This document shows, in pieces, positions 1 through 64,000 of a stretch of DNA of 64,000 bases. A model generated the notes under the pieces. It searched no databases and was not told the DNA's origin. It saw only the letters and a program-made list of their open reading frames with translations. The DNA lies in the NCBI GenBank assembly GCA_026184775.1, contig JANCYW010000011.1:310001-374000 (forward strand), written 5' to 3'. Source of the stretch: Cyanidium caldarium (lineage: Eukaryota > Rhodophyta > Bangiophyceae > Cyanidiales > Cyanidiaceae). Within the stretch, counting starts at the first letter, position 1. Each line of letters starts with the position of its first letter. A program made the translations under genes and the position numbers.

Positions 1-430
1 GAATTGGCGGGAGGCGCGCGTTCGAAACGCGGGCGCTGCCGGCAGTGGGACGCGGGCTGGGCGTCCGAGGGGGAGGAGGCACCGTGGGAGTGTCATGTTT
101 GTGGTGCACAGCGTTGCGGTCAGGGTGTGGGAGTCGTCTTCGTGGCGGTGTGGTCGGAGCAGCGGGGGTGGTGGTGCTGTTGCTCCGTGTTCCCGCCCAC
201 CGAGCGGCATCCGTGGCGCTCGGTGCGGGCGACGGCGGTGGGGGTGGATGGCGCGGTATGGTCGCAACGAGTGGCGGCGGGAGGGTGTAGCGTGGCCCAC
301 GGTGCGGGTGGTTCGGTGGCGCGGTGAGGCGGGGACGGTGACCACGGCGCGGCAGCGCCCGGTGCCGCTGGTGGAGGCGGTGGCGGAGTGGTGCCGGGAA
401 CCGGGCGCCAAGGCGGTGACCGCTGGCGGG

Positions 431-1981
431 ATGGCAGCGGCGACTGTGGGCGTATGGATGAGTCTGCTGTGGTGGCTGTGGCGGTGGCGCCGGCGACGGC
501 GACTGAAACACCAGCAGCAACAGCAGCAACAGCGGCAGGCTGCCTTGGAGGTGCTGGACACGGAGGCGACCAAGCGGCAGCTGCGTTTGCGAGCCATCGA
601 GCGGGCAGCGATGATGGCGCGGGCCAGCGCGGTGGGCGAGACCAGCCAGGACGATAGGGGAGAGGAACAAGTCGAAGTGGGAGACGTGGCAGTGGCCGCT
701 TCTCCTATTGCCGACGAGGAGCAGGCTCGCTCAAGTTGTTCACGCTCCTCCTCGTCGCCGCATTCGAAACCCGCATATCCGCAGATGCCGTGGTGGCGAT
801 GGGCGCTGGGTGGGTGGGCGCGTCGTCCGCGCGACCCGCCATCGAGAGTCGCTCACAACGATGCGCGCTCAGCGCCCAGTTCAGACGCTTCCTCTTCCTC
901 CTCCACATTGCGTTCACCTCTGTATCACATGTTGGCAGCGGAAGCTCACGCGACGTTGCTGTCTATGCGCAGCATCTCGCTCAACGAGGGCGGACCGCGG
1001 GAGGAGCACACGAATGGCAGTTGGCGTCACGACCTCGCGTTGGCACCGCTCAAACCGCTGCAGTATGTGCACGGGCGCATGCAGGAGATTCACAACGAGC
1101 AGGGCGCTGGCGATGCCGAGCAGCTCACCGGCGCGCTGGTGGCGGTAGCCCGGGAGTGTGTGCAGACACTGATGGAACGGTGTGCGCGCTTCTTGGCGCT
1201 GCAAGATCGACGACGGGCATTGACAGAGGTGATGCTGCTGTTGCGGTGGTATCGATTGTGGCTGATGCCGGCGCTGGACGATATCCTCGGCGGCGATGCG
1301 GTGCAGTTGGATCAGGCGCGGCGGCGGCTGTGCATCCGCCCGCCGACCGTCACGGCCAACGACAACCGCCCGGCGGGACCACTGGTGGAGGCGTACACGT
1401 TGTACGTGCTGCACATGTACGAGCACGCCACTTTCGCGCACACCATCACTTACGAGGCCAAGAATTTGGCGGTGCTGCAGTCGCTGTTCGGCCTGAGCAC
1501 CTCCGAGGTCGTGTGTGCCGAGGAGGGCGCCGCCGCAGTGGTGTGGCGCTCGGCCGTGGAGGCGGCGCTGGAGGTCAGCGATGCGTCGCTCGCCGATGTA
1601 CCCCGGGCGGACGAGGATGGCAACAGCAGCTGTTGGCCGTTCGGCGATGCCAGCGTCCGCAAACGATTGCGCGACCTGCGTCGCTTCCTCTCCATCGCAC
1701 TACGCGAAGACCGCGCCACCGCCGTGCTCACCCACGCCATCCTCCCGCTGGTGGAGGACGAGACCCGTCGCGTCCTGACCAGCCGCCGCTTCCCCGACGA
1801 GGCCGAACTCCACCGCCTATGTGCACTGGCGGCCACCCTCGATGTGGACGTGCTGCCCGTGGTGCAACACATTGGCGAGGAGCTGGGCACCAGCGGCACC
1901 ACTCGTCAACGCGTACTGCAGCAGTTCCTCAGAACCCACGCTGGCGCCAACCTGGCCCAGTTCTCCCTGCGTCACCATTAA
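431..1981 (+). CDS. Unknown membrane-anchored protein, 516 aa
   Basis: I do not recognise this protein. The first good ATG (431) gives an N-terminal hydrophobic stretch with several Trp and Leu (about residues 5-20), followed at once by an arginine-rich cluster and a Gln7 tract. This looks like a single membrane anchor with a positively charged flank. Residues about 60-170 are low-complexity and Ser-rich. The rest (about 170-516) has helical, Leu/Ala/Arg-rich character without a motif I can name, and ends in a Leu-Ala-Gln-Phe-Ser-Leu-Arg-His-His tail. The frame stays open upstream to about position 95, but no ATG there is convincing. The anchor resembles that of PEX3 at 33503-34864, but I see no convincing similarity in the body. 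The last 30 bases lie in a tandem duplication shared with the start of the next gene. Confidence 0.6.
   Translation: MAAATVGVWMSLLWWLWRWRRRRRLKHQQQQQQQRQAALEVLDTEATKRQLRLRAIERAAMMARASAVGETSQDDRGEEQVEVGDVAVAASPIADEEQARSSCSRSSSSPHSKPAYPQMPWWRWALGGWARRPRDPPSRVAHNDARSAPSSDASSSSSTLRSPLYHMLAAEAHATLLSMRSISLNEGGPREEHTNGSWRHDLALAPLKPLQYVHGRMQEIHNEQGAGDAEQLTGALVAVARECVQTLMERCARFLALQDRRRALTEVMLLLRWYRLWLMPALDDILGGDAVQLDQARRRLCIRPPTVTANDNRPAGPLVEAYTLYVLHMYEHATFAHTITYEAKNLAVLQSLFGLSTSEVVCAEEGAAAVVWRSAVEAALEVSDASLADVPRADEDGNSSCWPFGDASVRKRLRDLRRFLSIALREDRATAVLTHAILPLVEDETRRVLTSRRFPDEAELHRLCALAATLDVDVLPVVQHIGEELGTSGTTRQRVLQQFLRTHAGANLAQFSLRHH
512..532 (+). repeat. CAG/CAA glutamine-codon tract
   Basis: An interrupted CAG/CAA triplet run encodes seven consecutive Gln just after the arginine cluster of the first gene. 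It is a simple-sequence tract that probably varies in length. Confidence 0.8.
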
Positions 1982-2105
1982 ACGGGGGAACCCCCGCGAG
2001 AGAGGGTTCGCGCGAACGCGTCGGGCGCGCGCGTCGCAGCGATCGCGCATGTCACGTTCTCGAGTGGCAGTTCGGTCACACACACGTGCCGGGCACTCCG
2101 GTCTC
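1952..2105 (+). repeat. Tandem duplication, copy 1 (154 bp)
   Basis: This 154-bp unit recurs 158 bp downstream (2110-2263). It covers the last 30 bases of the upstream gene, including its TAA stop, plus spacer that matches the beginning of the MnmG reading frame. By eye I count two mismatches between the copies, near 1979/2137 and 1984/2142. Confidence 0.93.
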
Positions 2106-2109
2106 TCAG

Positions 2110-2263
2110 CTGGCCCAGTTCTCCCTGCGTCACCATGAAAGGGGGGAACCCCCGCGAGAGAGGGTTCGCGCGAACGCGTCGGGCGCGCGCGTCGCAGCGA
2201 TCGCGCATGTCACGTTCTCGAGTGGCAGTTCGGTCACACACACGTGCCGGGCACTCCGGTCTC
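2110..2263 (+). repeat. Tandem duplication, copy 2 (154 bp)
   Basis: This is the second copy of the junction unit. Relative to copy 1, a T-to-G change at 2137 turns the duplicated TAA into GAA and at the same time creates an ATG (2135-2137) in frame with MnmG. The copy also supplies the ATG at 2207 and the Arg/Ser-rich leader of MnmG. Confidence 0.93.
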
Positions 2264-4378
2264 GCTCTTCTTGCGGTCATGCGCCCGCTCGCCAGCGTTC
2301 CGTGGTATGACGTGATTGTCATCGGTGGCGGACACGCAGGCACGGAGGCGGCAGCGGCGGCGGCGCGCATGGGGGCACGCACGGCGCTGGTGACGCCGAA
2401 ACCGGACGCCATCGGCACCATGTCGTGCAACCCGTCCATCGGCGGGGTCGGCAAGGGACAGCTGGTGCGCGAGCTGGACGCACTGGACGGGGTGATGGGG
2501 CGGGCAGCGGACGCGGCGGCCATTCAGTGTCGTATGTTAAACATGAGTCGCGGTCGGGCAGTACAGGGGCCTCGACACCAGTGCGACCGCCGCTTGTACC
2601 GGCTGGCGGTGCAAGACCTGTTGCGACAGCATCCGCTATCTATTGTGCCCGCTGCGGTGCGAGATGTGCAGTTGGTGGCATTGCCGACTCCAACCTCGAG
2701 CCATGCAACCGCTTGGCGGTGTCAGGGAGTGGTGTTGGAGGACGGCCGCACGTTGCCCGCGGCAGCGGTGGTGCTGACGACGGGCACGTTTCTGAACGGC
2801 AAGATGTACATGGGTCGGGAGCGCACCGCTCCGGGCGGACGTGCAGGAGAGGACGCCGACGTGGACCGCGCCTTCTTCACTGCGTCTGACTCGTCAGTGC
2901 CCCGCGCGACCTTGCCAGCGGACGGCAGCTGGTCGCAGTTGGCGCACACCCTCACGCATCGGCTGCAGTTGCGGGTAGGACGCCTCAAGACGGGCACACC
3001 GCCGCGACTGGATGCCGCCAGCGTCGACCTCGCCGGCCTGCCCGAGCAACACAGCGACGAGCCGCCGCCGCAGTTCAGCTTCATGCCGCCCGCCGCGACG
3101 GCGCTGATGGCATTTCGCCAACGCCAGATGCCCTGTCACCAGACGCACACCACCGAGGCTACCCACGCGGCGGTGCGCGAGGCGATAGCCGCCGGCCTGT
3201 CTCCGGAATACGACGGTGGCGGTCACGGACCGCGCTACTGCCCGTCGCTGGAGGCCAAAGTGACGCGCTTTGCGGATCGTCCGCGGCATGGGGTGTGGCT
3301 GGAGCCGGAGCACACCCCGGAGAATGCCCGACGCGAACAACTGCCCGGCAATGTACTCTATCCGAACGGTATATCGATGGCATTGCCGCCGGCGGTGCAA
3401 GCGCGCGTGTTGCAGACCATTCCGGGGCTGGAGCGGGCGCGGGTGCTGCGGTACGGCTACGCGGTGGAGTACGATTATGTGGATCCGCGGCAACTGCAAG
3501 ATGCATCGCTGGAGCTGCGCAGCTGTCGCGGTCTGTTCCTGGCCGGACAGATTAACGGCACCACCGGGTACGAGGAGGCGGCGGTGCAAGGGTTAGTGGC
3601 GGGCGCCAATGCGGCGTTGGCGGCGGCGGCAGCCGCTGAATCGGCGTCGGAGCGGCGCCGCCTTTTGCCCTCCCGGCATCAATCGTACATCGGGGTGTTG
3701 GTGGACGACTTGGTGCTCGACGGCGTCACCGAACCGTACCGCATGCTGACCTCGCGCGCCGAATACCGCCTGTCGTTGCGCGCCGACAACGCCGACGTGC
3801 GCCTGACGTCGCTGGGCGTGACGGTGGGTTTGGTGGGCGGGGCGCGGGCGGCGGTGTTTGCCGATCGACAGCGCCGCCTCACTGAAGCATCCGCGCGGCT
3901 GGAGGGTGTGCGGCGACCGCTGCGCGAGTGGCGGCAACACCTCGGGACAGCGAGTGTGGGCATTGGCCGCGGCGGCGACGATTCCACGCTCGTCTCCGCG
4001 ACGCATCTGCTGCGCAACAGCAATCGCACGCTGGAGCAGCTCGGAGTGGCGGCGCTAGTGGACGCCGACCTGCGCGACACCCTCGAGGCCGATCTCCAAT
4101 ACGAGGCGTGTGTGCAGCGACAGCAGCGCCAGATGGAGGCGGTGGCCCGTCACGATCAGGTGTCCATCGCGCACCTGCCGTTGGAGCAGCTGCCCGGGCT
4201 GTCGACCGAGGATCGCGAGCGACTGCTGCAGGCGCAACCGACCACCCTGGGGCAGGCGGCGCGCACCGCCGGGGTGACACCCGCCGCGCTGGTGCTCCTG
4301 CACGCGCATGCCTTGCGGCGGCCCGGCTCGGAATGGGAGCGGAATGGGCGACGGACCGTAGCGTCGATCGAGGCGTGA
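2207..4378 (+). CDS. mnmG: MnmG/GidA/MTO1 tRNA uridine-34 modification enzyme
   Basis: This FAD-dependent protein works with MnmE to install carboxymethylaminomethyl groups on the wobble uridine of organellar tRNAs. The dinucleotide-binding glycines begin about residue 40 ([10 protein letters not shown]). They are followed by the family's CNPSIGG segment, the LKTGTPPR block, a GYEEAA region near the FAD site, and the SRAEYR and C-terminal helical domains. Its length of about 700 residues is usual for the family. ATG 2207 gives a leader rich in Arg, Ser and Val with no acidic residue, typical of a mitochondrial presequence. ATG 2135 would add 24 residues and lies in the duplicated segment. ATG 2279 would start just before the enzyme core. 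The product is probably mitochondrial; a plastid location is possible. Confidence 0.93.
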
Positions 4379-4493
4379 ACGATCATCGATCGCTCTGCAC
4401 CGTCTGGACGAGGTGGCGACCCGTAGGTCGCTCCCGATCCCATTTCCCTTTTACATTTTTCCCAATGTGCATACAAGCCAGAGGGTGTGCGCG

Positions 4494-7400
4494 CTAGGCG
4501 ACGCCCTCGATCTGTGCATCGATATCGGTGTACAGCGCGCGCAGCTTCTCCAAGCGCGCCTCGTCGGCATTCTTCCAGATGTTGCGCCCGGCCGCCTCCA
4601 GCAGGCGCGCCACCACGTTGCGGAACGCCTGCGGGTTGTGTTGACGCATCAGCGCAGCCATCTTCTCATCGAGGGCGTAGCGATCGGCGGCCTGTTCGAA
4701 CACGAACGAGTCGGAGTATTCGGCGACCGCGCCCCAGCCGAGCAGCGCGTTCATGCGTTGCGACACCTCGTGCACGCCGCCGCTGCCCTGTGCTACCATT
4801 TTGTCGGCCCAGCGCGGGTTCAACAATTTCGAGCGATACTCCAGCCGCAGCAGCTGCTCCAGGTCGCGCGGTTGGCGCGCCGAGGCGCCGCCGAACGACT
4901 CCACGAAGCTGGCGGGGACGCGTGCCTCGGCGTTACCGGTAGCGCGGCGTTTGCGGGTCTGTGCGGCGCGCGCCAGCGCTCCGGTGTTGGCAAAGTACTC
5001 CTGGATGTCGGTGATGCCGTACTCCACCGAATCCACCTGCTGCACCACCCGATCCACCGTGGAGAGCAGTTGGTCCAGCTGGCCGCGGCGGTCGACGGCG
5101 CGCTCGCCGCGCCCGTACGCGAACGCGTTGCGGGCCACAAACGTGTCCGCCAACTCGTCGCTGGAGTTCCAGGTGGAGGTCTCGACGCGGTCCGCCACCA
5201 GCGAGCCAAACTCGGACGGCGGGTTGGACCAGAGGCGGCGCGGCCGCCCGTCGGCGTCCACCGTCCCGGCGTGTCGTTTGATGTAGTTCTGGTCGGGCGA
5301 TTCATCAGGCGCCTGCGCCGCCCGCACGAACAGATCGTCCAGCAGGAGCACTACGTTCTCAAACGCGTCCCGAAAGATGCCGCTCAGGCTGCACAGCACG
5401 TCGATGCGCGGGTGCTGCATCTCCGCCAGCGGTACCAGCTCGAAACGCACCACGCGGCCGGTGGCTTCGCGGAACGGCCGCGCGCCCACCAGCTCCAACA
5501 CCATGCCCACCGACTCGCCGCGCGTCTTGATCGAGTCCAGCCCCCACAGCATCACCGCCACGGTCTCCGGGTACGCGCCGTCGTTCTTGGCGCGGTGCTG
5601 CTCCAGGATGGCGAGGGCGATCTCGCGACCGCGCCGAAAGGCCGCCTCAGACGGCACCCGGAACGGATCCAGCGCGTGAATGTTGCGGCCGGTGGGCAGT
5701 ACGCCGGCGCCGTCGCGGATGAGGTCGCCGCCCGGTGCCGCCGGGATGTACTCGCCGCGCAGCGCCCGCATCACGTTGTGCAGCTCGTCGGTGCTCTGGA
5801 GCAGCAGCGCGCGGATGGCCCCCTCGTCCAGAGCCGCAGCGGTGTCGACGGTGGTGGAGGAGTCGTGGGTGGTGCGGATGGCCTCGCAGTAGCGCTCGAT
5901 GTCCGATTCCGAAGGCGCTGCGCCCAGCGTGTGCAATCCCTCGGAGAAGAGTCGCGACTCCAATTCCGCCAGATACTCCCGCAACCGCCCCACGTATTGC
6001 AGTGCTGCGGCCGCGTCGCCCGACAGTAACGCTTCGGCCGGCAGATCCGCGTCCAGGCCGGCGCGTTGCACCGAGGCGTGCAGCGCCTCCAGCAGGTACG
6101 GGTCCAGCTCGGCGTCGCTGCCGGGACGGTAGCGCTCGTCGATCTCCCGCACCTGGTCGCGAATGTTCAGCAGTTGTCCGTACAGTCCGGCGCGTCCGTA
6201 CGGTGGCACGTTGTGGGAGATGATGGTGCCGTAGCCGCGGCGCTTGGCCAGCGCGCTCTCACTCGGGTTGTTCTGCGCGTAGATGTAAATGTTGGGCAGG
6301 TCGCGCAGCAGCAGGTCCGAAAACGACTGCTCGTCGTTGCCCAGCGGCTGGCCGGGCAGCCACTCGACGGTGCCGTGCATGCCGAAATGCAGCACGGCGT
6401 CGAAATGGCGGCGCAACCACAGGTAGAACGCGATGTACTGCGGGTGCGGAGTGGCGTCGCGCTCGAACAGCAGGCGCATCGGGTCGCCGGGCAGACCGAG
6501 CGGCGGCTGCACCGCCACCCACACCTTGCCGAGCCACACGCCGCCCAGACACAGGTGCTTGCCCAGCGTTTTGATGCCAGATCGGGTGAGCGAACCGCCC
6601 CAGTTTTTCTGCACCCGTTCCGAAATATCCGGCGGCAGCCACGACTCCAGTTCCTCCGCCGACACCGTGGTGATGTCGGTGAGCGACACGCCGCTGCCCT
6701 CGGTGATTTCGTCGGCGCGCCGCACCTCTTGCACCAGCGCCGCGCCGCTGTCATCCTGCAGCAGCGCCGCAGTGCGCCCGTCGTCGTCGCCCAGATCGTA
6801 GCCCTGTTCGCGCATCGCCCGCAACAGACGGATCAGCGAGCGCGGCACGTTGAGCAGCGCGGCGGTGCCGGTGGCGCCCACGCCCGGCGGAAAGCCGTAC
6901 AACACGATGGCGATGTGCTTGTCGGCGTTGGGCTTGCGCCGCAGCGCCGTCCAGCGGCGGATGCGCGCCGCCAGCACTCCCACCCGCTCCGGCACCAGCT
7001 GAATCTGATCGCCGACCAGCCCGCCCAGCACCACGGTGTCGATGGCGCCGTCCAGCTCCGGCAACGCGTAAAGCACGATCGATTGCAGGCCGATCACCCC
7101 GTTCCGCTTCCACGAAGCGCTGTCCTGCACGATCAGCGGGCCGGCCACCATGTACGGGACGTTCTTGATGGAGAGCAACCGCTGTGCCACGTCCACGTGC
7201 CGGCCGGCGCTCATGGTGCCGGCCGGGCCGCCCACCAGCGGGAACCCGATCGTGCTGACGATCACGTCCACGGCGGCGGCGTCCTTCTCGCGCAGCGGGG
7301 TGGTGCGGTGGCCGGCACGGCGCTGCTGTTGCTCGTCGGCGGTGGTAAACAGGTCGCGCACCACAATGTGCGCCTCCACGCCGTTGATGTACACCGGGAT

Positions 7401-8654
7401 AGGCAGCACGCCCTCGCGTTCCAGCAGGCCGATCAGTTCGGCGATGTACGGTTGTTCGGAGATGACGTGCTTGCGGTAGAGCAGCATGCCGGCGCGCGGC
7501 GCCTGGCGCATGTGCGGATGCTGCTGCAGATACCACTCGACGTACTTGGCTGGCGACTGCAGTGCCGGATGGTTCAGCGGCAGCTCCGGATGCACCAAGC
7601 CGATGGCCGGCAGCTCGACCACGTCGGGCACGGCGTCGGTCAGCGGGATCTTCATAAAGTGGTGCGCCACGTACATGCACAGCGAAACCACGTTGGCCAG
7701 ACCGCCGCCGTTCCACCGCGCATAAACTTCCAGCCACCGCCGCAGATCCTGCGCCTTCTCCAGCGGGATGTACTTGAGGAGGCGCGGGCCGGTCTTGAGG
7801 AACGAGAGGTAGCCGGCCATTTTGTCCTCTTCGCGGCCGCCCAGTCCCATCTTGGACAGCAGCAAGCGCACGGCTGGTGGCATGCCGCTGGATTTGTTGT
7901 TGTTGTTGTTGTTGTTGCCGCCGCCCAGGGTGAACGTGCCCACCTGTGTGCACGCCATCAGCTCCACCGAGCACTCGTAGATGAGGCGCACCGGGACGTG
8001 TTGCAGACGCGGGCGCAGCCACTCCACCACATCAAAATCGAACAGCAGCGAGCACAGCACCACTTCCGCGTCGCGCAGCGCATCTTCCACCTCTTGGCGG
8101 CCGCTCTCGACGTCCAGGTCGCGTTCGGTATACACCAGCACTTCCAGCTCGGGCACGCGGGCGCGCGCCTCCCGGGCCGCCTCCCGGTACAATCGCAGAT
8201 TGAACGTTTCGAAGCCAGTGATGAGCACCATACGCCGGGTGAGCCGGTATTGAGAGAGCGGCAGATGGGCAATTGTCGTATCGGCAGCCGCCTGTCCCGA
8301 TGCCGGCGGCGCTTCGGCCACCGTCGCCGTGGCCGCTGAGGCCGTTGCGGCGGCCGTCCCGCCCGATCTCACCAGCGCAGTGCCCGCTTTCCACAACGCT
8401 GCTGCCGCTGCCGATGCTGCCGCTTGCACACCACCCAAAAGTCTCGTTTCATCACCGCTGTCGTTGCGGCCCTGGTCGGTCGTGCCCCGTCCCGGCCACC
8501 GCAGCCGCGCCTGCAGTTGCAAGCGCCGGCCACCGCTCCACCGCCGTCGCCGTCGCCCACCCGTCCGCGACCACCCGCCACCCCACCGCTTCCACGGATG
8601 CACACTGAATTTCCCGTCCCATGCAACTCCAACACTCACCAAAAAGCACTGCAT
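4494..8654 (-). CDS. chlH: Magnesium chelatase subunit H
   Basis: ChlH is the porphyrin-binding catalytic subunit of Mg-chelatase. With ChlI and ChlD it inserts Mg2+ into protoporphyrin IX, the first committed step of chlorophyll synthesis in the plastid. The 1386-residue frame has the usual ChlH length. After an Arg/Gly/Ala-rich N-terminal region of about 120 residues, likely a transit peptide, it carries family blocks such as 'RLIYECSVELMACTQVG', the HGTVEWLPG block and the LWGLDSIKTRGES block near the C terminus. An Asn7 run from a TTG repeat sits in the N-terminal third. The start is taken as ATG at 8654; the frame stays open slightly upstream only through GTG. It is convergent with MnmG, with a 115-bp gap. 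Confidence 0.97.
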   Translation of the reverse strand: MQCFLVSVGVAWDGKFSVHPWKRWGGGWSRTGGRRRRRWSGGRRLQLQARLRWPGRGTTDQGRNDSGDETRLLGGVQAAASAAAAALWKAGTALVRSGGTAAATASAATATVAEAPPASGQAAADTTIAHLPLSQYRLTRRMVLITGFETFNLRLYREAAREARARVPELEVLVYTERDLDVESGRQEVEDALRDAEVVLCSLLFDFDVVEWLRPRLQHVPVRLIYECSVELMACTQVGTFTLGGGNNNNNNNKSSGMPPAVRLLLSKMGLGGREEDKMAGYLSFLKTGPRLLKYIPLEKAQDLRRWLEVYARWNGGGLANVVSLCMYVAHHFMKIPLTDAVPDVVELPAIGLVHPELPLNHPALQSPAKYVEWYLQQHPHMRQAPRAGMLLYRKHVISEQPYIAELIGLLEREGVLPIPVYINGVEAHIVVRDLFTTADEQQQRRAGHRTTPLREKDAAAVDVIVSTIGFPLVGGPAGTMSAGRHVDVAQRLLSIKNVPYMVAGPLIVQDSASWKRNGVIGLQSIVLYALPELDGAIDTVVLGGLVGDQIQLVPERVGVLAARIRRWTALRRKPNADKHIAIVLYGFPPGVGATGTAALLNVPRSLIRLLRAMREQGYDLGDDDGRTAALLQDDSGAALVQEVRRADEITEGSGVSLTDITTVSAEELESWLPPDISERVQKNWGGSLTRSGIKTLGKHLCLGGVWLGKVWVAVQPPLGLPGDPMRLLFERDATPHPQYIAFYLWLRRHFDAVLHFGMHGTVEWLPGQPLGNDEQSFSDLLLRDLPNIYIYAQNNPSESALAKRRGYGTIISHNVPPYGRAGLYGQLLNIRDQVREIDERYRPGSDAELDPYLLEALHASVQRAGLDADLPAEALLSGDAAAALQYVGRLREYLAELESRLFSEGLHTLGAAPSESDIERYCEAIRTTHDSSTTVDTAAALDEGAIRALLLQSTDELHNVMRALRGEYIPAAPGGDLIRDGAGVLPTGRNIHALDPFRVPSEAAFRRGREIALAILEQHRAKNDGAYPETVAVMLWGLDSIKTRGESVGMVLELVGARPFREATGRVVRFELVPLAEMQHPRIDVLCSLSGIFRDAFENVVLLLDDLFVRAAQAPDESPDQNYIKRHAGTVDADGRPRRLWSNPPSEFGSLVADRVETSTWNSSDELADTFVARNAFAYGRGERAVDRRGQLDQLLSTVDRVVQQVDSVEYGITDIQEYFANTGALARAAQTRKRRATGNAEARVPASFVESFGGASARQPRDLEQLLRLEYRSKLLNPRWADKMVAQGSGGVHEVSQRMNALLGWGAVAEYSDSFVFEQAADRYALDEKMAALMRQHNPQAFRNVVARLLEAAGRNIWKNADEARLEKLRALYTDIDAQIEGVA
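7894..7917. repeat. (TTG)8 microsatellite inside chlH
   Basis: Eight perfect TTG units encode seven consecutive Asn on the minus strand. The tract lies just before a Lys-Ser-Ser-Gly segment and probably forms a surface loop insertion in ChlH. Confidence 0.85.
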
Positions 8655-8981
8655 GGTCGACGCCACTCACGCCGCAACACCGCCTTCGGAGACGTGCCAA
8701 CGCGATCTGCGCGGATCGTGGACGCCTCTCGCGCGCTCGCTGAGCGCGCATGCGCGCGCGCGCGCGCGATCGGGCCGGTGACCGCGGGCGTCGCGGCCCG
8801 TCGCGAGGACGTCGCGCGGGAAACCTCGGCGATCTGCACATCGGTGCGGGATTCCCGTACGGGGTAATAAGGGAAACGGAGGCGGTGAGGGATCGGGAGA
8901 TCCTGCGCGGGCAGCGCCTGCATGCCATGCGCCGGTGCGGGGGATGCGCGTGTTCTCCCGGGTGGAGCCAAACGAGTGACC
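8655..8981. other. Divergent chlH / rhomboid spacer
   Basis: No gene is visible. The spacer holds the promoters of two divergent, probably plastid-related genes, and a 25-bp alternating purine-pyrimidine run at 8744-8768. Confidence 0.6.
8744..8768. repeat. Alternating GC (Z-DNA-prone) run
   Basis: Strict purine-pyrimidine alternation runs for 25 bases, almost all GC with one central AT step. Such runs favour left-handed DNA. It lies in the divergent promoter between chlH and the rhomboid gene. Confidence 0.8.
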
Positions 8982-10130
8982 ATGAACTGGTACGAAACTG
9001 CATTCATGTGGATTCAGGCAACACCCACCGTGAAATGGAGGTCCCGAGCGGGTGTGGTGGCGGCAAACGTCAAGCGAAGGCCAGCGCCGGGCGCCTTCCT
9101 GCCCCCGGCACCGACCGCCAAGCTGCGGTTCGCCCACCGCGTATCGCCATCGTCCGGACGGCCGCATCGCCTGCCGCGTTGGTGGATGGAATCGGAAAAT
9201 CCCGATGGCGACGAAGAGGGGAAGCGGGCGGCCGCGGGTCTTTTGGATCAGCAGCGACAACAACCACCGAAACGAGAGGAGGGTCAGGCCGACAAGGCCG
9301 TGTCCGTGCCTCCGGAGCGACGTCCGAATATGGCGCTGATCCCGGCGAAGCGCCCGGTGATCACCACGGGCATTATCGCCATCAACATCCTGATGTACAT
9401 GGCGGAGGTGTACTTTGAGATCGAGGGTCGTCTCTCGGGCGCCAAGGCCAATGTCCTGTTCGCTTTCGGCGCCAAGATCAACGAGGCCATCACCGCCGGT
9501 CAGCTGTGGCGACTGGTCACACCGATATTCTTGCACGGCGGCCTGCTGCACTTGCTCAGCAACACGTACGCGCTGTACGTCATTAGTTACGAGTGCGAGA
9601 TGGCGTACGGACCGCTGGCCTTTTCGGCCATCTACTTGGCGAGCGGCGTCTGGGGCAATTTGTTCTCCTACTGGTTCACGCCGTACTTGTCGGTGGGCGC
9701 CTCGTCGTCCATCTTCGGCCTCTTCTCCGCCTACATCGTGTACCTGCTGAACAACTACAGCATTCTGGGGCGGCAGGCGCGGCGCCAGGTGACCATCCTC
9801 ATCGCCCTGGTGATCTTCAACTTTGCGTTCGGCAGTGCGCCCGGTGACGCCATCGACAACAGCGCGCACCTGGGCGGCGCAATCGGCGGCGCGCTGCTCA
9901 GCGAGTTGGTGCTGCCCGAGCTGCTGCTGCGCAACCGCGACGGCAAGGTGGTGGAGTCGCCCACGCGCGAGGATGTGGAGCGTCAGCTGCGCGACGGCGG
10001 CAGCATCGACGTGAAGCGCAAACCGGCGCCCGCAGTGCTCGGCTTCGGGGTGATGTTCTCGTTGCTGGCTGCGCTGGCGGCGGTCTTGCGCGCCAGCCCC
10101 TACGAGAATGTCGGCGGCGGCATGCTTTAG
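8982..10130 (+). CDS. Rhomboid-family intramembrane serine protease
   Basis: Rhomboids cut transmembrane substrates within the membrane. The core begins about residue 115 with several hydrophobic helices. The family landmarks are all present: an HGG-LLHLLSN segment in the second helix region, the GASSSIFG motif with the predicted catalytic Ser at about residue 241, and the NSAHLGGAIGG segment carrying the catalytic His in a later helix. The C-terminal tail ends with one more hydrophobic segment. The first 110 residues are Arg/Pro/Ala-rich and look like an organelle targeting sequence plus linker. An upstream in-frame ATG at 8922 would add 20 residues. The location, plastid or mitochondrion, cannot be told from sequence alone. 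Confidence 0.9.
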   Translation: MNWYETAFMWIQATPTVKWRSRAGVVAANVKRRPAPGAFLPPAPTAKLRFAHRVSPSSGRPHRLPRWWMESENPDGDEEGKRAAAGLLDQQRQQPPKREEGQADKAVSVPPERRPNMALIPAKRPVITTGIIAINILMYMAEVYFEIEGRLSGAKANVLFAFGAKINEAITAGQLWRLVTPIFLHGGLLHLLSNTYALYVISYECEMAYGPLAFSAIYLASGVWGNLFSYWFTPYLSVGASSSIFGLFSAYIVYLLNNYSILGRQARRQVTILIALVIFNFAFGSAPGDAIDNSAHLGGAIGGALLSELVLPELLLRNRDGKVVESPTREDVERQLRDGGSIDVKRKPAPAVLGFGVMFSLLAALAAVLRASPYENVGGGML

Positions 10131-10365
10131 GGATGCAGAACGTCCGAGGTGAGGTCATGCGACACCGACTCGATGCAGAGCCGCAAGCGCTTCTCCCTAA
10201 ACCGTAGCCGAGAACTCTACGATGACCACTGATCTGTCTGACGTGTCCCCGTTCGCTGGTCACGGCTCTCTCACGGATGCGACCGGCGGCAGCGAGCGGC
10301 TCAGTGCGAGGCGGTGTATCGTCGGGCACGGCCAGTGCACCCACCTCCTATGGTCCGTCCGGTGA

Positions 10366-12843
10366 ATGACGACCGCAGAATGGGAAGCTGCCGGGGTTTG
10401 GTATCGGGTGGAGACGCTATGTGATGGGAGAAGTGGCGAGGCGGGCGAATCAAGATGGAACGACGCGCAGAGACGTCTAGCGGCAGACGGGTGGGCGGTA
10501 GCGCTGGTCACCGCCCGATCGGGGCAATCTCCCTCGTCGCCGGAAGTGGCTATGGCGCTCGCTTGTATCGATCGGGATCGGGAGACGGTTGCCGCCGCGC
10601 TCCACAACCCCGTCTCCGCCTGCGGCAGCCAGCACTCCGGCTGTTCAGCGTTCCGTAGCCGCGTGCACCAGAACGGCGGAGAGTGTCAGTGGCAGCTGCG
10701 TACGTTTGCGGTGGTGTTCGCGGTGCACGACGAGCGCCTGGAGTTGCGGGTGCGCAACGCGCCCGGCAGCGCCGTGTATCCCGAGCTGCGCGTGGATGTG
10801 CCGTCGTTGGGACACTGGTACGGCACCGGACACACCATGCAACAGCACTGGCCGTCGTCGTCGGCCTGCCTGGAGCTCGGTCCGTTCTATCCGTTCGACA
10901 ACGGGGTGTGCGGTCTGGGCACGCTGGCCATCGCCGGCTGGTGCACCTCCGGCGGCTGGGCGCTGTGGGTGGACGAGCAGCGCACGCCCTATCTGCATGT
11001 GGCCATGAATGCACCGCGTCTATACGACGACGACGCCAGGGTGAAACGACCGCCGACGCGTCGCGCCTGGAGCGTCGGGCACGAGAATGCCCATCGCGGC
11101 ACTCTGCCGCTGCTGGATGCGCGTTGGGCCACAGCCGCGACCGACGACGACGACCCCAACGATACTCGGGCACTGCGGGCGCGACCGGTGTCGGTGGTGA
11201 CCGAGGCGCTACCGGTCGGCGACGATATGCTGCGCATTCAGTCGCGACTGGCTTTCGATTACGAACCGGTGTGGCATCCGCTGTTGCACACCCGGCTGGC
11301 GTACGCCGAATCGACCGTGGTGCACATGGGACTGGGCGTGGGCACGCCGCCGGATGCGCGCGGCGCCCGGGAACGCTTGCTGGACGGGATGCTGGGGGCG
11401 GCAGCGCCACCATCGGCTTCCCCACCGCTGTGGCTGCTGCAGCGGCCGATATGGACCACCTGGGCGAAATACAAGGCCGAGGTGACGCAGGCGCAGGTGT
11501 TGGCGTTCGCTGAGGAGATTGTGGCGCGTGGCCTGCCGCGCTCGGTGCTGGAGATCGACGACCGCTGGTGCAGCGCGTACGGCGACTGGCGTTTCGATGC
11601 CGACAAGTTTCCGCGGCCGCAACAGATGGTGAAGCGGTTGCACGCGCTCGGCTTTCGGGTGACGTTGTGGTGCACGGCGTTTGTGGAGCGCCAGAGCGGC
11701 GCCTACGCCGAGGGCTGTCGCCGCGGCTATTTGGTGAACGACGGCGCGCTGTTCCCGTGGTGGCAGCCGCAGCCGGTGGCCGCGCTGGATGTCACCGACG
11801 CCGCGGCGTGCGTGTGGTTTGTGGGACGGGCGCGCGCGCTGCAACGCCAATGCGGCATCGACGGGTTCAAGTTCGACTCGGGCGAGCCGTGCTGGCTTCC
11901 GCGACAGGCACCGACACTGTTGCAGTTGCGGTACCCCGGCGAGTACACCGAGCTGTGGTTGAATCGCGTGGTGTGGCCGCTGATGCAACCGCTGGACGCG
12001 ACCACAACGGCAGCCGCCGCGGACGATGCGGTGTTGCCGGCCGAGTCGCGCGCCGCTACCAGCACCGCCGACACCGCCGCCGGCCATCGCGCCTCTCCGT
12101 CGGTGCCGTGCCTGTGGCGTCTGTTCGATCGCTTCTCCTATTTCGGGTACGACAACGGATTGGCGTCGGTCGTGCCGGCCATGCTGATCAGCGGGGTGTT
12201 GGGGGTGTCGTTCGTGTTGCCGGATATGATCGGCGGCAACGAGTACGGCGAGCAGCGTGCCGACGACGCGCTCATGTTGCACTGGTTGTACGCCAACGCG
12301 CTGATGCCCAGTCTGCAGTTTTCGCTGCGGCCGTGGGATTTCGCACCGCCGGTGGAGGCGGCCATGTACCGCGCGCTGGCCATCCGGGACCACCTGCTCA
12401 TCGCGAGCGGCTTGCTGAAACAGTTGGCGGAGGAGTCGTGCCGGACGCGGGCGCCCATGGCACGACCGCTCTGGTGGGTGTGTCCGCAGCTGCCGCCAGC
12501 ACATTCGGTGGCGGATGCGTTCCTCATGGGCGATGATCTGTTGGTCGCGCCGCAGACGACGATACCGGACAAGGATGCGGTGGACCGAGTGGTGTGGTTG
12601 CCGCCGGGCGATTGGTGGCAGTATCCCAGCGAGGCAATACCGGATGACACAGCAAGTGCTGCTGCAGTGGGAACGTTGCGCCCGGTGCGGCAGTGTCGTG
12701 GCCCGGTCGCGGTGCACTGTCGCTCGGTGTTGCCGGTGTTTATTCGATGCGGTTCGGCGCTGGCGCGGTGGGCACTGCGGGAGGAGGCGGGAGCGATGTG
12801 CGCGGTACGTATGCCACCTGTATCGAGTGCTGACTCCGGGTGA
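10366..12843 (+). CDS. GH31 family glycosidase, MYORG/alpha-galactosidase-like
   Basis: This is a glycoside hydrolase family 31 retaining enzyme of 825 residues. The (beta/alpha)8 domain is seen from about residue 365 (Pro-Ile-Trp-Thr-Thr-Trp-Ala-Lys-Tyr). It has an EIDDRW segment, the nucleophile block DGFKFDSGE (nucleophile Asp about residue 504) and the 'LPDMIGGNEYG' block that precedes the acid/base region. The aromatic DGFKFD signature resembles the MYORG/bacterial alpha-galactosidase branch more than starch-type alpha-glucosidases. The N-terminal beta-rich portion is divergent. No strong signal peptide is visible at ATG 10366; a start at 10552 is possible. The substrate is not predictable. 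The stop codon lies one base from the stop of the convergent TAF4 gene. Confidence 0.82.
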   Translation: MTTAEWEAAGVWYRVETLCDGRSGEAGESRWNDAQRRLAADGWAVALVTARSGQSPSSPEVAMALACIDRDRETVAAALHNPVSACGSQHSGCSAFRSRVHQNGGECQWQLRTFAVVFAVHDERLELRVRNAPGSAVYPELRVDVPSLGHWYGTGHTMQQHWPSSSACLELGPFYPFDNGVCGLGTLAIAGWCTSGGWALWVDEQRTPYLHVAMNAPRLYDDDARVKRPPTRRAWSVGHENAHRGTLPLLDARWATAATDDDDPNDTRALRARPVSVVTEALPVGDDMLRIQSRLAFDYEPVWHPLLHTRLAYAESTVVHMGLGVGTPPDARGARERLLDGMLGAAAPPSASPPLWLLQRPIWTTWAKYKAEVTQAQVLAFAEEIVARGLPRSVLEIDDRWCSAYGDWRFDADKFPRPQQMVKRLHALGFRVTLWCTAFVERQSGAYAEGCRRGYLVNDGALFPWWQPQPVAALDVTDAAACVWFVGRARALQRQCGIDGFKFDSGEPCWLPRQAPTLLQLRYPGEYTELWLNRVVWPLMQPLDATTTAAAADDAVLPAESRAATSTADTAAGHRASPSVPCLWRLFDRFSYFGYDNGLASVVPAMLISGVLGVSFVLPDMIGGNEYGEQRADDALMLHWLYANALMPSLQFSLRPWDFAPPVEAAMYRALAIRDHLLIASGLLKQLAEESCRTRAPMARPLWWVCPQLPPAHSVADAFLMGDDLLVAPQTTIPDKDAVDRVVWLPPGDWWQYPSEAIPDDTASAAAVGTLRPVRQCRGPVAVHCRSVLPVFIRCGSALARWALREEAGAMCAVRMPPVSSADSG

Positions 12844-12844
12844 T

Positions 12845-14686
12845 CTAGGGATGGGTGGCAGGCACTCGTTGTAGCGCCCAGCGCCACTTGTGGATAAAGC
12901 GCGATTTGCGGCAGAGCGGGTCGTGTTGCAGCACCAGCAGCACATCTCGCAGGGTGATGATGCGTTGGGCGGGTGGCGGAGGGGTGGCGTGATGCGTCAG
13001 TGCTGTTGCGGGCGCGGGAGCGGTCGCCGTCGGCGGTGCATTCGCCGCACCTGTGACCCCGCGAGCATCGCCGCCGCCGTCTGGCTTTGGCTCGGGCGTC
13101 TCGCGGCTGGCCGACGGTGCCGCACGCTTGCGGCGGGCGGCGGTCAAATGCGCTAGCATACCGCTCAGCGCCACGTTGGTCTCCTTGACTTTCTCACGGT
13201 GGCGGGCGTCTTCGGCCAGCCGCTGTCGCACTTTGGCGTCGGCGTCGAGCGCGCGTCGCAGGTGCTCGGCGTCGTCCTCGATGCCCAGGGCGATCCGCTT
13301 GCGGGCGCGCTCCCTCTCCAGCGCGTCCTGTTCCTGGCGAATGCGTTCGGCCACGCTCAGGCCGGTGTATTGTGGTGCAGTGCCGGGCGGCAGGTGCTGC
13401 TCGCGACGTATTCGGGCAGCGCGGATGACCCCCTCGAGCACGTCGCGCAGCCGCTCCTCAGCCGCCAAACTCACCATGGCCACGCATTGCTTGGCCATGC
13501 GCATGTCGCCGTGCTGATGCAATCGCGGCAGCAGCATCCGCCGCAACAGGTGACGCACATCTAACAGGAGCTGTTCCGGTGCGGTCGCCTGCACCGCGGT
13601 GACGGCCACCTCGGACTCGAGCAGGGCACGCTCTTGTTCCAGGTCGATGTGCGCCATACGGTCCACATCGACATAATTGTCGTCGTCGGCGTCGCTGCGT
13701 TCGGACGGCGTGGCCGCCGGTTGGCGCGCCTCGGCATCGCGGTGCACTGGAGGTGTAGCAGCGGCCGCGCCCTCCTCGGCACCGTTCGGTGCCTTCTCTG
13801 TCCGCGACGGTTGCTTGGCGGCAGCCGCACTGCCACCTCGGGGCCGTCGTCCGCGAGCGCCGCCTCCACCACGGGGCGTCGATGACGCCGAGGCCGCTGG
13901 CGCTGACGGCGCCGCACTCCGGCTGGGCGTCGTCGATGACACTGCGCGCGTCGCTGCCGCCTGACTGCCACCGGCAGCCGGTGGCCGCTGTGCGGTCACG
14001 ATCCTCACAAAATCGCCCCACAGGTCGGGCACTTCACCGCGGGTGGCCCGACTGAACAGCTCCCGCAGCGCCCGTCGATACGTGTGGTAGTCAATGTGCT
14101 CTTCGAGCAGCTGGCGCAGCTGATCGGCCACCAGACGCTTGTAGGAGTTCAGAGTGTTCAGCTGTGCCGACGTCAGACTGTTCAGGGATGCTTCGCGGCC
14201 GCCCACCCGCTGCAGCAGTCGTTCCATGAAGAAGCGGGCGAAACGTTTGGCGATCATCACCTCGGTGGCCCGCTGCTGCTGACTATTCGCATCGCCATCC
14301 CGTGGCGCTTGAGAAGCGGCGGTTCGCGGTGCTACCGCTGCTGGTGCAGCGGGTGCAGCCGGCACGGCTCCCGTTCCGGCGCGAGTGTTGCCCGCGGGCG
14401 CGGTGCGCGCCCCGCTGGCGGCGGAGGTGGTCGTCGCTCCTGCCGCCGCCCCGGCTGGTCCCGTCCCGGTCGGCGGTGCGCCCGAGTTGCCCCCCGGCGG
14501 CACTTGCGCCGAAGCCTGAATCAGTGCCGACAGCGCTCCGATCTCCCGCCGCAGGGCGTCTTCGCGAGTGGCCGCCGAATCGCCCCGCAGCGTCGACAGG
14601 TACTCGTCGAGGTACGCGGCCGGCGCCACCCCGTCAGCCTGCTGCGCGCGGCCCCGAGAACGCGGAGAGCCTCGCGGCGCCGGCAT
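12845..14686 (-). CDS. TAF4: TAF4-like TFIID subunit
   Basis: TAF4 is a histone-fold subunit of the general transcription factor TFIID. In the 613-residue product, a helical N-terminal segment (about 160-240, FMERLLQRVGG then LNTLNSYKRLVADQLRQLL) resembles the TAFH/RST protein-interaction domain. A long low-complexity Ala/Pro/Arg stretch follows. The C-terminal half carries the TAF4 histone-fold homology region (about 355-440, IDLEQERALLESE then AAEERLRDVLEGVI) and a charged coiled region. The last 40 residues contain ITLRDVLLVLQHDP, matching the end of plant TAF4 proteins. ATG 14686 is used; farther upstream only GTG codons remain. Identification rests on pattern recognition of the domain order. 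Confidence 0.72.
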   Translation of the reverse strand: MPAPRGSPRSRGRAQQADGVAPAAYLDEYLSTLRGDSAATREDALRREIGALSALIQASAQVPPGGNSGAPPTGTGPAGAAAGATTTSAASGARTAPAGNTRAGTGAVPAAPAAPAAVAPRTAASQAPRDGDANSQQQRATEVMIAKRFARFFMERLLQRVGGREASLNSLTSAQLNTLNSYKRLVADQLRQLLEEHIDYHTYRRALRELFSRATRGEVPDLWGDFVRIVTAQRPPAAGGSQAAATRAVSSTTPSRSAAPSAPAASASSTPRGGGGARGRRPRGGSAAAAKQPSRTEKAPNGAEEGAAAATPPVHRDAEARQPAATPSERSDADDDNYVDVDRMAHIDLEQERALLESEVAVTAVQATAPEQLLLDVRHLLRRMLLPRLHQHGDMRMAKQCVAMVSLAAEERLRDVLEGVIRAARIRREQHLPPGTAPQYTGLSVAERIRQEQDALERERARKRIALGIEDDAEHLRRALDADAKVRQRLAEDARHREKVKETNVALSGMLAHLTAARRKRAAPSASRETPEPKPDGGGDARGVTGAANAPPTATAPAPATALTHHATPPPPAQRIITLRDVLLVLQHDPLCRKSRFIHKWRWALQRVPATHP

Positions 14687-14924
14687 GACCACCACGACAC
14701 CTATCGATGAGTGGCCGGCGTACTTGTGGCGGTCCCTGAAGGGATCTGGGGAGCTGCAGGATTGTTCGCGAGCGCGACAACGACAAACCCGTTTGCACCA
14801 GTCGCGCTGGCAACAACGCGGGCGCCGATGCCCGCTTCGATGTCTGGCGACGGTTGCGAGCGGCCCTAAACGTTGGAGAGGAAGAGGTGCGTGATGTGGA
14901 AGAGATCCTCCAGCGCCTCCTCTT

Positions 14925-15263
14925 ATGTTGACCTTTACGGTTCACGGCAACCTGACTGCACTGCTGGGCGAGGACGCCGCGGAGAACCAGGAGTTGTGTC
15001 GACGAGCGCGCCAGAACGATCTCTGGTTCCATCTGGACGGGCAGCCGTCGCCGCACTGCATCCTCCAGTGCGGGGCAAGCGAGCCGCCACGCGAGGCCAT
15101 CCTCGAGTGTGCGCGGCTGGTGAAGCAGCACTCCAAGCGGAAGCAGCAGCAACGCGTGGGGGTGATTTACATCCAGGCCAAGTACGTCAGCCGTCGTGGC
15201 CTGCAGCAAGAACGCACCGGCACCGTGCGCACGTTGCGCCAGCCGCAGCGGATCATAATCTAG
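14925..15263 (+). CDS. CCDC25-like NFACT-R domain protein
   Basis: The product is a 112-residue protein made almost entirely of an NFACT-R (DUF814) domain, as in CCDC25 and the C-terminal part of the ribosome-quality-control factor NEMF/Tae2. Recognisable parts are NDLWFHLDGQPSPHCIL (about residues 30-46), the CARLVKQHSKRK segment and a final VGVIYIQAKYV...GTVRTL block. The family binds RNA or tRNA-ribosome complexes, or DNA in the case of animal CCDC25; the role here is unknown. The short N terminus (Met-Leu-Thr-Phe-Thr) matches the position where CCDC25 starts. The TAG stop overlaps the stop of the convergent MPC2 gene in a shared CTAG. Confidence 0.75.
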   Translation: MLTFTVHGNLTALLGEDAAENQELCRRARQNDLWFHLDGQPSPHCILQCGASEPPREAILECARLVKQHSKRKQQQRVGVIYIQAKYVSRRGLQQERTGTVRTLRQPQRIII

Positions 15264-15607
15264 GTAGTGTCCGGTGAGGACCGTGGCGCTCGCCACGCGG
15301 CCACCGCCTTGCGCCCCAGGTGGTACAAGCCGGTGCCGCCGACGAACACGTTCACCAGCGCTAAACTATAATTCTTCGGGGTGATCTGGAAAGACCACCG
15401 CGCCCAGATCACTCCCGTGGCCGCCAGCGCCACATTCTGCGCCGTGGACACCTTCTCCACCGGTCGCTGGATGTCGCGGATGCCCGCCAGCACCAGCGCC
15501 CACTTCATCGCTGGCGCCCAGAAGAAGACGGTCTTGGGTCCGGCCGGGCTGTTCACAAACTGCCGCACGCGCCCGCCGACGCTGTGGGACGCGGTGTTCG
15601 TGGACAT
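15260..15607 (-). CDS. MPC2: Mitochondrial pyruvate carrier subunit MPC2
   Basis: This 115-residue protein of the inner mitochondrial membrane forms the pyruvate importer with MPC1. The family core is clear: TVFFWAPAMKWALVLAGI, then RPVEKVSTAQNVALAATG, then IWARWSFQITPKNYSLALVNVFVG. This gives the expected three short hydrophobic segments. The start ATG at 15607 follows from family length, since MPC2 proteins begin shortly before this core. The last 15 residues are unconserved. Its TAG stop comes from the same palindromic CTAG that ends the convergent NFACT-R gene. Confidence 0.95.
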   Translation of the reverse strand: MSTNTASHSVGGRVRQFVNSPAGPKTVFFWAPAMKWALVLAGIRDIQRPVEKVSTAQNVALAATGVIWARWSFQITPKNYSLALVNVFVGGTGLYHLGRKAVAAWRAPRSSPDTT

Positions 15608-15886
15608 GATGGTGTGAAGTGGCCAGGATAAAGTATGGGTACAACGCCGAGCCGTTGCTCCGCAGCCGAAGGTCCCGTCGGGCCCTGTCTCGTAATCCGT
15701 GCGGGTGCCTTTCCATCGTACGGAAGCCTGTGCGGCCATCGACATTTCCGTTACTTTCGGGCATCGGCCCTGGTGAGGGCGTGGGCGTTGTCTCAAGGTC
15801 CGGTCGCGAAGCGTGTCCAGTTGGGGCCGTGCTGCCAGCCCGTTGGAACGCGATCGCCCGCAACAATAGCGGGCGATTGAGCCGCC
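15608..15886. other. Divergent spacer upstream of MPC2 and the LDAH-like gene
   Basis: No gene is seen here. It contains the hairpin at 15851-15879 just before the first ATG of the LDAH-like gene. If that gene really starts at 16535, this untranslated stretch extends to about 930 bases. Confidence 0.5.
15851..15879 (+). other. 11-bp hairpin before the LDAH-like gene
   Basis: An 11-bp stem (10 Watson-Crick pairs and one G-U) with a 7-base loop ends 7 bases before the ATG at 15887. It could be a 5'-UTR structure or a protein-binding palindrome. Confidence 0.7.
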
Positions 15887-18733
15887 ATGCAACGGAACAG
15901 GGATGAGGGGCCGGGAGCGTGGGCGGAAACCGAGTCCATCGCTGTCACAGAACCGACCGCGGCGGCCGCGGGTGAACCGCCCCTAGGTGGTGGATCGCGC
16001 CACGGCGGGCTCGGCTGGGTGATCTGGACCGCCCCAGGTAAGACGGGCATGGGGACGTTGCGGGTGCCGACCACGGCGGCACCGGGAGTGTACTGCGCGA
16101 CGGGGAATAGGTGGGAGGGTGAGGTGAAGGCGGGAAATAGAAAAGTACCAGGTACGGAGGCGCGGGGGCAGCCGACGTTGGCCGGGAGTCTACAGTCGGA
16201 GGGGGGAAGCGATAGTTCAGGGGCGATGCTGATGAACGCGACTGATGACTTTTCCAAGACATTGACTGGCGGGCGGGTCCAGGCAGGAGCGGCGAACGGT
16301 GAACGACCCACGGCAGCGGCCGGCATATTACATCCGCGCAGGCGCTTTTGGTTCCCGCGGCCGGCGTCGCGAAAGCCACCGCCCTCCTCAGCACCGCCAT
16401 CGGCACCCGTATCGCAACGAACTGGGCGTCGACGCTTTCGCTTACTGCCACCGCCGGGCATTGGCGTGCTGCGCTTCCTACCAGGCGAGCGGCGGGCCGA
16501 GCGGAGGCGCGCCGGTCACCGTCTTTATCAGGTGATGCGGCGGATGCGTGGCATGGCACGGTTGGAAGTGCCCACTCAGGGCATGACTGGGTGTGCGCTG
16601 GCGGGCGATCTGGGGGTGTTTCCGCCCGAGACGCCGGCCACCGGGTCGTCCGTGCCGACGACGACGACCGCTGACGGCCGGCGGCGGCCGCGGATGGAGC
16701 GCGGTCTGAACAGCGTGCAGCGGCTGGCCGGCGAAGCACTGGACTCTGAAGACGGCAGCCATGATCTACCGCGTCTGGTGTGCGAACACCATCGGGATCC
16801 GCTGCAGGCGACCCGGCGCCGGGCGCGACGGTTACGGCGGCCGGTGATGCTACTGGCGCGCACCGTTTTGCTGCCGTTCCACATGCTGTGCAATGCGGTG
16901 ATGGAACATCTGCCGGGGCAGGCACATGCCGCACTGGAGCAGGAGGAGAGCGTGCGCGATATGCTGCGGCAAGAGCTGGCGGTGAGTTTCCGGCGGGTGT
17001 ATCAGTCAGACGAGTCGCCGGAGATCGAGCGTGTCTCGCAGGTGGATGCGGCATCCGAGGGCGAGACGGCCATGGACGAGTCCGGCTGCGCGACCGACGA
17101 GGTGTGGCACGAGCTGGAGGCGCTGATCGACTCTCTCAGTGTCGTTTCGGCGCCGTCGCCGCTGTGGAGTCCGCAGGCGGAGAAGGCGATCGCGACGTCA
17201 GCGTTGAGAGCATCGGACATGCCATCGTCGGAGCCAGCGTGGCAGTTGGCGCTGCGCGACGATGGCACCTGGCCGCCGGAGGTCACACCGCGCACGGGCA
17301 CGCCGGACAGCTTGGTCACCGATGCCGCTTCGGGGCGCACGCCGAACCCACTGTTGGAGCGCTTTCTGGGTTCGGCGGCAGGTGCTGGCACGTCGCAATT
17401 CCGCATCGAGACGGTGGGTGGCATTCGCACCGAAGTGATTCGCGTGGCGGTGCCGCGCCGCTGGGCGCACGCGGCGCATTCGCTGGGTGAGTCTCGCAGA
17501 CGCTCGGCGCGCGGCGGCTGCTCGAACTTCTCCCTCTTGTCCTTCGATGCGGACACAGTGGAAGAGCGCGGGGCGAGTGTGGATGCGGCGATGTGGCCTT
17601 CCACGGTGCCGGCGACGATAGCCTCCACCGCTCGTCATATGGAACGGGGCGCGGTCGGCTTGCGGCGCCGGGCCAGCGCCAGCGCCCTGCTGAGCACCCG
17701 GGCGAATCGGCGCTCCGGTGATGTGGCCGCAACGGCGATGCTGTCCACCTTGGCGGTGGCGACGGCGCCGCGTCGACGCTCCTCGTCCCTGAGCGCTGCC
17801 GCCGACGTCCGTCCTATGGCAATAGCCACTCCGTCGCATGACGGTCGTCGCCGGCGCCGGCGCCACGTGCTCTTCTTCCCGGGCAACCCCGGCTGCATCG
17901 AGCTGTACGAGACGTTTCTGCTGGAGCTGGCGGCGCAACTGCGCGCCAGCGCCGACGACGCCGACGACTGTGACATCGAGATTCATGGCGTCGGCCTGGC
18001 CGGCCACGACTTGCGCGCTCTGAACCGTCGTGCGCGCTTCTACGATCTCGACGAGCAGACCGAACACAAACTGCGCTATCTGTACGATCAGGTGGGATGG
18101 GCGCGCAACGGCTACCAAGACGAGGTGGTGCTGATCGGTCACAGCACCGGCGCATGCCTCATCTGCCGCATGCTGGAGCGCGATGCCCAGCTGGCGCGAC
18201 GCGCACAGGTGATCCTGCTCACGCCGGCCATCGCCCATGTGGCATGTGGCGTGCGCGAGGCCTTCAAGCACCGCGCCATCGTGTTTCGACGCGGTGCGCG
18301 ACATCTGGCGGCCGGCGTCGTCAGCGCGGTGTTGCGCGTGGCCCCCGAGCGGGTAATCGGCGACCTGGTGGACGAGTTTCTGTCGCATCGCGCCTCGCCG
18401 GATATCGCCGCGCGCATTCAGCGCATGTTCCGCCTGGCGGGCGACAAGTATCACCTGTTTGTGAACATGCTGGCGCTGGCCGCCGACAAGTGCATGCACG
18501 TGGGCGACATGAACGTGGAGCTGTTGCAGCGGCTGCGACACCGCCTGGTGATGTATTACGTGCGCGACGACCCGTTCGCCCCAGCCGACCAGTGCGAGCA
18601 GGTGCGGCAACAGGTGACCGAGGCGCGGGTGCAGTTGGAGGGCGAGCGGATCTATCACGGATTTATTCTGGATCAGCAACAGACGCGATATGTGGCGAGC
18701 AAAGTGGCGAGGTGGGTGGCGGATGCGAGATGA
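15887..18733 (+). CDS. LDAH-like alpha/beta hydrolase with long N-terminal extension
   Basis: The C-terminal ~300 residues match the lipid-droplet-associated hydrolase (LDAH, formerly DUF2305) family. There is an FFPGNPG oxyanion-loop segment at about residue 660, followed by FYETFLLELAAQL-type helices. The nucleophile elbow is Gly-His-Ser-Thr-Gly with Ser at about 753. A late ERIYHGFI segment carries the probable catalytic His. Family members are about 300-350 residues, so the 948-residue frame has some 600 extra residues, Ser/Arg/Pro-rich with hydrophobic patches about residues 310-340. The true start is uncertain: ATG 15887 is the longest, while ATG 16535 (residue 217) removes the part with the weakest coding character. 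A role in neutral lipid or sterol ester turnover is inferred from the family. Confidence 0.75.
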   Translation: MQRNRDEGPGAWAETESIAVTEPTAAAAGEPPLGGGSRHGGLGWVIWTAPGKTGMGTLRVPTTAAPGVYCATGNRWEGEVKAGNRKVPGTEARGQPTLAGSLQSEGGSDSSGAMLMNATDDFSKTLTGGRVQAGAANGERPTAAAGILHPRRRFWFPRPASRKPPPSSAPPSAPVSQRTGRRRFRLLPPPGIGVLRFLPGERRAERRRAGHRLYQVMRRMRGMARLEVPTQGMTGCALAGDLGVFPPETPATGSSVPTTTTADGRRRPRMERGLNSVQRLAGEALDSEDGSHDLPRLVCEHHRDPLQATRRRARRLRRPVMLLARTVLLPFHMLCNAVMEHLPGQAHAALEQEESVRDMLRQELAVSFRRVYQSDESPEIERVSQVDAASEGETAMDESGCATDEVWHELEALIDSLSVVSAPSPLWSPQAEKAIATSALRASDMPSSEPAWQLALRDDGTWPPEVTPRTGTPDSLVTDAASGRTPNPLLERFLGSAAGAGTSQFRIETVGGIRTEVIRVAVPRRWAHAAHSLGESRRRSARGGCSNFSLLSFDADTVEERGASVDAAMWPSTVPATIASTARHMERGAVGLRRRASASALLSTRANRRSGDVAATAMLSTLAVATAPRRRSSSLSAAADVRPMAIATPSHDGRRRRRRHVLFFPGNPGCIELYETFLLELAAQLRASADDADDCDIEIHGVGLAGHDLRALNRRARFYDLDEQTEHKLRYLYDQVGWARNGYQDEVVLIGHSTGACLICRMLERDAQLARRAQVILLTPAIAHVACGVREAFKHRAIVFRRGARHLAAGVVSAVLRVAPERVIGDLVDEFLSHRASPDIAARIQRMFRLAGDKYHLFVNMLALAADKCMHVGDMNVELLQRLRHRLVMYYVRDDPFAPADQCEQVRQQVTEARVQLEGERIYHGFILDQQQTRYVASKVARWVADAR

Positions 18734-18751
18734 GGTGGTGCTCTCGACACG

Positions 18752-20848
18752 TTATGATGGGGTTGCGGTGGGAATACCATCGAGCACGTGGTATGCGTAC
18801 GCGTGCAACTCGCTCACGTACGCCGCGTCCACTCTCCGCAATGCCACATCCACTCCACCCTCCAACACATCACGCATGTGCAAATCACCCACCTCGCCCG
18901 CTCCCAAGTACTTTTCAAGCTGCCACGCCGGCACCACCGCTTCGAGTGTTCGCCCACACAAATTCGCCACACACAACAGTGGCTGATCCACGCCCTCCGC
19001 GTGCCTTATCAGCGCCAGCACCTCCGCGTGTCCGGTGTCCACCGGCCGTATCACATCCTCTCGCAGACTGGCCCGCTCCCGCCGCAGTTGATTCAATCGC
19101 TGCAGCAGGCGCGCCGGTCCAAAGCCGCCGCCCTCTTCCAGCGCCGCATAGAATCTCTCCCTGGGAATCACACCGCGCTGCAGTTCCCGCGGGTCGTAAC
19201 ACGCGCCCTCCGGAACCACCATTCCGGCGCGCTCAAATGCCGCGTGCTGTGCGTGCATCTGCGCCTTGGCGTGCTCGTATTGATTCCCGATGCCCACCTC
19301 CACGCCGCTGTACACAAGCGGCGTGCCCGGCGCCATGTACTGCACAAACAGCGCCAGCGCCAGTCGCTCCGGGTCCCGATCCACCATGTCGTAGTAGCTG
19401 CAGCCGGCAGACATCTGGTTCTTGTACACCACCGCGCCGCGCTCGCGTAGGTACTCGGCCATGGCCTGTCGCACCGGCGGCTCGTAGAACCCCAGGTAGA
19501 TCTCGTCGTGGTGCCCCAGCAGGTTCAACCAGGTGGCACCGTCCGGCAGCGCCGGCGCCTGAAACACTCGCCGCCAAAATGGCTCGGTGCGCTGCAGACA
19601 CAACATCTCCCGTATCGCCGCCTGCATCTCAAACGCCCACAGCAGATCGCCCTCGGACGCACAGCGCCCACCGCCCAGCTCCGTGGCCACCCCGGCGTAC
19701 TGCACCAGCGTCCGATCCGGTCGCACCGCCTCGGGCGCGATCACGCTGCGCGCACACACATGCCGCATGTACGCCTTGAGCAGCGCCAGAAGCGTATGTG
19801 TTTCCGGCAGGCCGTCCGCAGCGGTGCCCGGACGCTTCACCCAATGCGCCACCGCGTCCGCCCGCTTGCCCAGCACGCCCTCGTTCAGCTCGCGCCCCAG
19901 TACGTCGAACAGCTCGCGCAGCACTTGCGGATTCTGCAAATTCAAATCCACCTGAAAAGGATAAAAAGTGCGATAAAACTGCACCGAGCGCCCGTCGGGC
20001 GGCACGCTCACCCACAGGCCGTGCGTCCGGTCCAGGTCCGGGAAGATGCACACGCGCTCGGTGATGACACCGTCCGGGTCGCGGTACCGACAGACAATGT
20101 CGCCGTTGCGGTCCACCTCGCCGACCTTTTCGCGCCCGTTGCGCTGCAGATAATAATCCAGGTAGCGCGGCTCGCCGGATAGCGCCCGCCGAAACCACTC
20201 GTGGTGCACACTGGTGTGGTTCAGGATGGCGTCGGTGGCCACCCGAAAGCCGCGCCGCGTCGCCTCCCGCATAAACGCCCGATACGCCGTCTGGCCGCCT
20301 AGGCTGGCGCGGGGCACATACGCGGTCACGTCGTAGCCGCCGTCGCACAGGTCGCTCTCATAGTGCGGCAACAGGAAGAGGTTGCGCACGCCCAACCGCT
20401 CCAGATACGGTAGCATCGCCGTTAGCTCCCCGAACGTGCCCCCGAAATACTGAACGTAGGCACAGTACCACGGCTCGCGGTGCCAGTCCGGTGGCAGTGC
20501 CGCGTCACGCTCCAGCAACGCCGCCGGCCGCGCCGCCCGGTACCGCAGCACCGCCCGGTAGAACTGCGCGAACAGCTCCTCCCACCGACCACCGTTGAGG
20601 CGCTGGCACATATCGCGCACTATGGCCGTGTCCCGCACCGTGGTGTAACCGTGCATGAGCGCCTCAAACGCAAACTTCATCGACTTGTCCAACAGGATCA
20701 GATCCAGCACCCGGTGCACGTTGCGGCGGTACCAGGCGTACGCCTCGCGCACCCGCTGCAGCTCTTGCCGGACCGTCGCCAGCGTGACCTCCGATTCCGC
20801 GATGCACTCCTCGTCGTCCTCCACGCCATCTGCTGTCTGGGGAGTCAT
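18752..20848 (-). CDS. GH13 enzyme, amylosucrase/trehalose-synthase-like
   Basis: This is a glycoside hydrolase family 13 protein of 698 residues with the classic four catalytic regions. Region I is DAILNHTS. Region II is GKRADAVAH, with the nucleophile Asp. Region III is APEAVRPDRTLVQYAG, whose Glu is the predicted acid/base. Region IV is LGHHDEI. The spacing and the PEAVRPD...VQY block resemble amylosucrases more than starch-degrading amylases, as does the early WYCAYVQYFGGTFGEL segment. No transit peptide is obvious, so a cytosolic enzyme is likely, where red algae keep their floridean starch. It could make or remodel alpha-glucans, sucrose or trehalose. The ATG at 20848 is used; upstream only GTG is in frame. 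Confidence 0.85.
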   Translation of the reverse strand: MTPQTADGVEDDEECIAESEVTLATVRQELQRVREAYAWYRRNVHRVLDLILLDKSMKFAFEALMHGYTTVRDTAIVRDMCQRLNGGRWEELFAQFYRAVLRYRAARPAALLERDAALPPDWHREPWYCAYVQYFGGTFGELTAMLPYLERLGVRNLFLLPHYESDLCDGGYDVTAYVPRASLGGQTAYRAFMREATRRGFRVATDAILNHTSVHHEWFRRALSGEPRYLDYYLQRNGREKVGEVDRNGDIVCRYRDPDGVITERVCIFPDLDRTHGLWVSVPPDGRSVQFYRTFYPFQVDLNLQNPQVLRELFDVLGRELNEGVLGKRADAVAHWVKRPGTAADGLPETHTLLALLKAYMRHVCARSVIAPEAVRPDRTLVQYAGVATELGGGRCASEGDLLWAFEMQAAIREMLCLQRTEPFWRRVFQAPALPDGATWLNLLGHHDEIYLGFYEPPVRQAMAEYLRERGAVVYKNQMSAGCSYYDMVDRDPERLALALFVQYMAPGTPLVYSGVEVGIGNQYEHAKAQMHAQHAAFERAGMVVPEGACYDPRELQRGVIPRERFYAALEEGGGFGPARLLQRLNQLRRERASLREDVIRPVDTGHAEVLALIRHAEGVDQPLLCVANLCGRTLEAVVPAWQLEKYLGAGEVGDLHMRDVLEGGVDVALRRVDAAYVSELHAYAYHVLDGIPTATPS

Positions 20849-20900
20849 TTCCCTCCGCACTCTGTCATTCGTTCGCGTTTACCACCTGAACCGTCCTCCC

Positions 20901-22421
20901 CTAATAACGATAGGCCGCCGGCTTGAACGGCCCCTCCTTGTCCACTCCGATGTACTTGGCCTGCGAGTCGGTGAGGTGGGTGAGTTTGGCACCGAGTTTG
21001 GGCAGGTGCAGACGTGCCACCTTCTCGTCCAGGTGTTTGGGCAGCACGTACACCGAGTTTTGGTACTTGCCGGTGTCGTGGTGGGTAACCAGCTCGATCT
21101 GCGCCAGCGTCTGGTTGGTGAACGAGCACGACATGACAAACGACGGGTGGCCGGTGGCGCAGCCCAGATTCATGAGGCGCGCCTCCGCCAGCACCACCAC
21201 CGAGCCACCGTGTGGCCAGATGAAGCGGTCCACTTGCGGTTTGATGGTCTCGCGGCGGATGCTCGGGTCCTGCACCAGGCCCTCCCAGTCGATCTCGTTA
21301 TCGAAGTGGCCGATATTGCACACCACCGGCACCGACGCCGGTCGACTGCCGCCGGGGCGACGCGCCTCGGCCATGCGCGCCATGTGCTCTTTCATCACGA
21401 TATCGCGGTTGCCGGTGGCGGTGACCACCACATCCGCCTCCGTCAGCGCCTCCTCCAGGGTGGTGACGGTGTAGCCCTGCATGCACGCTTGCAGCGCACA
21501 GATCGGGTCCACCTCGGTGACGAACACCCGCGCGCCGGCCGCCCGGAGCGCCTCGGCGCAGCCCTTGCCCACGTCGCCAAAACCACATACCACACACACC
21601 TTGCCGGCCAGCATCATGTCGGTGGCGCGCGCCAGACCGTCCGGCAACGAGTGGCGACAGCCGTATGTGTTGTCGAACTTGGACTTGGTCACCGAGTCGT
21701 TCACATTGATGGCCGGGAACAGCAGCGTGCCGTCGCGCGCCATCTGCACCAACCGATTCACCCCGGTGGTGGTCTCCTCGGACACGCCGATCACCCGGTT
21801 GGCCATGCGCTGGAAGCGCGTCGGATCCCGCTGCACCGAGTCGCGCAGCGTCTGCAGCACGCACTTGAACTCGGCGTTCTTGGTGCTGTCGGGATCGGGC
21901 AGCGTGCCGTCGGCCTCGAACATCTTCTCGGCTTTGAAGCCCTCGTGAATGAGCAGCGTGATATCGCCGCCATCGTCCACGACCAGATGCGGTCCCTCCC
22001 CGTCCGGCCACGTCAGCACCCGATCGGTGCACTGCCAATAGTCCTGCAACGACTCGCCCTTCCACGCGAACACGTGCGCCGAGCCCGCCTTCACCACCGC
22101 CGCCGCCGCGTGATCCTGCGTGCTGAAGATGTTGCACGAGCACCAGCGCAGCTCCGCGCCCAGCTCCTGCAGCGTCTCGATCAGCACCGCCGTCTGCACC
22201 GTCATATGCAGCGAGCCAGCCACCCGCATGCCCTGCAGCGGTTTGCGCGGCCCGTACTCCTTGCGTAACTCCATCAGCCCCGGCATCTCAAACTCCGACA
22301 CGTTGATGTCCTTGCGACCCCAGTCGGCCAGCGACAAGTCGGCCACCCGGTAATCGCCCGACTCGAGCACCGGATTCGACCCATTCCCCACCCCTTTCTG
22401 TACCGTCTTGGTGGTCTGCAT
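20901..22421 (-). CDS. SAHH: S-adenosylhomocysteinase
   Basis: SAHH reversibly hydrolyses S-adenosylhomocysteine to adenosine and homocysteine, relieving product inhibition of methyltransferases. The 506-residue product carries the NAD-binding signature GFGDVGKG about two-thirds along, the [17 protein letters not shown] block, the GNRDIV segment and the conserved C-terminal tail ending Lys-Pro-(Ala)-Ala-Tyr-Arg-Tyr. It has the inserted segment of about 40 residues typical of plant-type enzymes. The start ATG 22421 is immediately upstream of conserved sequence and leaves no targeting peptide, consistent with a cytosolic or nuclear enzyme. It is divergent from the Sac1 gene. Confidence 0.98.
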
Positions 22422-22629
22422 AGCGGGAAGAGATCAAGATGGCGGAGGAGCGGTCGATCGCCAGGAGGAGCGGCGTGAAGGGAGACCGGTCGAGGCGTGC
22501 CGCGAACACCAGCCGCACCTCGACGCCGGCGGGAAGCGTGAACGGAACGGCGGCGGTCGAAATCGATGGCGGGACGATTCCACGCGATGCCCCGGGAGAG
22601 CGCACCTCAGCGCAGCGAGCGATCGCTGC

Positions 22630-24549
22630 ATGATGGCCGGTGGGGATGAGGTGCGTTGTGTGGCCAGTGGAGAGTGGCTGGTGTTGGCGACGTCCACAAA
22701 ATCGCCTGCTGAATGGGGTCTGGTGGCGGTGTGGGAGCGTGGGAGCGGTCGGTTGCACGCGGCGCCCACGGATGACCGGGCGGAGGTGGCATGGAAAGCG
22801 GGGCGCGTGTTGTTGGCGGCGCGACCGGGCGAGGAGGCGTATCGCGCAGTAATTTATGATGGGCTGGCGTGTGGGTTGGCCGGGTCGGTGACGTTGCTGC
22901 TGAACGAGTACCTGTTGGTCATCGCGCAGAGGCGACGAGTGGGCAGGGCGTGGGGCGACGACGCGATCCGCCTGGGCGTGGGCGACATCTACAAGGCGGT
23001 GCGCTTCGACGTGCTGCCGTTGCGCCGAGTGCGCGCTGCAGAGGCCGACGCCAGCTGGGTGGAACGGCGCGCTGAACGTCGCCTGCGACGGTCGCTGCGG
23101 CGCGTGTTGGCGTGCGACGGTTTCTACTTTTCGCCGACGCTGGACTTGACACGGCCGTTGCAAGACGCGCTGCCGGACGTGGGCAGCGCGCCGCGGTACC
23201 GCACCGACTTTGTGTGGAATCACGCACTGCTGACACATCTGACCCGGGTGAGCGTGGACGACTCTGCGGAGCGCTCCGCGCTGCTGCCGCTGTCCATCCC
23301 GCTGGTGTTCGGGTTCGTGGACCACTGCACCGCGCCGTGTCGCACGGTGGACGGCGCATCGGCCACGTTGCATTATCTGTTGGTGTCGCGACGGCAGCGA
23401 CATCGCGCCGGCCTGCGCTACATTGATCGCGGCGCCGATGTGCATGGCCACGTGGCCAACTTTGTGGAGACCGAATCGGTGCTGATCTGTGGCCGCCGCG
23501 TCGCCTCGCTGTTGCAGTTGCGCGGCAGCATCCCGCTGCACTGGCAACAGCAGACCAGCATGGCGTACAAGCCGCTGGCGCAACTGCTGGGCACCGCCGA
23601 ACAGCATCGGCTGGCGTTCACCCGTCACTTTCAGGTGTTGCACCAGCGTTACGGTCAACCGATCGTGGCGGTGGATTTGGTGGATCAGAGAGGCCACGAG
23701 CTGACCCTGCAGCAGGCGTATGCTGCCGAGGCCGACGCGTGCAATATACCGTACATTGCCTGGGACTTTCATCGCCAGTGCAGGGGCATGCGCTACGAGC
23801 GGGTGCAGTCGCTGGTGGAGATGCTGCAGGGTCAGCTGGCGGCGCAAGGCCTCTTCGTGTACGACGGCGGTACGCGTCGGGTGTTGCAGCGGCAGGTCGG
23901 CGCCGTCCGCACCAACTGCATGGATTGTCTGGACCGCACCAATGTGGTGCAGAGTGCCATCGCGCGGGCGGCGCTGGAGCGGCAGTGGCCGGCGGTGGGC
24001 GTGGCGGAGCTGGAGGCGCCGACGGCCTTCGCGGCGCGGCTGCAACACGCGTGGGCCGACCATGCCGACGCCCTGGCACTCTTCTACGCCGGCAGCGGCG
24101 CCCTGAAAACCGACACCACCCGTGTCGGTCGCCGCACCACCGCCGGCATGGCGCTGGATGGGTGGCGCGCTGCTCGTCGCTACGTTTGCAACACGTTCTG
24201 CGACGGCCGACGACAGGACGCCATCGACCTGTTTCTGGGCCAGGTGCGACTGACGCCCTCCGGCATTGTGCGCCAGTTGGCGGTGCGCGATCGTCGCGAT
24301 CGCCGCCTGGGTTTGTTGGTGGTGTTCTGCCTCTTGGCGTGCAGCCTGACCTTATGGGGTCTGATGCATCGGCACATCGCCCTGATGGCCGCCGGCGTAG
24401 CCTCCGGCGTCTTGGCCTATCGCCTGGCGCGTCACAGTGGCCGCACCCTGGTGGACACTCCCTGCCTCACCACGCTGCATGAAAACGACCGCTGGCACGA
24501 TGCCGCAAACGATAACACTGCTCCTGGAGATCAGAATACCGATCTTTAA
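22630..24549 (+). CDS. SAC1: SAC1-type phosphoinositide phosphatase
   Basis: This 639-residue protein removes phosphates from phosphoinositides, chiefly PI4P at ER-Golgi contacts in known members. The Sac domain is full length. The CX5R catalytic motif in NCMDCLDRTN has its nucleophile Cys at about residue 430, and is preceded by the YDGGTRRVLQRQVGAVRTNC segment. Near the C terminus are two hydrophobic segments (LGLLVVFCLLACSLTL and a second about 10 residues later), the tail anchor used by ER-resident Sac1. Two ATGs lie back to back at the start (22630 and 22633). The upstream 200 bp is shared with the divergent SAHH gene. Confidence 0.95.
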   Translation: MMAGGDEVRCVASGEWLVLATSTKSPAEWGLVAVWERGSGRLHAAPTDDRAEVAWKAGRVLLAARPGEEAYRAVIYDGLACGLAGSVTLLLNEYLLVIAQRRRVGRAWGDDAIRLGVGDIYKAVRFDVLPLRRVRAAEADASWVERRAERRLRRSLRRVLACDGFYFSPTLDLTRPLQDALPDVGSAPRYRTDFVWNHALLTHLTRVSVDDSAERSALLPLSIPLVFGFVDHCTAPCRTVDGASATLHYLLVSRRQRHRAGLRYIDRGADVHGHVANFVETESVLICGRRVASLLQLRGSIPLHWQQQTSMAYKPLAQLLGTAEQHRLAFTRHFQVLHQRYGQPIVAVDLVDQRGHELTLQQAYAAEADACNIPYIAWDFHRQCRGMRYERVQSLVEMLQGQLAAQGLFVYDGGTRRVLQRQVGAVRTNCMDCLDRTNVVQSAIARAALERQWPAVGVAELEAPTAFAARLQHAWADHADALALFYAGSGALKTDTTRVGRRTTAGMALDGWRAARRYVCNTFCDGRRQDAIDLFLGQVRLTPSGIVRQLAVRDRRDRRLGLLVVFCLLACSLTLWGLMHRHIALMAAGVASGVLAYRLARHSGRTLVDTPCLTTLHENDRWHDAANDNTAPGDQNTDL

Positions 24550-24585
24550 ACGTTCGCTCCGCTCCGACTGCCCGCTTTCCCCGCT

Positions 24586-24867
24586 TCACTTGTCCGCCGG
24601 CACCGCCTTCAACACCAGCGGCCCGACGTGATCCCCCGTGGCCTTGTTGTACGCGTTGTGCGATCCGTCACACTGCGGGAACTGCTTGCTGTGCCAGCAC
24701 CGACACGCCGAAAATGCCTGCCCCGCACCGACCTCCTTGGTGCTCTTCGGTTCGTGCGTCTGATCCCCGTTCAACAGCTCCATACGCAGCATCCGCGCCC
24801 CACGAGACTGGCGCCATGCCCCTTTCATTCCTTTCACGTGGAACGCCTGGGTGATAAAGCCTAGCAT
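24586..24867 (-). CDS. CDGSH (NEET) iron-sulfur protein
   Basis: This small protein of 93 residues carries a complete CDGSH iron-sulfur domain with the ligand pattern C55-x-C57 ... C66 ... H70 ([16 protein letters not shown]). It is followed by an [14 protein letters not shown] block that matches plant NEET proteins closely. NEET proteins are dimers with a redox-active 2Fe-2S cluster bound by three Cys and one His; they act in iron and redox balance in plastids, mitochondria or the ER. ATG 24867 is the first in frame; a start at 24828 is possible. The short basic N terminus could serve for organelle import. Confidence 0.93.
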
Positions 24868-25106
24868 TCTGTCGTGCAACTGGGTGTGTGCGCAGGTGTC
24901 TGGCACGCTGCGACGACAAGTCCGGCACCGCAACGATCGTTCTGCGTCCGCCGATCGCGACGATCGCGGACGTCACGTAACGGAATCGGGCGGGCCATCG
25001 CCTCCGCTGCCGTCCATGCCGCTCGATGCACTCGAACCAGCCAGATCGTTTCCGATAGAAGAGGCACTCTCCCTGCCTCCCCTGTGCTTCCCAATTTCTC
25101 ACTCTG

Positions 25107-26210
25107 ATGTTCACTTTGCAGGCACTGGGCGTGCCGGAGTTTCGCGCGCCCGCTCATCTGCGCAACGGGCACGTGCAGACGATCGGCGGGGCGGTGTTAC
25201 GCCAGGCGCCGGCTCGCTTTGCGTACACGTCGCGCATCCGGCTGGCCACTCCGGACGGTGACTGGTTCGAGGTGGACTGTGCGCTGCACGCGCTGGGTGC
25301 GAAAGAGGATGCGGTACGGCCGGCGGCGGTGGTGTTGCACGGGCTGGAGTCGTGCGCGCGCGGGCTGCAGTCGATGCACCTGGCCAACATGTTCTATCGG
25401 TGCTTGGGCGCGGATGTGTACGCGATGAACTTTCGGGGTTGTTCGGGTGCGCTCAACGCCACCCACAAGAGCTATCACCTCGGGGAGACGGCGGATCTGC
25501 AGCTGTTGATCGAGCGTCTGGTCGCCAACGACGATCGGCGCCGTCCGCGACCGCTGCTGCTGGCGGGATTCTCCCTCGGTGGCAACGTGATCGTCAAGTA
25601 TCTGGGCGAGTCGGCAGCGCACGCTCGACGACACGGCGTCGCGGCGGCCGCCGTCTACTGCGTGCCGTTCGATGCGGTGACCAGCCAGCCGGTGTTGGAC
25701 TCGGGACTGTTGAATCGATACGTGTACAGTCGGCGCTTCGTGCGCAGCATACAGCGCAAGATCGCCGCTCGGCATGCGGTGCTGGCCGCCACCGAACCGC
25801 CACCGTATGATCTGTCGCGAGTGCTGGCCGCGCGCACCATCGGCGAGATCGACGACGCCTACATTGCGCCCACGTACGGGTTTGCGGACCGTTGGGATTA
25901 CTACCGGCGGTGCAGTTGCGGCCAGTTCCTGGCGGCGGTGCGATCGCCGCTGCTGGTGGTGAACGCCTGGGACGATCCGTTCTACGACACCAGCGCCTAC
26001 CCCACCGCCGAGCAGCTGCACAACGAGCAGGTGCAGCTGGTGTACACGCAACACGGTGGCCATTGCGGTTTTCTGGAACGGTGGATGCCGGGCGCCCGAC
26101 CGCCGTGGGTGTGCGACTTGTTCGCCTCGTGGTTCCAGACCGCGTTGCAACGTTGGCGGAGAGACGGTGTAGAGGAGCCGAGCGAACCGGCGGCAATATT
26201 TGCGGAATGA
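25107..26210 (+). CDS. YheT/ABHD-type alpha/beta hydrolase
   Basis: A 367-residue hydrolase of the YheT/ABHD1-3 family. It opens with the family's FRAPAHLRNGHVQTIGG segment (about residues 11-27), has VVLHGLESC at the oxyanion region, MNFRGCSG, and the nucleophile elbow Gly-Phe-Ser-Leu-Gly-Gly with Ser at about 156. The Asp lies in VVNAWDDPF and the His in THGGHCGF near the C terminus. The length is usual. Known members act on esters or phospholipids; the substrate here is unknown. No signal peptide is seen. Divergent from the NEET gene, it ends 156 bases before the permuted tRNA. Confidence 0.9.
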   Translation: MFTLQALGVPEFRAPAHLRNGHVQTIGGAVLRQAPARFAYTSRIRLATPDGDWFEVDCALHALGAKEDAVRPAAVVLHGLESCARGLQSMHLANMFYRCLGADVYAMNFRGCSGALNATHKSYHLGETADLQLLIERLVANDDRRRPRPLLLAGFSLGGNVIVKYLGESAAHARRHGVAAAAVYCVPFDAVTSQPVLDSGLLNRYVYSRRFVRSIQRKIAARHAVLAATEPPPYDLSRVLAARTIGEIDDAYIAPTYGFADRWDYYRRCSCGQFLAAVRSPLLVVNAWDDPFYDTSAYPTAEQLHNEQVQLVYTQHGGHCGFLERWMPGARPPWVCDLFASWFQTALQRWRRDGVEEPSEPAAIFAE

Positions 26211-26366
26211 AGTGCAATTTGTACAGTTCGGTGAAAAAGGCCTCGTCTGCCTCCCGTTCTCTGCGTGCGGAACTCGATCCCTGCCCGGGAAGTGCTGGCG
26301 GAGGAATTTCGATCGCATTCATATACGAAATTGGTCACGTTCTCTTCGTCCCGCGGACAGCGCGCG

Positions 26367-26465
26367 ATGCTGAGGTCGCGTGTTCGATCCACGCCGGAGG
26401 CTCGTCGTGTGCAGAAACGCAACGCGATGCCTTCGTAGCTCAGTGGTAGCAGCGCAGCACTCGTA
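26367..26465 (+). tRNA. Circularly permuted tRNA-Thr(CGU) gene
   Basis: The 3' half precedes the 5' half. The 3' half (26367-26402) holds A38, anticodon-stem TGCTG, variable AGGTC, T-arm GCGTG-TTCGATC-CACGC, acceptor CGGAGGC and discriminator T. A 26-base spacer (26403-26428) follows. The 5' half (26429-26465) holds acceptor GCCTTCG, TA, D-arm, anticodon-stem CAGCA and loop CTCGTA with anticodon CGT. Joined 5' half to 3' half, all 7 acceptor pairs (one G-U), 5 anticodon-stem pairs and 5 T-stem pairs form; the D-stem has 3 pairs and one C-C mismatch. The B box thus lies upstream of the A box. The flanks fit a relaxed bulge-helix-bulge, with bulges TA|T and CG|A placing cleavage after 26465 and after 26366, between positions 37 and 38. 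No CCA is encoded. Confidence 0.92.
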
Positions 26466-26473
26466 TGCCTCGC

Positions 26474-26478
26474 TTTTT
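26474..26478 (+). terminator. Pol III T5 terminator of the permuted tRNA
   Basis: A run of five T begins 8 bases after the end of the tRNA 5' half, as expected for RNA polymerase III termination downstream of a permuted precursor. Confidence 0.8.
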
Positions 26479-26539
26479 GGGCTCGTGTCACGAGGGTCTT
26501 CTCGGTGGCGGCGCTCGTTGTGCCGAAAATGCGCATCTC

Positions 26540-27508
26540 CTACTCCGACGAGGTGTTTATCGGGCGCTTTCGAAACTCCAACGGTATGCGCCGGACGCGG
26601 TAGGACGCACCGCCGGCATCGGTACGTCGTCCATATCCGAAAATCGACAGCGCCTTGTGCCGCTCCTCCACTGTCGGCGCTCGCAGCGTGCCATCGGTGT
26701 CGCGCACCACCATGGTGCTCTGTGCGCGGCGTTGATGCTGCGGCACCGACTCGGACGGCCGCTCCACAAACAAGAAAGGCATGCGCGGCGGCGGCGGTCC
26801 GGGAAGCGATGCCGCGGCGGTATCGGTGCACCACCACGGCAACGCATCACCCTGTTCAAACAGTTCATCCTCCTCCTCCTCCTGCTGCTGCTGCTCACTG
26901 CCCTCCACCCGTGCGTGCGTCCGCACCTCCTCCCTGCCGCCCAGCATTTGCGACACCGCGCGTTGCTCGGCCTCTTCCGGCGTCTCATCGTCGGCCACTA
27001 CGTACTCCGCAAAGCGCGGTTTCATATCGCGCCAGGATGTCCGGGTGCGCTCGGCCGCCAGCGCCTCCGCCGCCTGCCGCGCCACCTCCTCGCGCCAGCT
27101 CGGTGCCTGACGGCGCCGCGACCTGGACGGCGCCGTCGCCGCGGCCGCAGTCGCCTCCATCATCTTCCGCTCCAGCTTCTTCCACTCCTCGGCCAGCGGT
27201 AGCACCTCCTTCTGCCACACCTCTTCGCCCACTTCCTCCCGCACCCGCGCCTCTATCGCTGCCAACTCCAGCACCGCCTCGATGCGCGCCGGCTCGTAGC
27301 GAAACTCCGCCGACAGCGCCTGCACCGTCCACCGCTGCGGATCCTCCGCATGCAATTGGCTGATGCGCTCCTGCGTCTCGAGGGGCACCCGACGGCGCCC
27401 GATCGGTGGTGTCGGCGGTCGTCGCGCCTCCCCGCTGACCGGGCGCCGTCGGGTGTTCCCGAACCGTGCCCGTCGCCACGCCCGCCAGGCCACTCCCAAG
27501 CGCTGCAT
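26540..27508 (-). CDS. Probable mitochondrial ribosomal protein, mS35/Bot1-like
   Basis: The ATG at 27508 opens a 322-residue protein whose first 25 residues (Met-Gln-Arg-Leu-Gly-Val-Ala-Trp-Arg-Ala-Trp-Arg-Arg...) form a textbook mitochondrial presequence. A segment about residues 50-100 (ERISQLHAEDPQRWTVQALSAEF-like, then RIEAVLEL) resembles the helix-turn-helix-like region of fungal Bot1/Rsm24 (mS35) small-subunit mitoribosomal proteins. The middle is charged with a Glu run and a Gln run, and the C terminus is basic with FGYGRR and RRIPLEFRKRP. The assignment is tentative. The frame extends upstream to 27748 only through GTG. It is convergent with the permuted tRNA. Confidence 0.5.
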   Translation of the reverse strand: MQRLGVAWRAWRRARFGNTRRRPVSGEARRPPTPPIGRRRVPLETQERISQLHAEDPQRWTVQALSAEFRYEPARIEAVLELAAIEARVREEVGEEVWQKEVLPLAEEWKKLERKMMEATAAAATAPSRSRRRQAPSWREEVARQAAEALAAERTRTSWRDMKPRFAEYVVADDETPEEAEQRAVSQMLGGREEVRTHARVEGSEQQQQEEEEDELFEQGDALPWWCTDTAAASLPGPPPPRMPFLFVERPSESVPQHQRRAQSTMVVRDTDGTLRAPTVEERHKALSIFGYGRRTDAGGASYRVRRIPLEFRKRPINTSSE

Positions 27509-27998
27509 GGCGACGCCACTGTACCCGAACGGACGCGGCGGGTGTGCTGGCGCCTCGGTCGCGGTGTAGCAACGCAAAGGAACAACGCCCGACAAAGCGC
27601 GCACCAGAGAGGCAGTCGGAGGTCGGCCGCTTGTCGGTCGGACACCGCCAGCGACGAGGAACCACCTCGACGCGGCAGACGACGCCAGTGAGGCGCACCA
27701 ACACCTCAGCAGGCAGGGCGCTCCTCGACTGGATTTTGCGGAAGACACAGTTCGAATTTATCGGTTACCTCTGAGGAGAATCCACTATCTGCAGGTCTAC
27801 TGGACACCCGTCGGGTTGTCTCGCGACGTGCGTCTACGGCGCACCCCGTCGGCACCTTCGCTACACGATGCCGCCTATGCATCCGGCGCGCCTGGCGCTG
27901 GCCAGCACGCTCCATCCTCCCGCCGCTCGTTCCTATCGATGCTCCAGCACATGCGGGGCGATGTACCGCTGGCGTCGACATCACCCCCGGTCGCGCGG

Positions 27999-28709
27999 TC
28001 AGTTCAGCACCACGGCGATGGGCGTCTCGTCAGCGGCCACCGCGGCGGTGCCATCCACCGACCCGTTGGCCGTTGCCCGTGAACATCGCGGCGGCACCAC
28101 GCCATCCCGCTGCAGCATCTGCAACACCTGTTGCACGCACGCCTCCACACAGCGACTGTCGGTGTCGAGGCGCAACTCGGGATGCTCCGGCTCCTCGTAC
28201 GGATCGTCGATGCCGGTGAAACACTTGATCTGCCCGGCGCGCGCCTTCTTGTACAGGCCCTTGGGGTCGCGCTGCTCGGCCACCGCCAGCGGGCACGCCA
28301 CGTACACCTCGTAGAAGCGCAATTGGGCCGCCTCATGCAACGCACGCACTGCATCCCGATCCTTGCGGTACGGCGATATGAACGCTGTCAGACAGATGCA
28401 CCCCGAGTCGGCGAACAACTTGCTCACCTCCCCGATGCGCCGAATGTTCTCCGTGCGGTCCGCCGCCGAAAACCCCAGGTCGCGATTCAGTCCCAGGCGG
28501 ATGTTATCCCCGTCCAACCGGTACGCCTGACACCCCCGCTGCAACAACGTCTGTTCCAGCGCGCAAGCCAGCGTCGACTTGCCCGAACCGGACAGCCCGC
28601 TCAACCACACCGTACAGCCGCCGTGGCCCAGGAAACGGGTGCGCTCCTCGGCGGTCACCGCCCCGGTGTGCCAGTGCAGGTTGGAAGCGGAATCTTCACA
28701 GAGTCCCAT
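27999..28709 (-). CDS. cysC: Adenylylsulfate (APS) kinase
   Basis: APS kinase phosphorylates adenosine 5'-phosphosulfate to PAPS, the sulfate donor for sulfotransferases. The 236-residue product carries the P-loop GLSGSGKST at residues 38-46, the [18 protein letters not shown] substrate loop, the [10 protein letters not shown] segment, and the [10 protein letters not shown] and [25 protein letters not shown] blocks. All are characteristic of the family and in the right order. No long transit peptide precedes the core, so a cytosolic form is plausible; plants have both plastid and cytosolic forms. The remaining 30 C-terminal residues are not conserved. Confidence 0.97.
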
Positions 28710-29016
28710 AGTGGAAGTGAATCGTCACGGCTCGCGGTGACCAACGAGGCGGTGCCGACGGTGAGCAGGTGTGTTTGTCGGTAGTCCGCACAGCGGACAG
28801 CACCCGCCCACACCCAAACGCCTGCGCGCCCACCGCATTCCGAGACCGGGAAAAAAAACCGGACGCGATCGCGCGCCATCGGACGAGCGGTGGAGAGCGC
28901 GCTGCCGGAGACGGCCAGGGTGTGAGGGTGAAGAGGCGTCGACGAACTCGCGGGAGGTGCGCTCGATTCAGGGCAGCGTGCACTTGAGCAACACTCCTTG
29001 CCCCATTTTGTAGACC
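28710..29016. other. Divergent APS kinase / signal peptidase spacer
   Basis: No gene or RNA signature is seen in this stretch of just over 300 bases. It should contain both divergent promoters. Confidence 0.5.
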
Positions 29017-30039
29017 ATGTCTCTCTCGGCGGCGTGTGCGGCGTTTGTCGTGCTCCCGAGTGGGTCGGGAACGGCAACGCGCGGTCGCCGCTCTGTCACT
29101 GGTCGTCGCGCGCCACTCCGCTGGCCGCCGTTCGGGCGACGACCTCGCGCTGCGGGCACGCTGCACCGTTTGAGGTGCGGGTTGCAGCGCAAACAGGAAC
29201 AACAGCAACAACAACAAGAACAAAATGAGCAGGTGGAGCAGCCGTGGGAGGCGGCGCCGCAGACGTCCACGGATCAGTGGCGCTCGTTGGCGCAGAGCGG
29301 CAGCGAGCAGCGGTCGACATCCCCGGAGCCGGTGGTGCCGCTACGCTCGCTACGGGAGCGGTTGGATGCGGTGCAACGGCAGCAGTCGCCGAATGAATCG
29401 GTGCCCGAGGAACGCCGGCGGCCGCTCTGGCGCCGGCTGTTGCACGACGAGCGCTGGTCCGACCTGCGCATCTTCCTCGGCTCGTTTATCATCGCGACGG
29501 CGGTGCGCACGTTTGTGGTCGAGCCGCGGTACATTCCCTCGCTGTCCATGTTCCCCACGTTCCACGTCGGCGACCAGCTGCTGGTGGAGAAAGTGAGTCA
29601 CCGCTTCGGTCGGGCGTATCGGGCGGGCGACGTGGTGGTGTTCCAGCCGCCGGAGGCGCTGGCCCAGATGCAGGCCGCCCGAGCGGCCGCCAAGCAAAAG
29701 CCGTCAGCATCGCCGCTGATGGTGGTGGTCAAACCGCGCCAAGAGCAGCTCGAGGCCATGATCAAGCGCATCGTGGCCGTCGGCGGCGACACCATCCAAG
29801 TACGCGGTGGCCAGGTGCTGGTGAATGGAGTGGCGCTCGACGAACCGTACGTGCTGGAGGAGCCGGACTACGAATGGGGGCCGGTGCGCGTACCGCCGGG
29901 TCACCTGGTGGTGCTCGGCGACAACCGAAGCAACTCCATGGACTCCCACATCTGGGGGTCGCTGCCCGAGCACAACGTCATCGGGCGGGCGCTCGTGCGG
30001 TACTGGCCGCCGAACCGAGTCGGAGGCATCGAACACTGA
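29017..30039 (+). CDS. PLSP1: Plastid/thylakoid-type signal peptidase I
   Basis: This is a type I signal peptidase of family S26 with 340 residues. A Ser/Arg-rich, acid-poor N terminus suggests organelle import. A hydrophobic anchor (about 155-170, LGSFIIATAVRTFVVEP) precedes box B, where YIPSLSMFPT contains the nucleophile Ser at about 177. Box D (IKRIVAVGGD) holds the general base Lys at about 250, and box E is GDNRSNSMDSHIWG. The order and spacing match plastid thylakoidal processing peptidases, which remove lumen-targeting signals, and cyanobacterial LepB. A Gln/Glu-rich tract with CAA repeats lies about residues 55-75. Confidence 0.94.
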   Translation: MSLSAACAAFVVLPSGSGTATRGRRSVTGRRAPLRWPPFGRRPRAAGTLHRLRCGLQRKQEQQQQQQEQNEQVEQPWEAAPQTSTDQWRSLAQSGSEQRSTSPEPVVPLRSLRERLDAVQRQQSPNESVPEERRRPLWRRLLHDERWSDLRIFLGSFIIATAVRTFVVEPRYIPSLSMFPTFHVGDQLLVEKVSHRFGRAYRAGDVVVFQPPEALAQMQAARAAAKQKPSASPLMVVVKPRQEQLEAMIKRIVAVGGDTIQVRGGQVLVNGVALDEPYVLEEPDYEWGPVRVPPGHLVVLGDNRSNSMDSHIWGSLPEHNVIGRALVRYWPPNRVGGIEH

Positions 30040-30102
30040 TTACACCTCAAGGTGAACGCAGTCGCCTGTGGGCGCCGCCGGCCGCCATCTTCATACGTTT
30101 CT

Positions 30103-31848
30103 TCAGGTGACGGCCAGAGCGGTCGATCGCGTCGGTCGCCGGGCGCCCTGCAACACGCTGCGCAGCGCGTCGGCGTATCGCTGCTCTTTGTGGTGCTCAA
30201 TGGCTTCGCCGCTGATCCACACGCGCAGGCTCTGCGACTCGAAGAGCATAAAATCACCAAAGGTAGTGAACAGTTTCACGATCGGGTTCGGGGCGTCGCC
30301 GTTGTCGCCATCGTACTCGCCATCCACGTACAGCTGCGCCTCGTCGCCGTTCATCAACACGCAGCGGCCGCAGTGGTCAAAACCCATCGAGGGCGTCGGG
30401 CAGCGCGGCACGCCGTCCTTGTAGTTGCTGACGCGGAACGAGCACGGCACCAGCTGGTCAAAGCGTTGCGCGAAGCGCTCGTCGCCCACGCGCGGTGCCC
30501 CGAAATTGTACAACACCAGCGAGTGTTGTGGCACCAGCCGGTGTTGTACCAAATCGACGGCGGCCAGAGCGGCCAGCGCGCCGCCCAACGAGTGCCCGGT
30601 GAGGTACACCGTCGGCTCGCGGCCGAGAAATTCGCGCAGCGCGGTCGTGCGATGCAGCCACGGCGCCAGAATGCCTAGCAGTGCTGGACGCACCGAGCAG
30701 TACGCCTCCCAGAAGCCCTGATGCACTTGCGGTATCGCCTCGGCGGGAGCCGGGTCGGTGGTGGGTGGCTTCGCGCCCCTTCTCTCTGAGGTGCTTTTCG
30801 GATTGCGCTCCTCCTGCTCTCCGATCTCCCACCGCATGGGCACTCGACCGGTCTTCAGGTCGGTGACCAGATCGCCCCAGTTGTCTGCGACGGTGCCGCG
30901 GAAAGCCACCACCACATCCTGGCGCATCTGGTACACCATCACCTGCGTGTCAGTGTCGCTTGACTCGATAAAGGCGACCGCGGTGGCGTCTTGATGCGAT
31001 GGCGATGGCAGCCAGCCGCTCCACGCCTCCGGTATGGACCGGATGGTGCCCTCGCGCAGCAGCGATGCGCCCTCTGCCACATGCCGCGTCCGCATCCGCC
31101 GCAAATCGGCCACCGAATGCACCACCGCCACCTCGGTGGCCACTCGGGACAGCGGTTCGGGTGGGCTATGCTGCGCTTCTCGCTCGCTCTCGCCCTCGGC
31201 GACGGTTCGCACCATCAGATCCGCGTTGGCCGCTCTCTTCACGGCGCGGCGAAGGCGACGGAATGGATGCCGCCACCAGGCGCCCTGATTGGACGCCGCT
31301 GGCAGATAGAACAGCGCCACCGTGCCGGTCTTATCGGTTACACCCTTGGCGGACACCTGCCGCACCAGCTCTCCGTCCGCGCTCACGATCTGCACCTGCT
31401 GGCGTCCGCGCAGATCCACCGCCACCACCCGCGGCCAGCGCTGCACCACGTGCGCATCGTGCAGATACGCCACGCCCAGCGTGTCGTTATGCCACTCCCA
31501 CTGTTGTCGTTGGATGCGCGGCGTGTCGTAGGACGCAAAACTGAAACCGGCCATGACCGCCGCCGTGCTCACGTCGAACGGCCGCGGCGAGTCGTCATGG
31601 TGCGGCGCCAAACGCAAACCGTAGAAGCGCAACACCCGCTGCTTCTCCTCTTCGCTGAGACGCTCCCAGGCCACACGCTGCCCTTGCTTGTCGCTGCCAC
31701 CGCCTCCGGCAGCAGCAGCGGCTCGCCGAACCTGCTGCCGCGCGCGTCGACGGGCGCGCGACTCCCGTCGCATCCATCGCCACGCATAATCGGTGGCCAG
31801 AACGGCCGCCACCACCCCAGCCACCACCGTCCACCACGGGCGTGCCAT
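30103..31848 (-). CDS. Class 3 lipase with N-terminal membrane anchor
   Basis: A 581-residue lipase (class 3, PF01764 type). The N terminus has a hydrophobic helix (about residues 5-22) followed by an Arg-rich patch, suggesting a membrane anchor. The lipase core includes VVVAFRGT (oxyanion strand, about residue 300), the nucleophile elbow Thr-Gly-His-Ser-Leu-Gly-Gly with Ser at about 420, FGAPRVGD and a Val-Pro-Arg-Cys-Pro segment near the last catalytic residues. Class 3 lipases cleave acyl esters of triacylglycerol or plastid galactolipids. The residues between the anchor and the core are unfamiliar. The start at ATG 31848 agrees with the beginning of the anchor. Confidence 0.88.
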   Translation of the reverse strand: MARPWWTVVAGVVAAVLATDYAWRWMRRESRARRRARQQVRRAAAAAGGGGSDKQGQRVAWERLSEEEKQRVLRFYGLRLAPHHDDSPRPFDVSTAAVMAGFSFASYDTPRIQRQQWEWHNDTLGVAYLHDAHVVQRWPRVVAVDLRGRQQVQIVSADGELVRQVSAKGVTDKTGTVALFYLPAASNQGAWWRHPFRRLRRAVKRAANADLMVRTVAEGESEREAQHSPPEPLSRVATEVAVVHSVADLRRMRTRHVAEGASLLREGTIRSIPEAWSGWLPSPSHQDATAVAFIESSDTDTQVMVYQMRQDVVVAFRGTVADNWGDLVTDLKTGRVPMRWEIGEQEERNPKSTSERRGAKPPTTDPAPAEAIPQVHQGFWEAYCSVRPALLGILAPWLHRTTALREFLGREPTVYLTGHSLGGALAALAAVDLVQHRLVPQHSLVLYNFGAPRVGDERFAQRFDQLVPCSFRVSNYKDGVPRCPTPSMGFDHCGRCVLMNGDEAQLYVDGEYDGDNGDAPNPIVKLFTTFGDFMLFESQSLRVWISGEAIEHHKEQRYADALRSVLQGARRPTRSTALAVT

Positions 31849-31976
31849 GCGTTCAGGACAGAAGATCCGAAAGTGTGAGCGGGGTGGTTTACCCGGCGTT
31901 GCGACGACGTTGCAAACACTTGTCCGCCCGGCCGCCCACGCCGCGAGCGGCGTCGGTGCACCCCGACCTCCGCTCC

Positions 31977-32231
31977 TCACAACCGTTGCTGCCGTTGCAC
32001 CATAGCTCGACTGACCACCCCCATGGAATCGATGTACCGGTCCATGCACTTGGCCAGACAGGTCTGCTCCGAAGAGGTCAGGCTGGATGAGGGCTTGGTG
32101 ACGCACTTTTCGAAGCACTTCTCGGTCACCTTCTGCACCAGCTCCTGGAACACTTGCCGCAGCATCTCGCCGCGCACCCGCTCCTCCAGCTCTGCCCGCT
32201 GCGCACTGGTGAGTTGATCGATCTTGTCCAT
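31977..32231 (-). CDS. TIM13: TIM13-like small Tim chaperone
   Basis: This 84-residue protein has the twin CX3C motif of intermembrane-space small Tims: C39-x3-C43 and C58-x3-C62. The KVTEKCFEKCVTKP and CLAKCMDRYIDS surroundings match Tim13. Small Tims form hexamers with Tim8 that escort hydrophobic precursors to the inner-membrane TIM22 complex and the SAM complex. Its size and lack of a cleavable presequence agree with import by the MIA pathway. Confidence 0.95.
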   Translation of the reverse strand: MDKIDQLTSAQRAELEERVRGEMLRQVFQELVQKVTEKCFEKCVTKPSSSLTSSEQTCLAKCMDRYIDSMGVVSRAMVQRQQRL

Positions 32232-32557
32232 GAGGTGATGGAGGGGACGCGGGGCTGGGTGTTGTCAGCAGGCCGGCGAGCGAGCGAACGAGCCAGCCGG
32301 CGGTGATCGGGAGCAATGACTTTGAGAGTTCTGCCACGATAGAGGCGATCCCCGCACGGCACTAGACCAGGATGCCTATCCACTCACGCTCTACTCGCTG
32401 ACCGAGTTGAACACCGGTCCTCAGCCGTTGAACACGAGGTCAAACACCCTCCCCAGCGACTTTGCACGTGTGCGCGCGCGCGGTGCGTGCCATCGCGCTC
32501 CCACCGGGCGCGCGCCGTTCCGTCCGTGGCCCGCCGCACGCCGGTGGCCGTCTGGAG
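32232..32557. other. Divergent TIM13 / coiled-coil gene spacer
   Basis: No gene is seen. The reading frame of the downstream gene remains open across part of this spacer but without an ATG. Confidence 0.5.
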
Positions 32558-33463
32558 ATGCGAGTTGGAGCCGCTTCGACACCAGATTCCGCCCGAAAAT
32601 CTCACTTCTCTCTTCACGCTCTACCTGTGAAGGACCCTATGTTTGTGCACACGGTGGCTGTGTCAGGATCGCGCACGATGTGCACCCGCTCGCGGCATCG
32701 TCCCGCGACACCCTCGTGCTTGAGACCGCGGCGGCGAGCGGTCCGCCAGCACTGGGCACACCGGGCGCATTCTCCCCTGAGCGCCTGCCATCTGCCGTCC
32801 GATTCCTCTTCTTCAGACAGGGAAACGCCGGGCGACTCGTCGAACACGTCGGGCAACGGCCGGGGCGACGACCACTTGTCCGGCCTGTCGGACGGCGCCT
32901 TCGCCGCCGACATCAGCGCCTACTTGGACGAGGCAGTGCGAGAGGCGATGCGGTCGCCGGAAGGTCGCGCATTCATTACGGCCGAAGCGGAACGGGTGGT
33001 TGAATCGCGCCGGGCCGCCATGGAGGAGCAGCTGGAGGAGGTGATGCGGCGCTCGGACGAGCTACAGGAGCAGCTGCGGCAGTCGTTGGACCGCAGCATG
33101 GCCGAGAAGCTTCAGCGAGCGAATCTGTCGCTGGACGCGGCACGGGATGAGTATCGGGAGACCGCACGAGAACAGCTGGAGGTGATCCGCACCCAGCGCG
33201 ACACCCTGACGCGTCTGACGCGCGAGCAACACGCATCGCCAGCGCGCGAGCCCGCACGAGAACGCCGCGACTCGTTGTTGTTGTGGGCGGCGTTTGCGGC
33301 CACCGTGGTGGCCGTCTACTACACGCTGCTGAACGTGGCCGGCATGAGTGCAGATGGGTTTCTGTGGCAGCGCGCCACAGGGGCCACAGCGGCGGCGGCG
33401 CTACTGGTGGGCATCCATTACGGCTTGCGGGCGCGAGAGGCGTCGCGCGACCCGAAACGGTGA
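32558..33463 (+). CDS. Coiled-coil protein with C-terminal membrane segments
   Basis: I do not recognise the family. The ATG at 32558 gives 301 residues; ATG 32639 is an alternative. The N-terminal 80-100 residues are Arg/Ser/Pro-rich with few acidic residues and could be an organelle targeting peptide. Residues about 120-240 are strongly heptad-like and charged (repeated Glu-Glu-Leu, Glu-Gln-Leu-Arg), indicating a long coiled coil. Near the C terminus are two hydrophobic stretches (LLLWAAFAATVVAVYYTLL and a second one about 20 residues later), followed by a basic tail. The overall shape recalls organelle inner-membrane coiled-coil proteins of the DUF1640/MCUR1 type, but the similarity is only in architecture. 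Confidence 0.7.
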   Translation: MRVGAASTPDSARKSHFSLHALPVKDPMFVHTVAVSGSRTMCTRSRHRPATPSCLRPRRRAVRQHWAHRAHSPLSACHLPSDSSSSDRETPGDSSNTSGNGRGDDHLSGLSDGAFAADISAYLDEAVREAMRSPEGRAFITAEAERVVESRRAAMEEQLEEVMRRSDELQEQLRQSLDRSMAEKLQRANLSLDAARDEYRETAREQLEVIRTQRDTLTRLTREQHASPAREPARERRDSLLLWAAFAATVVAVYYTLLNVAGMSADGFLWQRATGATAAAALLVGIHYGLRAREASRDPKR

Positions 33464-33502
33464 GCGGGTTTTAGGGGCATGTCGCGTACTCGAGTCGTGT
33501 AT

Positions 33503-34864
33503 CTAGGTCGGCGGTTCCTTCTCGCCCGACACGAACACCAGCGCCCCGAAATGGTCCAGCGCGCCATCGCTGCAGACCGCATCGAAGAAGGCGTCGTCGG
33601 TGAACAGGCGGCGGCTGACGCGCGCGCACGCCGGCAGCCACTTGGCCAGCGGCAGCGACTCGGCGGAGGTCACCGTGGACGGCGCCGGACCCGCATCCGC
33701 CGCGAGCGCCTCCAACACCCTCTGTAACAGCGCATCCATGATGTGATGCGTGGTGTCCAGAAAGTCCAAACTGTCGATCAGGTCGCGCGTCTCGTCCAAC
33801 AGCGCCGCCAACTGCTGTCGGTTATGGCGCGGCGGTGTGCGCGGTTCGGGCGCGATGGTGTCGTCGGTGGCCGGCTCGCCGTCGTTCCCGCTGGATACCT
33901 CGCCGGTAACGCCCGCCTGGGCTTGTGCGTGGCGCAACAACGCGTCCAACCATTCGATCAGCCACTCGTGCGTCTCCGCTGCGAGCGTCGTCGCCTCACC
34001 CCGGTCGCCCGTCGCCGCCGGTGGCGGCTGCGGCTGTTGCGACGCCCGGCCCACTTGCGCGCACACCGCTTGCCACGCCTCACCGAGCTGCAGGGCCGTC
34101 AGCGGTGTATGCAGATCCAATCCCTGCTGCTGCATGACGGCGCGCGTGGTCGCCACCAAACGCCGGCCGATGTGCTCGTCGAAGAACGACGCATCGCACA
34201 GCAGGCGTGCGGCCCGCAAGTAGGCGGCTTGCACGGCGCGACACGGCTTGCCGTGCGGTAACGCCAACAGCTCCTGCAATAGCGCCGCGTCCGATGGCAG
34301 TGCCGCCGCCGAATCACTCGGCGGACGCTCCCGCTCCAGCGCCGCCGCCAGTCCGACGTATCGCCCCAGCAAATTCACCTGCACACAGGTGAGCACGTTC
34401 AGGGCACACCAAGCGTACGCCGCCGCCGCCAGACGCGCCAACGACAGCACCACCAACTCCTCCCAAAGGCGCGCTCGCTTCTCCTCCACGTTGGGCGCGT
34501 CACCGTCGGGCAGCGCGCGCAACTCGCGCACCACCCCCTCGGTGTCGAAGTAGCGATCGACGCGCGCCTGCACCAGCGACCGCAAACCCAACACCGTCGA
34601 ACGCAACGCGCGCCGATTCGCCTCATACTGCTCCCGCAATAACTGCGCATCTACCCGACTGCCGGCGCCGCTACGCTGCAGTGAGCCCGCCGTGACCTCC
34701 CGCGCAGCGACCGCATCCCCACTATCGCCCTCAGCAGGCCACCGCAACGACTGCCGCCGCCGCCGCCGCCGCCGCCACCACCACTCGTACACCGCGCCCG
34801 CTCCCACAGCCACCACTGCCGTCGCCGCCGCCACCCATAACAGTGTCCGCCGCCGACGAGGCAT
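33503..34864 (-). CDS. PEX3: Peroxin-3 (PEX3)
   Basis: PEX3 is the peroxisomal membrane anchor that docks PEX19 and its membrane-protein cargo. This 453-residue protein has an N-terminal hydrophobic segment followed by seven Arg in a row, then the family pattern: YEANRRALRSTVLGLRSLV, a WEELVVLSLARLAAAAYAWC stretch, LTCVQVNLLGRYV, and a C-terminal LLDETRDLIDSLDF motif followed by LPLAKWLPACARV. These match human PEX3 in order. The ATG at 34864 places the anchor at residue 8. It indicates that the organism has peroxisomes. Confidence 0.92.
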   Translation of the reverse strand: MPRRRRTLLWVAAATAVVAVGAGAVYEWWWRRRRRRRQSLRWPAEGDSGDAVAAREVTAGSLQRSGAGSRVDAQLLREQYEANRRALRSTVLGLRSLVQARVDRYFDTEGVVRELRALPDGDAPNVEEKRARLWEELVVLSLARLAAAAYAWCALNVLTCVQVNLLGRYVGLAAALERERPPSDSAAALPSDAALLQELLALPHGKPCRAVQAAYLRAARLLCDASFFDEHIGRRLVATTRAVMQQQGLDLHTPLTALQLGEAWQAVCAQVGRASQQPQPPPAATGDRGEATTLAAETHEWLIEWLDALLRHAQAQAGVTGEVSSGNDGEPATDDTIAPEPRTPPRHNRQQLAALLDETRDLIDSLDFLDTTHHIMDALLQRVLEALAADAGPAPSTVTSAESLPLAKWLPACARVSRRLFTDDAFFDAVCSDGALDHFGALVFVSGEKEPPT

Positions 34865-35192
34865 GCAGGGAGCACCGACGAGGGTGTGCGGTTGCGAAAA
34901 CGAAGAGGTCTGCGAGTGCCACGGCCCATCCGGTGCCGCGGCGCGTTCAAACCGTCCCGGATGCGCCACGTGCCGCTGCGATCCCTGAAAATGTCCCTTC
35001 CGAAAAGGGAAATCGGGCATGGCGACGCATTTCCCCCTACGGAATGTCCGTAGGGACCGATTGTTCCCTCCCGTGCCGCGCGCAGGTGCACGATTCCGCA
35101 CGCCCGCGGCGCGCCCCGTCGTTGCCGCACCGGCTGTTCCACCGAGGCAGACGTCCCGTTGGACGCTCTCCTCTCGTCGATGAGGTCGTCGA
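34865..35192. other. Divergent PEX3 / site-2 protease spacer
   Basis: No gene is visible. Two short hairpins occur within about 60 bases (34994-35010 and 35035-35055), an unusual concentration of structure. Confidence 0.6.
34994..35055. other. Paired hairpins in the PEX3 / S2P spacer
   Basis: The first hairpin has a TCCCTT/AAGGGA 6-bp stem with a 5-base loop (34994-35010). The second has a perfect 8-bp stem CCCTACGG/CCGTAGGG with a 5-base loop (35035-35055). This could be a structured untranslated RNA or regulatory palindromes. Confidence 0.55.
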
Positions 35193-36911
35193 ATGGATAC
35201 TCTGGGACGCGCTCCTAGTGGCGATGTGCTACAGTGGGTGTGGACCGGAGTGTGGTACTGGTTGCTGCTGTTTGTGGTCGTCAAAGTCGTCGACGCGGCC
35301 AGCCGCGGTCGGGTGTCGCGATGGCTGACGCGACGACGGGTGGCGCTGGGGCTCGGCTACGGCTGCTGGTGGTGTCCGGGCAGCCGGCTGGTGCGCGCAG
35401 AGATGAAATGGAAGCAGGAGGGCACTGTGGGGAACGAGCGCGGTCAGCCGTCTCTGTCGAGGCGGTGGCGCGCCCGCGGTTGGCACGCGTGGCTGACCCT
35501 GGGCACGCTTGTGGTGGTGGTTGGGATGGCGGCGGTGACGGCGCTGCTGGCATGCAGCGTATCCAGCTGGGCCAGCGCTCAGTGGCGGCACCGTCGGGTT
35601 ACGGCGCTTTCGCCTAGAGAGAGCAATTTATGGGCTGACGGCGCGCTGCTACCGCCGCCGGCAGCGCTCCCGGCCGCACCCCCTCGACGACCACTACCCG
35701 CCAGGTTACCGCCAGCGCAAGACCTCCAGGCCATTGCGCCAGCCTCCCGAAGACATTACCTACGCTCACGCGTCTCCTCGAGTTTGAAGGCGACACCAGC
35801 GGCCGATTGGCCCATCTGGTGGACGGCCATGCTGGTGGCCGGCGCGGTGCACGAGGCGGGACACGCGCTAGCGGCGCTGGCCGAAGGCGTGCGCATCTTG
35901 TCGGTGGGATTTTTTGTGGTGTTCCTCTTCCCCGGTGCCTACGTGCGGCTGTGTGCGCAGGGACTGGCGCGACTGCCGCCGTGGCGACAGCTGAAGATCT
36001 ACGCTGCCGGCTGCTTGCACAGCTTCGCGCTGGCGGCGGTAGCGCTGTTGATGCTGGGATGGCTGCCGACGCTCTTCACCTCGGCCGGCTATCGGTACAT
36101 TGGGGGACACGGCGTGACGGTCACGCACGTACGACCCGATTCACCGCTGCACGCGCACTTGGGACGCGGCGCGGTGATCACCCACCTGAACGGCAACGCG
36201 GTGAGCGACGCCTGCCACTTTTCTCAGGCGGTGCAGGCGATATCGGCGGCACAGCTGGCAGCCCGGCGGGCGATGTGCACCGCCTCGGCGGCGGCGGCGG
36301 CAGAAGGTACCTCGCAATGTTCGGTAGTGGTGGCGACCGATACTGCCGCAGTAAGTATGAAGCCGCAAGCCATCGCCTCGGCTGTATCCCCGTCGTCTTC
36401 TATGACGCTCGAATTGGCGCCCGCAACCGCCCTCGACGGTGGGAGCGACGCGGATCACCGCGACGCCTCCATCTTCACCGACAATGCCGTTTCGATGGAG
36501 GTGCGCCCGATGCCTACATCGCCACCGTCATCATCACTACCCGGTGACGCGCACGCCGTCGCCCTGTATCAATTCGCCACACCGGCCCTGCTGGATGACA
36601 TCTCCGTCTCCGATCACATCTGCCTGGCGCGACGGGCGCTGTTGCCGCGGTACGTGCTGACGGTGGTGGAGAAGTTTTTCGCCTATCTCTTTCTGGCGTC
36701 TTTCGGGCTCGGGGTGGTGAACCTGGTGCCCGCAGTCTTTCTGGACGGTGCCTCGGTGGCGTCGTTGTGTGTGCGCCTGCTGTGCCGGGCGGCCGGCGCT
36801 GATCGGCTGAGCGCCCACATGGGACAGCGCATCAGTCGACTGCTGGTGGGCCTGATGACGGCGTTGTTGGTCGTGTTTACGCAACTCACCTTCAGTTGGC
36901 CGCCGCGGTAG
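35193..36911 (+). CDS. Site-2 intramembrane metalloprotease (S2P/MBTPS2)
   Basis: A 572-residue zinc metalloprotease of family M50. The catalytic HEXXH appears as HEAGH at residues 220-224 inside a hydrophobic segment, and the third zinc ligand lies in NLVPAVFLDG with Asp about 518. Between them is a PDZ-like segment (GVTVTHVRPDSPL...ITHLNG) typical of the group, plus a long Ser-rich insertion. Several hydrophobic helices flank both motifs. Eukaryotic S2P releases membrane-bound transcription factors in the Golgi; plastid homologues (EGY) are an alternative, but the domain layout with two separated motifs and a PDZ insert is closest to MBTPS2. Confidence 0.92.
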   Translation: MDTLGRAPSGDVLQWVWTGVWYWLLLFVVVKVVDAASRGRVSRWLTRRRVALGLGYGCWWCPGSRLVRAEMKWKQEGTVGNERGQPSLSRRWRARGWHAWLTLGTLVVVVGMAAVTALLACSVSSWASAQWRHRRVTALSPRESNLWADGALLPPPAALPAAPPRRPLPARLPPAQDLQAIAPASRRHYLRSRVSSSLKATPAADWPIWWTAMLVAGAVHEAGHALAALAEGVRILSVGFFVVFLFPGAYVRLCAQGLARLPPWRQLKIYAAGCLHSFALAAVALLMLGWLPTLFTSAGYRYIGGHGVTVTHVRPDSPLHAHLGRGAVITHLNGNAVSDACHFSQAVQAISAAQLAARRAMCTASAAAAAEGTSQCSVVVATDTAAVSMKPQAIASAVSPSSSMTLELAPATALDGGSDADHRDASIFTDNAVSMEVRPMPTSPPSSSLPGDAHAVALYQFATPALLDDISVSDHICLARRALLPRYVLTVVEKFFAYLFLASFGLGVVNLVPAVFLDGASVASLCVRLLCRAAGADRLSAHMGQRISRLLVGLMTALLVVFTQLTFSWPPR

Positions 36912-36970
36912 ATGTGAGTGAATCTTCGTCGTGGTAAAGCACATCGCCTTGAGACGCTCTCCGTCTCCTC

Positions 36971-38416
36971 TCAACAACACGACGCGGCTCCGTCGGGCAC
37001 TCCTGGTGCTGACGCCTTCACCGCCCCGCCCCCGGTATCGGTGTGTAGCACCAGCGCCAATACCGGGGTGCCCAGCGGCAACCGACCGCCCCCTTGTGGG
37101 ATATACACCAACGCGTTGGCGCCGTACATGCTCTGCAGTCGAGAGCTGGCCTGTCGGCCGGTCACGGTGGCGGTCACTTCGCAGCAGCTGGCATCCCACA
37201 CGCTGGCATCGGCGGCCGCACCGCCATCGCCGTCCCGCCGCCGCAGCGCCAATTGCGCCCGCTGAAACTCCGGTCGCTCAGCATCGCATTGCACTGGGTG
37301 CGCCAACGAGGCCACCACCCGCAGCGGTAGGGCGTGGGCGCGCGGCATCCCGCCTGCGACCCGCAACGCCGGCGCCACCAACAGCTGATAACACACCGCC
37401 GCACTCACCGGATTGCCCGGCATGGCGAACGCCATCCACGGCGGGCGCTGTTCGACGCGACTGGTGATGAACGACATCGGCTTGCCGGGCTTCATCATCA
37501 GGCGGCCGAAATGCATCCGACCGAGCCGCTGCAACGTCGGCTTCACCAGATCGCTCTCTCCCATACTGACACCGCCGCTCACCACCAACACCTGTACGCC
37601 GTCACCGCCCTCGTCCAGCGCCCGTTCGATGCGCGCGGCGGCCTCGGCATCGCTCGCAATACCCAGGTCGAGCACCTCGCCCCCGGTCGGCAGCAGCTGT
37701 TGCAATGCCGCCAACAGCATCGGCCGATTGGAATCGTACACCTGACCGGGTGCCAGCTCGCTGTGCGCATCGCCCGCCTCTACCAGTTCGTTGCCGGTAG
37801 ACAGCACCGCCACCCGCGGCCAGGCGCGCACCCGCACCCGCCGCACCCCGAACGTGGCCAGGATGCCGCGCTCCGATGGGCCGATGCGCGCGCCGGCCGC
37901 CAACACGGTCTCGCCGGCCTGCACATCCGCCCCGGCAGCGCGCACCTCATGGCCGACGGAGAGCGGAGCGTCCCGGTCGACTCGAATAATTCGAACGGCC
38001 GAGCGGCCCTCCGCCTCCATCTGCAGCACCTCCTCCACCGGCAGCACCGCCTCGGCGCCATCGGGTATGGGCGCGCCGGTGGCCACATACACACAAGTAC
38101 CCAGCTGCACCAACTCGACGTGCGCACTGCCCGCCATGGAGCGGCCGACCACTGTCAGCTGCCGACCGCGCACCGCGTCCGCCACGCGCACCGCGTAGCC
38201 GTCCTTGACCGAGGCGGCAAACGGCGGCATAGCGAACGGGGCCACCACCGACTCGGCCAACGTCGACCCCGACGGACACTCGTTTAGCGCGCACTCGCGA
38301 GACGCGCCCGACAACCACTGTGCCATCCGTTCCGACTCGTCTAGCACCTGTCGCCACGCCGCCTCCATGTCCACCATGGGGAAGGGCGACGCCTGTTTGT
38401 GCCATGATGCGGCCAT
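36971..38416 (-). CDS. Molybdopterin molybdenumtransferase (MoeA / CNX1 E-domain)
   Basis: This 481-residue enzyme inserts molybdate into adenylylated molybdopterin, the last step of Mo cofactor synthesis needed by nitrate reductase and sulfite oxidase. The E-domain signatures are present: MPPFAASVKDGYAVR, the GSAHVELVQLGTCVYVATGAPIPDGAEAVLPVEE stretch in pieces, STGNEL, GQVYDSNR, SGGVSMGESD, and FGRLMMKPGKPMSF with MPGNPVSA. No G (MoaB-like) domain is fused, unlike gephyrin and plant CNX1. The start at ATG 38416 or the slightly later ATG 38377 fits family length. The frame runs much farther upstream, antisense to SPT6, which I regard as spurious. It is divergent from SPT6. Confidence 0.95.
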   Translation of the reverse strand: MAASWHKQASPFPMVDMEAAWRQVLDESERMAQWLSGASRECALNECPSGSTLAESVVAPFAMPPFAASVKDGYAVRVADAVRGRQLTVVGRSMAGSAHVELVQLGTCVYVATGAPIPDGAEAVLPVEEVLQMEAEGRSAVRIIRVDRDAPLSVGHEVRAAGADVQAGETVLAAGARIGPSERGILATFGVRRVRVRAWPRVAVLSTGNELVEAGDAHSELAPGQVYDSNRPMLLAALQQLLPTGGEVLDLGIASDAEAAARIERALDEGGDGVQVLVVSGGVSMGESDLVKPTLQRLGRMHFGRLMMKPGKPMSFITSRVEQRPPWMAFAMPGNPVSAAVCYQLLVAPALRVAGGMPRAHALPLRVVASLAHPVQCDAERPEFQRAQLALRRRDGDGGAAADASVWDASCCEVTATVTGRQASSRLQSMYGANALVYIPQGGGRLPLGTPVLALVLHTDTGGGAVKASAPGVPDGAASCC

Positions 38417-38723
38417 GAAGAAGGATGAAGTGCAAGAGATTCGGGTGAAAGCGTATTCCAGTAAAGAGTAACAAGTTGAATGGACGTCTCTAGCGGTTAT
38501 TCGTGGTTGTGATCCACCGTGGAGTGGATCGAGCGCTCCGAGCAACGAGGTGTCGCTCGTCGAGTTGCGTCCTCTCGCGTCGCCGCCCGAGACGAATCCG
38601 TTCTCGGCACGCTCCCCAGGTGGAGAGCGCGGGGTAGGAGGAGGAGGAGTGGATCGCCGACGAAACACGTCGGGAGGAGGTTGAGCGTGCTGGGAGCGAG
38701 GGCGAGACGGGTGGTCACGAACG
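38417..38723. other. Divergent MoeA / SPT6 spacer
   Basis: No gene is seen beyond the promoters. The MoeA frame happens to stay open through this stretch. Confidence 0.5.
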
Positions 38724-41700
38724 ATGGAGGGTGAGGGTGGTCTCGACGGCGCTGCTGCGGCGTCGCGAGAGACAGAAACATCGGCGGCGGTGCCCACCGG
38801 GGAGAAGACGGCCGTCGCCGCCGAAGGAGCGGACGAGGCGGACGGAGCGGTGGCGGAAGATGAAGACACGGAGGAGTTGGAGCACAAGGTGACTACTTCC
38901 GGGGATGCTTCGGAGTTCTCGCTCGACGACGGGGAGGGTGGCAAGCCTGCCGAGCCAGTGCCTGGGTCGCCGCCTCGACAAACAACGCGCTCACGTTTCA
39001 TCGAAGACGAGGCCGAGGAAAGCGAGGCGGACGAGGCGGAACAGCGGTCTGGCGCCTCTGTTCGCGACAGTGAATCCGGAGAAGGAGAAGAGGGGGATGA
39101 GCGAGCATCCGCGGCCGACTCGTTTCTGGATGACCGCGACGACGCCCAGCTCGGAGATGCGGAGGCGGAGCGGCGTCGCAAGCGCCGGCGCGAGGCCCCC
39201 CCGGAGCTGGCCGAGGGCGACATCGAGCTGCTGCGGGAAGCGGGGGTGGACGTGCCGCCGTCGTCCGCCGTTGCTGCTGCGGGCGGCGGTGCTGGCCGGT
39301 TGCGGCGATTGAAACGATTGACCGACGCGGAGGAGGAGGAGGAGGCACCAGCGTCGGCTGCTGGCGATGAGGACGACGACGACGACGACGGGCAGGTTGG
39401 CGACACCCGCTCTCCGTTACCCGAGTCGATGTCGTCGTCGTCGTCGTCGTTGGACGAGTCCGACTACGAGGAGGACGAGTTCGAGGACTTTATCGACTAC
39501 GGCGAGGGCGAGCGGGCCCGTCGACAGCGTCGTCGAGCGCTGCGACGTCAACGTGCCGCGATGGCCGAGTCGTTGGTGGGCACCGCGTTTGCCGGCGTCG
39601 ACGTGGAGTCGCTGGGCTTGTTGCGCGAGCTGTTCGGCGAGCCGGCGGCGCTGCAAGATTACCGTGGCGAGGATGCGCTGTTCGAGGCCGACGAGGCGAA
39701 AGTGCGCGCCTGGCTGCGCTCCATCGGCATTGTCGACGATCGGCAAGTGCAGCGGGCACTGCAGCCGGCGGAAGGGGAGACAGAGCCGGAGACGACCGCC
39801 CCGGACAAGTCGACACGGCCGGAGCAGCTGACGCTTTTGGAGGAGATGTACGCCACCGCCCGCGATGATCAGATTCGGGACACCGACGTACCCGAGCGGC
39901 TGCAACTGCACTATGACCGCGGTGATGCGTTGCGGCCCGAAATGGACGAGAGCGACCTTCGGTACGAGGCCGAGTGGATTGCTACACACGGCTTTGCACG
40001 GCTGCCGGAGTTTGCCGCCCTCGACGCCACCGGCCAGAATGAGCTGCTGGACGGCATCGCATCGATGTTGCGCTTCGTGCGCGTGCACCACTACGACGTG
40101 CCTTACATCGCCATGTATTGCCGCGAGTATCTGGAGCCGCACCTGTTGCGGCCGTTGCCGGAAGCGCACGCCGCGCCGGACGCCCCGCCGGTGCCGCTGG
40201 AGGAGCCGTCGCGGTTTGTCGGCGACTGGCAGCACCTGTGGCGCGTGCTGGACTGGGACCGCAAGTACACGGAGTTTATGGCGCGCAAACGGCGGCTGAT
40301 GGATGCGTACGAGGAGCGTCACCAGGAGGAGCTGTTTGCGCTGGCCACCGGTGCCTTTAACCAGCAGATGCTGCGCGACGTCGAGCGGTACGCCCGGCTG
40401 CGAGCCAGTGTAGACCGAGCCGTGGCCGATGCCGACACCGCAACCGCCGACAACCATCGACCGCGCCGCCGCAACCGGCTGCATCACGCGGTGCAGACCG
40501 CCGCGCGGTATCGTCTCGATTTCGAGGCGCTGTACGGCTTGCGCTGTGGCGAATTGGCGGCCAACGTGCTGGCCGGTGGGGTGCGAGTCACCGAGCCGGC
40601 CGACCAGCCGTCGGCACCGCTGCCGCATCGGCTGCTGCCGGAGGCGTCCGATGCGGAATGCGCGCGGGCGCTGATGGCCCTGCGCTATCTGGCCGCGGCC
40701 GTCTACGCTAGCCATCCGCGATTGCGCAACGTGGTGCGTGGCCGTTTGCGGGAGCGCGCTCGTCTGCACGTGCATCCGAGCGATCGCGCCCGCACCGAAC
40801 TGGATGTGGTGGCGCCGCTGCGCGCCCACTGTTCCATCTCCGGCCTGCCGGTGGCCGCGCTGTCGCCGCTGGAGTACGCACAGGTGCTGTTGGCGCAACG
40901 GAGCGGATATGTGGAGGGCATCGAAGTGGCACTGGCCGAGGGCGACCGCCTGGAGCTGTGCGCGCTGTTTGAGGAGGCACTGCTGAGCGACAAGCTGTTC
41001 GAGGCGGCGCAGCAGTGGAATGCCGAGCGCAAACGCCTGATCAACGAGGTGATGGTGCCGGTGATGCTGCTGCGGCCACTGCTGGGCGAGTTGCAGGAGG
41101 CGCTAGCGGCCGAGGCCGTCGAGTCGCTGCGGGAGGCGGCGGTGCCACTGCTGGAACGGCAGCTGGGGGTGGGCGGCGTGGCCGCGGGCGAGAGCGGGCG
41201 CGGCGAACTGGCCGGCACCGCTGCCGGACGCGTGCTGGCGTTTGTGATCGGCACCGAGGCGGAGGTGAGCGCAGCGGCCGCGGCCAACACCCCGCAAGCG
41301 ACGCGACGGCGCAGTTCGGACGCGCTGCAGATCGTTGGGGTGGCGGTGGATGCGCGCGGCGAACCGCAAGACGCGGTTCGCATCGGCGCTGGCATGTGGT
41401 TGGACCGGGCGGCGGCGGCGGCGGCGGCGGTGACGTCAACGACACCGCTGCCGCCACCAGCGGTGCAACAGGCGCTGGAGGCGTTTATGGCCCGCCACGA
41501 ACCGTACGCTTGTGTGGCGGTGGGGTACGGCCCGAGTGGCGGCGTGACCTGTGCGCGCCTGCACGAGTATCTGCGGGAGATGGAGAGTCGGCGGCGTCTC
41601 CCAGCTGGTCATGCGGAGGCGGTCGCGCAGCACGAGCCCGAGATGCAGCGCCGGCTGGTGGCCATCGACGAGGACGTGGCGCGTCTATACGAGAAGACGC

Positions 41701-44045
41701 GGTTGATGGCCACCACGGCGGCGGTGCGCGCCCATGTCGGTGGTGGATCGTCGGCGGAGGCGCCGTTGCAACGACGAGCCATCGGGTTGGCGCGTCTGTG
41801 TCAAGAGCCGCTGGCGGTGTGGGCGGCGGTGGCCAGTGAGCCGGCGCTAGCGCCGCTGTTGCGCTTACAGCAACGCCATGTGAATCGCGCGGTTGCGGCA
41901 ATGACGACGACGACGACGACCACGCCTGCCTGGCTGGGTCGCTTCGCGGCCTCAGTGCAGGGCGGCGTCGATGGCGATGTGGACGCGCTGGAAGTGGACG
42001 CGATGTTGCAATCGCCAAACGATCGCCACGCCGCCGTGCAACGGGCGCTCGTGCACGCCATCGCCTGCGTGGGTCTGGACCTGAACTTGATCTTGCAGCA
42101 TCGGCATCTGCGGCCACTGCTGCAATTTGCCGCCGGTCTGGGCGTGCGCAAGGCGCCGATGCTGCTGGCCGCCATCGAGAGCCGCTACGGCTCGCGCCTG
42201 CCGTCACGACAGGCACTCACCGACGTCGGAGTGCTGTCGCCGCGGGTGGCGCACTCGCTGATCGGCTTTGTGCGGGTGCGCGACGTGGACCTGGATCGGC
42301 CACTGACCGCACGCACTCCCGCAGAGCGCGCTCAGGATCGGTTGACGGCGCGCCGACGCCATCGCGACCTGCTGGGCGAGTGGAACCCGCTCGACGACAC
42401 CCGCATCCACCCCGACGATTACCCCATTGCCGAACGCATCGCCCGCGAGGCCCTGCAGGAGGTGGACAAGGGCAAAGCTGCTGCCGGCGGACGACCACCC
42501 AGCAGCTCCACCGCGGTGCAGGTGCTGCAACTGATGGAGAACCCGCACGCCATGGACGCACTCGACCTGATGAGCTACGCGGCGCATCTGCGCCAGCTGG
42601 GCAAGGGCCTCAAACGGCACACGCTGCGCCTGCTCGAGGCCGAACTGCAGCACCCGTTTCAGGATTGGCGCGACGGACGCGTGTCGCTGCGGGATCGATC
42701 GGCATTTTATGCGTGTACCGGATTGGATGAGCGGCGATTTGCGTACGGCACATTGGTGCACGCATACGATGTCGGGATGTTGCACCGCGGCGATAAGATG
42801 GTGTGTCGGTTGGTCACCGGGGGGACGGCGCGTGGTGCGGACGCGCTGAACGGGTATGCTATGCGATCGGAACTGTTGCCGCTGTTGACAGGGGGCAGCG
42901 CGCGCGGTCATCCGATAGGCGGCGGCGGCGGCGGCGGCGGCGGTGGTATGTTGTCGGCGTCGGCGGCGGTGCGGGGCGCGATGGATGTCGATGCGGATCT
43001 GCAGCGGCTGCTGCTGGTCGACGGTGGTCTGTTGCGGTTACGGGTCAAGGCGGTGGTGGGCGAGCGGTTGCAGGTGGAGTTGATGGCGCCGGATCCGCCG
43101 CCGGCCGCTTTGGTGGAAGCGCTGACGCGTCTACCGTATCGGGTGCCGTTGGATGGAGGCGTCGGCGGTGGCGGCGGCGACAAGCTGCGCGGCGGGGCGG
43201 CGTTGCGATCCCGCTGGCGGCCGCGCCAGCTCAACCACCCGAGCTTTTACAACATCAGCGGGCGGCAGGCGGTGGAGCGGTTGCTGAAGATGCCGGTAGG
43301 CGAGGCCATCTTCCGGCCGTCGCCGCGCGATGTCAACGCGTTGTGCGCCTCGTTCCGGGTGCATGAACAGGCGCCGCTGCTGCATGTGGAGGTGCACGAG
43401 GAGGGGCCGCGTCGCGGTGGACGTTCCGGTCCTGCGGCCCGGTTGCGCATCGGGGACGAGACGTATGAGGATCTGGACGAGGTGCAAGCGCGGTATGTGG
43501 AACCGCTGGTGCAGTATACGATGGAGGCGGCGCGACACCCCAAGTTTCTGGCCGCGGATGCGAATACCGCCACCGACCAACTGCTGACGGAGACACTGCG
43601 GCAGGACAAGGCGCGGCAGCCGACCGGCATCCCGTATCGGCTGGTGTTTCATCCCAAGTATGCCGGGTGTTTGCAGCTGGCGTACCTGCCCGGACGCCAG
43701 ACGATACTGCGCGAGACGATCGGCGTAGCGCCCGAGGGGTATCGGTTGCGCGGGCAGGTGTTCGGTTCGGTGGCGGTGCTGTTGAACTGGTTCAAACGCC
43801 ACTGGCGCCAGAGCCGTCAGGCGGCGAACACCGGGCGGAACGTGGGCAGCATGCGCGAGGCAGTGGCCACAGCGCCACCGCGACGAGCCACCGACCTATC
43901 GGGCATCGTGGCGTCGGCGATGGAGATGGCCGCGCAATCGCGAGCGCCACCCGGCGGTGGAGGTGCGGCGACGGCGTCCGGATATCCGCCGTACGGGCAG
44001 TCGCACTGGCCGCCACCGGGATATCCCCACCCGACGCAGTGGTGA
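38724..44045 (+). CDS. SPT6: SPT6 transcription elongation factor
   Basis: SPT6 is a histone chaperone that travels with RNA polymerase II. The 1773-residue product starts with an acidic region (repeated Asp/Glu, about 1-260), as in all SPT6. The Tex-like core follows, with the YqgF-like and helix-hairpin-helix region (about 1090-1180, VGLDLNLILQHRHLRPLLQFAAGLGVRKAPMLLAAIE in pieces). After it come a DLLGEWNPLDDTRIHPDDYPIAERIAREAL segment and an S1-like part. The C-terminal tandem SH2 region has HPSFYNISGRQAVERLL and, later, PFRLVFHPKYAG-like elements, and the tail ends in Pro/Tyr-rich sequence. Two GGC/GCG triplet tracts make Ala7 (around 41410) and Gly9 (around 42930) runs. Confidence 0.96.
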   Translation: MEGEGGLDGAAAASRETETSAAVPTGEKTAVAAEGADEADGAVAEDEDTEELEHKVTTSGDASEFSLDDGEGGKPAEPVPGSPPRQTTRSRFIEDEAEESEADEAEQRSGASVRDSESGEGEEGDERASAADSFLDDRDDAQLGDAEAERRRKRRREAPPELAEGDIELLREAGVDVPPSSAVAAAGGGAGRLRRLKRLTDAEEEEEAPASAAGDEDDDDDDGQVGDTRSPLPESMSSSSSSLDESDYEEDEFEDFIDYGEGERARRQRRRALRRQRAAMAESLVGTAFAGVDVESLGLLRELFGEPAALQDYRGEDALFEADEAKVRAWLRSIGIVDDRQVQRALQPAEGETEPETTAPDKSTRPEQLTLLEEMYATARDDQIRDTDVPERLQLHYDRGDALRPEMDESDLRYEAEWIATHGFARLPEFAALDATGQNELLDGIASMLRFVRVHHYDVPYIAMYCREYLEPHLLRPLPEAHAAPDAPPVPLEEPSRFVGDWQHLWRVLDWDRKYTEFMARKRRLMDAYEERHQEELFALATGAFNQQMLRDVERYARLRASVDRAVADADTATADNHRPRRRNRLHHAVQTAARYRLDFEALYGLRCGELAANVLAGGVRVTEPADQPSAPLPHRLLPEASDAECARALMALRYLAAAVYASHPRLRNVVRGRLRERARLHVHPSDRARTELDVVAPLRAHCSISGLPVAALSPLEYAQVLLAQRSGYVEGIEVALAEGDRLELCALFEEALLSDKLFEAAQQWNAERKRLINEVMVPVMLLRPLLGELQEALAAEAVESLREAAVPLLERQLGVGGVAAGESGRGELAGTAAGRVLAFVIGTEAEVSAAAAANTPQATRRRSSDALQIVGVAVDARGEPQDAVRIGAGMWLDRAAAAAAAVTSTTPLPPPAVQQALEAFMARHEPYACVAVGYGPSGGVTCARLHEYLREMESRRRLPAGHAEAVAQHEPEMQRRLVAIDEDVARLYEKTRLMATTAAVRAHVGGGSSAEAPLQRRAIGLARLCQEPLAVWAAVASEPALAPLLRLQQRHVNRAVAAMTTTTTTTPAWLGRFAASVQGGVDGDVDALEVDAMLQSPNDRHAAVQRALVHAIACVGLDLNLILQHRHLRPLLQFAAGLGVRKAPMLLAAIESRYGSRLPSRQALTDVGVLSPRVAHSLIGFVRVRDVDLDRPLTARTPAERAQDRLTARRRHRDLLGEWNPLDDTRIHPDDYPIAERIAREALQEVDKGKAAAGGRPPSSSTAVQVLQLMENPHAMDALDLMSYAAHLRQLGKGLKRHTLRLLEAELQHPFQDWRDGRVSLRDRSAFYACTGLDERRFAYGTLVHAYDVGMLHRGDKMVCRLVTGGTARGADALNGYAMRSELLPLLTGGSARGHPIGGGGGGGGGGMLSASAAVRGAMDVDADLQRLLLVDGGLLRLRVKAVVGERLQVELMAPDPPPAALVEALTRLPYRVPLDGGVGGGGGDKLRGGAALRSRWRPRQLNHPSFYNISGRQAVERLLKMPVGEAIFRPSPRDVNALCASFRVHEQAPLLHVEVHEEGPRRGGRSGPAARLRIGDETYEDLDEVQARYVEPLVQYTMEAARHPKFLAADANTATDQLLTETLRQDKARQPTGIPYRLVFHPKYAGCLQLAYLPGRQTILRETIGVAPEGYRLRGQVFGSVAVLLNWFKRHWRQSRQAANTGRNVGSMREAVATAPPRRATDLSGIVASAMEMAAQSRAPPGGGGAATASGYPPYGQSHWPPPGYPHPTQW
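42918..42943 (+). repeat. (GGC)n polyglycine tract in SPT6
   Basis: A triplet run encoding nine Gly forms a flexible insert between the core and the SH2 region of SPT6. Confidence 0.8.
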
Positions 44046-44075
44046 GCATAAAAAGGGGTGAATGCGTGCAAGAGT

Positions 44076-44097
44076 AGAGAGAGAGAGTGTGTGTGTG
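44076..44097. repeat. GA then GT dinucleotide tract
   Basis: A short (GA)n run followed directly by (GT)n lies in the spacer between SPT6 and the PET191 gene, probably in the PET191 promoter or leader. Confidence 0.75.
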
Positions 44098-44252
44098 GCA
44101 TGCGCTCCGAGTCTAGCGCGGGGATATGGCCTCGTGCGTCTGCACCCATCGGTCGTGGCCATGCACGCCCGCCAGCGCTCTCACCGTCTCGCTGCCGCGG
44201 GTTCGTTCTCGGCCTGCGCGTTCTCCCGCTCATCGCATCGCAATCCATCGCT

Positions 44253-44498
44253 ATGTCGTCGTCGTGTCGGGAGCTATTCGATTGCATGCTGCGCTGTCTG
44301 TCGGACTCGGAGTGCGTGAAACACCACCCGCATCCCGAGCGGGCGCTGGCGGAGTGTGCGCGGCACGACGCCGAGGGCGTGTCCGACGCCTGCCGCGGCA
44401 CCATCTCTGCGTACGCCGCCTGTCGGCGGGCGCAGATCGACCCGGCACGGAGGATACGCGGCAACCCAGCGGCCAGCATTAAATACCAAGCACCGTGA
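44253..44498 (+). CDS. PET191: Cytochrome oxidase assembly factor PET191/COA5
   Basis: This 81-residue twin-Cys protein matches PET191/COA5. It has SSCRELFDCMLRCLSDSECV with closely spaced cysteines, AECARHDAEG, and DACRGTISAYAACRRAQIDPARRIRGN at the C terminus. In yeast Pet191 the corresponding parts are SCKEY..CL, LPELC..AFLDCKRG and RFTGN. The family is imported through the MIA40 pathway and supports complex IV assembly. The start at ATG 44253 agrees with family length; the frame extends upstream without conservation. Confidence 0.93.
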   Translation: MSSSCRELFDCMLRCLSDSECVKHHPHPERALAECARHDAEGVSDACRGTISAYAACRRAQIDPARRIRGNPAASIKYQAP

Positions 44499-44507
44499 GG
44501 GATCGTT

Positions 44508-46379
44508 TTATCGGTGGTGGCGGGTGCCGAGGCTCATCTTGCCGGCGTACAGGTGTTTGGGTTTCTTGACGGCGATGAAGCGGTCCCATTCGCCCTGTCG
44601 GTGTTCGCGCGAGGCGAACGCCTTGCGCCGTGACTGCTCGAAGAGGCGTCGCGCTTTGGCCGCCTGCTTCATATCGCGCACCCCGTGCACTTGCCGCAGG
44701 GCCACGGCGGCGGTCGGCGGCCGCGATGCCGTCTGAAGCGACCGCGGCACCCCGACGCCAGGCGGATGCCGCCGGGCCGGTCCGCGCGACGAGACACTGC
44801 GGGAGCGCAGGCGCGCAGGCGGTACCGACGGATTCTGTGAGCGCTCCCGGGCTGCTCGCCGCTGCCGCAGAATCCTCCGCTCCGTGGCCGCCCGCACGAT
44901 CGCCCGCGCCCGCCGCTGCTCTTCCTCTCCCTCTTCCGTCTCCATACCTTCACGCGCTTCCAACGCCGCCAACCGCGCCTCCTCATCGCGCTCCAACGCA
45001 TCCAGTCGCTCCAGGATGTCCGCATCCACATAGTCGGCCAGATTCTTCCCGTCCACCACCTCCGGCATGATATCGTAACGCCATTCGGACTCGCGCAAGT
45101 CGTACAGCTTGCGCCAGTCCATCGAGTAGACGCCCGCACCGCCCATCTGCTCTTCGCGCTGCTTTTCGGTGAGGCGAGGCGGCGGCACCGCTGCCGCGGC
45201 CGCCCCGGCCTCCCGTTGTGCCTGCCGGGCCGCCCACACCGACTCGGGGATGACCGGCGGGCGCGTCTGCGGCGGCATCGCCACGTGCAACCGATTCAGC
45301 ACCGCGTCGCTGCGGCGTTGTGTCATTCGCTGCGATACCCGCACCTCCAGCAGCCGCTCACAGGCGCGGTTGCGCACCGCATACACGCTCTCGCGGTCCG
45401 CATCGCCGGTGGCGCTCATCTTCATCAGCTCGGCGCCGGTGTCGGCCGCCGCCGCCTCCACCGCTCGCCACGTCTCCGCGTCCAGCGTGTGCTCCCAGCC
45501 CAGGTCGACCTTGTTGCACACCAGCAGCAGCGGTTTGTCGCCGAACAGCGGCCGCAGCGAGTGGAAGAGGCGCAACTGCTGTGCCATCGGGTAGCCGCAC
45601 TGCTCCGACGGGTCCACAAAGAAGAGTACGGCGGCGCGCAGGTGCGCCAACGCCGTGATGGCCTGCATCTCGATGGTGTTGCGCTGCTCCAGCTCGCGGT
45701 CCAGCACGCCGGGCGTGTCGATCACCTGCCACCGCAGGTAGTGATAGTCCATGTGGCCCACGAACAGCGACTGGGTGGTGAAGGCGTACGGCTGCACGTC
45801 TACATCGGCGCGGGTGACGCTGTTCAGGAAGGAGGATTTGCCCACGTTGGGCGCGCCCGCCACCAATAGCGTGCGGGTGTTGGGGTCGATGCTGGGCAAG
45901 CGGGCCATGTGCTGCCGCACCTGCTCCAGGTACGCCAGACACGGCGCCAGCCGTTTGGCCATGGTGCCCATGCGTCCCAGCGCGGCCCGCTTCAGCGACT
46001 TGGCGCGGTACAGCGAGTCGGCATACTTCAGCAGTCGCACATAGTCGCGCGCCACCGCATCCATCAGACTGCGCGCACGATGCACCTGCCCCAGCGCCAG
46101 TTTGTAGTGGTCGCGGTCGTACAGCACGTTGATGAGGTCGCCGTAGAACGGGTGCACGTCGTCCACCACCGGAAAGTCGCTGAGGATGCGCGACAGGCGC
46201 TCGTGAAAGGTGGACTGGGCGTATCGCACCTTGCGCATATAAAACGCGCGAATGCGCTGGATCGGGTACCCCTTGTGCACCACAGTGGGCGTCTTGCGCT
46301 GCGTCTGCGACAGGACAATGTCCAGCAGGTCGGCCGCCTCCGGCACCCGCTGGATCGCCTTCAAGTTGGCGACGACCAT
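44508..46379 (-). CDS. NOG1: Nucleolar GTP-binding protein NOG1
   Basis: NOG1 is an Obg-related GTPase needed for 60S ribosomal subunit assembly. The 623-residue product begins with the NOG1-specific helical domain (IQRVPEAADLLDIVLSQTQRKTPT in pieces, then RIRAFYMRKVRYAQSTFHERLS). The G domain follows, with G1 GAPNVGKSS (175-183), G2 QPYAFTTQSL, G3 DTPGVLD and G4 NKVD. After it comes the NOG1 C-terminal domain with YSMDWRKLYDLRESEWRYDIMPEVVDGKNLADYVD in pieces. The last 150 residues are basic and Arg/Ala-rich. The start at ATG 46379 matches the conserved N terminus. Confidence 0.97.
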   Translation of the reverse strand: MVVANLKAIQRVPEAADLLDIVLSQTQRKTPTVVHKGYPIQRIRAFYMRKVRYAQSTFHERLSRILSDFPVVDDVHPFYGDLINVLYDRDHYKLALGQVHRARSLMDAVARDYVRLLKYADSLYRAKSLKRAALGRMGTMAKRLAPCLAYLEQVRQHMARLPSIDPNTRTLLVAGAPNVGKSSFLNSVTRADVDVQPYAFTTQSLFVGHMDYHYLRWQVIDTPGVLDRELEQRNTIEMQAITALAHLRAAVLFFVDPSEQCGYPMAQQLRLFHSLRPLFGDKPLLLVCNKVDLGWEHTLDAETWRAVEAAAADTGAELMKMSATGDADRESVYAVRNRACERLLEVRVSQRMTQRRSDAVLNRLHVAMPPQTRPPVIPESVWAARQAQREAGAAAAAVPPPRLTEKQREEQMGGAGVYSMDWRKLYDLRESEWRYDIMPEVVDGKNLADYVDADILERLDALERDEEARLAALEAREGMETEEGEEEQRRARAIVRAATERRILRQRRAARERSQNPSVPPARLRSRSVSSRGPARRHPPGVGVPRSLQTASRPPTAAVALRQVHGVRDMKQAAKARRLFEQSRRKAFASREHRQGEWDRFIAVKKPKHLYAGKMSLGTRHHR

Positions 46380-46578
46380 GGCGAGGAGAGAAGGATGGGG
46401 CCTCTCGATGGGATGGGAGTGTGATGGGGAGGTGATTCGATTCCACCACCAAACGACCGGGCGGTGATCGACGCCCCACCAGAACCGACGGGTGCAGAGT
46501 CGCGTCGTCGGCGGCGACGTCGATGGACCGAACGTGCACGGCGGCCGCGGCGGGTCGGCGCCGCGTCGTTTCGGGCCG

Positions 46579-49299
46579 ATGGGGCATCGGGCAGCGCCGC
46601 CATCTCCGGGCGGGCTGGAAAGATTGTCTACAGAATGCATGGTGGGCGGTATTGGGGGTAACGGTGATCCCTGGACACCGCAACGCGTACAGGCGGGTGA
46701 TCCAGTGGGGACACCAGCTCGCGGCTGGTGGAGAGGCGGGCAGGCGGTGCTCGGCGGGAGGGCGGACGTCCCCGGCAGTCGTTGGGAGGCCGGGGCGGTG
46801 TCGTCGCCGCTGCCGACGGTGCAGCAGGTGTCGCCGGTGAGCGATCGGTTTTCGTCAGCGGAATGGAAACCTAGGGTGGTGGGAAAGGGTGTGGGGAGTG
46901 GACGTCACAAGCGGCCGAAATGGGGTCGGGAGGTTGCGCCGGACACCGGCCGCTCGCTGGTGCCGTCCCGCGCGAACGACGCCAGCGACGACGACGATGA
47001 CGACGACGACGACGACGAGGAGGAGGAGGAGGAGAAGGAGCCGGCCAGTGCGGCTTGGCTGGCGGCTCTGGATATGGCAGCGGCGGCCGTGGCAAAGACC
47101 GAGCCGGTGACGCCCAAGACGCCCGAGGTCGCGGAGCCGACCACCCCACGGCAGCCCGTGGCCGAGGCGGAGACGGTGAGCGTGGACACCGCTCTGAGCG
47201 ATCCGGTGCGCTCCCCGGTGAAGGTGCCGCCAGCGTCAGAGCACTTGATCTCGATCGCCGAATGGCCGTTGCGCAGCATCGCGGCGTATCGACGTTGGAT
47301 GCAGCAGCAGCGCCCGCAGTGGATCGAGACGAACACCACGCGCTTGCCGTCCGCTGCGGCACTGCCTCTCTCAACGACAGCATCCGAATCCCTGTCGGAC
47401 GCGGATGTCGCCCTCAGCGACACCTTCGACGCGGAGCCCGGTCGCCGCGCGGCGGTATACCCCAATACGCCCGCCGGCCAGCAGCTGGAGTCCAAGCACG
47501 CTGCCGAGATGGAGGCGCTGTCGCAAGAGAGCCGCGAACGGCTGGCGCAGCTCATGGACGCCCCGGAACGCGATATCGAGCGCATCACCGACACGCTGCG
47601 ACAACAGGAGCACCTGTTGCGGCATGTGCGGGCGCTGCACGCTTTCGAGCGCCGACTGCTGCGCGATGATCCGCGGTTTGTGGTGGGCGCGGTGCGCGCC
47701 GGCAGCGAGGCGCTGGTGTACGCCGCGGTCTGCGAGTGCGTGCTGGAGGGCTTTCCGCGCGTATTCGACCTGTCGCCCGAATGGAGGCGCTCCCGCAAGG
47801 TGCGCGGCGTGGTGCACGCGCTGACCGAACTGGTGCGGTTCAATCCGATGGCCAACGGCATGCAAGCGCGGCAGGATTGGGTGCGTCGACAGCGTACGGC
47901 GGAACTGCTGCGGGGCGGCCGCCAACCGGTCGCCGAGGCGTCGTCACCCGTCATCGAACTGCCGCACACTTCATCCGTCACGGAATCGTACGCCGAGGCG
48001 GTGGCGGCGTGTTGGCGCGGCCTGGGTGACAAGTGCGGCCATGCTGAACCGCCCGCGCTATCCGAACTGGCGGCGCAGCTGGCGCACGTCCGCAACCAGC
48101 ATCCGTGCATGTACCTGTGGTACGAAGATCTGCACCATCTGGTGCGCCGCGGTTGTGCCCGTCGACCGCTGGAGATGCACCTGTTCCTGTCGCTGCTGGC
48201 CACCTGCTCGCCCAATTCGTCTGTCGCCGCCAACACCGTCAACGCCCTGCTCAATTACCGAGCGGTGTCGCAGGGGTATCGACCGCGGCACGGCTCGTAC
48301 CCGTTCAACTCGCTGCTCAACTACCTGGCGGGGTGCGTAGGGGCGCCCAGCGGCGCCAAAGTGACCGCCTTTTTGGATAACCTCTTGCGACCGTCATGCT
48401 CCATGCGCGTCACCGTCGACACCCACATGCAGAAAGTGCTGCTGGGCAACTCGGGTCGGCTGACGCTGAGCGCTCGCGAGTACCGCCTGTTGGAGCGGGT
48501 GCTGGTGGCCGCGGCGCGTGAGCTGGGCGAAGCGCACCCCTGCCGGCTGCAGTCGTGTCTGTGGGCGTTGCAGGCCGGCTCGATCACCTACAGCGGCGAG
48601 ATGCGCAAGTACGCCCGGCGCCTGCAGGTGCGACTGGAGTCGGCAACTGTGGGGGCGGTGTCCATGCCAGCGGCATGGCACCAGCGGGTGTGCGAGCGCC
48701 TGCTGGATTGCGGGTATCTGAACGAGCTGGTCGCGACGACCGTCGACCCGTGTCTGCAGGTGTACGTGCCCATCCGGCGGGAGAGCGTCAAGAGTATGCG
48801 CGCGCATATGGCCATGCGGCGCACGTTTGCCCGCAAGCAGCAGCGCGAGCTGATGCAGCGGGAGCAGGCAGAGCTGGCCGCCTTCGAGGCCTACATTGCC
48901 GCGGCCGAGGCGGACGGCACGGCGGCCGCATCCGATGCGGAACTGGAGCATTTCGAGGATCGCGCCTGGTTCGTGGCCGATATGCAGTATGTAGCGCGCG
49001 TGCTGCTGCGGGACGCGCTGGCACTGCGGCTGGCGGATGTCGGGCACGGGGAGGTGGCGGTGGGTATTCGGGTGTGGCCGGCGACACGATCACGTGATGA
49101 TGACGATCATGATATGACGTCGTGCGCCGCGGATGTGGAGGTGCGGGCGCACGTGGCGGATGCGGAGGTGTTCGGGGAAGCGCCGCCGGTGCCGCCCGAT
49201 CATTACGACTGGGACCCGTACTTTGGCGCACACCGCTGGTTCACCGACGCGCGTCGACAATACGGAATGGGCAGCAGCGACGGCGGCGCGACGACATGA
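46579..49299 (+). CDS. Large protein with DUF7178-like (HhH-GPD-type) C-terminal module
   Basis: This is a 906-residue protein of unknown role; ATG 46639 is an alternative start. The N-terminal 250 residues are basic, with a run of about 10 Asp then 7 Glu. The central part (about 300-470) is helical. Residues about 505-655 show a motif order that I recognise from phage DUF7178/helix-hairpin-helix proteins: WYEDLHHLV (about 514), LLATCSPNSS (Ser-Pro about 544-545) followed by an Asn, a GAKVTAFLDNLL segment, VTVDTHM (about 611), then REYRLLERVLVAAARELG and LQSCLWAL. The C-terminal 250 residues carry a charged coiled coil and an acidic, Trp-containing end. I infer nucleic-acid binding but not a reaction. 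Confidence 0.6.
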   Translation: MGHRAAPPSPGGLERLSTECMVGGIGGNGDPWTPQRVQAGDPVGTPARGWWRGGQAVLGGRADVPGSRWEAGAVSSPLPTVQQVSPVSDRFSSAEWKPRVVGKGVGSGRHKRPKWGREVAPDTGRSLVPSRANDASDDDDDDDDDDEEEEEEKEPASAAWLAALDMAAAAVAKTEPVTPKTPEVAEPTTPRQPVAEAETVSVDTALSDPVRSPVKVPPASEHLISIAEWPLRSIAAYRRWMQQQRPQWIETNTTRLPSAAALPLSTTASESLSDADVALSDTFDAEPGRRAAVYPNTPAGQQLESKHAAEMEALSQESRERLAQLMDAPERDIERITDTLRQQEHLLRHVRALHAFERRLLRDDPRFVVGAVRAGSEALVYAAVCECVLEGFPRVFDLSPEWRRSRKVRGVVHALTELVRFNPMANGMQARQDWVRRQRTAELLRGGRQPVAEASSPVIELPHTSSVTESYAEAVAACWRGLGDKCGHAEPPALSELAAQLAHVRNQHPCMYLWYEDLHHLVRRGCARRPLEMHLFLSLLATCSPNSSVAANTVNALLNYRAVSQGYRPRHGSYPFNSLLNYLAGCVGAPSGAKVTAFLDNLLRPSCSMRVTVDTHMQKVLLGNSGRLTLSAREYRLLERVLVAAARELGEAHPCRLQSCLWALQAGSITYSGEMRKYARRLQVRLESATVGAVSMPAAWHQRVCERLLDCGYLNELVATTVDPCLQVYVPIRRESVKSMRAHMAMRRTFARKQQRELMQREQAELAAFEAYIAAAEADGTAAASDAELEHFEDRAWFVADMQYVARVLLRDALALRLADVGHGEVAVGIRVWPATRSRDDDDHDMTSCAADVEVRAHVADAEVFGEAPPVPPDHYDWDPYFGAHRWFTDARRQYGMGSSDGGATT
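46980..47040 (+). repeat. Poly-Asp/Glu coding tract
   Basis: GAC/GAT then GAG triplets encode about 10 Asp and 7 Glu in a row in the DUF7178-like gene. Confidence 0.85.
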
Positions 49300-49413
49300 G
49301 AGGGCGTCGACGACCGGCAGTGCTGTCGGTCGGTGGGTGCGCGTGAGGGGTGGGTGCTGGGAGACATGCCGCGATGCTTTACACGATCGTCGCCGGGAAC
49401 GGTCGCGCGCGCC

Positions 49414-49427
49414 CTCTCTCTCTCTCT
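49414..49427. repeat. (CT)n tract between convergent genes
   Basis: A 14-base CT run lies in the 154-bp spacer between the 3' ends of the DUF7178-like gene and the WD40 gene. Confidence 0.7.
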
Positions 49428-49453
49428 ACCCGTTCTCCGCTCCGCGTGGCATC

Positions 49454-50950
49454 TCAGGTGAAGTTGTGCACGATCAACACGTTACCCAATCCGTCGCTGA
49501 TCAGCTTCTTATCGTCGAATTGGATGGTGGATAAAGTGTCGCTGTGTCCGGCCAGCTCGAACAGCTGACGGCAGTCGCCGCGGGACCACACCCGGATGGC
49601 GGCGCTGCCGAGACCGAAGGTGCTGCTCCCCACCAGCGCTTCGGCATCGTCGCCGGCGGGTGCACGTCGAGATGCATCATCCGATTCCGTGCGGTCTCCA
49701 TCGCGCTCCGCGTCCCCCGTCTCCGATCGAGCTGACGACAACGGGTCATTCCACTCCTCTCGCTCCCCTCTGGCACCTTCGTCTCGGGTCGTCGTCATCG
49801 TCGTCTTCATTGCGCTGTCCGTCATCGGTTCGGGCGCCACGCCACAGGTGACCACCCGCGCCGCGTTGGCTTGTATCGCCTTGACCGCGCCGCGGTGCGC
49901 CCGAAATCGATGCATCACGCGGCTGGTGGAGAGGTCGATGCCGTGCAGCAGACCGGTCTCACTGCCGGTCCACAGCCACTGCATCTCATCCTCGTAGTAC
50001 ATGGAGGTGATGCCGGCCGCCGATCCCGACGACGGATGCACGTCCATCTGCAGCACCAGCTCGCCGTTGCGCAACGAATACGCCCGCACCACCCCGTCCA
50101 AACACCCCAACAGACAATAGTCATCGGTGGCCTGCATGGACAGGATCGGCACCTGCACGTCCACGTCCAGCGCGGGCTGCGTGGGCACGATGAGCGCTCC
50201 GGGCGGTGGCGGTTCGGCGGGGAACACCCGCAGCCGGCCATCCAGCGACGCGGCGGCCACGCGATTGTGCGGCAGCACCGCCACGCCGGTCACGGGCGTG
50301 AAAAAGGCGCGCGGCCAGGTGAGCCAATCGGTCGGGCCGCGGCTGCCGCGCACGAACCAACACTGCAGCGAGCCGGTGGCGTACCCGACGGCCGCCGTGA
50401 TGCCGTCGAAATCCAGCGCAGTGGTCTCCGCGCCGGCAACACCGCCAGGGCGGCCCTGCCTTTCCACACCCACCGGCGGCTCGAGACTTTTCAGCAGTAC
50501 GTGCTCCCGCAGGTCGATGAGGCGCACCTCACCCGACTGCGAGCCAACCACCAGCTCGGTGTCGACGTACTTGAAGCCGCGCACGGTGTCGTCTTCGAAC
50601 ACCATGAGCGCCTGTTGCTCACGCGCGCCCGCTCGCCAATTATGCGCGGATGTCTGCTGCTCCCGCCGCAGCGACGCCTCCAGGTCGCGCACCCGTTGTT
50701 GCAGTTTGGACAAGTCCAGCCGCTGGCCGCCGCCGCCGCCGCCGTCGTCGTCGTCGTCGGGGGCAGTAGGAGGATCAGACGGCGGCGGACAGTGCAGGCG
50801 CACGCGATGCCAATGAGAGCGGGTGCTGGCTCTTCGCAGGGCACGCCATAGTGAACGCTGCGGGAAGCGGGAGCGCGCAGCGCGTCCCGCGGGTGTGGCC
50901 CGCGGCACACCCAAACCGCAACCGCCGCCGCCGCCACCGCTCACCCACAT
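49454..50950 (-). CDS. WD40-repeat protein with short N-terminal coiled coil
   Basis: I recognise a beta-propeller but not the orthologue. The 498-residue protein has a Gly-rich and basic N terminus, an Asp5/Gly6 tract, then a predicted coiled coil (LSKLQQRVRDLEASLRREQQ, about 75-95). Several WD-like blades follow: VVGSQSGEVRLIDL, TAVGYATGSLQCWFV, AAASLDGRLRVF, LLGCLDGVVRAYSL, LWTGSETGLLHGIDL and the final SAAIRVWSRG...LAGHSDTLSTI. A charged Ser/Asp/Glu insertion of about 85 residues sits before the last blade. The coiled coil plus WD40 layout also occurs in mitochondrial division proteins (Mdv1, algal Mda1), but this is only an architectural resemblance. Confidence 0.7.
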   Translation of the reverse strand: MWVSGGGGGGCGLGVPRATPAGRAARSRFPQRSLWRALRRASTRSHWHRVRLHCPPPSDPPTAPDDDDDGGGGGGQRLDLSKLQQRVRDLEASLRREQQTSAHNWRAGAREQQALMVFEDDTVRGFKYVDTELVVGSQSGEVRLIDLREHVLLKSLEPPVGVERQGRPGGVAGAETTALDFDGITAAVGYATGSLQCWFVRGSRGPTDWLTWPRAFFTPVTGVAVLPHNRVAAASLDGRLRVFPAEPPPPGALIVPTQPALDVDVQVPILSMQATDDYCLLGCLDGVVRAYSLRNGELVLQMDVHPSSGSAAGITSMYYEDEMQWLWTGSETGLLHGIDLSTSRVMHRFRAHRGAVKAIQANAARVVTCGVAPEPMTDSAMKTTMTTTRDEGARGEREEWNDPLSSARSETGDAERDGDRTESDDASRRAPAGDDAEALVGSSTFGLGSAAIRVWSRGDCRQLFELAGHSDTLSTIQFDDKKLISDGLGNVLIVHNFT

Positions 50951-51274
50951 GAGAGACGGTGCAACGACGGCGACGCAAAAGTCCTCCGAACGATGTGTCT
51001 TGACGGAACTTCTGCCAGAATGCGCAGAGCTCCGCTCCGCCACCACCCACAACCCCCCGGGCGACCTGGTCGACGGTCAGGCGTCAGCCGACGCAGGGCG
51101 AGCGGTGCGAGAGAGCGCGCGCTGCGGAGGCGCGGGCGCGATGGCGCGTGCGGAGTTGCTGCGAGGAAGTGTCACAAGATGTTGCGGTCATCTGTCACAC
51201 AGCAGTTTTCCCTGTTGCGCGCACCTTTTCCCCTCCGTGTCATGAGCGCGACATCCTAGCTCTACGCTCACGAA
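50951..51274. other. Divergent spacer, WD40 gene / coiled-coil gene
   Basis: No gene is visible. The WD40 frame remains open part-way upstream but lacks an ATG there. Confidence 0.5.
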
Positions 51275-51778
51275 ATGCGTCCGCGAGGGTCACGAAGACT
51301 GGACGGCACGAAGAAGGCACTTACGGTCATTGAAGAGGACTCGGCGAGCGACGACGAGCCGGGCGACGACGGGTCGACGGGTGCGTCGCGCCCGAGCGCG
51401 CACGACCGCGCCCCGGTCGACGCTCTGACGCAAGAGGTGAGCCGATTAAAAGTGCAACTGGCCGAGTCGCAGAATCGTACTGCGGAGCTGGAGACGTTGG
51501 TGGAGTCGCTGCGGGAGGAGTTGCGTCAGGCGCGCGAGTCGATCGCGGCCGTGACGCCGACGGGCGGCAACGGCTGGGCGGTGGCGATGACCCCGCGAGC
51601 GGCGGTGCCGGTGAGTGCGGCGACCGGGCCGGTGGTGGGTCGCAATCTGTTGGGTATACTGAAAAATGCCAGTCATGGCGGTGGCGGTGGGGTGGAGAGT
51701 GCGCAGCCGTTGCCGTCGCGGTTGCGCGAGCTGCAATCGCCGAGCGCGGCCGTATCCACCCGGCGGAGCGGGCGATAA
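51275..51778 (+). CDS. Small coiled-coil protein of unknown function
   Basis: A 167-residue protein that I do not recognise. The N terminus is charged (VIEEDSASDDEPGDDG). Residues about 48-90 form a clear leucine-zipper-like coiled coil (EVSRLKVQLAESQNRTAELETL in pieces, then LRQARESI). The remainder is Ala/Gly/Pro-rich, with an LLGILKNAS segment, a Gly5 run and a basic Arg-Arg-Ser-Gly-Arg end. It is probably a structural or adaptor protein. The next gene on the same strand starts 36 bases later. Confidence 0.6.
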   Translation: MRPRGSRRLDGTKKALTVIEEDSASDDEPGDDGSTGASRPSAHDRAPVDALTQEVSRLKVQLAESQNRTAELETLVESLREELRQARESIAAVTPTGGNGWAVAMTPRAAVPVSAATGPVVGRNLLGILKNASHGGGGGVESAQPLPSRLRELQSPSAAVSTRRSGR

Positions 51779-51814
51779 GCGCTGGCGAGAGCAGGGTGCC
51801 GGAGGGTGGAATCG

Positions 51815-52636
51815 ATGCCCGACGCGCATCCACAGTACGGTTTCCGGAGCACTGCCGAGCAGCGACGTAAACTCGGAGACCGCTTGCGCGCCCCGAGGGG
51901 CGTTGTCGTCGGTTTTTCGTCCAACCGTCCGATGTGGCCATCGGCGGTCGCGGATGTGGCCGTCGGTGCCCCTCGCCGAGGACTCGTATGGTCGGTGTGG
52001 TTGGAGGATATGGTGCCGTCGGAGACGGGTGCGCCATCGCGGCAGAATATGGTCAGCCCGAGCTCGCTCTTCGTCTGGGCAGTCATCGCCTATTGTCTGC
52101 ACCGCGACACCACACAACTGACATCGACACCGCGGCGCGTCCGCCCGCATCCTCTGGAGACCGTGTGGAGTGCCCGCAGCGCTCATCCCTTTCCCGACGA
52201 GCGCACCGACGACGCCAGCCCGATATCCCCGCTGCTCTCATCCGATACGGAAAGCGACAGCGACTCGGACATCCCATTGATCGCCCCGCGACATGCGTGT
52301 GTCCTCCGCGAGAAGCTGGACGAGGTGGCACCGGCATACGTGATCAACGCCGCCACTACCCCCGCCGATCTCTGTGCCATCTGTCAGTGTCGCGGACCCC
52401 GACGCATTCGCGTATGCCACCCCCAAAACGCCGATGTGCCCTGGCCGGTGCCACCCCCGACTGCATCCCCGTGCCACCCACCCGGAGCGTGGTGGCGTAC
52501 GCTCCGGTGCACCCACAGCTTCCACTCGCGGTGTATTCTACACTGGGCCGCCGTGGCCAACCGCTGCCCGCTGTGTGCCTATCCCCTGGTCGGTTGGGTA
52601 CCGCAACTGCCCTCTGCTCCGAGATATGATGTCTGA
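51815..52636 (+). CDS. RING-H2 finger protein (probable E3 ubiquitin ligase)
   Basis: A 273-residue protein whose last 85 residues form a RING-H2 domain. The pattern is Cys-Ala-Ile-Cys, a long loop, then Cys-Thr-His-Ser-Phe-His-x2-Cys, then Cys-Pro-Leu-Cys, preserving the zinc-ligand order. The loop between ligands 2 and 3 is unusually long (about 35 residues, Pro-rich). A weak hydrophobic stretch (SLFVWAVIAYCLH) near residue 75 could be a membrane segment. The middle is Ser/Asp-rich. The substrate is unknown. The start codon is ATG 51815; the frame before it offers only GTG. Confidence 0.75.
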   Translation: MPDAHPQYGFRSTAEQRRKLGDRLRAPRGVVVGFSSNRPMWPSAVADVAVGAPRRGLVWSVWLEDMVPSETGAPSRQNMVSPSSLFVWAVIAYCLHRDTTQLTSTPRRVRPHPLETVWSARSAHPFPDERTDDASPISPLLSSDTESDSDSDIPLIAPRHACVLREKLDEVAPAYVINAATTPADLCAICQCRGPRRIRVCHPQNADVPWPVPPPTASPCHPPGAWWRTLRCTHSFHSRCILHWAAVANRCPLCAYPLVGWVPQLPSAPRYDV

Positions 52637-52746
52637 GAGATAAGCAGAAACAAGAAGGTAGCTTTCGATGCTCGCTGCCAAGTTCAGTCCTCCTCTTTCT
52701 CTTTGTAGCTGCACACGGCCGAGGTCCGCACGTTCCCGCATTCCCC

Positions 52747-52775
52747 TCACACACGCACACGCACACGCACACGCA
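52747..52775 (+). repeat. Hexamer ACGCAC repeat in the LSM2 leader
   Basis: About four tandem copies of a CACACG/ACGCAC hexamer lie 70-90 bases before the LSM2 ATG. Confidence 0.75.
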
Positions 52776-52840
52776 TTCCGAACGCGTCGCGGCCGGGACG
52801 GGCGCTGCGTCCCCCCGTCGTGCATGCGCTGCCCTGCCGC

Positions 52841-53155
52841 ATGTTCTTCGCAGCACTGTTTCAGACGCTGGTGGGCCAAGTGGTGACGGTGGAGCTGAAG
52901 AATGATTTATGCATACGCGGCACGCTGCTGTCGGTGGATCCGTACTTGAACGTGCGGCTGGCGGACGTGGTGGTCACCGAGCCGGAGGCGTTCCCGGCGC
53001 TGTTGGCGCTGCGACACTCGTGTACGGTGCGCGGCTCTTGTGTGCGTTACGTGCACCTGCCGCCGGACCAGGTGGACGTGCAGTTGTTACAGGACGCGAC
53101 GCGGCAGGTGGCGAGTGCGGTGAAGGCGGCGCGGGTGCGGCCGGTCGGAGAGTGA
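52841..53155 (+). CDS. LSM2: LSM2, Sm-like protein of U6 snRNA and mRNA decay complexes
   Basis: This 104-residue Sm-like protein matches LSM2. It opens Met-Phe-Phe-Ala-Ala-Leu-Phe-Gln-Thr-Leu-Val-Gly, followed by VVTVELKNDL, the Sm1 motif end GTLLSVDPYLNVRL, and Sm2 VRGSCVRYVHLP with the C-terminal DQVDVQLLQDATR that is diagnostic of LSM2. LSM2 is part of the Lsm2-8 ring on U6 snRNA and the Lsm1-7 ring in mRNA decay. ATG 52841 fits family length; the preceding ATG at 52820 adds only 7 residues. Its presence implies that the organism still splices introns even though none is visible here. Confidence 0.97.
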   Translation: MFFAALFQTLVGQVVTVELKNDLCIRGTLLSVDPYLNVRLADVVVTEPEAFPALLALRHSCTVRGSCVRYVHLPPDQVDVQLLQDATRQVASAVKAARVRPVGE

Positions 53156-53166
53156 GGGTGGGTGGT

Positions 53167-54093
53167 TTAGATGGGCGCGGGCGGGACGTCCTGCAGCCAC
53201 TTTCGTAACTGTTGCGACAGACCGGAGGTGTCTGCGGCGTGTTCGGTGAGAAAATCGGTCACGCGTTGGAGTAGTGTCTCGCTGTGTGGGCGGTCGCCGC
53301 GCCGATCCTGATCGAGCACCACGACGTGTAACGGCGGGCGGCTGTGCACCGTCGCGCCCACCGGCTCGTCGATTTCCGCCCGTTGACGGCGGCGCTGGCG
53401 CTGCACTTGCAAGCGCAGGGAGGTGCGAGGTATGGGGGGCGTGGGCGGCAGCGAATCGTGTTCCGAGGAGGATTTGGCTGGTGCGGCATCCGAGGCGGTG
53501 CCCTCTAGCAGCGACTCCGATGGCACGCTGAGGAGGTCGGATTCGGGCAGCGTCTGTTGCGAGGCACCGCGCACCAGGTCCGCCGTGGTGATGGCGGGCG
53601 ATGGCGCCGTCAGGGTCGGTGCCGCCTCTCCATCGTCGGTCCGCTCCGGCTCATCCCACGCGTCGGACTCGGCAATGGGCGGTGCGGTGCGATGTCGCGG
53701 CCGCGACACCGGCGGCGTGCGCGGCGACAACGACGCCGTCCGCCACATCGCCGAGGACGCGGCGTTGTGGGCCGCGGCGATACTGCCAGCGCTCCGTCCG
53801 CTCAGCAGTAACCGCCGCACCGCACCGCCGCTCACGTCGCGCGCCAGTTGATCCAGCACCCGCACCAGCGACCACATAGCAGCGATATCGATGCCGTTGG
53901 CGGAATCTGTAAATTGCTCGTTGACCAGCGTCAGCCACGTGTGACTACCGCCGCTGTCGGGGCTGCCGCGCTCCTTGTTGTGGGCGACGCCGTCGTCGTT
54001 GGCGGACTCCGCACCCTCGAACGCCTCCGAAGGCAGTCGCCGCCCGTCGTTGCGCTCATCCAGCCACGCGTACACGGCCAGCACCGCGCACAT
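53167..54093 (-). CDS. Hypothetical protein, 308 aa
   Basis: I do not recognise this protein. The N terminus is hydrophobic (MCAVLAVYAWL), which may be a signal anchor. Residues about 60-110 look folded (HTWLTLVNEQFTD, then AAMWSLVRVLDQLARDV). From about 110 to 240 it is disordered and rich in Ser, Pro and acidic residues. The last 60 residues contain a basic RLQVQRQRRRQRAE cluster and a helical end (LLQRVTDFLTEHAAD...LSQQLRKWLQD). It is convergent with LSM2, 11 bases apart. Moderate confidence rests on a long open frame of ordinary composition. Confidence 0.5.
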   Translation of the reverse strand: MCAVLAVYAWLDERNDGRRLPSEAFEGAESANDDGVAHNKERGSPDSGGSHTWLTLVNEQFTDSANGIDIAAMWSLVRVLDQLARDVSGGAVRRLLLSGRSAGSIAAAHNAASSAMWRTASLSPRTPPVSRPRHRTAPPIAESDAWDEPERTDDGEAAPTLTAPSPAITTADLVRGASQQTLPESDLLSVPSESLLEGTASDAAPAKSSSEHDSLPPTPPIPRTSLRLQVQRQRRRQRAEIDEPVGATVHSRPPLHVVVLDQDRRGDRPHSETLLQRVTDFLTEHAADTSGLSQQLRKWLQDVPPAPI

Positions 54094-54893
54094 AGGCAGC
54101 GAGACGCGTAGAGCGTGTGCGAGGGCGGCTGAAGCCAGGGAACCGGGAACCCGGGCACCGGTGGAGGAGTTGAAAGCGGGCGCACGCCTGCCCCAGAGAG
54201 AACTTGTGCGACTCGTTGGGAGGACAGACCACCCGAAGGACGACTTTGTAACACCCTCGCGGGAGGCACGCTGAACGGGTCAGCAGACCGGAAACGGGTG
54301 CGCGTCCCCGAAAACGTCGACGAATGCAACGGACGCCCAGGACGGTGGGCGCGATGCGAGAATCGCCAGGCAGGCGTCACGCGGTGCAGGGAGAGGGGAC
54401 ACGGCGGATCGCTAGAGAACGTGAGCCACGTCCGCGGGTTGCAGAGTACGTTCTGTTGCTGGCGTTTATCACGGGGCCAGGCTGTCTTCAAGAACGATGC
54501 CCCCGCAGCAGGGACAAGAGAGATCGTGTACTCCAAGTTTCCAAAGTCTCACGCACCCCCACCTGACCACCCGTATCCTTCTCACACCGACTCACTCCTC
54601 TGGCATGCCCGCGGCGAGCCCCTCGATATGCCAACACCCGCTCCAGCGGATCGCCCACCGCAGTTTCCGCCTCCAGACGCTGACGATGGGCGCCAGCTCG
54701 GCCGCGCTCGTTCTCCGCATCGCACGTTGTCTGGTGCACACTTCTTCCCGGTCAAAGGCCGTCGCCACCACGAAACACTCCCTTATAGGCGTCTGGGGAG
54801 AATCGGGGCCGGCCTCAACCCATCCACCGCCCGGATCCCGCCTCTCCGCCCTTGCTGCCCGCTCGCCTCTCGCTCCCTCGCCGCCCGACAGCC
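54094..54893. other. 800-bp spacer upstream of ATP-citrate lyase B
   Basis: This is the longest stretch without a gene that I can support. Open frames on both strands here have Arg/Pro/Ser-rich composition like random GC-rich DNA. I found no tRNA A/B box, snRNA landmark or repeat. It presumably contains two divergent promoters and a long ACLB leader. Confidence 0.5.
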
Positions 54894-56831
54894 ATGGCGC
54901 TCTTCTCGCGAGACAGCCAAGCGGTGTTTTTCAATTACAAAGCGTCTCCCGTGCAGCGCATGCTCGATTTCGACTATGCCTGCTACCGAGACACGCCCTC
55001 GGTGGCGTGTGTGGTGACGCCCGGGGCGCCGCGTGGCGGTTTCCGCAAGGCGTTCTTCGGGCAGCGCGAGCTGGCGCTGCCCGAGTACGGCAGCATCGGC
55101 GAGGCGTGTGCGGCGCACCCGGGTGCGGATGTGTTTCTGAACTATGCATCGTATCGGTCGGCATTTGCATCGTCTATGCAAGCGCTGCAGACCGATACCA
55201 TTCGGGTGGTGGTGATCATCGCCGAGGGCGTGCCCGAGCGCGACACCAAGCGGCTCATCGCGGCGGCCGCTGCGGGCGGCAAGATCATCATCGGTCCGGC
55301 CACCGTCGGTGCCATCCAAGCCGGGGCGTTCAAAGTGGGCGATGCCGCCGGCACCCTGGAGAATATCCTGCAGTGCCGGTTGCACCGGGCGGGCTCGGTG
55401 GGGTTCGTGTCCAAATCCGGCGGCCTCTCCAACGAGATGTATCACGTGTTGTCGCGCGTCACCGACGGCATATACGAGGGTGTCGCGGTCGGCGGGGACA
55501 CGTACCCAGGCAGCACCCTGGCTGACCACGTGTTGCGCTTCCAGCGCATCCCGCAGGTGAAGTTGGTGGTGCTGCTGGGCGAGCTGGGCGGCACCGACGA
55601 GTTGCAGGTGGCTGCGGCGATGCGGGACGGGCGGGTGCACAAGCCGCTGGTGGCGTGGGTGAGCGGCACCTGTGCCACGCGCTTTCACGCCGCCGAGGTG
55701 CAGTTTGGGCATGCGGGCGCCAAATCGGAGGCGGACCGGGCGGACGAATCGGCGGCGGCCAAGAATCGGCTGCTGCGAGAAGCGGGCGCGCTGGTGCCCA
55801 CCAGTTTCGAGACGCTGCCGGCGTTGGTCGGCGACGCCTTTCGCAAGTTGCAGCTACCGCCGGTGCCCGAACGCGAACCGCGGGCGCTACCGATGGACTT
55901 TCACGCCGCGGTGCAGACGGGTCAGCTGCGCAAGGCCACCAACATGGTGTGCACCGTGTCAGACGACCGCGGCGAGGAAGTCACATATGCCGGCACGCCC
56001 ATGAGCACACTGATCGCCGAGCAGTACGGTATCGGCGACGTGATCTCGTTGTTGTGGTTCAAGCGGCGGCTGCCGCCGTGGGCGGTGCGCTTCATCGAAA
56101 TGTGCATCGTGGTGGCCGCCGATCACGGACCGTGCGTCAGCGGCGCGCACAACGCCATCGTGGCGGCGCGCGCCGGCAAGGACGTGGTGTCGAGTCTGTG
56201 CTCGGGCCTGCTGACCATCGGGCCGCGTTTTGGCGGCGCCATCGACGACGCCGCGCTGAACTTCATGCGCGGTGCCGATGAGCACATTCCGCCCGACGAA
56301 TTCGTCGAGTCGATGAAGCGCGCGGGCCGGCGGGTGGAGGGCATCGGGCACCGCATCAAGTCGGCCGAATGTCGGGACAGTCGGGTGGAGCTGTTGTCGG
56401 CGTACGCGCATCAGCGCTTTCCCTCCACGCGGTATTTGGAGTATGCGCAGCAGGTGGAGGCGTACACGCTGCAAAAATCCACCAATTTGGTGCTGAACAT
56501 CGACGGATGCATCGGGGCGCTGTTCGCGGATTTACTCAGCGGCGCCGCCGACACCCTGTTCGACGGTGCGCACCTGGATGAGCACGAGCGCAGCCAGGCG
56601 GTGCGCTCCATTATCGAACTCGGAGCGCTCAACGGGCTGTTCGTGGTGGCGCGGTCGATCGGGCTGATCGGACACGTGATCGACCAGCGCCGGATGAAGC
56701 AGCCGCTGTATCGGCATCCGTGGGATGACGTGTTGTACGCGCAAGATGATCTGGCGCCGACGCTGCGCCGCCAGCCCAGCATGATCGGTGCGGCGGCGAA
56801 TGCGCCGGCGGGGAAGCGCGTCGACGGTTGA
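54894..56831 (+). CDS. ACLB: ATP-citrate lyase subunit B
   Basis: ACL makes cytosolic acetyl-CoA and oxaloacetate from citrate, CoA and ATP. The 645-residue product matches the B subunit of the two-subunit enzyme used by plants and several algae (animals fuse A and B). It has a CoA-ligase-like N-terminal half with FNYKASPVQRMLDFDY and the phosphohistidine loop EVQFGHAGA, with His at about 273. A citrate-synthase-like C-terminal half follows (ADHGPCVSGAHN, GPRFGGAIDDAA, GIGHRIKSAECRD). The catalytic segments look complete. ATG 54894 precedes the conserved start. The A subunit is not in this window. Confidence 0.97.
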   Translation: MALFSRDSQAVFFNYKASPVQRMLDFDYACYRDTPSVACVVTPGAPRGGFRKAFFGQRELALPEYGSIGEACAAHPGADVFLNYASYRSAFASSMQALQTDTIRVVVIIAEGVPERDTKRLIAAAAAGGKIIIGPATVGAIQAGAFKVGDAAGTLENILQCRLHRAGSVGFVSKSGGLSNEMYHVLSRVTDGIYEGVAVGGDTYPGSTLADHVLRFQRIPQVKLVVLLGELGGTDELQVAAAMRDGRVHKPLVAWVSGTCATRFHAAEVQFGHAGAKSEADRADESAAAKNRLLREAGALVPTSFETLPALVGDAFRKLQLPPVPEREPRALPMDFHAAVQTGQLRKATNMVCTVSDDRGEEVTYAGTPMSTLIAEQYGIGDVISLLWFKRRLPPWAVRFIEMCIVVAADHGPCVSGAHNAIVAARAGKDVVSSLCSGLLTIGPRFGGAIDDAALNFMRGADEHIPPDEFVESMKRAGRRVEGIGHRIKSAECRDSRVELLSAYAHQRFPSTRYLEYAQQVEAYTLQKSTNLVLNIDGCIGALFADLLSGAADTLFDGAHLDEHERSQAVRSIIELGALNGLFVVARSIGLIGHVIDQRRMKQPLYRHPWDDVLYAQDDLAPTLRRQPSMIGAAANAPAGKRVDG

Positions 56832-56860
56832 TTCTCCCGTACGACCCGCCACCCGGCCCA

Positions 56861-58873
56861 CTACAACCCGCGTAACAATTCCTCCTCGTCCACTGCCCGT
56901 TGCGAAGTCAAATCCTTGATGTAGATCTTGGAGTTGCGCGAGTAGTTATAGTGCGCGCGTTTGGTCGCCGGTAGGTCGTCTACGGTGCCCTCGCGGAACC
57001 CGCGCTCCAGGAACCAGTGGAAGGCGCGCACGCTCAGGATGAACAGCCGCTGGATGCCGCGCGAGAGCGAGCGCCGCTCCAAGAACCCTAGCATGGCGTC
57101 GCCTTTGCCGCGCCCGCGGTATTGCGGGCTCACCACGAAGCAGCCGATCTCGGCCACGCGGTCGTCGTCGTACGGCACCAGCGCGGCGCACGCGGTGACC
57201 ATGCCGTCGCGTACCACCACCACAAAGTGGTCGATCTCGCTCTCCAGCGTCTCACGCGAGCGCGCCACCAGCACGCCCTCGTCCACCAGCGGTTGAATCA
57301 GTTCCAGAACGCCGGACACGTCGGATATCTTGGCGCTGCGGATGCCCTCGTAAATGTCCCGACTGATCATCAGCCCGAGGCCGTCACGCGTGAACAGTTC
57401 GGTGAGGATGGCGCCGCTGAAATGCATGTTGATGAGGTGCGCGCGGATCACGTTGGCCTTGAGCGCCTTGACGCTCTCCATCAGGTACATGTAGAAGAGC
57501 GGCGGCGGAGGCGGTGACTGGACCGCCGCCTGCGGGTCGTGCAGCGCCCGTTCATTCCGCGCCTTCTGCAGGCGCAGGAATTCGGTAGCCGCCGCCAACG
57601 GCACATTGTGCATTACCGTGTCCGATTGCAGGTCCACCAGCATCTCGCCCTCGGTCATGAAGATCAGCTTGTCCGCTTTCAACTGCGCGGCGCACGAACT
57701 GGCCACTTCCTCGCTCTGGCAATTGAACAGTGCCCCGCTGGGCGCAAACCCGATGTTGCTCAACACCACGATGTCGCCCTCGTCGAGGCGCCGCCCGATC
57801 TTGTGCACGTCCACTTTGCGCACGCGTCCGGTGTAACCGAAATCGACCCCGTCCACCACCCCGATCGGTTGGGCGGTGAAAAAGTTGCCCGACACCACGT
57901 TGGGCGTGCGCAACGATACGCTGTTGCTGGGCCGGCGCTGCAGCGCGCTCTCCATCTCGAAACGCACGTGCCCGCTCGCCTGCAACACCGCCTCCATCAC
58001 CTGCGGCGTGCTGATGCGCAGGCCGCCGGCGAACACGGGCTGGATGCTGCTGCGTCGCAAGTTGCGGTCGATCTGCGGGCGCGAACCGCCCACCAGCACC
58101 ACCCGTACGCCCAGGTTCTTCACCAGGGCCACGTCCTGCATGAACGCGTCGAACATCGGCCGGTGCAGCAGCAGCTGGCCGGGCACGTGAATCACGAACG
58201 TCTTGCCGCGATGGTAGTGAATGTAGGGCGAGCAGTTGCGGAAGAAGTCCACAAACGTGGACGCGGCCCGAAGGTATACGCTGCCGTTGCCGGCTGATGG
58301 GGATGCAGCAGGGGCCGCGGCGGGTGCAGCGGCCACCGCATCTTGCTTCATCTGTTGTTGCTGGGCATGTCGCCGCCTCACCGACAAGTATTTGGCGTCG
58401 GCCTCTTCGGCCGTCACCCATGACAGGTGTGCCGATGAAAAGTTCAGAATGGGCGACTCGTACATCATCGCCTCCTCTCGCGGCAGGTCCGTGCTGAGCA
58501 GCAGCGCGCTGTTGCCGTTCTCGCCCACCGCGGCGCTGGAAGTGGTGAGCGTGTCGCCGCCTCCTTTATCCAGCATGATGACCGGCATAGCGTTGGTCAC
58601 CTCAGAGCCCATATTCAGCGGCGGACGTGTCGAGTGGGCGTCCAGCCCGGGCTGCCCCTCCCCATCCTCCCTGGCAGACGCCTGCCATCGAAACCAGGCC
58701 CGCCGTCCACGAACAGGGATATACGGGTAACAGGAAGCAGAGCGCCTGTTCCCGGAAGAGTGCCGCTGTTCCTCGCGCCGTGACCGCGTCCCGGAACGCT
58801 GTGCGCCCGAGCTGCAACCGCCCACAAAGCCCACACCGCCGCGACGAACACCAACCACGGGCGTCCTACCCAT
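56861..58873 (-). CDS. NAGS: N-acetylglutamate synthase (ArgA-type)
   Basis: NAGS makes N-acetylglutamate from glutamate and acetyl-CoA, the first step of arginine synthesis. The 670-residue product has an amino-acid-kinase-like domain (about 190-420, starting FVDFFRNCSPYIHYHRGKTFV in pieces) and a C-terminal GNAT domain (about 520-650, with CFVVSPQYRGRGKGDAMLGFLE). This is the ArgA architecture of bacteria and plants. The first ~87 residues from ATG 58873 are Arg/Ser/Gly-rich and acid-poor, which suits a plastid transit peptide; ATG 58612 would start without it. It is convergent with ACLB, 29 bases apart. Confidence 0.95.
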   Translation of the reverse strand: MGRTPVVGVRRGGVGFVGGCSSGAQRSGTRSRREEQRHSSGNRRSASCYPYIPVRGRRAWFRWQASAREDGEGQPGLDAHSTRPPLNMGSEVTNAMPVIMLDKGGGDTLTTSSAAVGENGNSALLLSTDLPREEAMMYESPILNFSSAHLSWVTAEEADAKYLSVRRRHAQQQQMKQDAVAAAPAAAPAASPSAGNGSVYLRAASTFVDFFRNCSPYIHYHRGKTFVIHVPGQLLLHRPMFDAFMQDVALVKNLGVRVVLVGGSRPQIDRNLRRSSIQPVFAGGLRISTPQVMEAVLQASGHVRFEMESALQRRPSNSVSLRTPNVVSGNFFTAQPIGVVDGVDFGYTGRVRKVDVHKIGRRLDEGDIVVLSNIGFAPSGALFNCQSEEVASSCAAQLKADKLIFMTEGEMLVDLQSDTVMHNVPLAAATEFLRLQKARNERALHDPQAAVQSPPPPPLFYMYLMESVKALKANVIRAHLINMHFSGAILTELFTRDGLGLMISRDIYEGIRSAKISDVSGVLELIQPLVDEGVLVARSRETLESEIDHFVVVVRDGMVTACAALVPYDDDRVAEIGCFVVSPQYRGRGKGDAMLGFLERRSLSRGIQRLFILSVRAFHWFLERGFREGTVDDLPATKRAHYNYSRNSKIYIKDLTSQRAVDEEELLRGL

Positions 58874-59217
58874 GTCCACCCTCGCCGCACCCAACCCTGA
58901 CTTCACCCCATTTCCATACACCTCCTCCCATTCCATATGTGCAAAGCGGGACTGGGAATTCCCGGTCAGGCGCCCCCGAACCACGGAGGAGGGAGGTGTG
59001 CGGCCCGGCCGTTCGACCGATCCTACAATCCCAACCGCGCGCGCCCGTCCTCTGTCTGTGCGTGTTGCACATCTGCCACAGATGCGCCATCCGCCGGGCC
59101 GGGGGATCGCGCGCCGAGGGTTCGGTGCGTCGGACACGCTGCAGAGCGGACTGCCAAACGCGGTAGCGATCGGGTCGCCGCATCGCCTCCTTGCCGATCT
59201 GCCTGGATGGGCAGGGA
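58874..59217. other. Divergent NAGS / cis-prenyltransferase spacer
   Basis: No gene or RNA signature is seen. In-frame ATGs of NAGS farther upstream (one near 58938) leave its exact boundary open. Confidence 0.45.
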
Positions 59218-60312
59218 ATGGGGCGGATGGGTGAGGATGCTGGACAGGAGTCCTCATGGAGTTTTCGGTTGGTGGAATGGCTGCGTCGGCGAGTGTTGGC
59301 GGTCATGAAACCGTACGCCCCGTCGCACGTGGCCATCATCATGGATGGCAACCGACGGTGGGCGCGGCAGCGGTGTCTCGCGGCGTACGCCGGGCATCCG
59401 CGGGGGTCGCGCAAACTGACCGAAGCGGCCGAGTGGTGTGCGGCGGCCGGGGTGGAGACGCTGACGGTGTACGCTTTTTCGGTGGACAATTTCCGACGTT
59501 CGCCGGACGAAGTAGAGGCGCTGATGCGGTTGGCGCGGGACAAGTTTGCCGAATGGCTGCACGAGCGACGGCAGCGAGGGGATGGTGTGATGGTGGGGGC
59601 GGCGGGCGGGCAGCGAGCGGTGCGGGTGCGGGTGATAGGCCAGTTGCCGTTGTTGCCGCCGACCGTCCGTCGGTTGGCCGAGGAGATCAATGCCGCGGAC
59701 GCGCAGAGCGAGTGGGCGACGGCGAAAACGCCGGCACTGCGATTGAACGTCTGTGTGGCGTATGACGCAGTGGCGGATGTGGAGCAGGCAGTGCGACGGG
59801 TGCGGGCGGGGCTGCACGCCGGCCTGTTGCAACCGTCCGACGTGGATGCCGAGCTGATCAGCGCCCTGATGGGCAATGCGGATCCAGCGATCGGCGAACT
59901 GAGCGCAAGAGCGCGCAGTGCTCAAGTGTCGTTGCTGATTCGCACCTCCGCCGAACCGCGGTTGTCCAGTTTCCTCCTGTGGCAGACGTGCGCGGTGCCG
60001 ACGAGCGAGTCAGACGGCAGCAGTGACGAGACGTGCGTGGCGTTGGTGCGAGCGCTGTGGCCCGACTTTGGCTGGTGGGATTTCGTGTTGGTGCTGGTGT
60101 GGTATGCGTGGCGGACACTGTGGCGGACACGGAAATCAGGTGAGAAGCGCCCACCCGCCCGCGAGGCGCAGCGGGTGGAGCGGTTCTTGTGTTGGTGTGA
60201 TGCCAACGATGCCATGGCCCGCAAGACCTATGTAAGTGGTACCGAAGCGAACGGAGACGGTGGGTGCAACGAGAGAGGCGGGAATACGTTCGTCGAGGGA
60301 TATTCAGTGTAA
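59218..60312 (+). CDS. Cis-prenyltransferase (dehydrodolichyl diphosphate synthase)
   Basis: This enzyme extends allylic diphosphates with cis isoprene units to make the dolichol precursor or similar polyprenols. The 364-residue product has the catalytic IIMDGNRRWA segment (Asp at about 43), the GHPRGSRKL diphosphate-binding region, TVYAFSVDNFRR, and the C-terminal IRTSAEPRLSSFLLWQ signature. An insertion of about 25 residues separates the last two conserved regions, and the C-terminal 90 residues contain a hydrophobic, Trp-rich segment (WWDFVLVLVWYAW). The final RxG motif of NgBR-type complexes is not evident. ATG 59218 is the first in frame; upstream there is only TTG. Confidence 0.93.
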   Translation: MGRMGEDAGQESSWSFRLVEWLRRRVLAVMKPYAPSHVAIIMDGNRRWARQRCLAAYAGHPRGSRKLTEAAEWCAAAGVETLTVYAFSVDNFRRSPDEVEALMRLARDKFAEWLHERRQRGDGVMVGAAGGQRAVRVRVIGQLPLLPPTVRRLAEEINAADAQSEWATAKTPALRLNVCVAYDAVADVEQAVRRVRAGLHAGLLQPSDVDAELISALMGNADPAIGELSARARSAQVSLLIRTSAEPRLSSFLLWQTCAVPTSESDGSSDETCVALVRALWPDFGWWDFVLVLVWYAWRTLWRTRKSGEKRPPAREAQRVERFLCWCDANDAMARKTYVSGTEANGDGGCNERGGNTFVEGYSV

Positions 60313-60531
60313 AGTAGGTCTTCATTTCGTCGGCAGGGAAAGCGGTGGGGAGGCGCGTCCGTCACCCGACCCTCCGCACTCTGTCGTGCTCGCGCGGGTG
60401 TCCCCCGTCGGGTCACTTCAGGCACTCGCACGGTCTCCTCCACGGTGAGACACGCATCGGCGGCGGTCGCTGGCTCGCCGGATCTCGCTCTCGCGGGGGG
60501 TTTGAAATCCCGCGCGCGATTCCGCTGTCTG

Positions 60532-60569
60532 GCCCGGTGCCGCGACGTTGTCGTGTCGCGGCGTCGGGC
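60532..60569 (+). other. Strong 13-bp hairpin upstream of the coiled-coil gene
   Basis: A 5-bp outer stem (GCCCG/CGGGC), a symmetric GT/GT internal loop, an 8-bp inner stem (GCCGCGAC/GTCGCGGC) and an 8-base loop make a stable hairpin. It ends 33 bases before the ATG at 60603. Confidence 0.75.
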
Positions 60570-60602
60570 ACGCCCGCGCCCCCGTAGAATGAAACGCTTG
60601 CC

Positions 60603-61676
60603 ATGGGCACGAAACGGCGGAACACCAGAGAGTATGCGCCGCTGGAGAAATCCACTGAGTGGATCACACCGGAGCGGCCGGTCGCGGAGGGAAACGCCGC
60701 CGCACGAGGGACGTGGGGCGAGGGCAGCGCGGGAACCATCGCGACCCCGCTGACCATCGCGTACCGCGCGGGCAGCTTCCGGGACGCGAAGGGCAAACGC
60801 GGGTGGAAGAAGAAATGGGGACGGAAAAAGGGTGCAGTGACGTCGAGCGGACGGCTGGCCCGCGGGGTGAGTGAGGGCGGTTGGGCCGGTCCGTACTGCC
60901 TGCTGATGGGTATGCCGCCGCCGCCGCCGCCGCCGCCGTTTCCCAGGCCGTCCGCCGATCATGGCACTCCAACGGGTCATTCGGTCAGGCGGGAGGCACC
61001 CGCGTGGGCGCATTACCGACGACGCGGATCGTGGGACACCCCGTGGCCGCTGCACAAGGCCTCCGCGACGCGCACCCCGGAGGCGCCGACGGTCACCCGA
61101 AGCGACGGCGACGCCAAAGCCGCGGCGACGCGAAAGACACCGAGTCGTTCGCGTGGAACCTCCAGTCCGTGGCGGCCGACACCGGGCACCGAGAGTCATC
61201 AGGTCGCGTCCGCTGAGGCGGTGTGGGCAACGGGTTGCGAGACCGAAATGGGGAATTTAGACGGGGAACACGCGGACGCAATACCGCTGGAGACATTGCC
61301 GGGCGGCCGACGACGCGGGCATCGTCGCACCGGCAGCATCGTGTATTTCCAGAGCACCGGCGCCGCTCGAAAGCCGACGATGCCGATGCAGCCGGCCGAG
61401 GATGTGGCTTCGGACAGTGGCGCTCGCGTTGCCGCCTTGGCGGACGCCACCAATCGCGCACCGGTCAGAGCGGCGCGTGCCAAAGGCTTGTCGCCCAAAA
61501 CTGGCCGCCCATCCCCCGAGCGGCTGCATCACCACACCGAGGAGTTGCTGCTGGAGAATGCGCGCTTTCTCGCCGAGCACATTCGGCACCTAGAGACGCG
61601 CATCGCAGCGCTGGAGCAGGAGAATCGGTCGCTGCACGCCCGACAGGCGCACGTGCCCTCCTCGAATGCCTCGTAG
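60603..61676 (+). CDS. Basic protein with C-terminal coiled coil, 357 aa
   Basis: I do not recognise this protein. It is Arg/Lys/Ser/Pro-rich, with a basic KGKRGWKKKWGRKK cluster (about residues 60-75) and a Pro8 run from a CCG repeat at 60915-60938. Near the C terminus is a convincing coiled coil (HHTEELLLENARFLAEHIRHLE, continuing through IAALEQENRSL, about 305-350). The coiled coil supports the plus strand over a competing minus-strand frame at 60228-61199. The N-terminal two thirds look disordered, suggesting a nuclear or RNA/DNA-binding role, but that is only inference. Confidence 0.55.
   Translation: MGTKRRNTREYAPLEKSTEWITPERPVAEGNAAARGTWGEGSAGTIATPLTIAYRAGSFRDAKGKRGWKKKWGRKKGAVTSSGRLARGVSEGGWAGPYCLLMGMPPPPPPPPFPRPSADHGTPTGHSVRREAPAWAHYRRRGSWDTPWPLHKASATRTPEAPTVTRSDGDAKAAATRKTPSRSRGTSSPWRPTPGTESHQVASAEAVWATGCETEMGNLDGEHADAIPLETLPGGRRRGHRRTGSIVYFQSTGAARKPTMPMQPAEDVASDSGARVAALADATNRAPVRAARAKGLSPKTGRPSPERLHHHTEELLLENARFLAEHIRHLETRIAALEQENRSLHARQAHVPSSNAS
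60915..60938 (+). repeat. (CCG)8 polyproline tract
   Basis: Eight CCG codons encode Pro8 in the basic coiled-coil protein. Confidence 0.9.
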
Positions 61677-61776
61677 CGCTCACGCCCCCGAAAACAACCC
61701 ATGCGCAAGGCGCTTCCGCCTCGATTCATTCGCTCTGCTCCACGCTGTATCCTTCCCCCACCTCGTATCCCGCGGT

Positions 61777-62007
61777 TCACAAGTGGGGCTCCTCGAATGC
61801 CGGGACCACCGGCTGACTTCGCTCTCGCGGCTCTGGCGGCGTCTTGGCCTCTTGAATCTTCTCTCGCAGCACTTGCGTTAACCGCTTCAGTTCCTGAGCG
61901 TGTTGTCGTGCCCGCACCCCGGCGGCCTTGTTGCCCTTCTCGAAAAACTTGCCGGCCTCGCGCCCGAGTGCCTCGACGCACTCGCGCAATTCGTCTAAAG
62001 TGTCCAT
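61777..62007 (-). CDS. Hc1 / bacterial histone-H1-like small protein
   Basis: A 76-residue protein. Residues 1-58 (MDTLDELRECVEALGREAGKF, then FFEKGNKAAGVRARQHAQELKRLTQVLREKIQEAK in pieces) match the short histone-H1-like Hc1 family known from Chlamydiae and Bacteroidetes, whose hallmark is the KGNKAAG.R.R segment between two helices. Chlamydial Hc1 compacts the chromosome; the role of the short versions is not established. Here the C-terminal basic tail is replaced by a short Pro/Glu stretch, so strong DNA condensation is doubtful. The start is ATG 62007; ATG 62028 is possible. Confidence 0.7.
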   Translation of the reverse strand: MDTLDELRECVEALGREAGKFFEKGNKAAGVRARQHAQELKRLTQVLREKIQEAKTPPEPRERSQPVVPAFEEPHL

Positions 62008-62306
62008 GAGGTTCGTGCAGAGAAGCACGAAGAGGGATGGAGAATGGAAGAAGAAAGGCGAGGTGTGTAGGGAGAGAGGCTGGTGGCGTGCGCTGTGTCC
62101 TGCGTTTATCCGGCGAGCAGCCGCGTGCGCAGCGGGGTGGCCCTGCGGCAGGGCAGTGGGGCGGAACCGGTTTTCGCGTCAAATTCAAATTGCGCGCGGG
62201 ACCGTCGGGAAGTGTCGCAGCGGGCAACCTCAACACACGAGTCCACCGCCGCTCTCGTGGAACGCCCTGGGGAAGGTCCTGCGGGTGCTCGAGGAAAAAC
62301 AGCCCC

Positions 62307-63368
62307 TCACATGGACACCACGGGCATCTCGATCACCCACTTTGCGTCCTCGCGCTCCGCGGGCATTTCAGCTCGCCGTCGGGCAAACACGAGATACCCC
62401 GTGTGCCCGCGATGATTCCCGTTCGGTCGGGGTCGGGACACGCACCCGCGCCCGTCTCCCGCCGACCGCACCGTCTCCCATTCGCGAACAATGAGCGTCT
62501 GCACGCTGCTGCCATAAAACGCCTGACACTCCTGGATGGCCGCCAATACCCGATGCACCTGCTCGACGCACGGCAGAAACACCATCAGGGTGCCAGTGCC
62601 GGGTCGCAACGTCTCACCGGCCGACGCCACCACCCAATGCGGCTCCGACAAGTCCAAAAACACCGCGTCGGCCACGACCTGGTCTGCAGGGGCCATGGAT
62701 GGATGGTGGCGGTCGGCGCTGAGCGCGAATCGCAAACCGTCCCTACCCACATCGCGCTCTACAAACGTCACCAGTCGCCCGAGCAGCGCGCCGGTCCCAG
62801 CGGAGTCTCCTTGTCGGAACCGCTCTTGCAACACCGGCGCCAGCACTTGCTCCAGGCGTTGTCGTGCCCGTGCCACCCGCTGCGCGTGATAGTCAAACGT
62901 GTACACCCGTCCGTGCGGCGCCACCGCCCGTGCCAACGCCAGCGTCAAACATCCACTGCCGGTGCCTGCCTCCATCACCACGTCACCCGGTCCGATCTCC
63001 AGTTGCGCCACGATCAGCGCCGCGTCCGCGCCGTACACCACCTGCGTCTCCTGATTGGCCACCAACGGGAACAGCGCCGGGTGCACTGCCGACAGCACCC
63101 GCGCAAACACGCGTCGCCGCTTCCGCACACCATCACCCTCGGTTCGTGATCGCTTGGCCCACTCGTTGGCCAACTGCCGCGCGTACCACCGTTGCCCTGG
63201 ACGACCGCCGTTCAGCAGGTCGTCGTGGTGGAACACGCCCCAACGCGTCTGCAGCACCGCACCCTGTTGCAACACCACCAGACGCAGCTCGCCGTGCAAA
63301 AGTTCAACGATAACCGCCGCGTTATCTACCAGCGGTTGGGACGCCACCGTCGAGTCGGTGTTGCTCAT
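62307..63368 (-). CDS. TRM61: tRNA (adenine-58-N1)-methyltransferase catalytic subunit
   Basis: TRM61 methylates A58 in the T-loop of tRNAs, working with TRM6. The 353-residue product has the TrmI/TRM61 layout: an N-terminal beta domain (VELLHGELRLVVLQQG), a FARVLSAVHPALFPLVANQETQVVYGADAALIVAQLEI region in pieces, then the SAM-binding motif I VMEAGTGSGCLTLALA, TFDYHAQRVARARQRLE (motif II) and DAVFLDLSEPHW (motif IV/PP loop). The start at ATG 63368 matches family length. A TRM6 partner is not visible in this window. Confidence 0.95.
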   Translation of the reverse strand: MSNTDSTVASQPLVDNAAVIVELLHGELRLVVLQQGAVLQTRWGVFHHDDLLNGGRPGQRWYARQLANEWAKRSRTEGDGVRKRRRVFARVLSAVHPALFPLVANQETQVVYGADAALIVAQLEIGPGDVVMEAGTGSGCLTLALARAVAPHGRVYTFDYHAQRVARARQRLEQVLAPVLQERFRQGDSAGTGALLGRLVTFVERDVGRDGLRFALSADRHHPSMAPADQVVADAVFLDLSEPHWVVASAGETLRPGTGTLMVFLPCVEQVHRVLAAIQECQAFYGSSVQTLIVREWETVRSAGDGRGCVSRPRPNGNHRGHTGYLVFARRRAEMPAEREDAKWVIEMPVVSM

Positions 63369-63624
63369 CCCCCCGGAGCGGGTGCGTCGGACGAGACGTG
63401 AGCGTGCCAACGTCCGCGCCGCGGCGCGCTCGTCTGCCGCCGCCCGCGTCGTGCCGTGGAACGGCCGTGGACGAGCGCTGGCGCAGGAACCGGCTCGCAA
63501 GGGAATGATTTCCTCAAGAGTAGGTTGATTTTGTCTGTACGGACCGTGTCTTCTTCCGGGAGGTGCGTGTTCAGCGGGAGCACTTACCCGTTGCCGCCTA
63601 GGCACCGGTAGCGCGGTGAGACCG

Positions 63625-64000
63625 ATGGAGTGGGACGGTCGGCAGCGCATCACCTGTGCTTGGAGCAGCGTCACCGACGAGGAGTACAGCGAGGAGTGGC
63701 GAGCATTGGCAGTCACGCCGCAGCTGCGGCAATGGGCTCAATTGCGAGCGCGGGCGTCGCTCGTGCATATAGAGCCGGAGACCGACCCGGAATGGATAGA
63801 CACCGACGGGACGGCCGCGGGTGCAAGTGCCGCGTCAGAGAGCGCTGGCAGTGGAGAGGGCGTGAGCGAAGGAGGATGCAGTGGTGGCGATGAGGACGAT
63901 ATCGGCAGCGAACCTGATCACAACGGGAAAGCGAGTGCCTCCCCGTGCGCCTCTTTCAAGCGCCCGCGCCGTCGGATGCCCCTCGGCCTCCAGGTGGAGC
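63625..64000 (+). CDS. Hypothetical protein, 5' part only (runs off the window)
   Basis: An open frame from ATG 63625 continues past the window end, giving 125 codons so far. The start has an ordered feel (MEWDGRQRITCAWSSVTDEEY, then EEWRALAVTPQLRQWAQLRARASLVHIEPETDPEW in pieces), followed by an acidic Ser/Gly/Asp-rich linker and a basic PRRRMPLG end. I do not recognise it. It is divergent from TRM61, with a 256-bp spacer. Confidence 0.6.
   Translation, partial: MEWDGRQRITCAWSSVTDEEYSEEWRALAVTPQLRQWAQLRARASLVHIEPETDPEWIDTDGTAAGASAASESAGSGEGVSEGGCSGGDEDDIGSEPDHNGKASASPCASFKRPRRRMPLGLQVE

Follow-up and report, generated by a model that had tools for sequence, protein, structure and literature searches.

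The locus analyzed here is a transfer RNA gene whose two halves lie in swapped order. The window, that is, the whole stretch of DNA under analysis, comprises 64,000 nucleotides of Cyanidium caldarium (contig JANCYW010000011.1, positions 310,001-374,000, forward strand). Positions 26367-26465 of this window hold a gene for tRNA-Thr(CGU), circularly permuted at position 37/38 and devoid of intron. With a probability of roughly 0.93, as judged from the sequence, this would be a working nuclear gene of type II, whose isoacceptor and junction agree with those of Thr(CGT) in Cyanidioschyzon merolae.

The features of the locus are collected in Table 1. An earlier note had placed the 3' half upstream of the 5' half, with 26 bases in between; this order is read directly in the sequence and is confirmed by the match of a covariance model at the exact ends. 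The 3' half consists of the 3' strand of the anticodon stem, the variable loop, the T arm, the 3' strand of the acceptor stem and the discriminator base (A38; TGCTG at 39-43; AGGTC; GCGTG-TTCGATC-CACGC for the T arm; CGGAGGC at 66-72; T73). The 5' half carries the 5' strand of the acceptor stem (GCCTTCG), TA, the D arm and the 5' strand of the anticodon arm (CAGCA-CTCGTA), with the anticodon CGT at 26462-26464. Once rejoined at 37/38, the halves form a 73-base tRNA in which the CCA end is not encoded. Its stems are paired as the earlier note had counted them, at 7/7 positions in the acceptor stem, 5/5 in the T stem and 5/5 in the anticodon stem (17/17). The expected T33, GG of the D loop and TTC of the T loop, here within TTCGA, are present, as are T8 and, downstream, the announced T5 run. 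An additional C is present in the D arm, whose stem contains either three pairs or four pairs with one bulged C.

Table 1. Features of the permuted tRNA-Thr(CGU) locus (window positions) and the other permuted tRNA genes of the genome
Feature	Location	Strand	Remarks
TATA-like box (CATATA), putative RNA polymerase III promoter element	26320..26325	+	47 bases upstream of 3' half
Leader, can pair with trailer beside anticodon stem	26353..26366	+	constrained fold, duplex test
tRNA 3' half, positions 38-73	26367..26402	+	sequence, covariance model, scanner
Intervening sequence, 26 bases	26403..26428	+	loop closing acceptor stem; can extend stem as hairpin
tRNA 5' half, positions 1-37	26429..26465	+	sequence, covariance model, scanner, pattern search
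Trailer, can pair with leader	26466..26473	+	constrained fold, duplex test
T5 run, putative RNA polymerase III terminator	26474..26478	+	starts 8 bases past A37
Permuted Thr(AGT), type II, intervening 73 bases	contig 13, about 329.0-329.2 kb (L056/L051)	-	
Permuted Leu(CAG), type II, intervening 12 bases	contig 10, L044 720-798	-	TATA-like box, T6 run
Permuted Gly(CCC), type II, intervening 8 bases, 38-base T-loop intron at 55/56	contig 9:268270-268480 (L096)	-	read by eye
Permuted iMet, type III (50/51), intervening 117 bases	among L087-L090		anticodon stem 5/5
Permuted Ala(TGC), type IV, intervening 75 bases	among L087-L090		G3:U70
Permuted Lys(TTT), type IV, intervening 71 bases	among L087-L090		
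Permuted Arg(CCT), type IV, intervening 24 bases	among L087-L090		D-loop intron of about 46 bases, placed at ~14/15

The gene sits in a 329-base gap between two reading frames, in a window whose GC content is 64.6-70.0% (2-kb steps). Upstream, an alpha/beta hydrolase frame ends at 26210. Downstream, a minus-strand frame (26540-27508) has a weak, below-cut-off match to the mitochondrial ribosomal protein L20. Neither of two further frames that overlap or adjoin this gap, 25997-26536 (-) and 26465-27202 (+), matches a Pfam family. ARAGORN proposed a tRNA-Gly(ccc) at window positions 26030-26152; this call falls within the abhydrolase frame and is not believed.

ARAGORN and Rfam at gathering thresholds otherwise report no tRNA within the window, a silence that is expected at the Thr(CGU) locus since the gene is permuted. 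The training set of a covariance model of type II architecture (R1) left out the candidate and consisted of eight conventionally ordered tRNAs from the same genome; four lack introns, four had an anticodon-loop intron removed by hand, and all were rearranged in silico around random spacers of 22 bases. R1 covers the whole of 26367-26465 at 51 bits, with a rough E-value of 1.2e-12 over the window. The comparison was extended to 58 sources, namely the window and 57 of 84 genome loci, the other 27 of which overlap these. Thr(AGT) from contig 13, with 56.3 bits, and Thr(CGU) rank first and second, ahead of the permuted Leu(CAG) with 31.4 bits; the best normally ordered tRNA, itself a training sequence, reaches 29.3 bits. 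R1 missed the permuted Gly(CCC), whose T loop is interrupted by an intron. A second R1 match in the window, at 39876-39964 (-) with 17.7 bits, was rejected, as the alignment skips the T-arm columns and normally ordered tRNAs outscore it. A model of type IV architecture (R2) proved unspecific (22 loci; 11 of 15 matches at conventional or intron-containing genes, 4 at permuted ones) and was not used as evidence.

An untrained rule-based scanner finds one site on the plus strand of the window, Thr(CGU), and none on the minus strand; in 300 dinucleotide shuffles of the window it finds two loose matches and no strict one (all 17 pairs). The junction at 37/38 is supported by the covariance model as well as by the scanner. 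Folding energy gives no support: the minimum for the joined tRNA is -27.0, as against -24.3 +/- 3.0 for shuffles (n=2000), 18% of which are as low, and the cloverleaf itself has -22.3.

Around the junction, the bulges TA|T and CG|A flank a helix with three of four positions paired, as stated in the earlier note, which corresponds to a relaxed bulge-helix-bulge. By our own estimate such pairing is expected by chance about one time in five and is therefore weak evidence by itself. When the cloverleaf is imposed on the precursor, the last two leader bases, CG, form a bulge with A38 and additional leader-trailer pairing is present; the constrained fold has -47.9 and the unconstrained one is lower, at -52.4. 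Over eight permuted genes, leader-trailer pairing averages -10.7 vs. -8.7 on re-pairing (p 0.02). Three of the eight trailers pair best with their own leader, and that of Thr(CGU) is not among them.

The Thr(CGU) gene is not isolated in its genome. At least seven other permuted tRNA genes were found by searches that are not exhaustive (Table 1). The closest in design, Thr(AGT), shares with Thr(CGU) the 5' strand of the acceptor stem, the start of the D arm, the junction, the CG|A end of the leader and a T run. It differs by its longer intervening sequence (73 vs. 26 bases), its anticodon AGT and one mismatch in the anticodon stem. Leu(CAG) was noticed solely through adjoining a chance pattern match. 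Besides these permuted genes, a locus on contig 10 at ~219.0 kb (-) looks by eye like a tRNA-Ile(UAU) with three introns, in the D arm, the anticodon loop and the T arm, a pattern already described in C. merolae (PMC9602550). Four more loci (L017, L036, L038, and L020) also look intron-broken by eye: a Val(AAC) interrupted by an intron in the D arm, two Pro-like and one Arg(TCG)-like.

Signals of transcription accompany the permuted genes. A TATA-like motif, from a set chosen after the sequences were seen, occurs at -35 to -51 in 7/7 permuted genes examined, with a window background of 0.0175 per 140 bases. T5-T8 runs start 6-14 bases past the 5' fragment in the seven permuted genes other than Thr(CGU). 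To the permuted genes of C. merolae, taken as a set, the review of PMC3978253 ascribes a TATA-like box lying within 50 bp, a stretch of T and the lack of an encoded CCA, and the box and the T run of Thr(CGU) are positioned as reported there.

Comparison with C. merolae can be made gene by gene from Table 1 of the same review (PMC3978253). There, the data of Soma et al. (2007) list a permuted, intronless Thr(CGT) of type II, cut at 37/38, with an intervening sequence of 31 bp. The C. caldarium gene has the same isoacceptor and junction, also without intron, and an intervening sequence of 26 bases; the two are compared by architecture, not by sequence. Hence the question left by the earlier note, whether this isoacceptor was already catalogued, is answered as far as that table goes: a Thr(CGU) gene permuted at 37/38 is known from C. 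merolae, and the C. caldarium gene is real and not unprecedented. The 26 bases also fall inside the range of 1-74 given by the review for intervening sequences of permuted tRNA genes.

The type II genes tabulated for C. merolae are Thr(CGT), Thr(AGT), Leu(CAG), Gly(CCC) with an intron at 55/56 (two genes) and Gln(CTG). The others are iMet (type III), Ala(TGC), Lys(TTT) and Arg(CCT) with an intron at 14/15 (all type IV), and Leu(TAA) (type I). Eight of these ten isoacceptors were found permuted in C. caldarium; Leu(TAA) lay outside the specific searches, and Gln(CTG) was not found in the genome by similarity or by pattern. All eight have the junction type of their tabulated counterparts, and the two additional introns occupy the same positions. 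For types III and IV the junction bases were set in knowledge of the C. merolae positions, as was the placement of the Arg intron, and agreement at the level of the base is not independent for them; agreement in which arm is cut is independent of these positions. The two organisms belong to different genera, with GC contents of 65.7% in C. caldarium and 55.0% in C. merolae (PMC9812998). Common descent of their permuted genes is suggested by architecture, not by alignment or synteny.

Does the cell need this gene? ACG accounts for 71/187 Thr codons in the seven window genes with Pfam matches, and a reader of ACG is therefore required. The genome (8,787,356 bases, 20 contigs) was searched for another one. 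Used as a similarity query, the rejoined tRNA matches only the two halves at 26367-26465. The Rfam tRNA family, RF00005, gives 22 matches, 16 of them over the cut-off, and Thr is absent among the 20 to which an isoacceptor was given by ARAGORN and by eye (L022 and L023 stand outside these assignments). Two ARAGORN calls were re-read in the process, Ala(cgc) at L014 as Ser(CGA) and Ile(aat) at L015 as Tyr(GTA). A Thr 5'-half pattern with up to three mismatches occurs at two loci, Thr(CGU) and Thr(AGT), both permuted, with one match for a backwards control. Thus the unpermuted Thr(CGU) that the earlier note advised looking for was not found by similarity, RF00005 or 5'-half pattern, searches which a Thr gene with introns in its 5' half, or an intron-disrupted Thr(CGU) or a Thr(UGU) elsewhere, could escape.

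These results bear on the idea that the locus is a dead or relict copy, in which the arrangement is real and the tRNA is no longer made. The relaxed bulge-helix-bulge and the extra base in the D arm speak for it. However, all 17 pairs of the acceptor, T and anticodon stems are intact, promoter-like and terminator-like signals are in place, ACG is abundant, the searches above yielded no other Thr(CGU), and Thr(CGT) is permuted in C. merolae too (PMC3978253, Table 1). We consider a dead copy very unlikely.

Less likely still is a stable, unprocessed RNA that mimics a tRNA with the same strand order, like the bacterial YrlA (Y RNA-like). Among Rfam families, YrlA (RF02553) is indeed the one that best, though weakly, matches the locus (22.7 bits, E 0.015 when 401 bases are searched), and the alignment spans the T arm, a closed hairpin and the D arm in this order. 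This resemblance stems from the order of the arms, which is common to both, and the score is far under the gathering score of 69. Moreover, the anticodon loop of Thr(CGU) is a proper one, including T33 and CGT, and in its genome the gene is accompanied by a corresponding permuted Thr(AGT) and by six further isoacceptors so arranged. YrlA, unlike Thr(CGU), is not known to have an anticodon arm.

Finally, a juxtaposition of two tRNA halves by chance or by misassembly, for which the unusual order alone speaks, is scarcely credible given the match of a model trained without the candidate, the shuffle scan, the presence in a single assembly of eight genes so ordered, whose junction types are on record for C. 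merolae, and the published C. caldarium 063 E5 assembly of 8.79 Mbp, which is tabulated as 20 chromosomes with 20 telomere pairs (PMC9812998).

If Thr(CGU) is a working gene, its expression may follow the route known from C. merolae. By analogy with that alga, RNA polymerase III would start near the TATA-like box and terminate within the T5 run. The resulting linear precursor would fold into a cloverleaf in which the 26-base intervening loop closes the acceptor stem and both ends of the precursor come together in the anticodon loop to form a relaxed bulge-helix-bulge. A Sen2/Sen34(/Sen54) endonuclease would cut there, and a ligase, perhaps RtcB, would join the halves into a circle, as in C. 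merolae. RNase P and tRNase Z would then take out the intervening loop before CCA is added, if the order of processing is that of C. merolae. Genes for several of these proteins are recognizable in the genome. A Sen34 homologue has 8hmz_B as best PDB match (2.3e-18), a Sen2 homologue matches the EndA-like 5x89_A (2.3e-11) and the Sen2 chain 8iss_B (2e-10), and a Sen54 domain is detected. An RtcB ligase homologue on contig 12:117181-118494 (-), with 540 bits, is a candidate for closing the circular intermediate. The TATA-like box, the T5 run and the Sen2, Sen34, Sen54, and RtcB genes fit the known circular-intermediate route.

Permuted tRNA genes also occur in prasinophytes and the Bigelowiella nucleomorph (PMC3978253) and in Auxenochlorella (PMC12636532), with the same order of halves as in Thr(CGU). 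In the green algae and the nucleomorph the junction is most commonly 37/38, as here. All these genes belong to the green lineage, and those of prasinophytes and the nucleomorph, in the table rows examined, to other isoacceptors; in the main text of the review "CGT" appears once, for C. merolae (PMC3978253). No report of permuted tRNA genes in Cyanidium was found in a literature search outside which lay supplements and most subscription papers. The papers found there to contain both "permuted tRNA" and "Cyanidium" have one of the terms only in cited titles, and the word "tRNA" is absent from the main text of the 2023 genome paper (PMC9812998).

For the annotation of these genomes, the case is a warning, ARAGORN and Rfam having overlooked the Thr(CGU) gene in the window. 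Of most interest is that two genera share a conserved set of permuted genes. In the review cited above, permuted tRNA genes are called discontinuous and patchy, possibly with a separate origin in each lineage (PMC3978253). The same permuted isoacceptors and junctions in a second cyanidiophycean genus suggest a heritable trait, kept over a deep split. The split is called deep on the basis of the Sac1 protein of the window, which has 41% identity over 94% of its length to its nearest named relative, from Cyanidiococcus yangmingshanensis; a EukProt relative is 100% identical over 44% of the query. On balance we lean slightly toward the view that the common ancestor of Cyanidium and Cyanidioschyzon carried no fewer than eight permuted tRNA genes, whose junctions and, in two of them, extra introns were those seen today, and that none reverted in either line. 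Permutation would then act as a one-way ratchet or be maintained by selection, the circular precursor being one possible target, while the lengths of intervening sequences and introns are free to change. Whether permutation is maintained by selection or was simply never undone now becomes testable.
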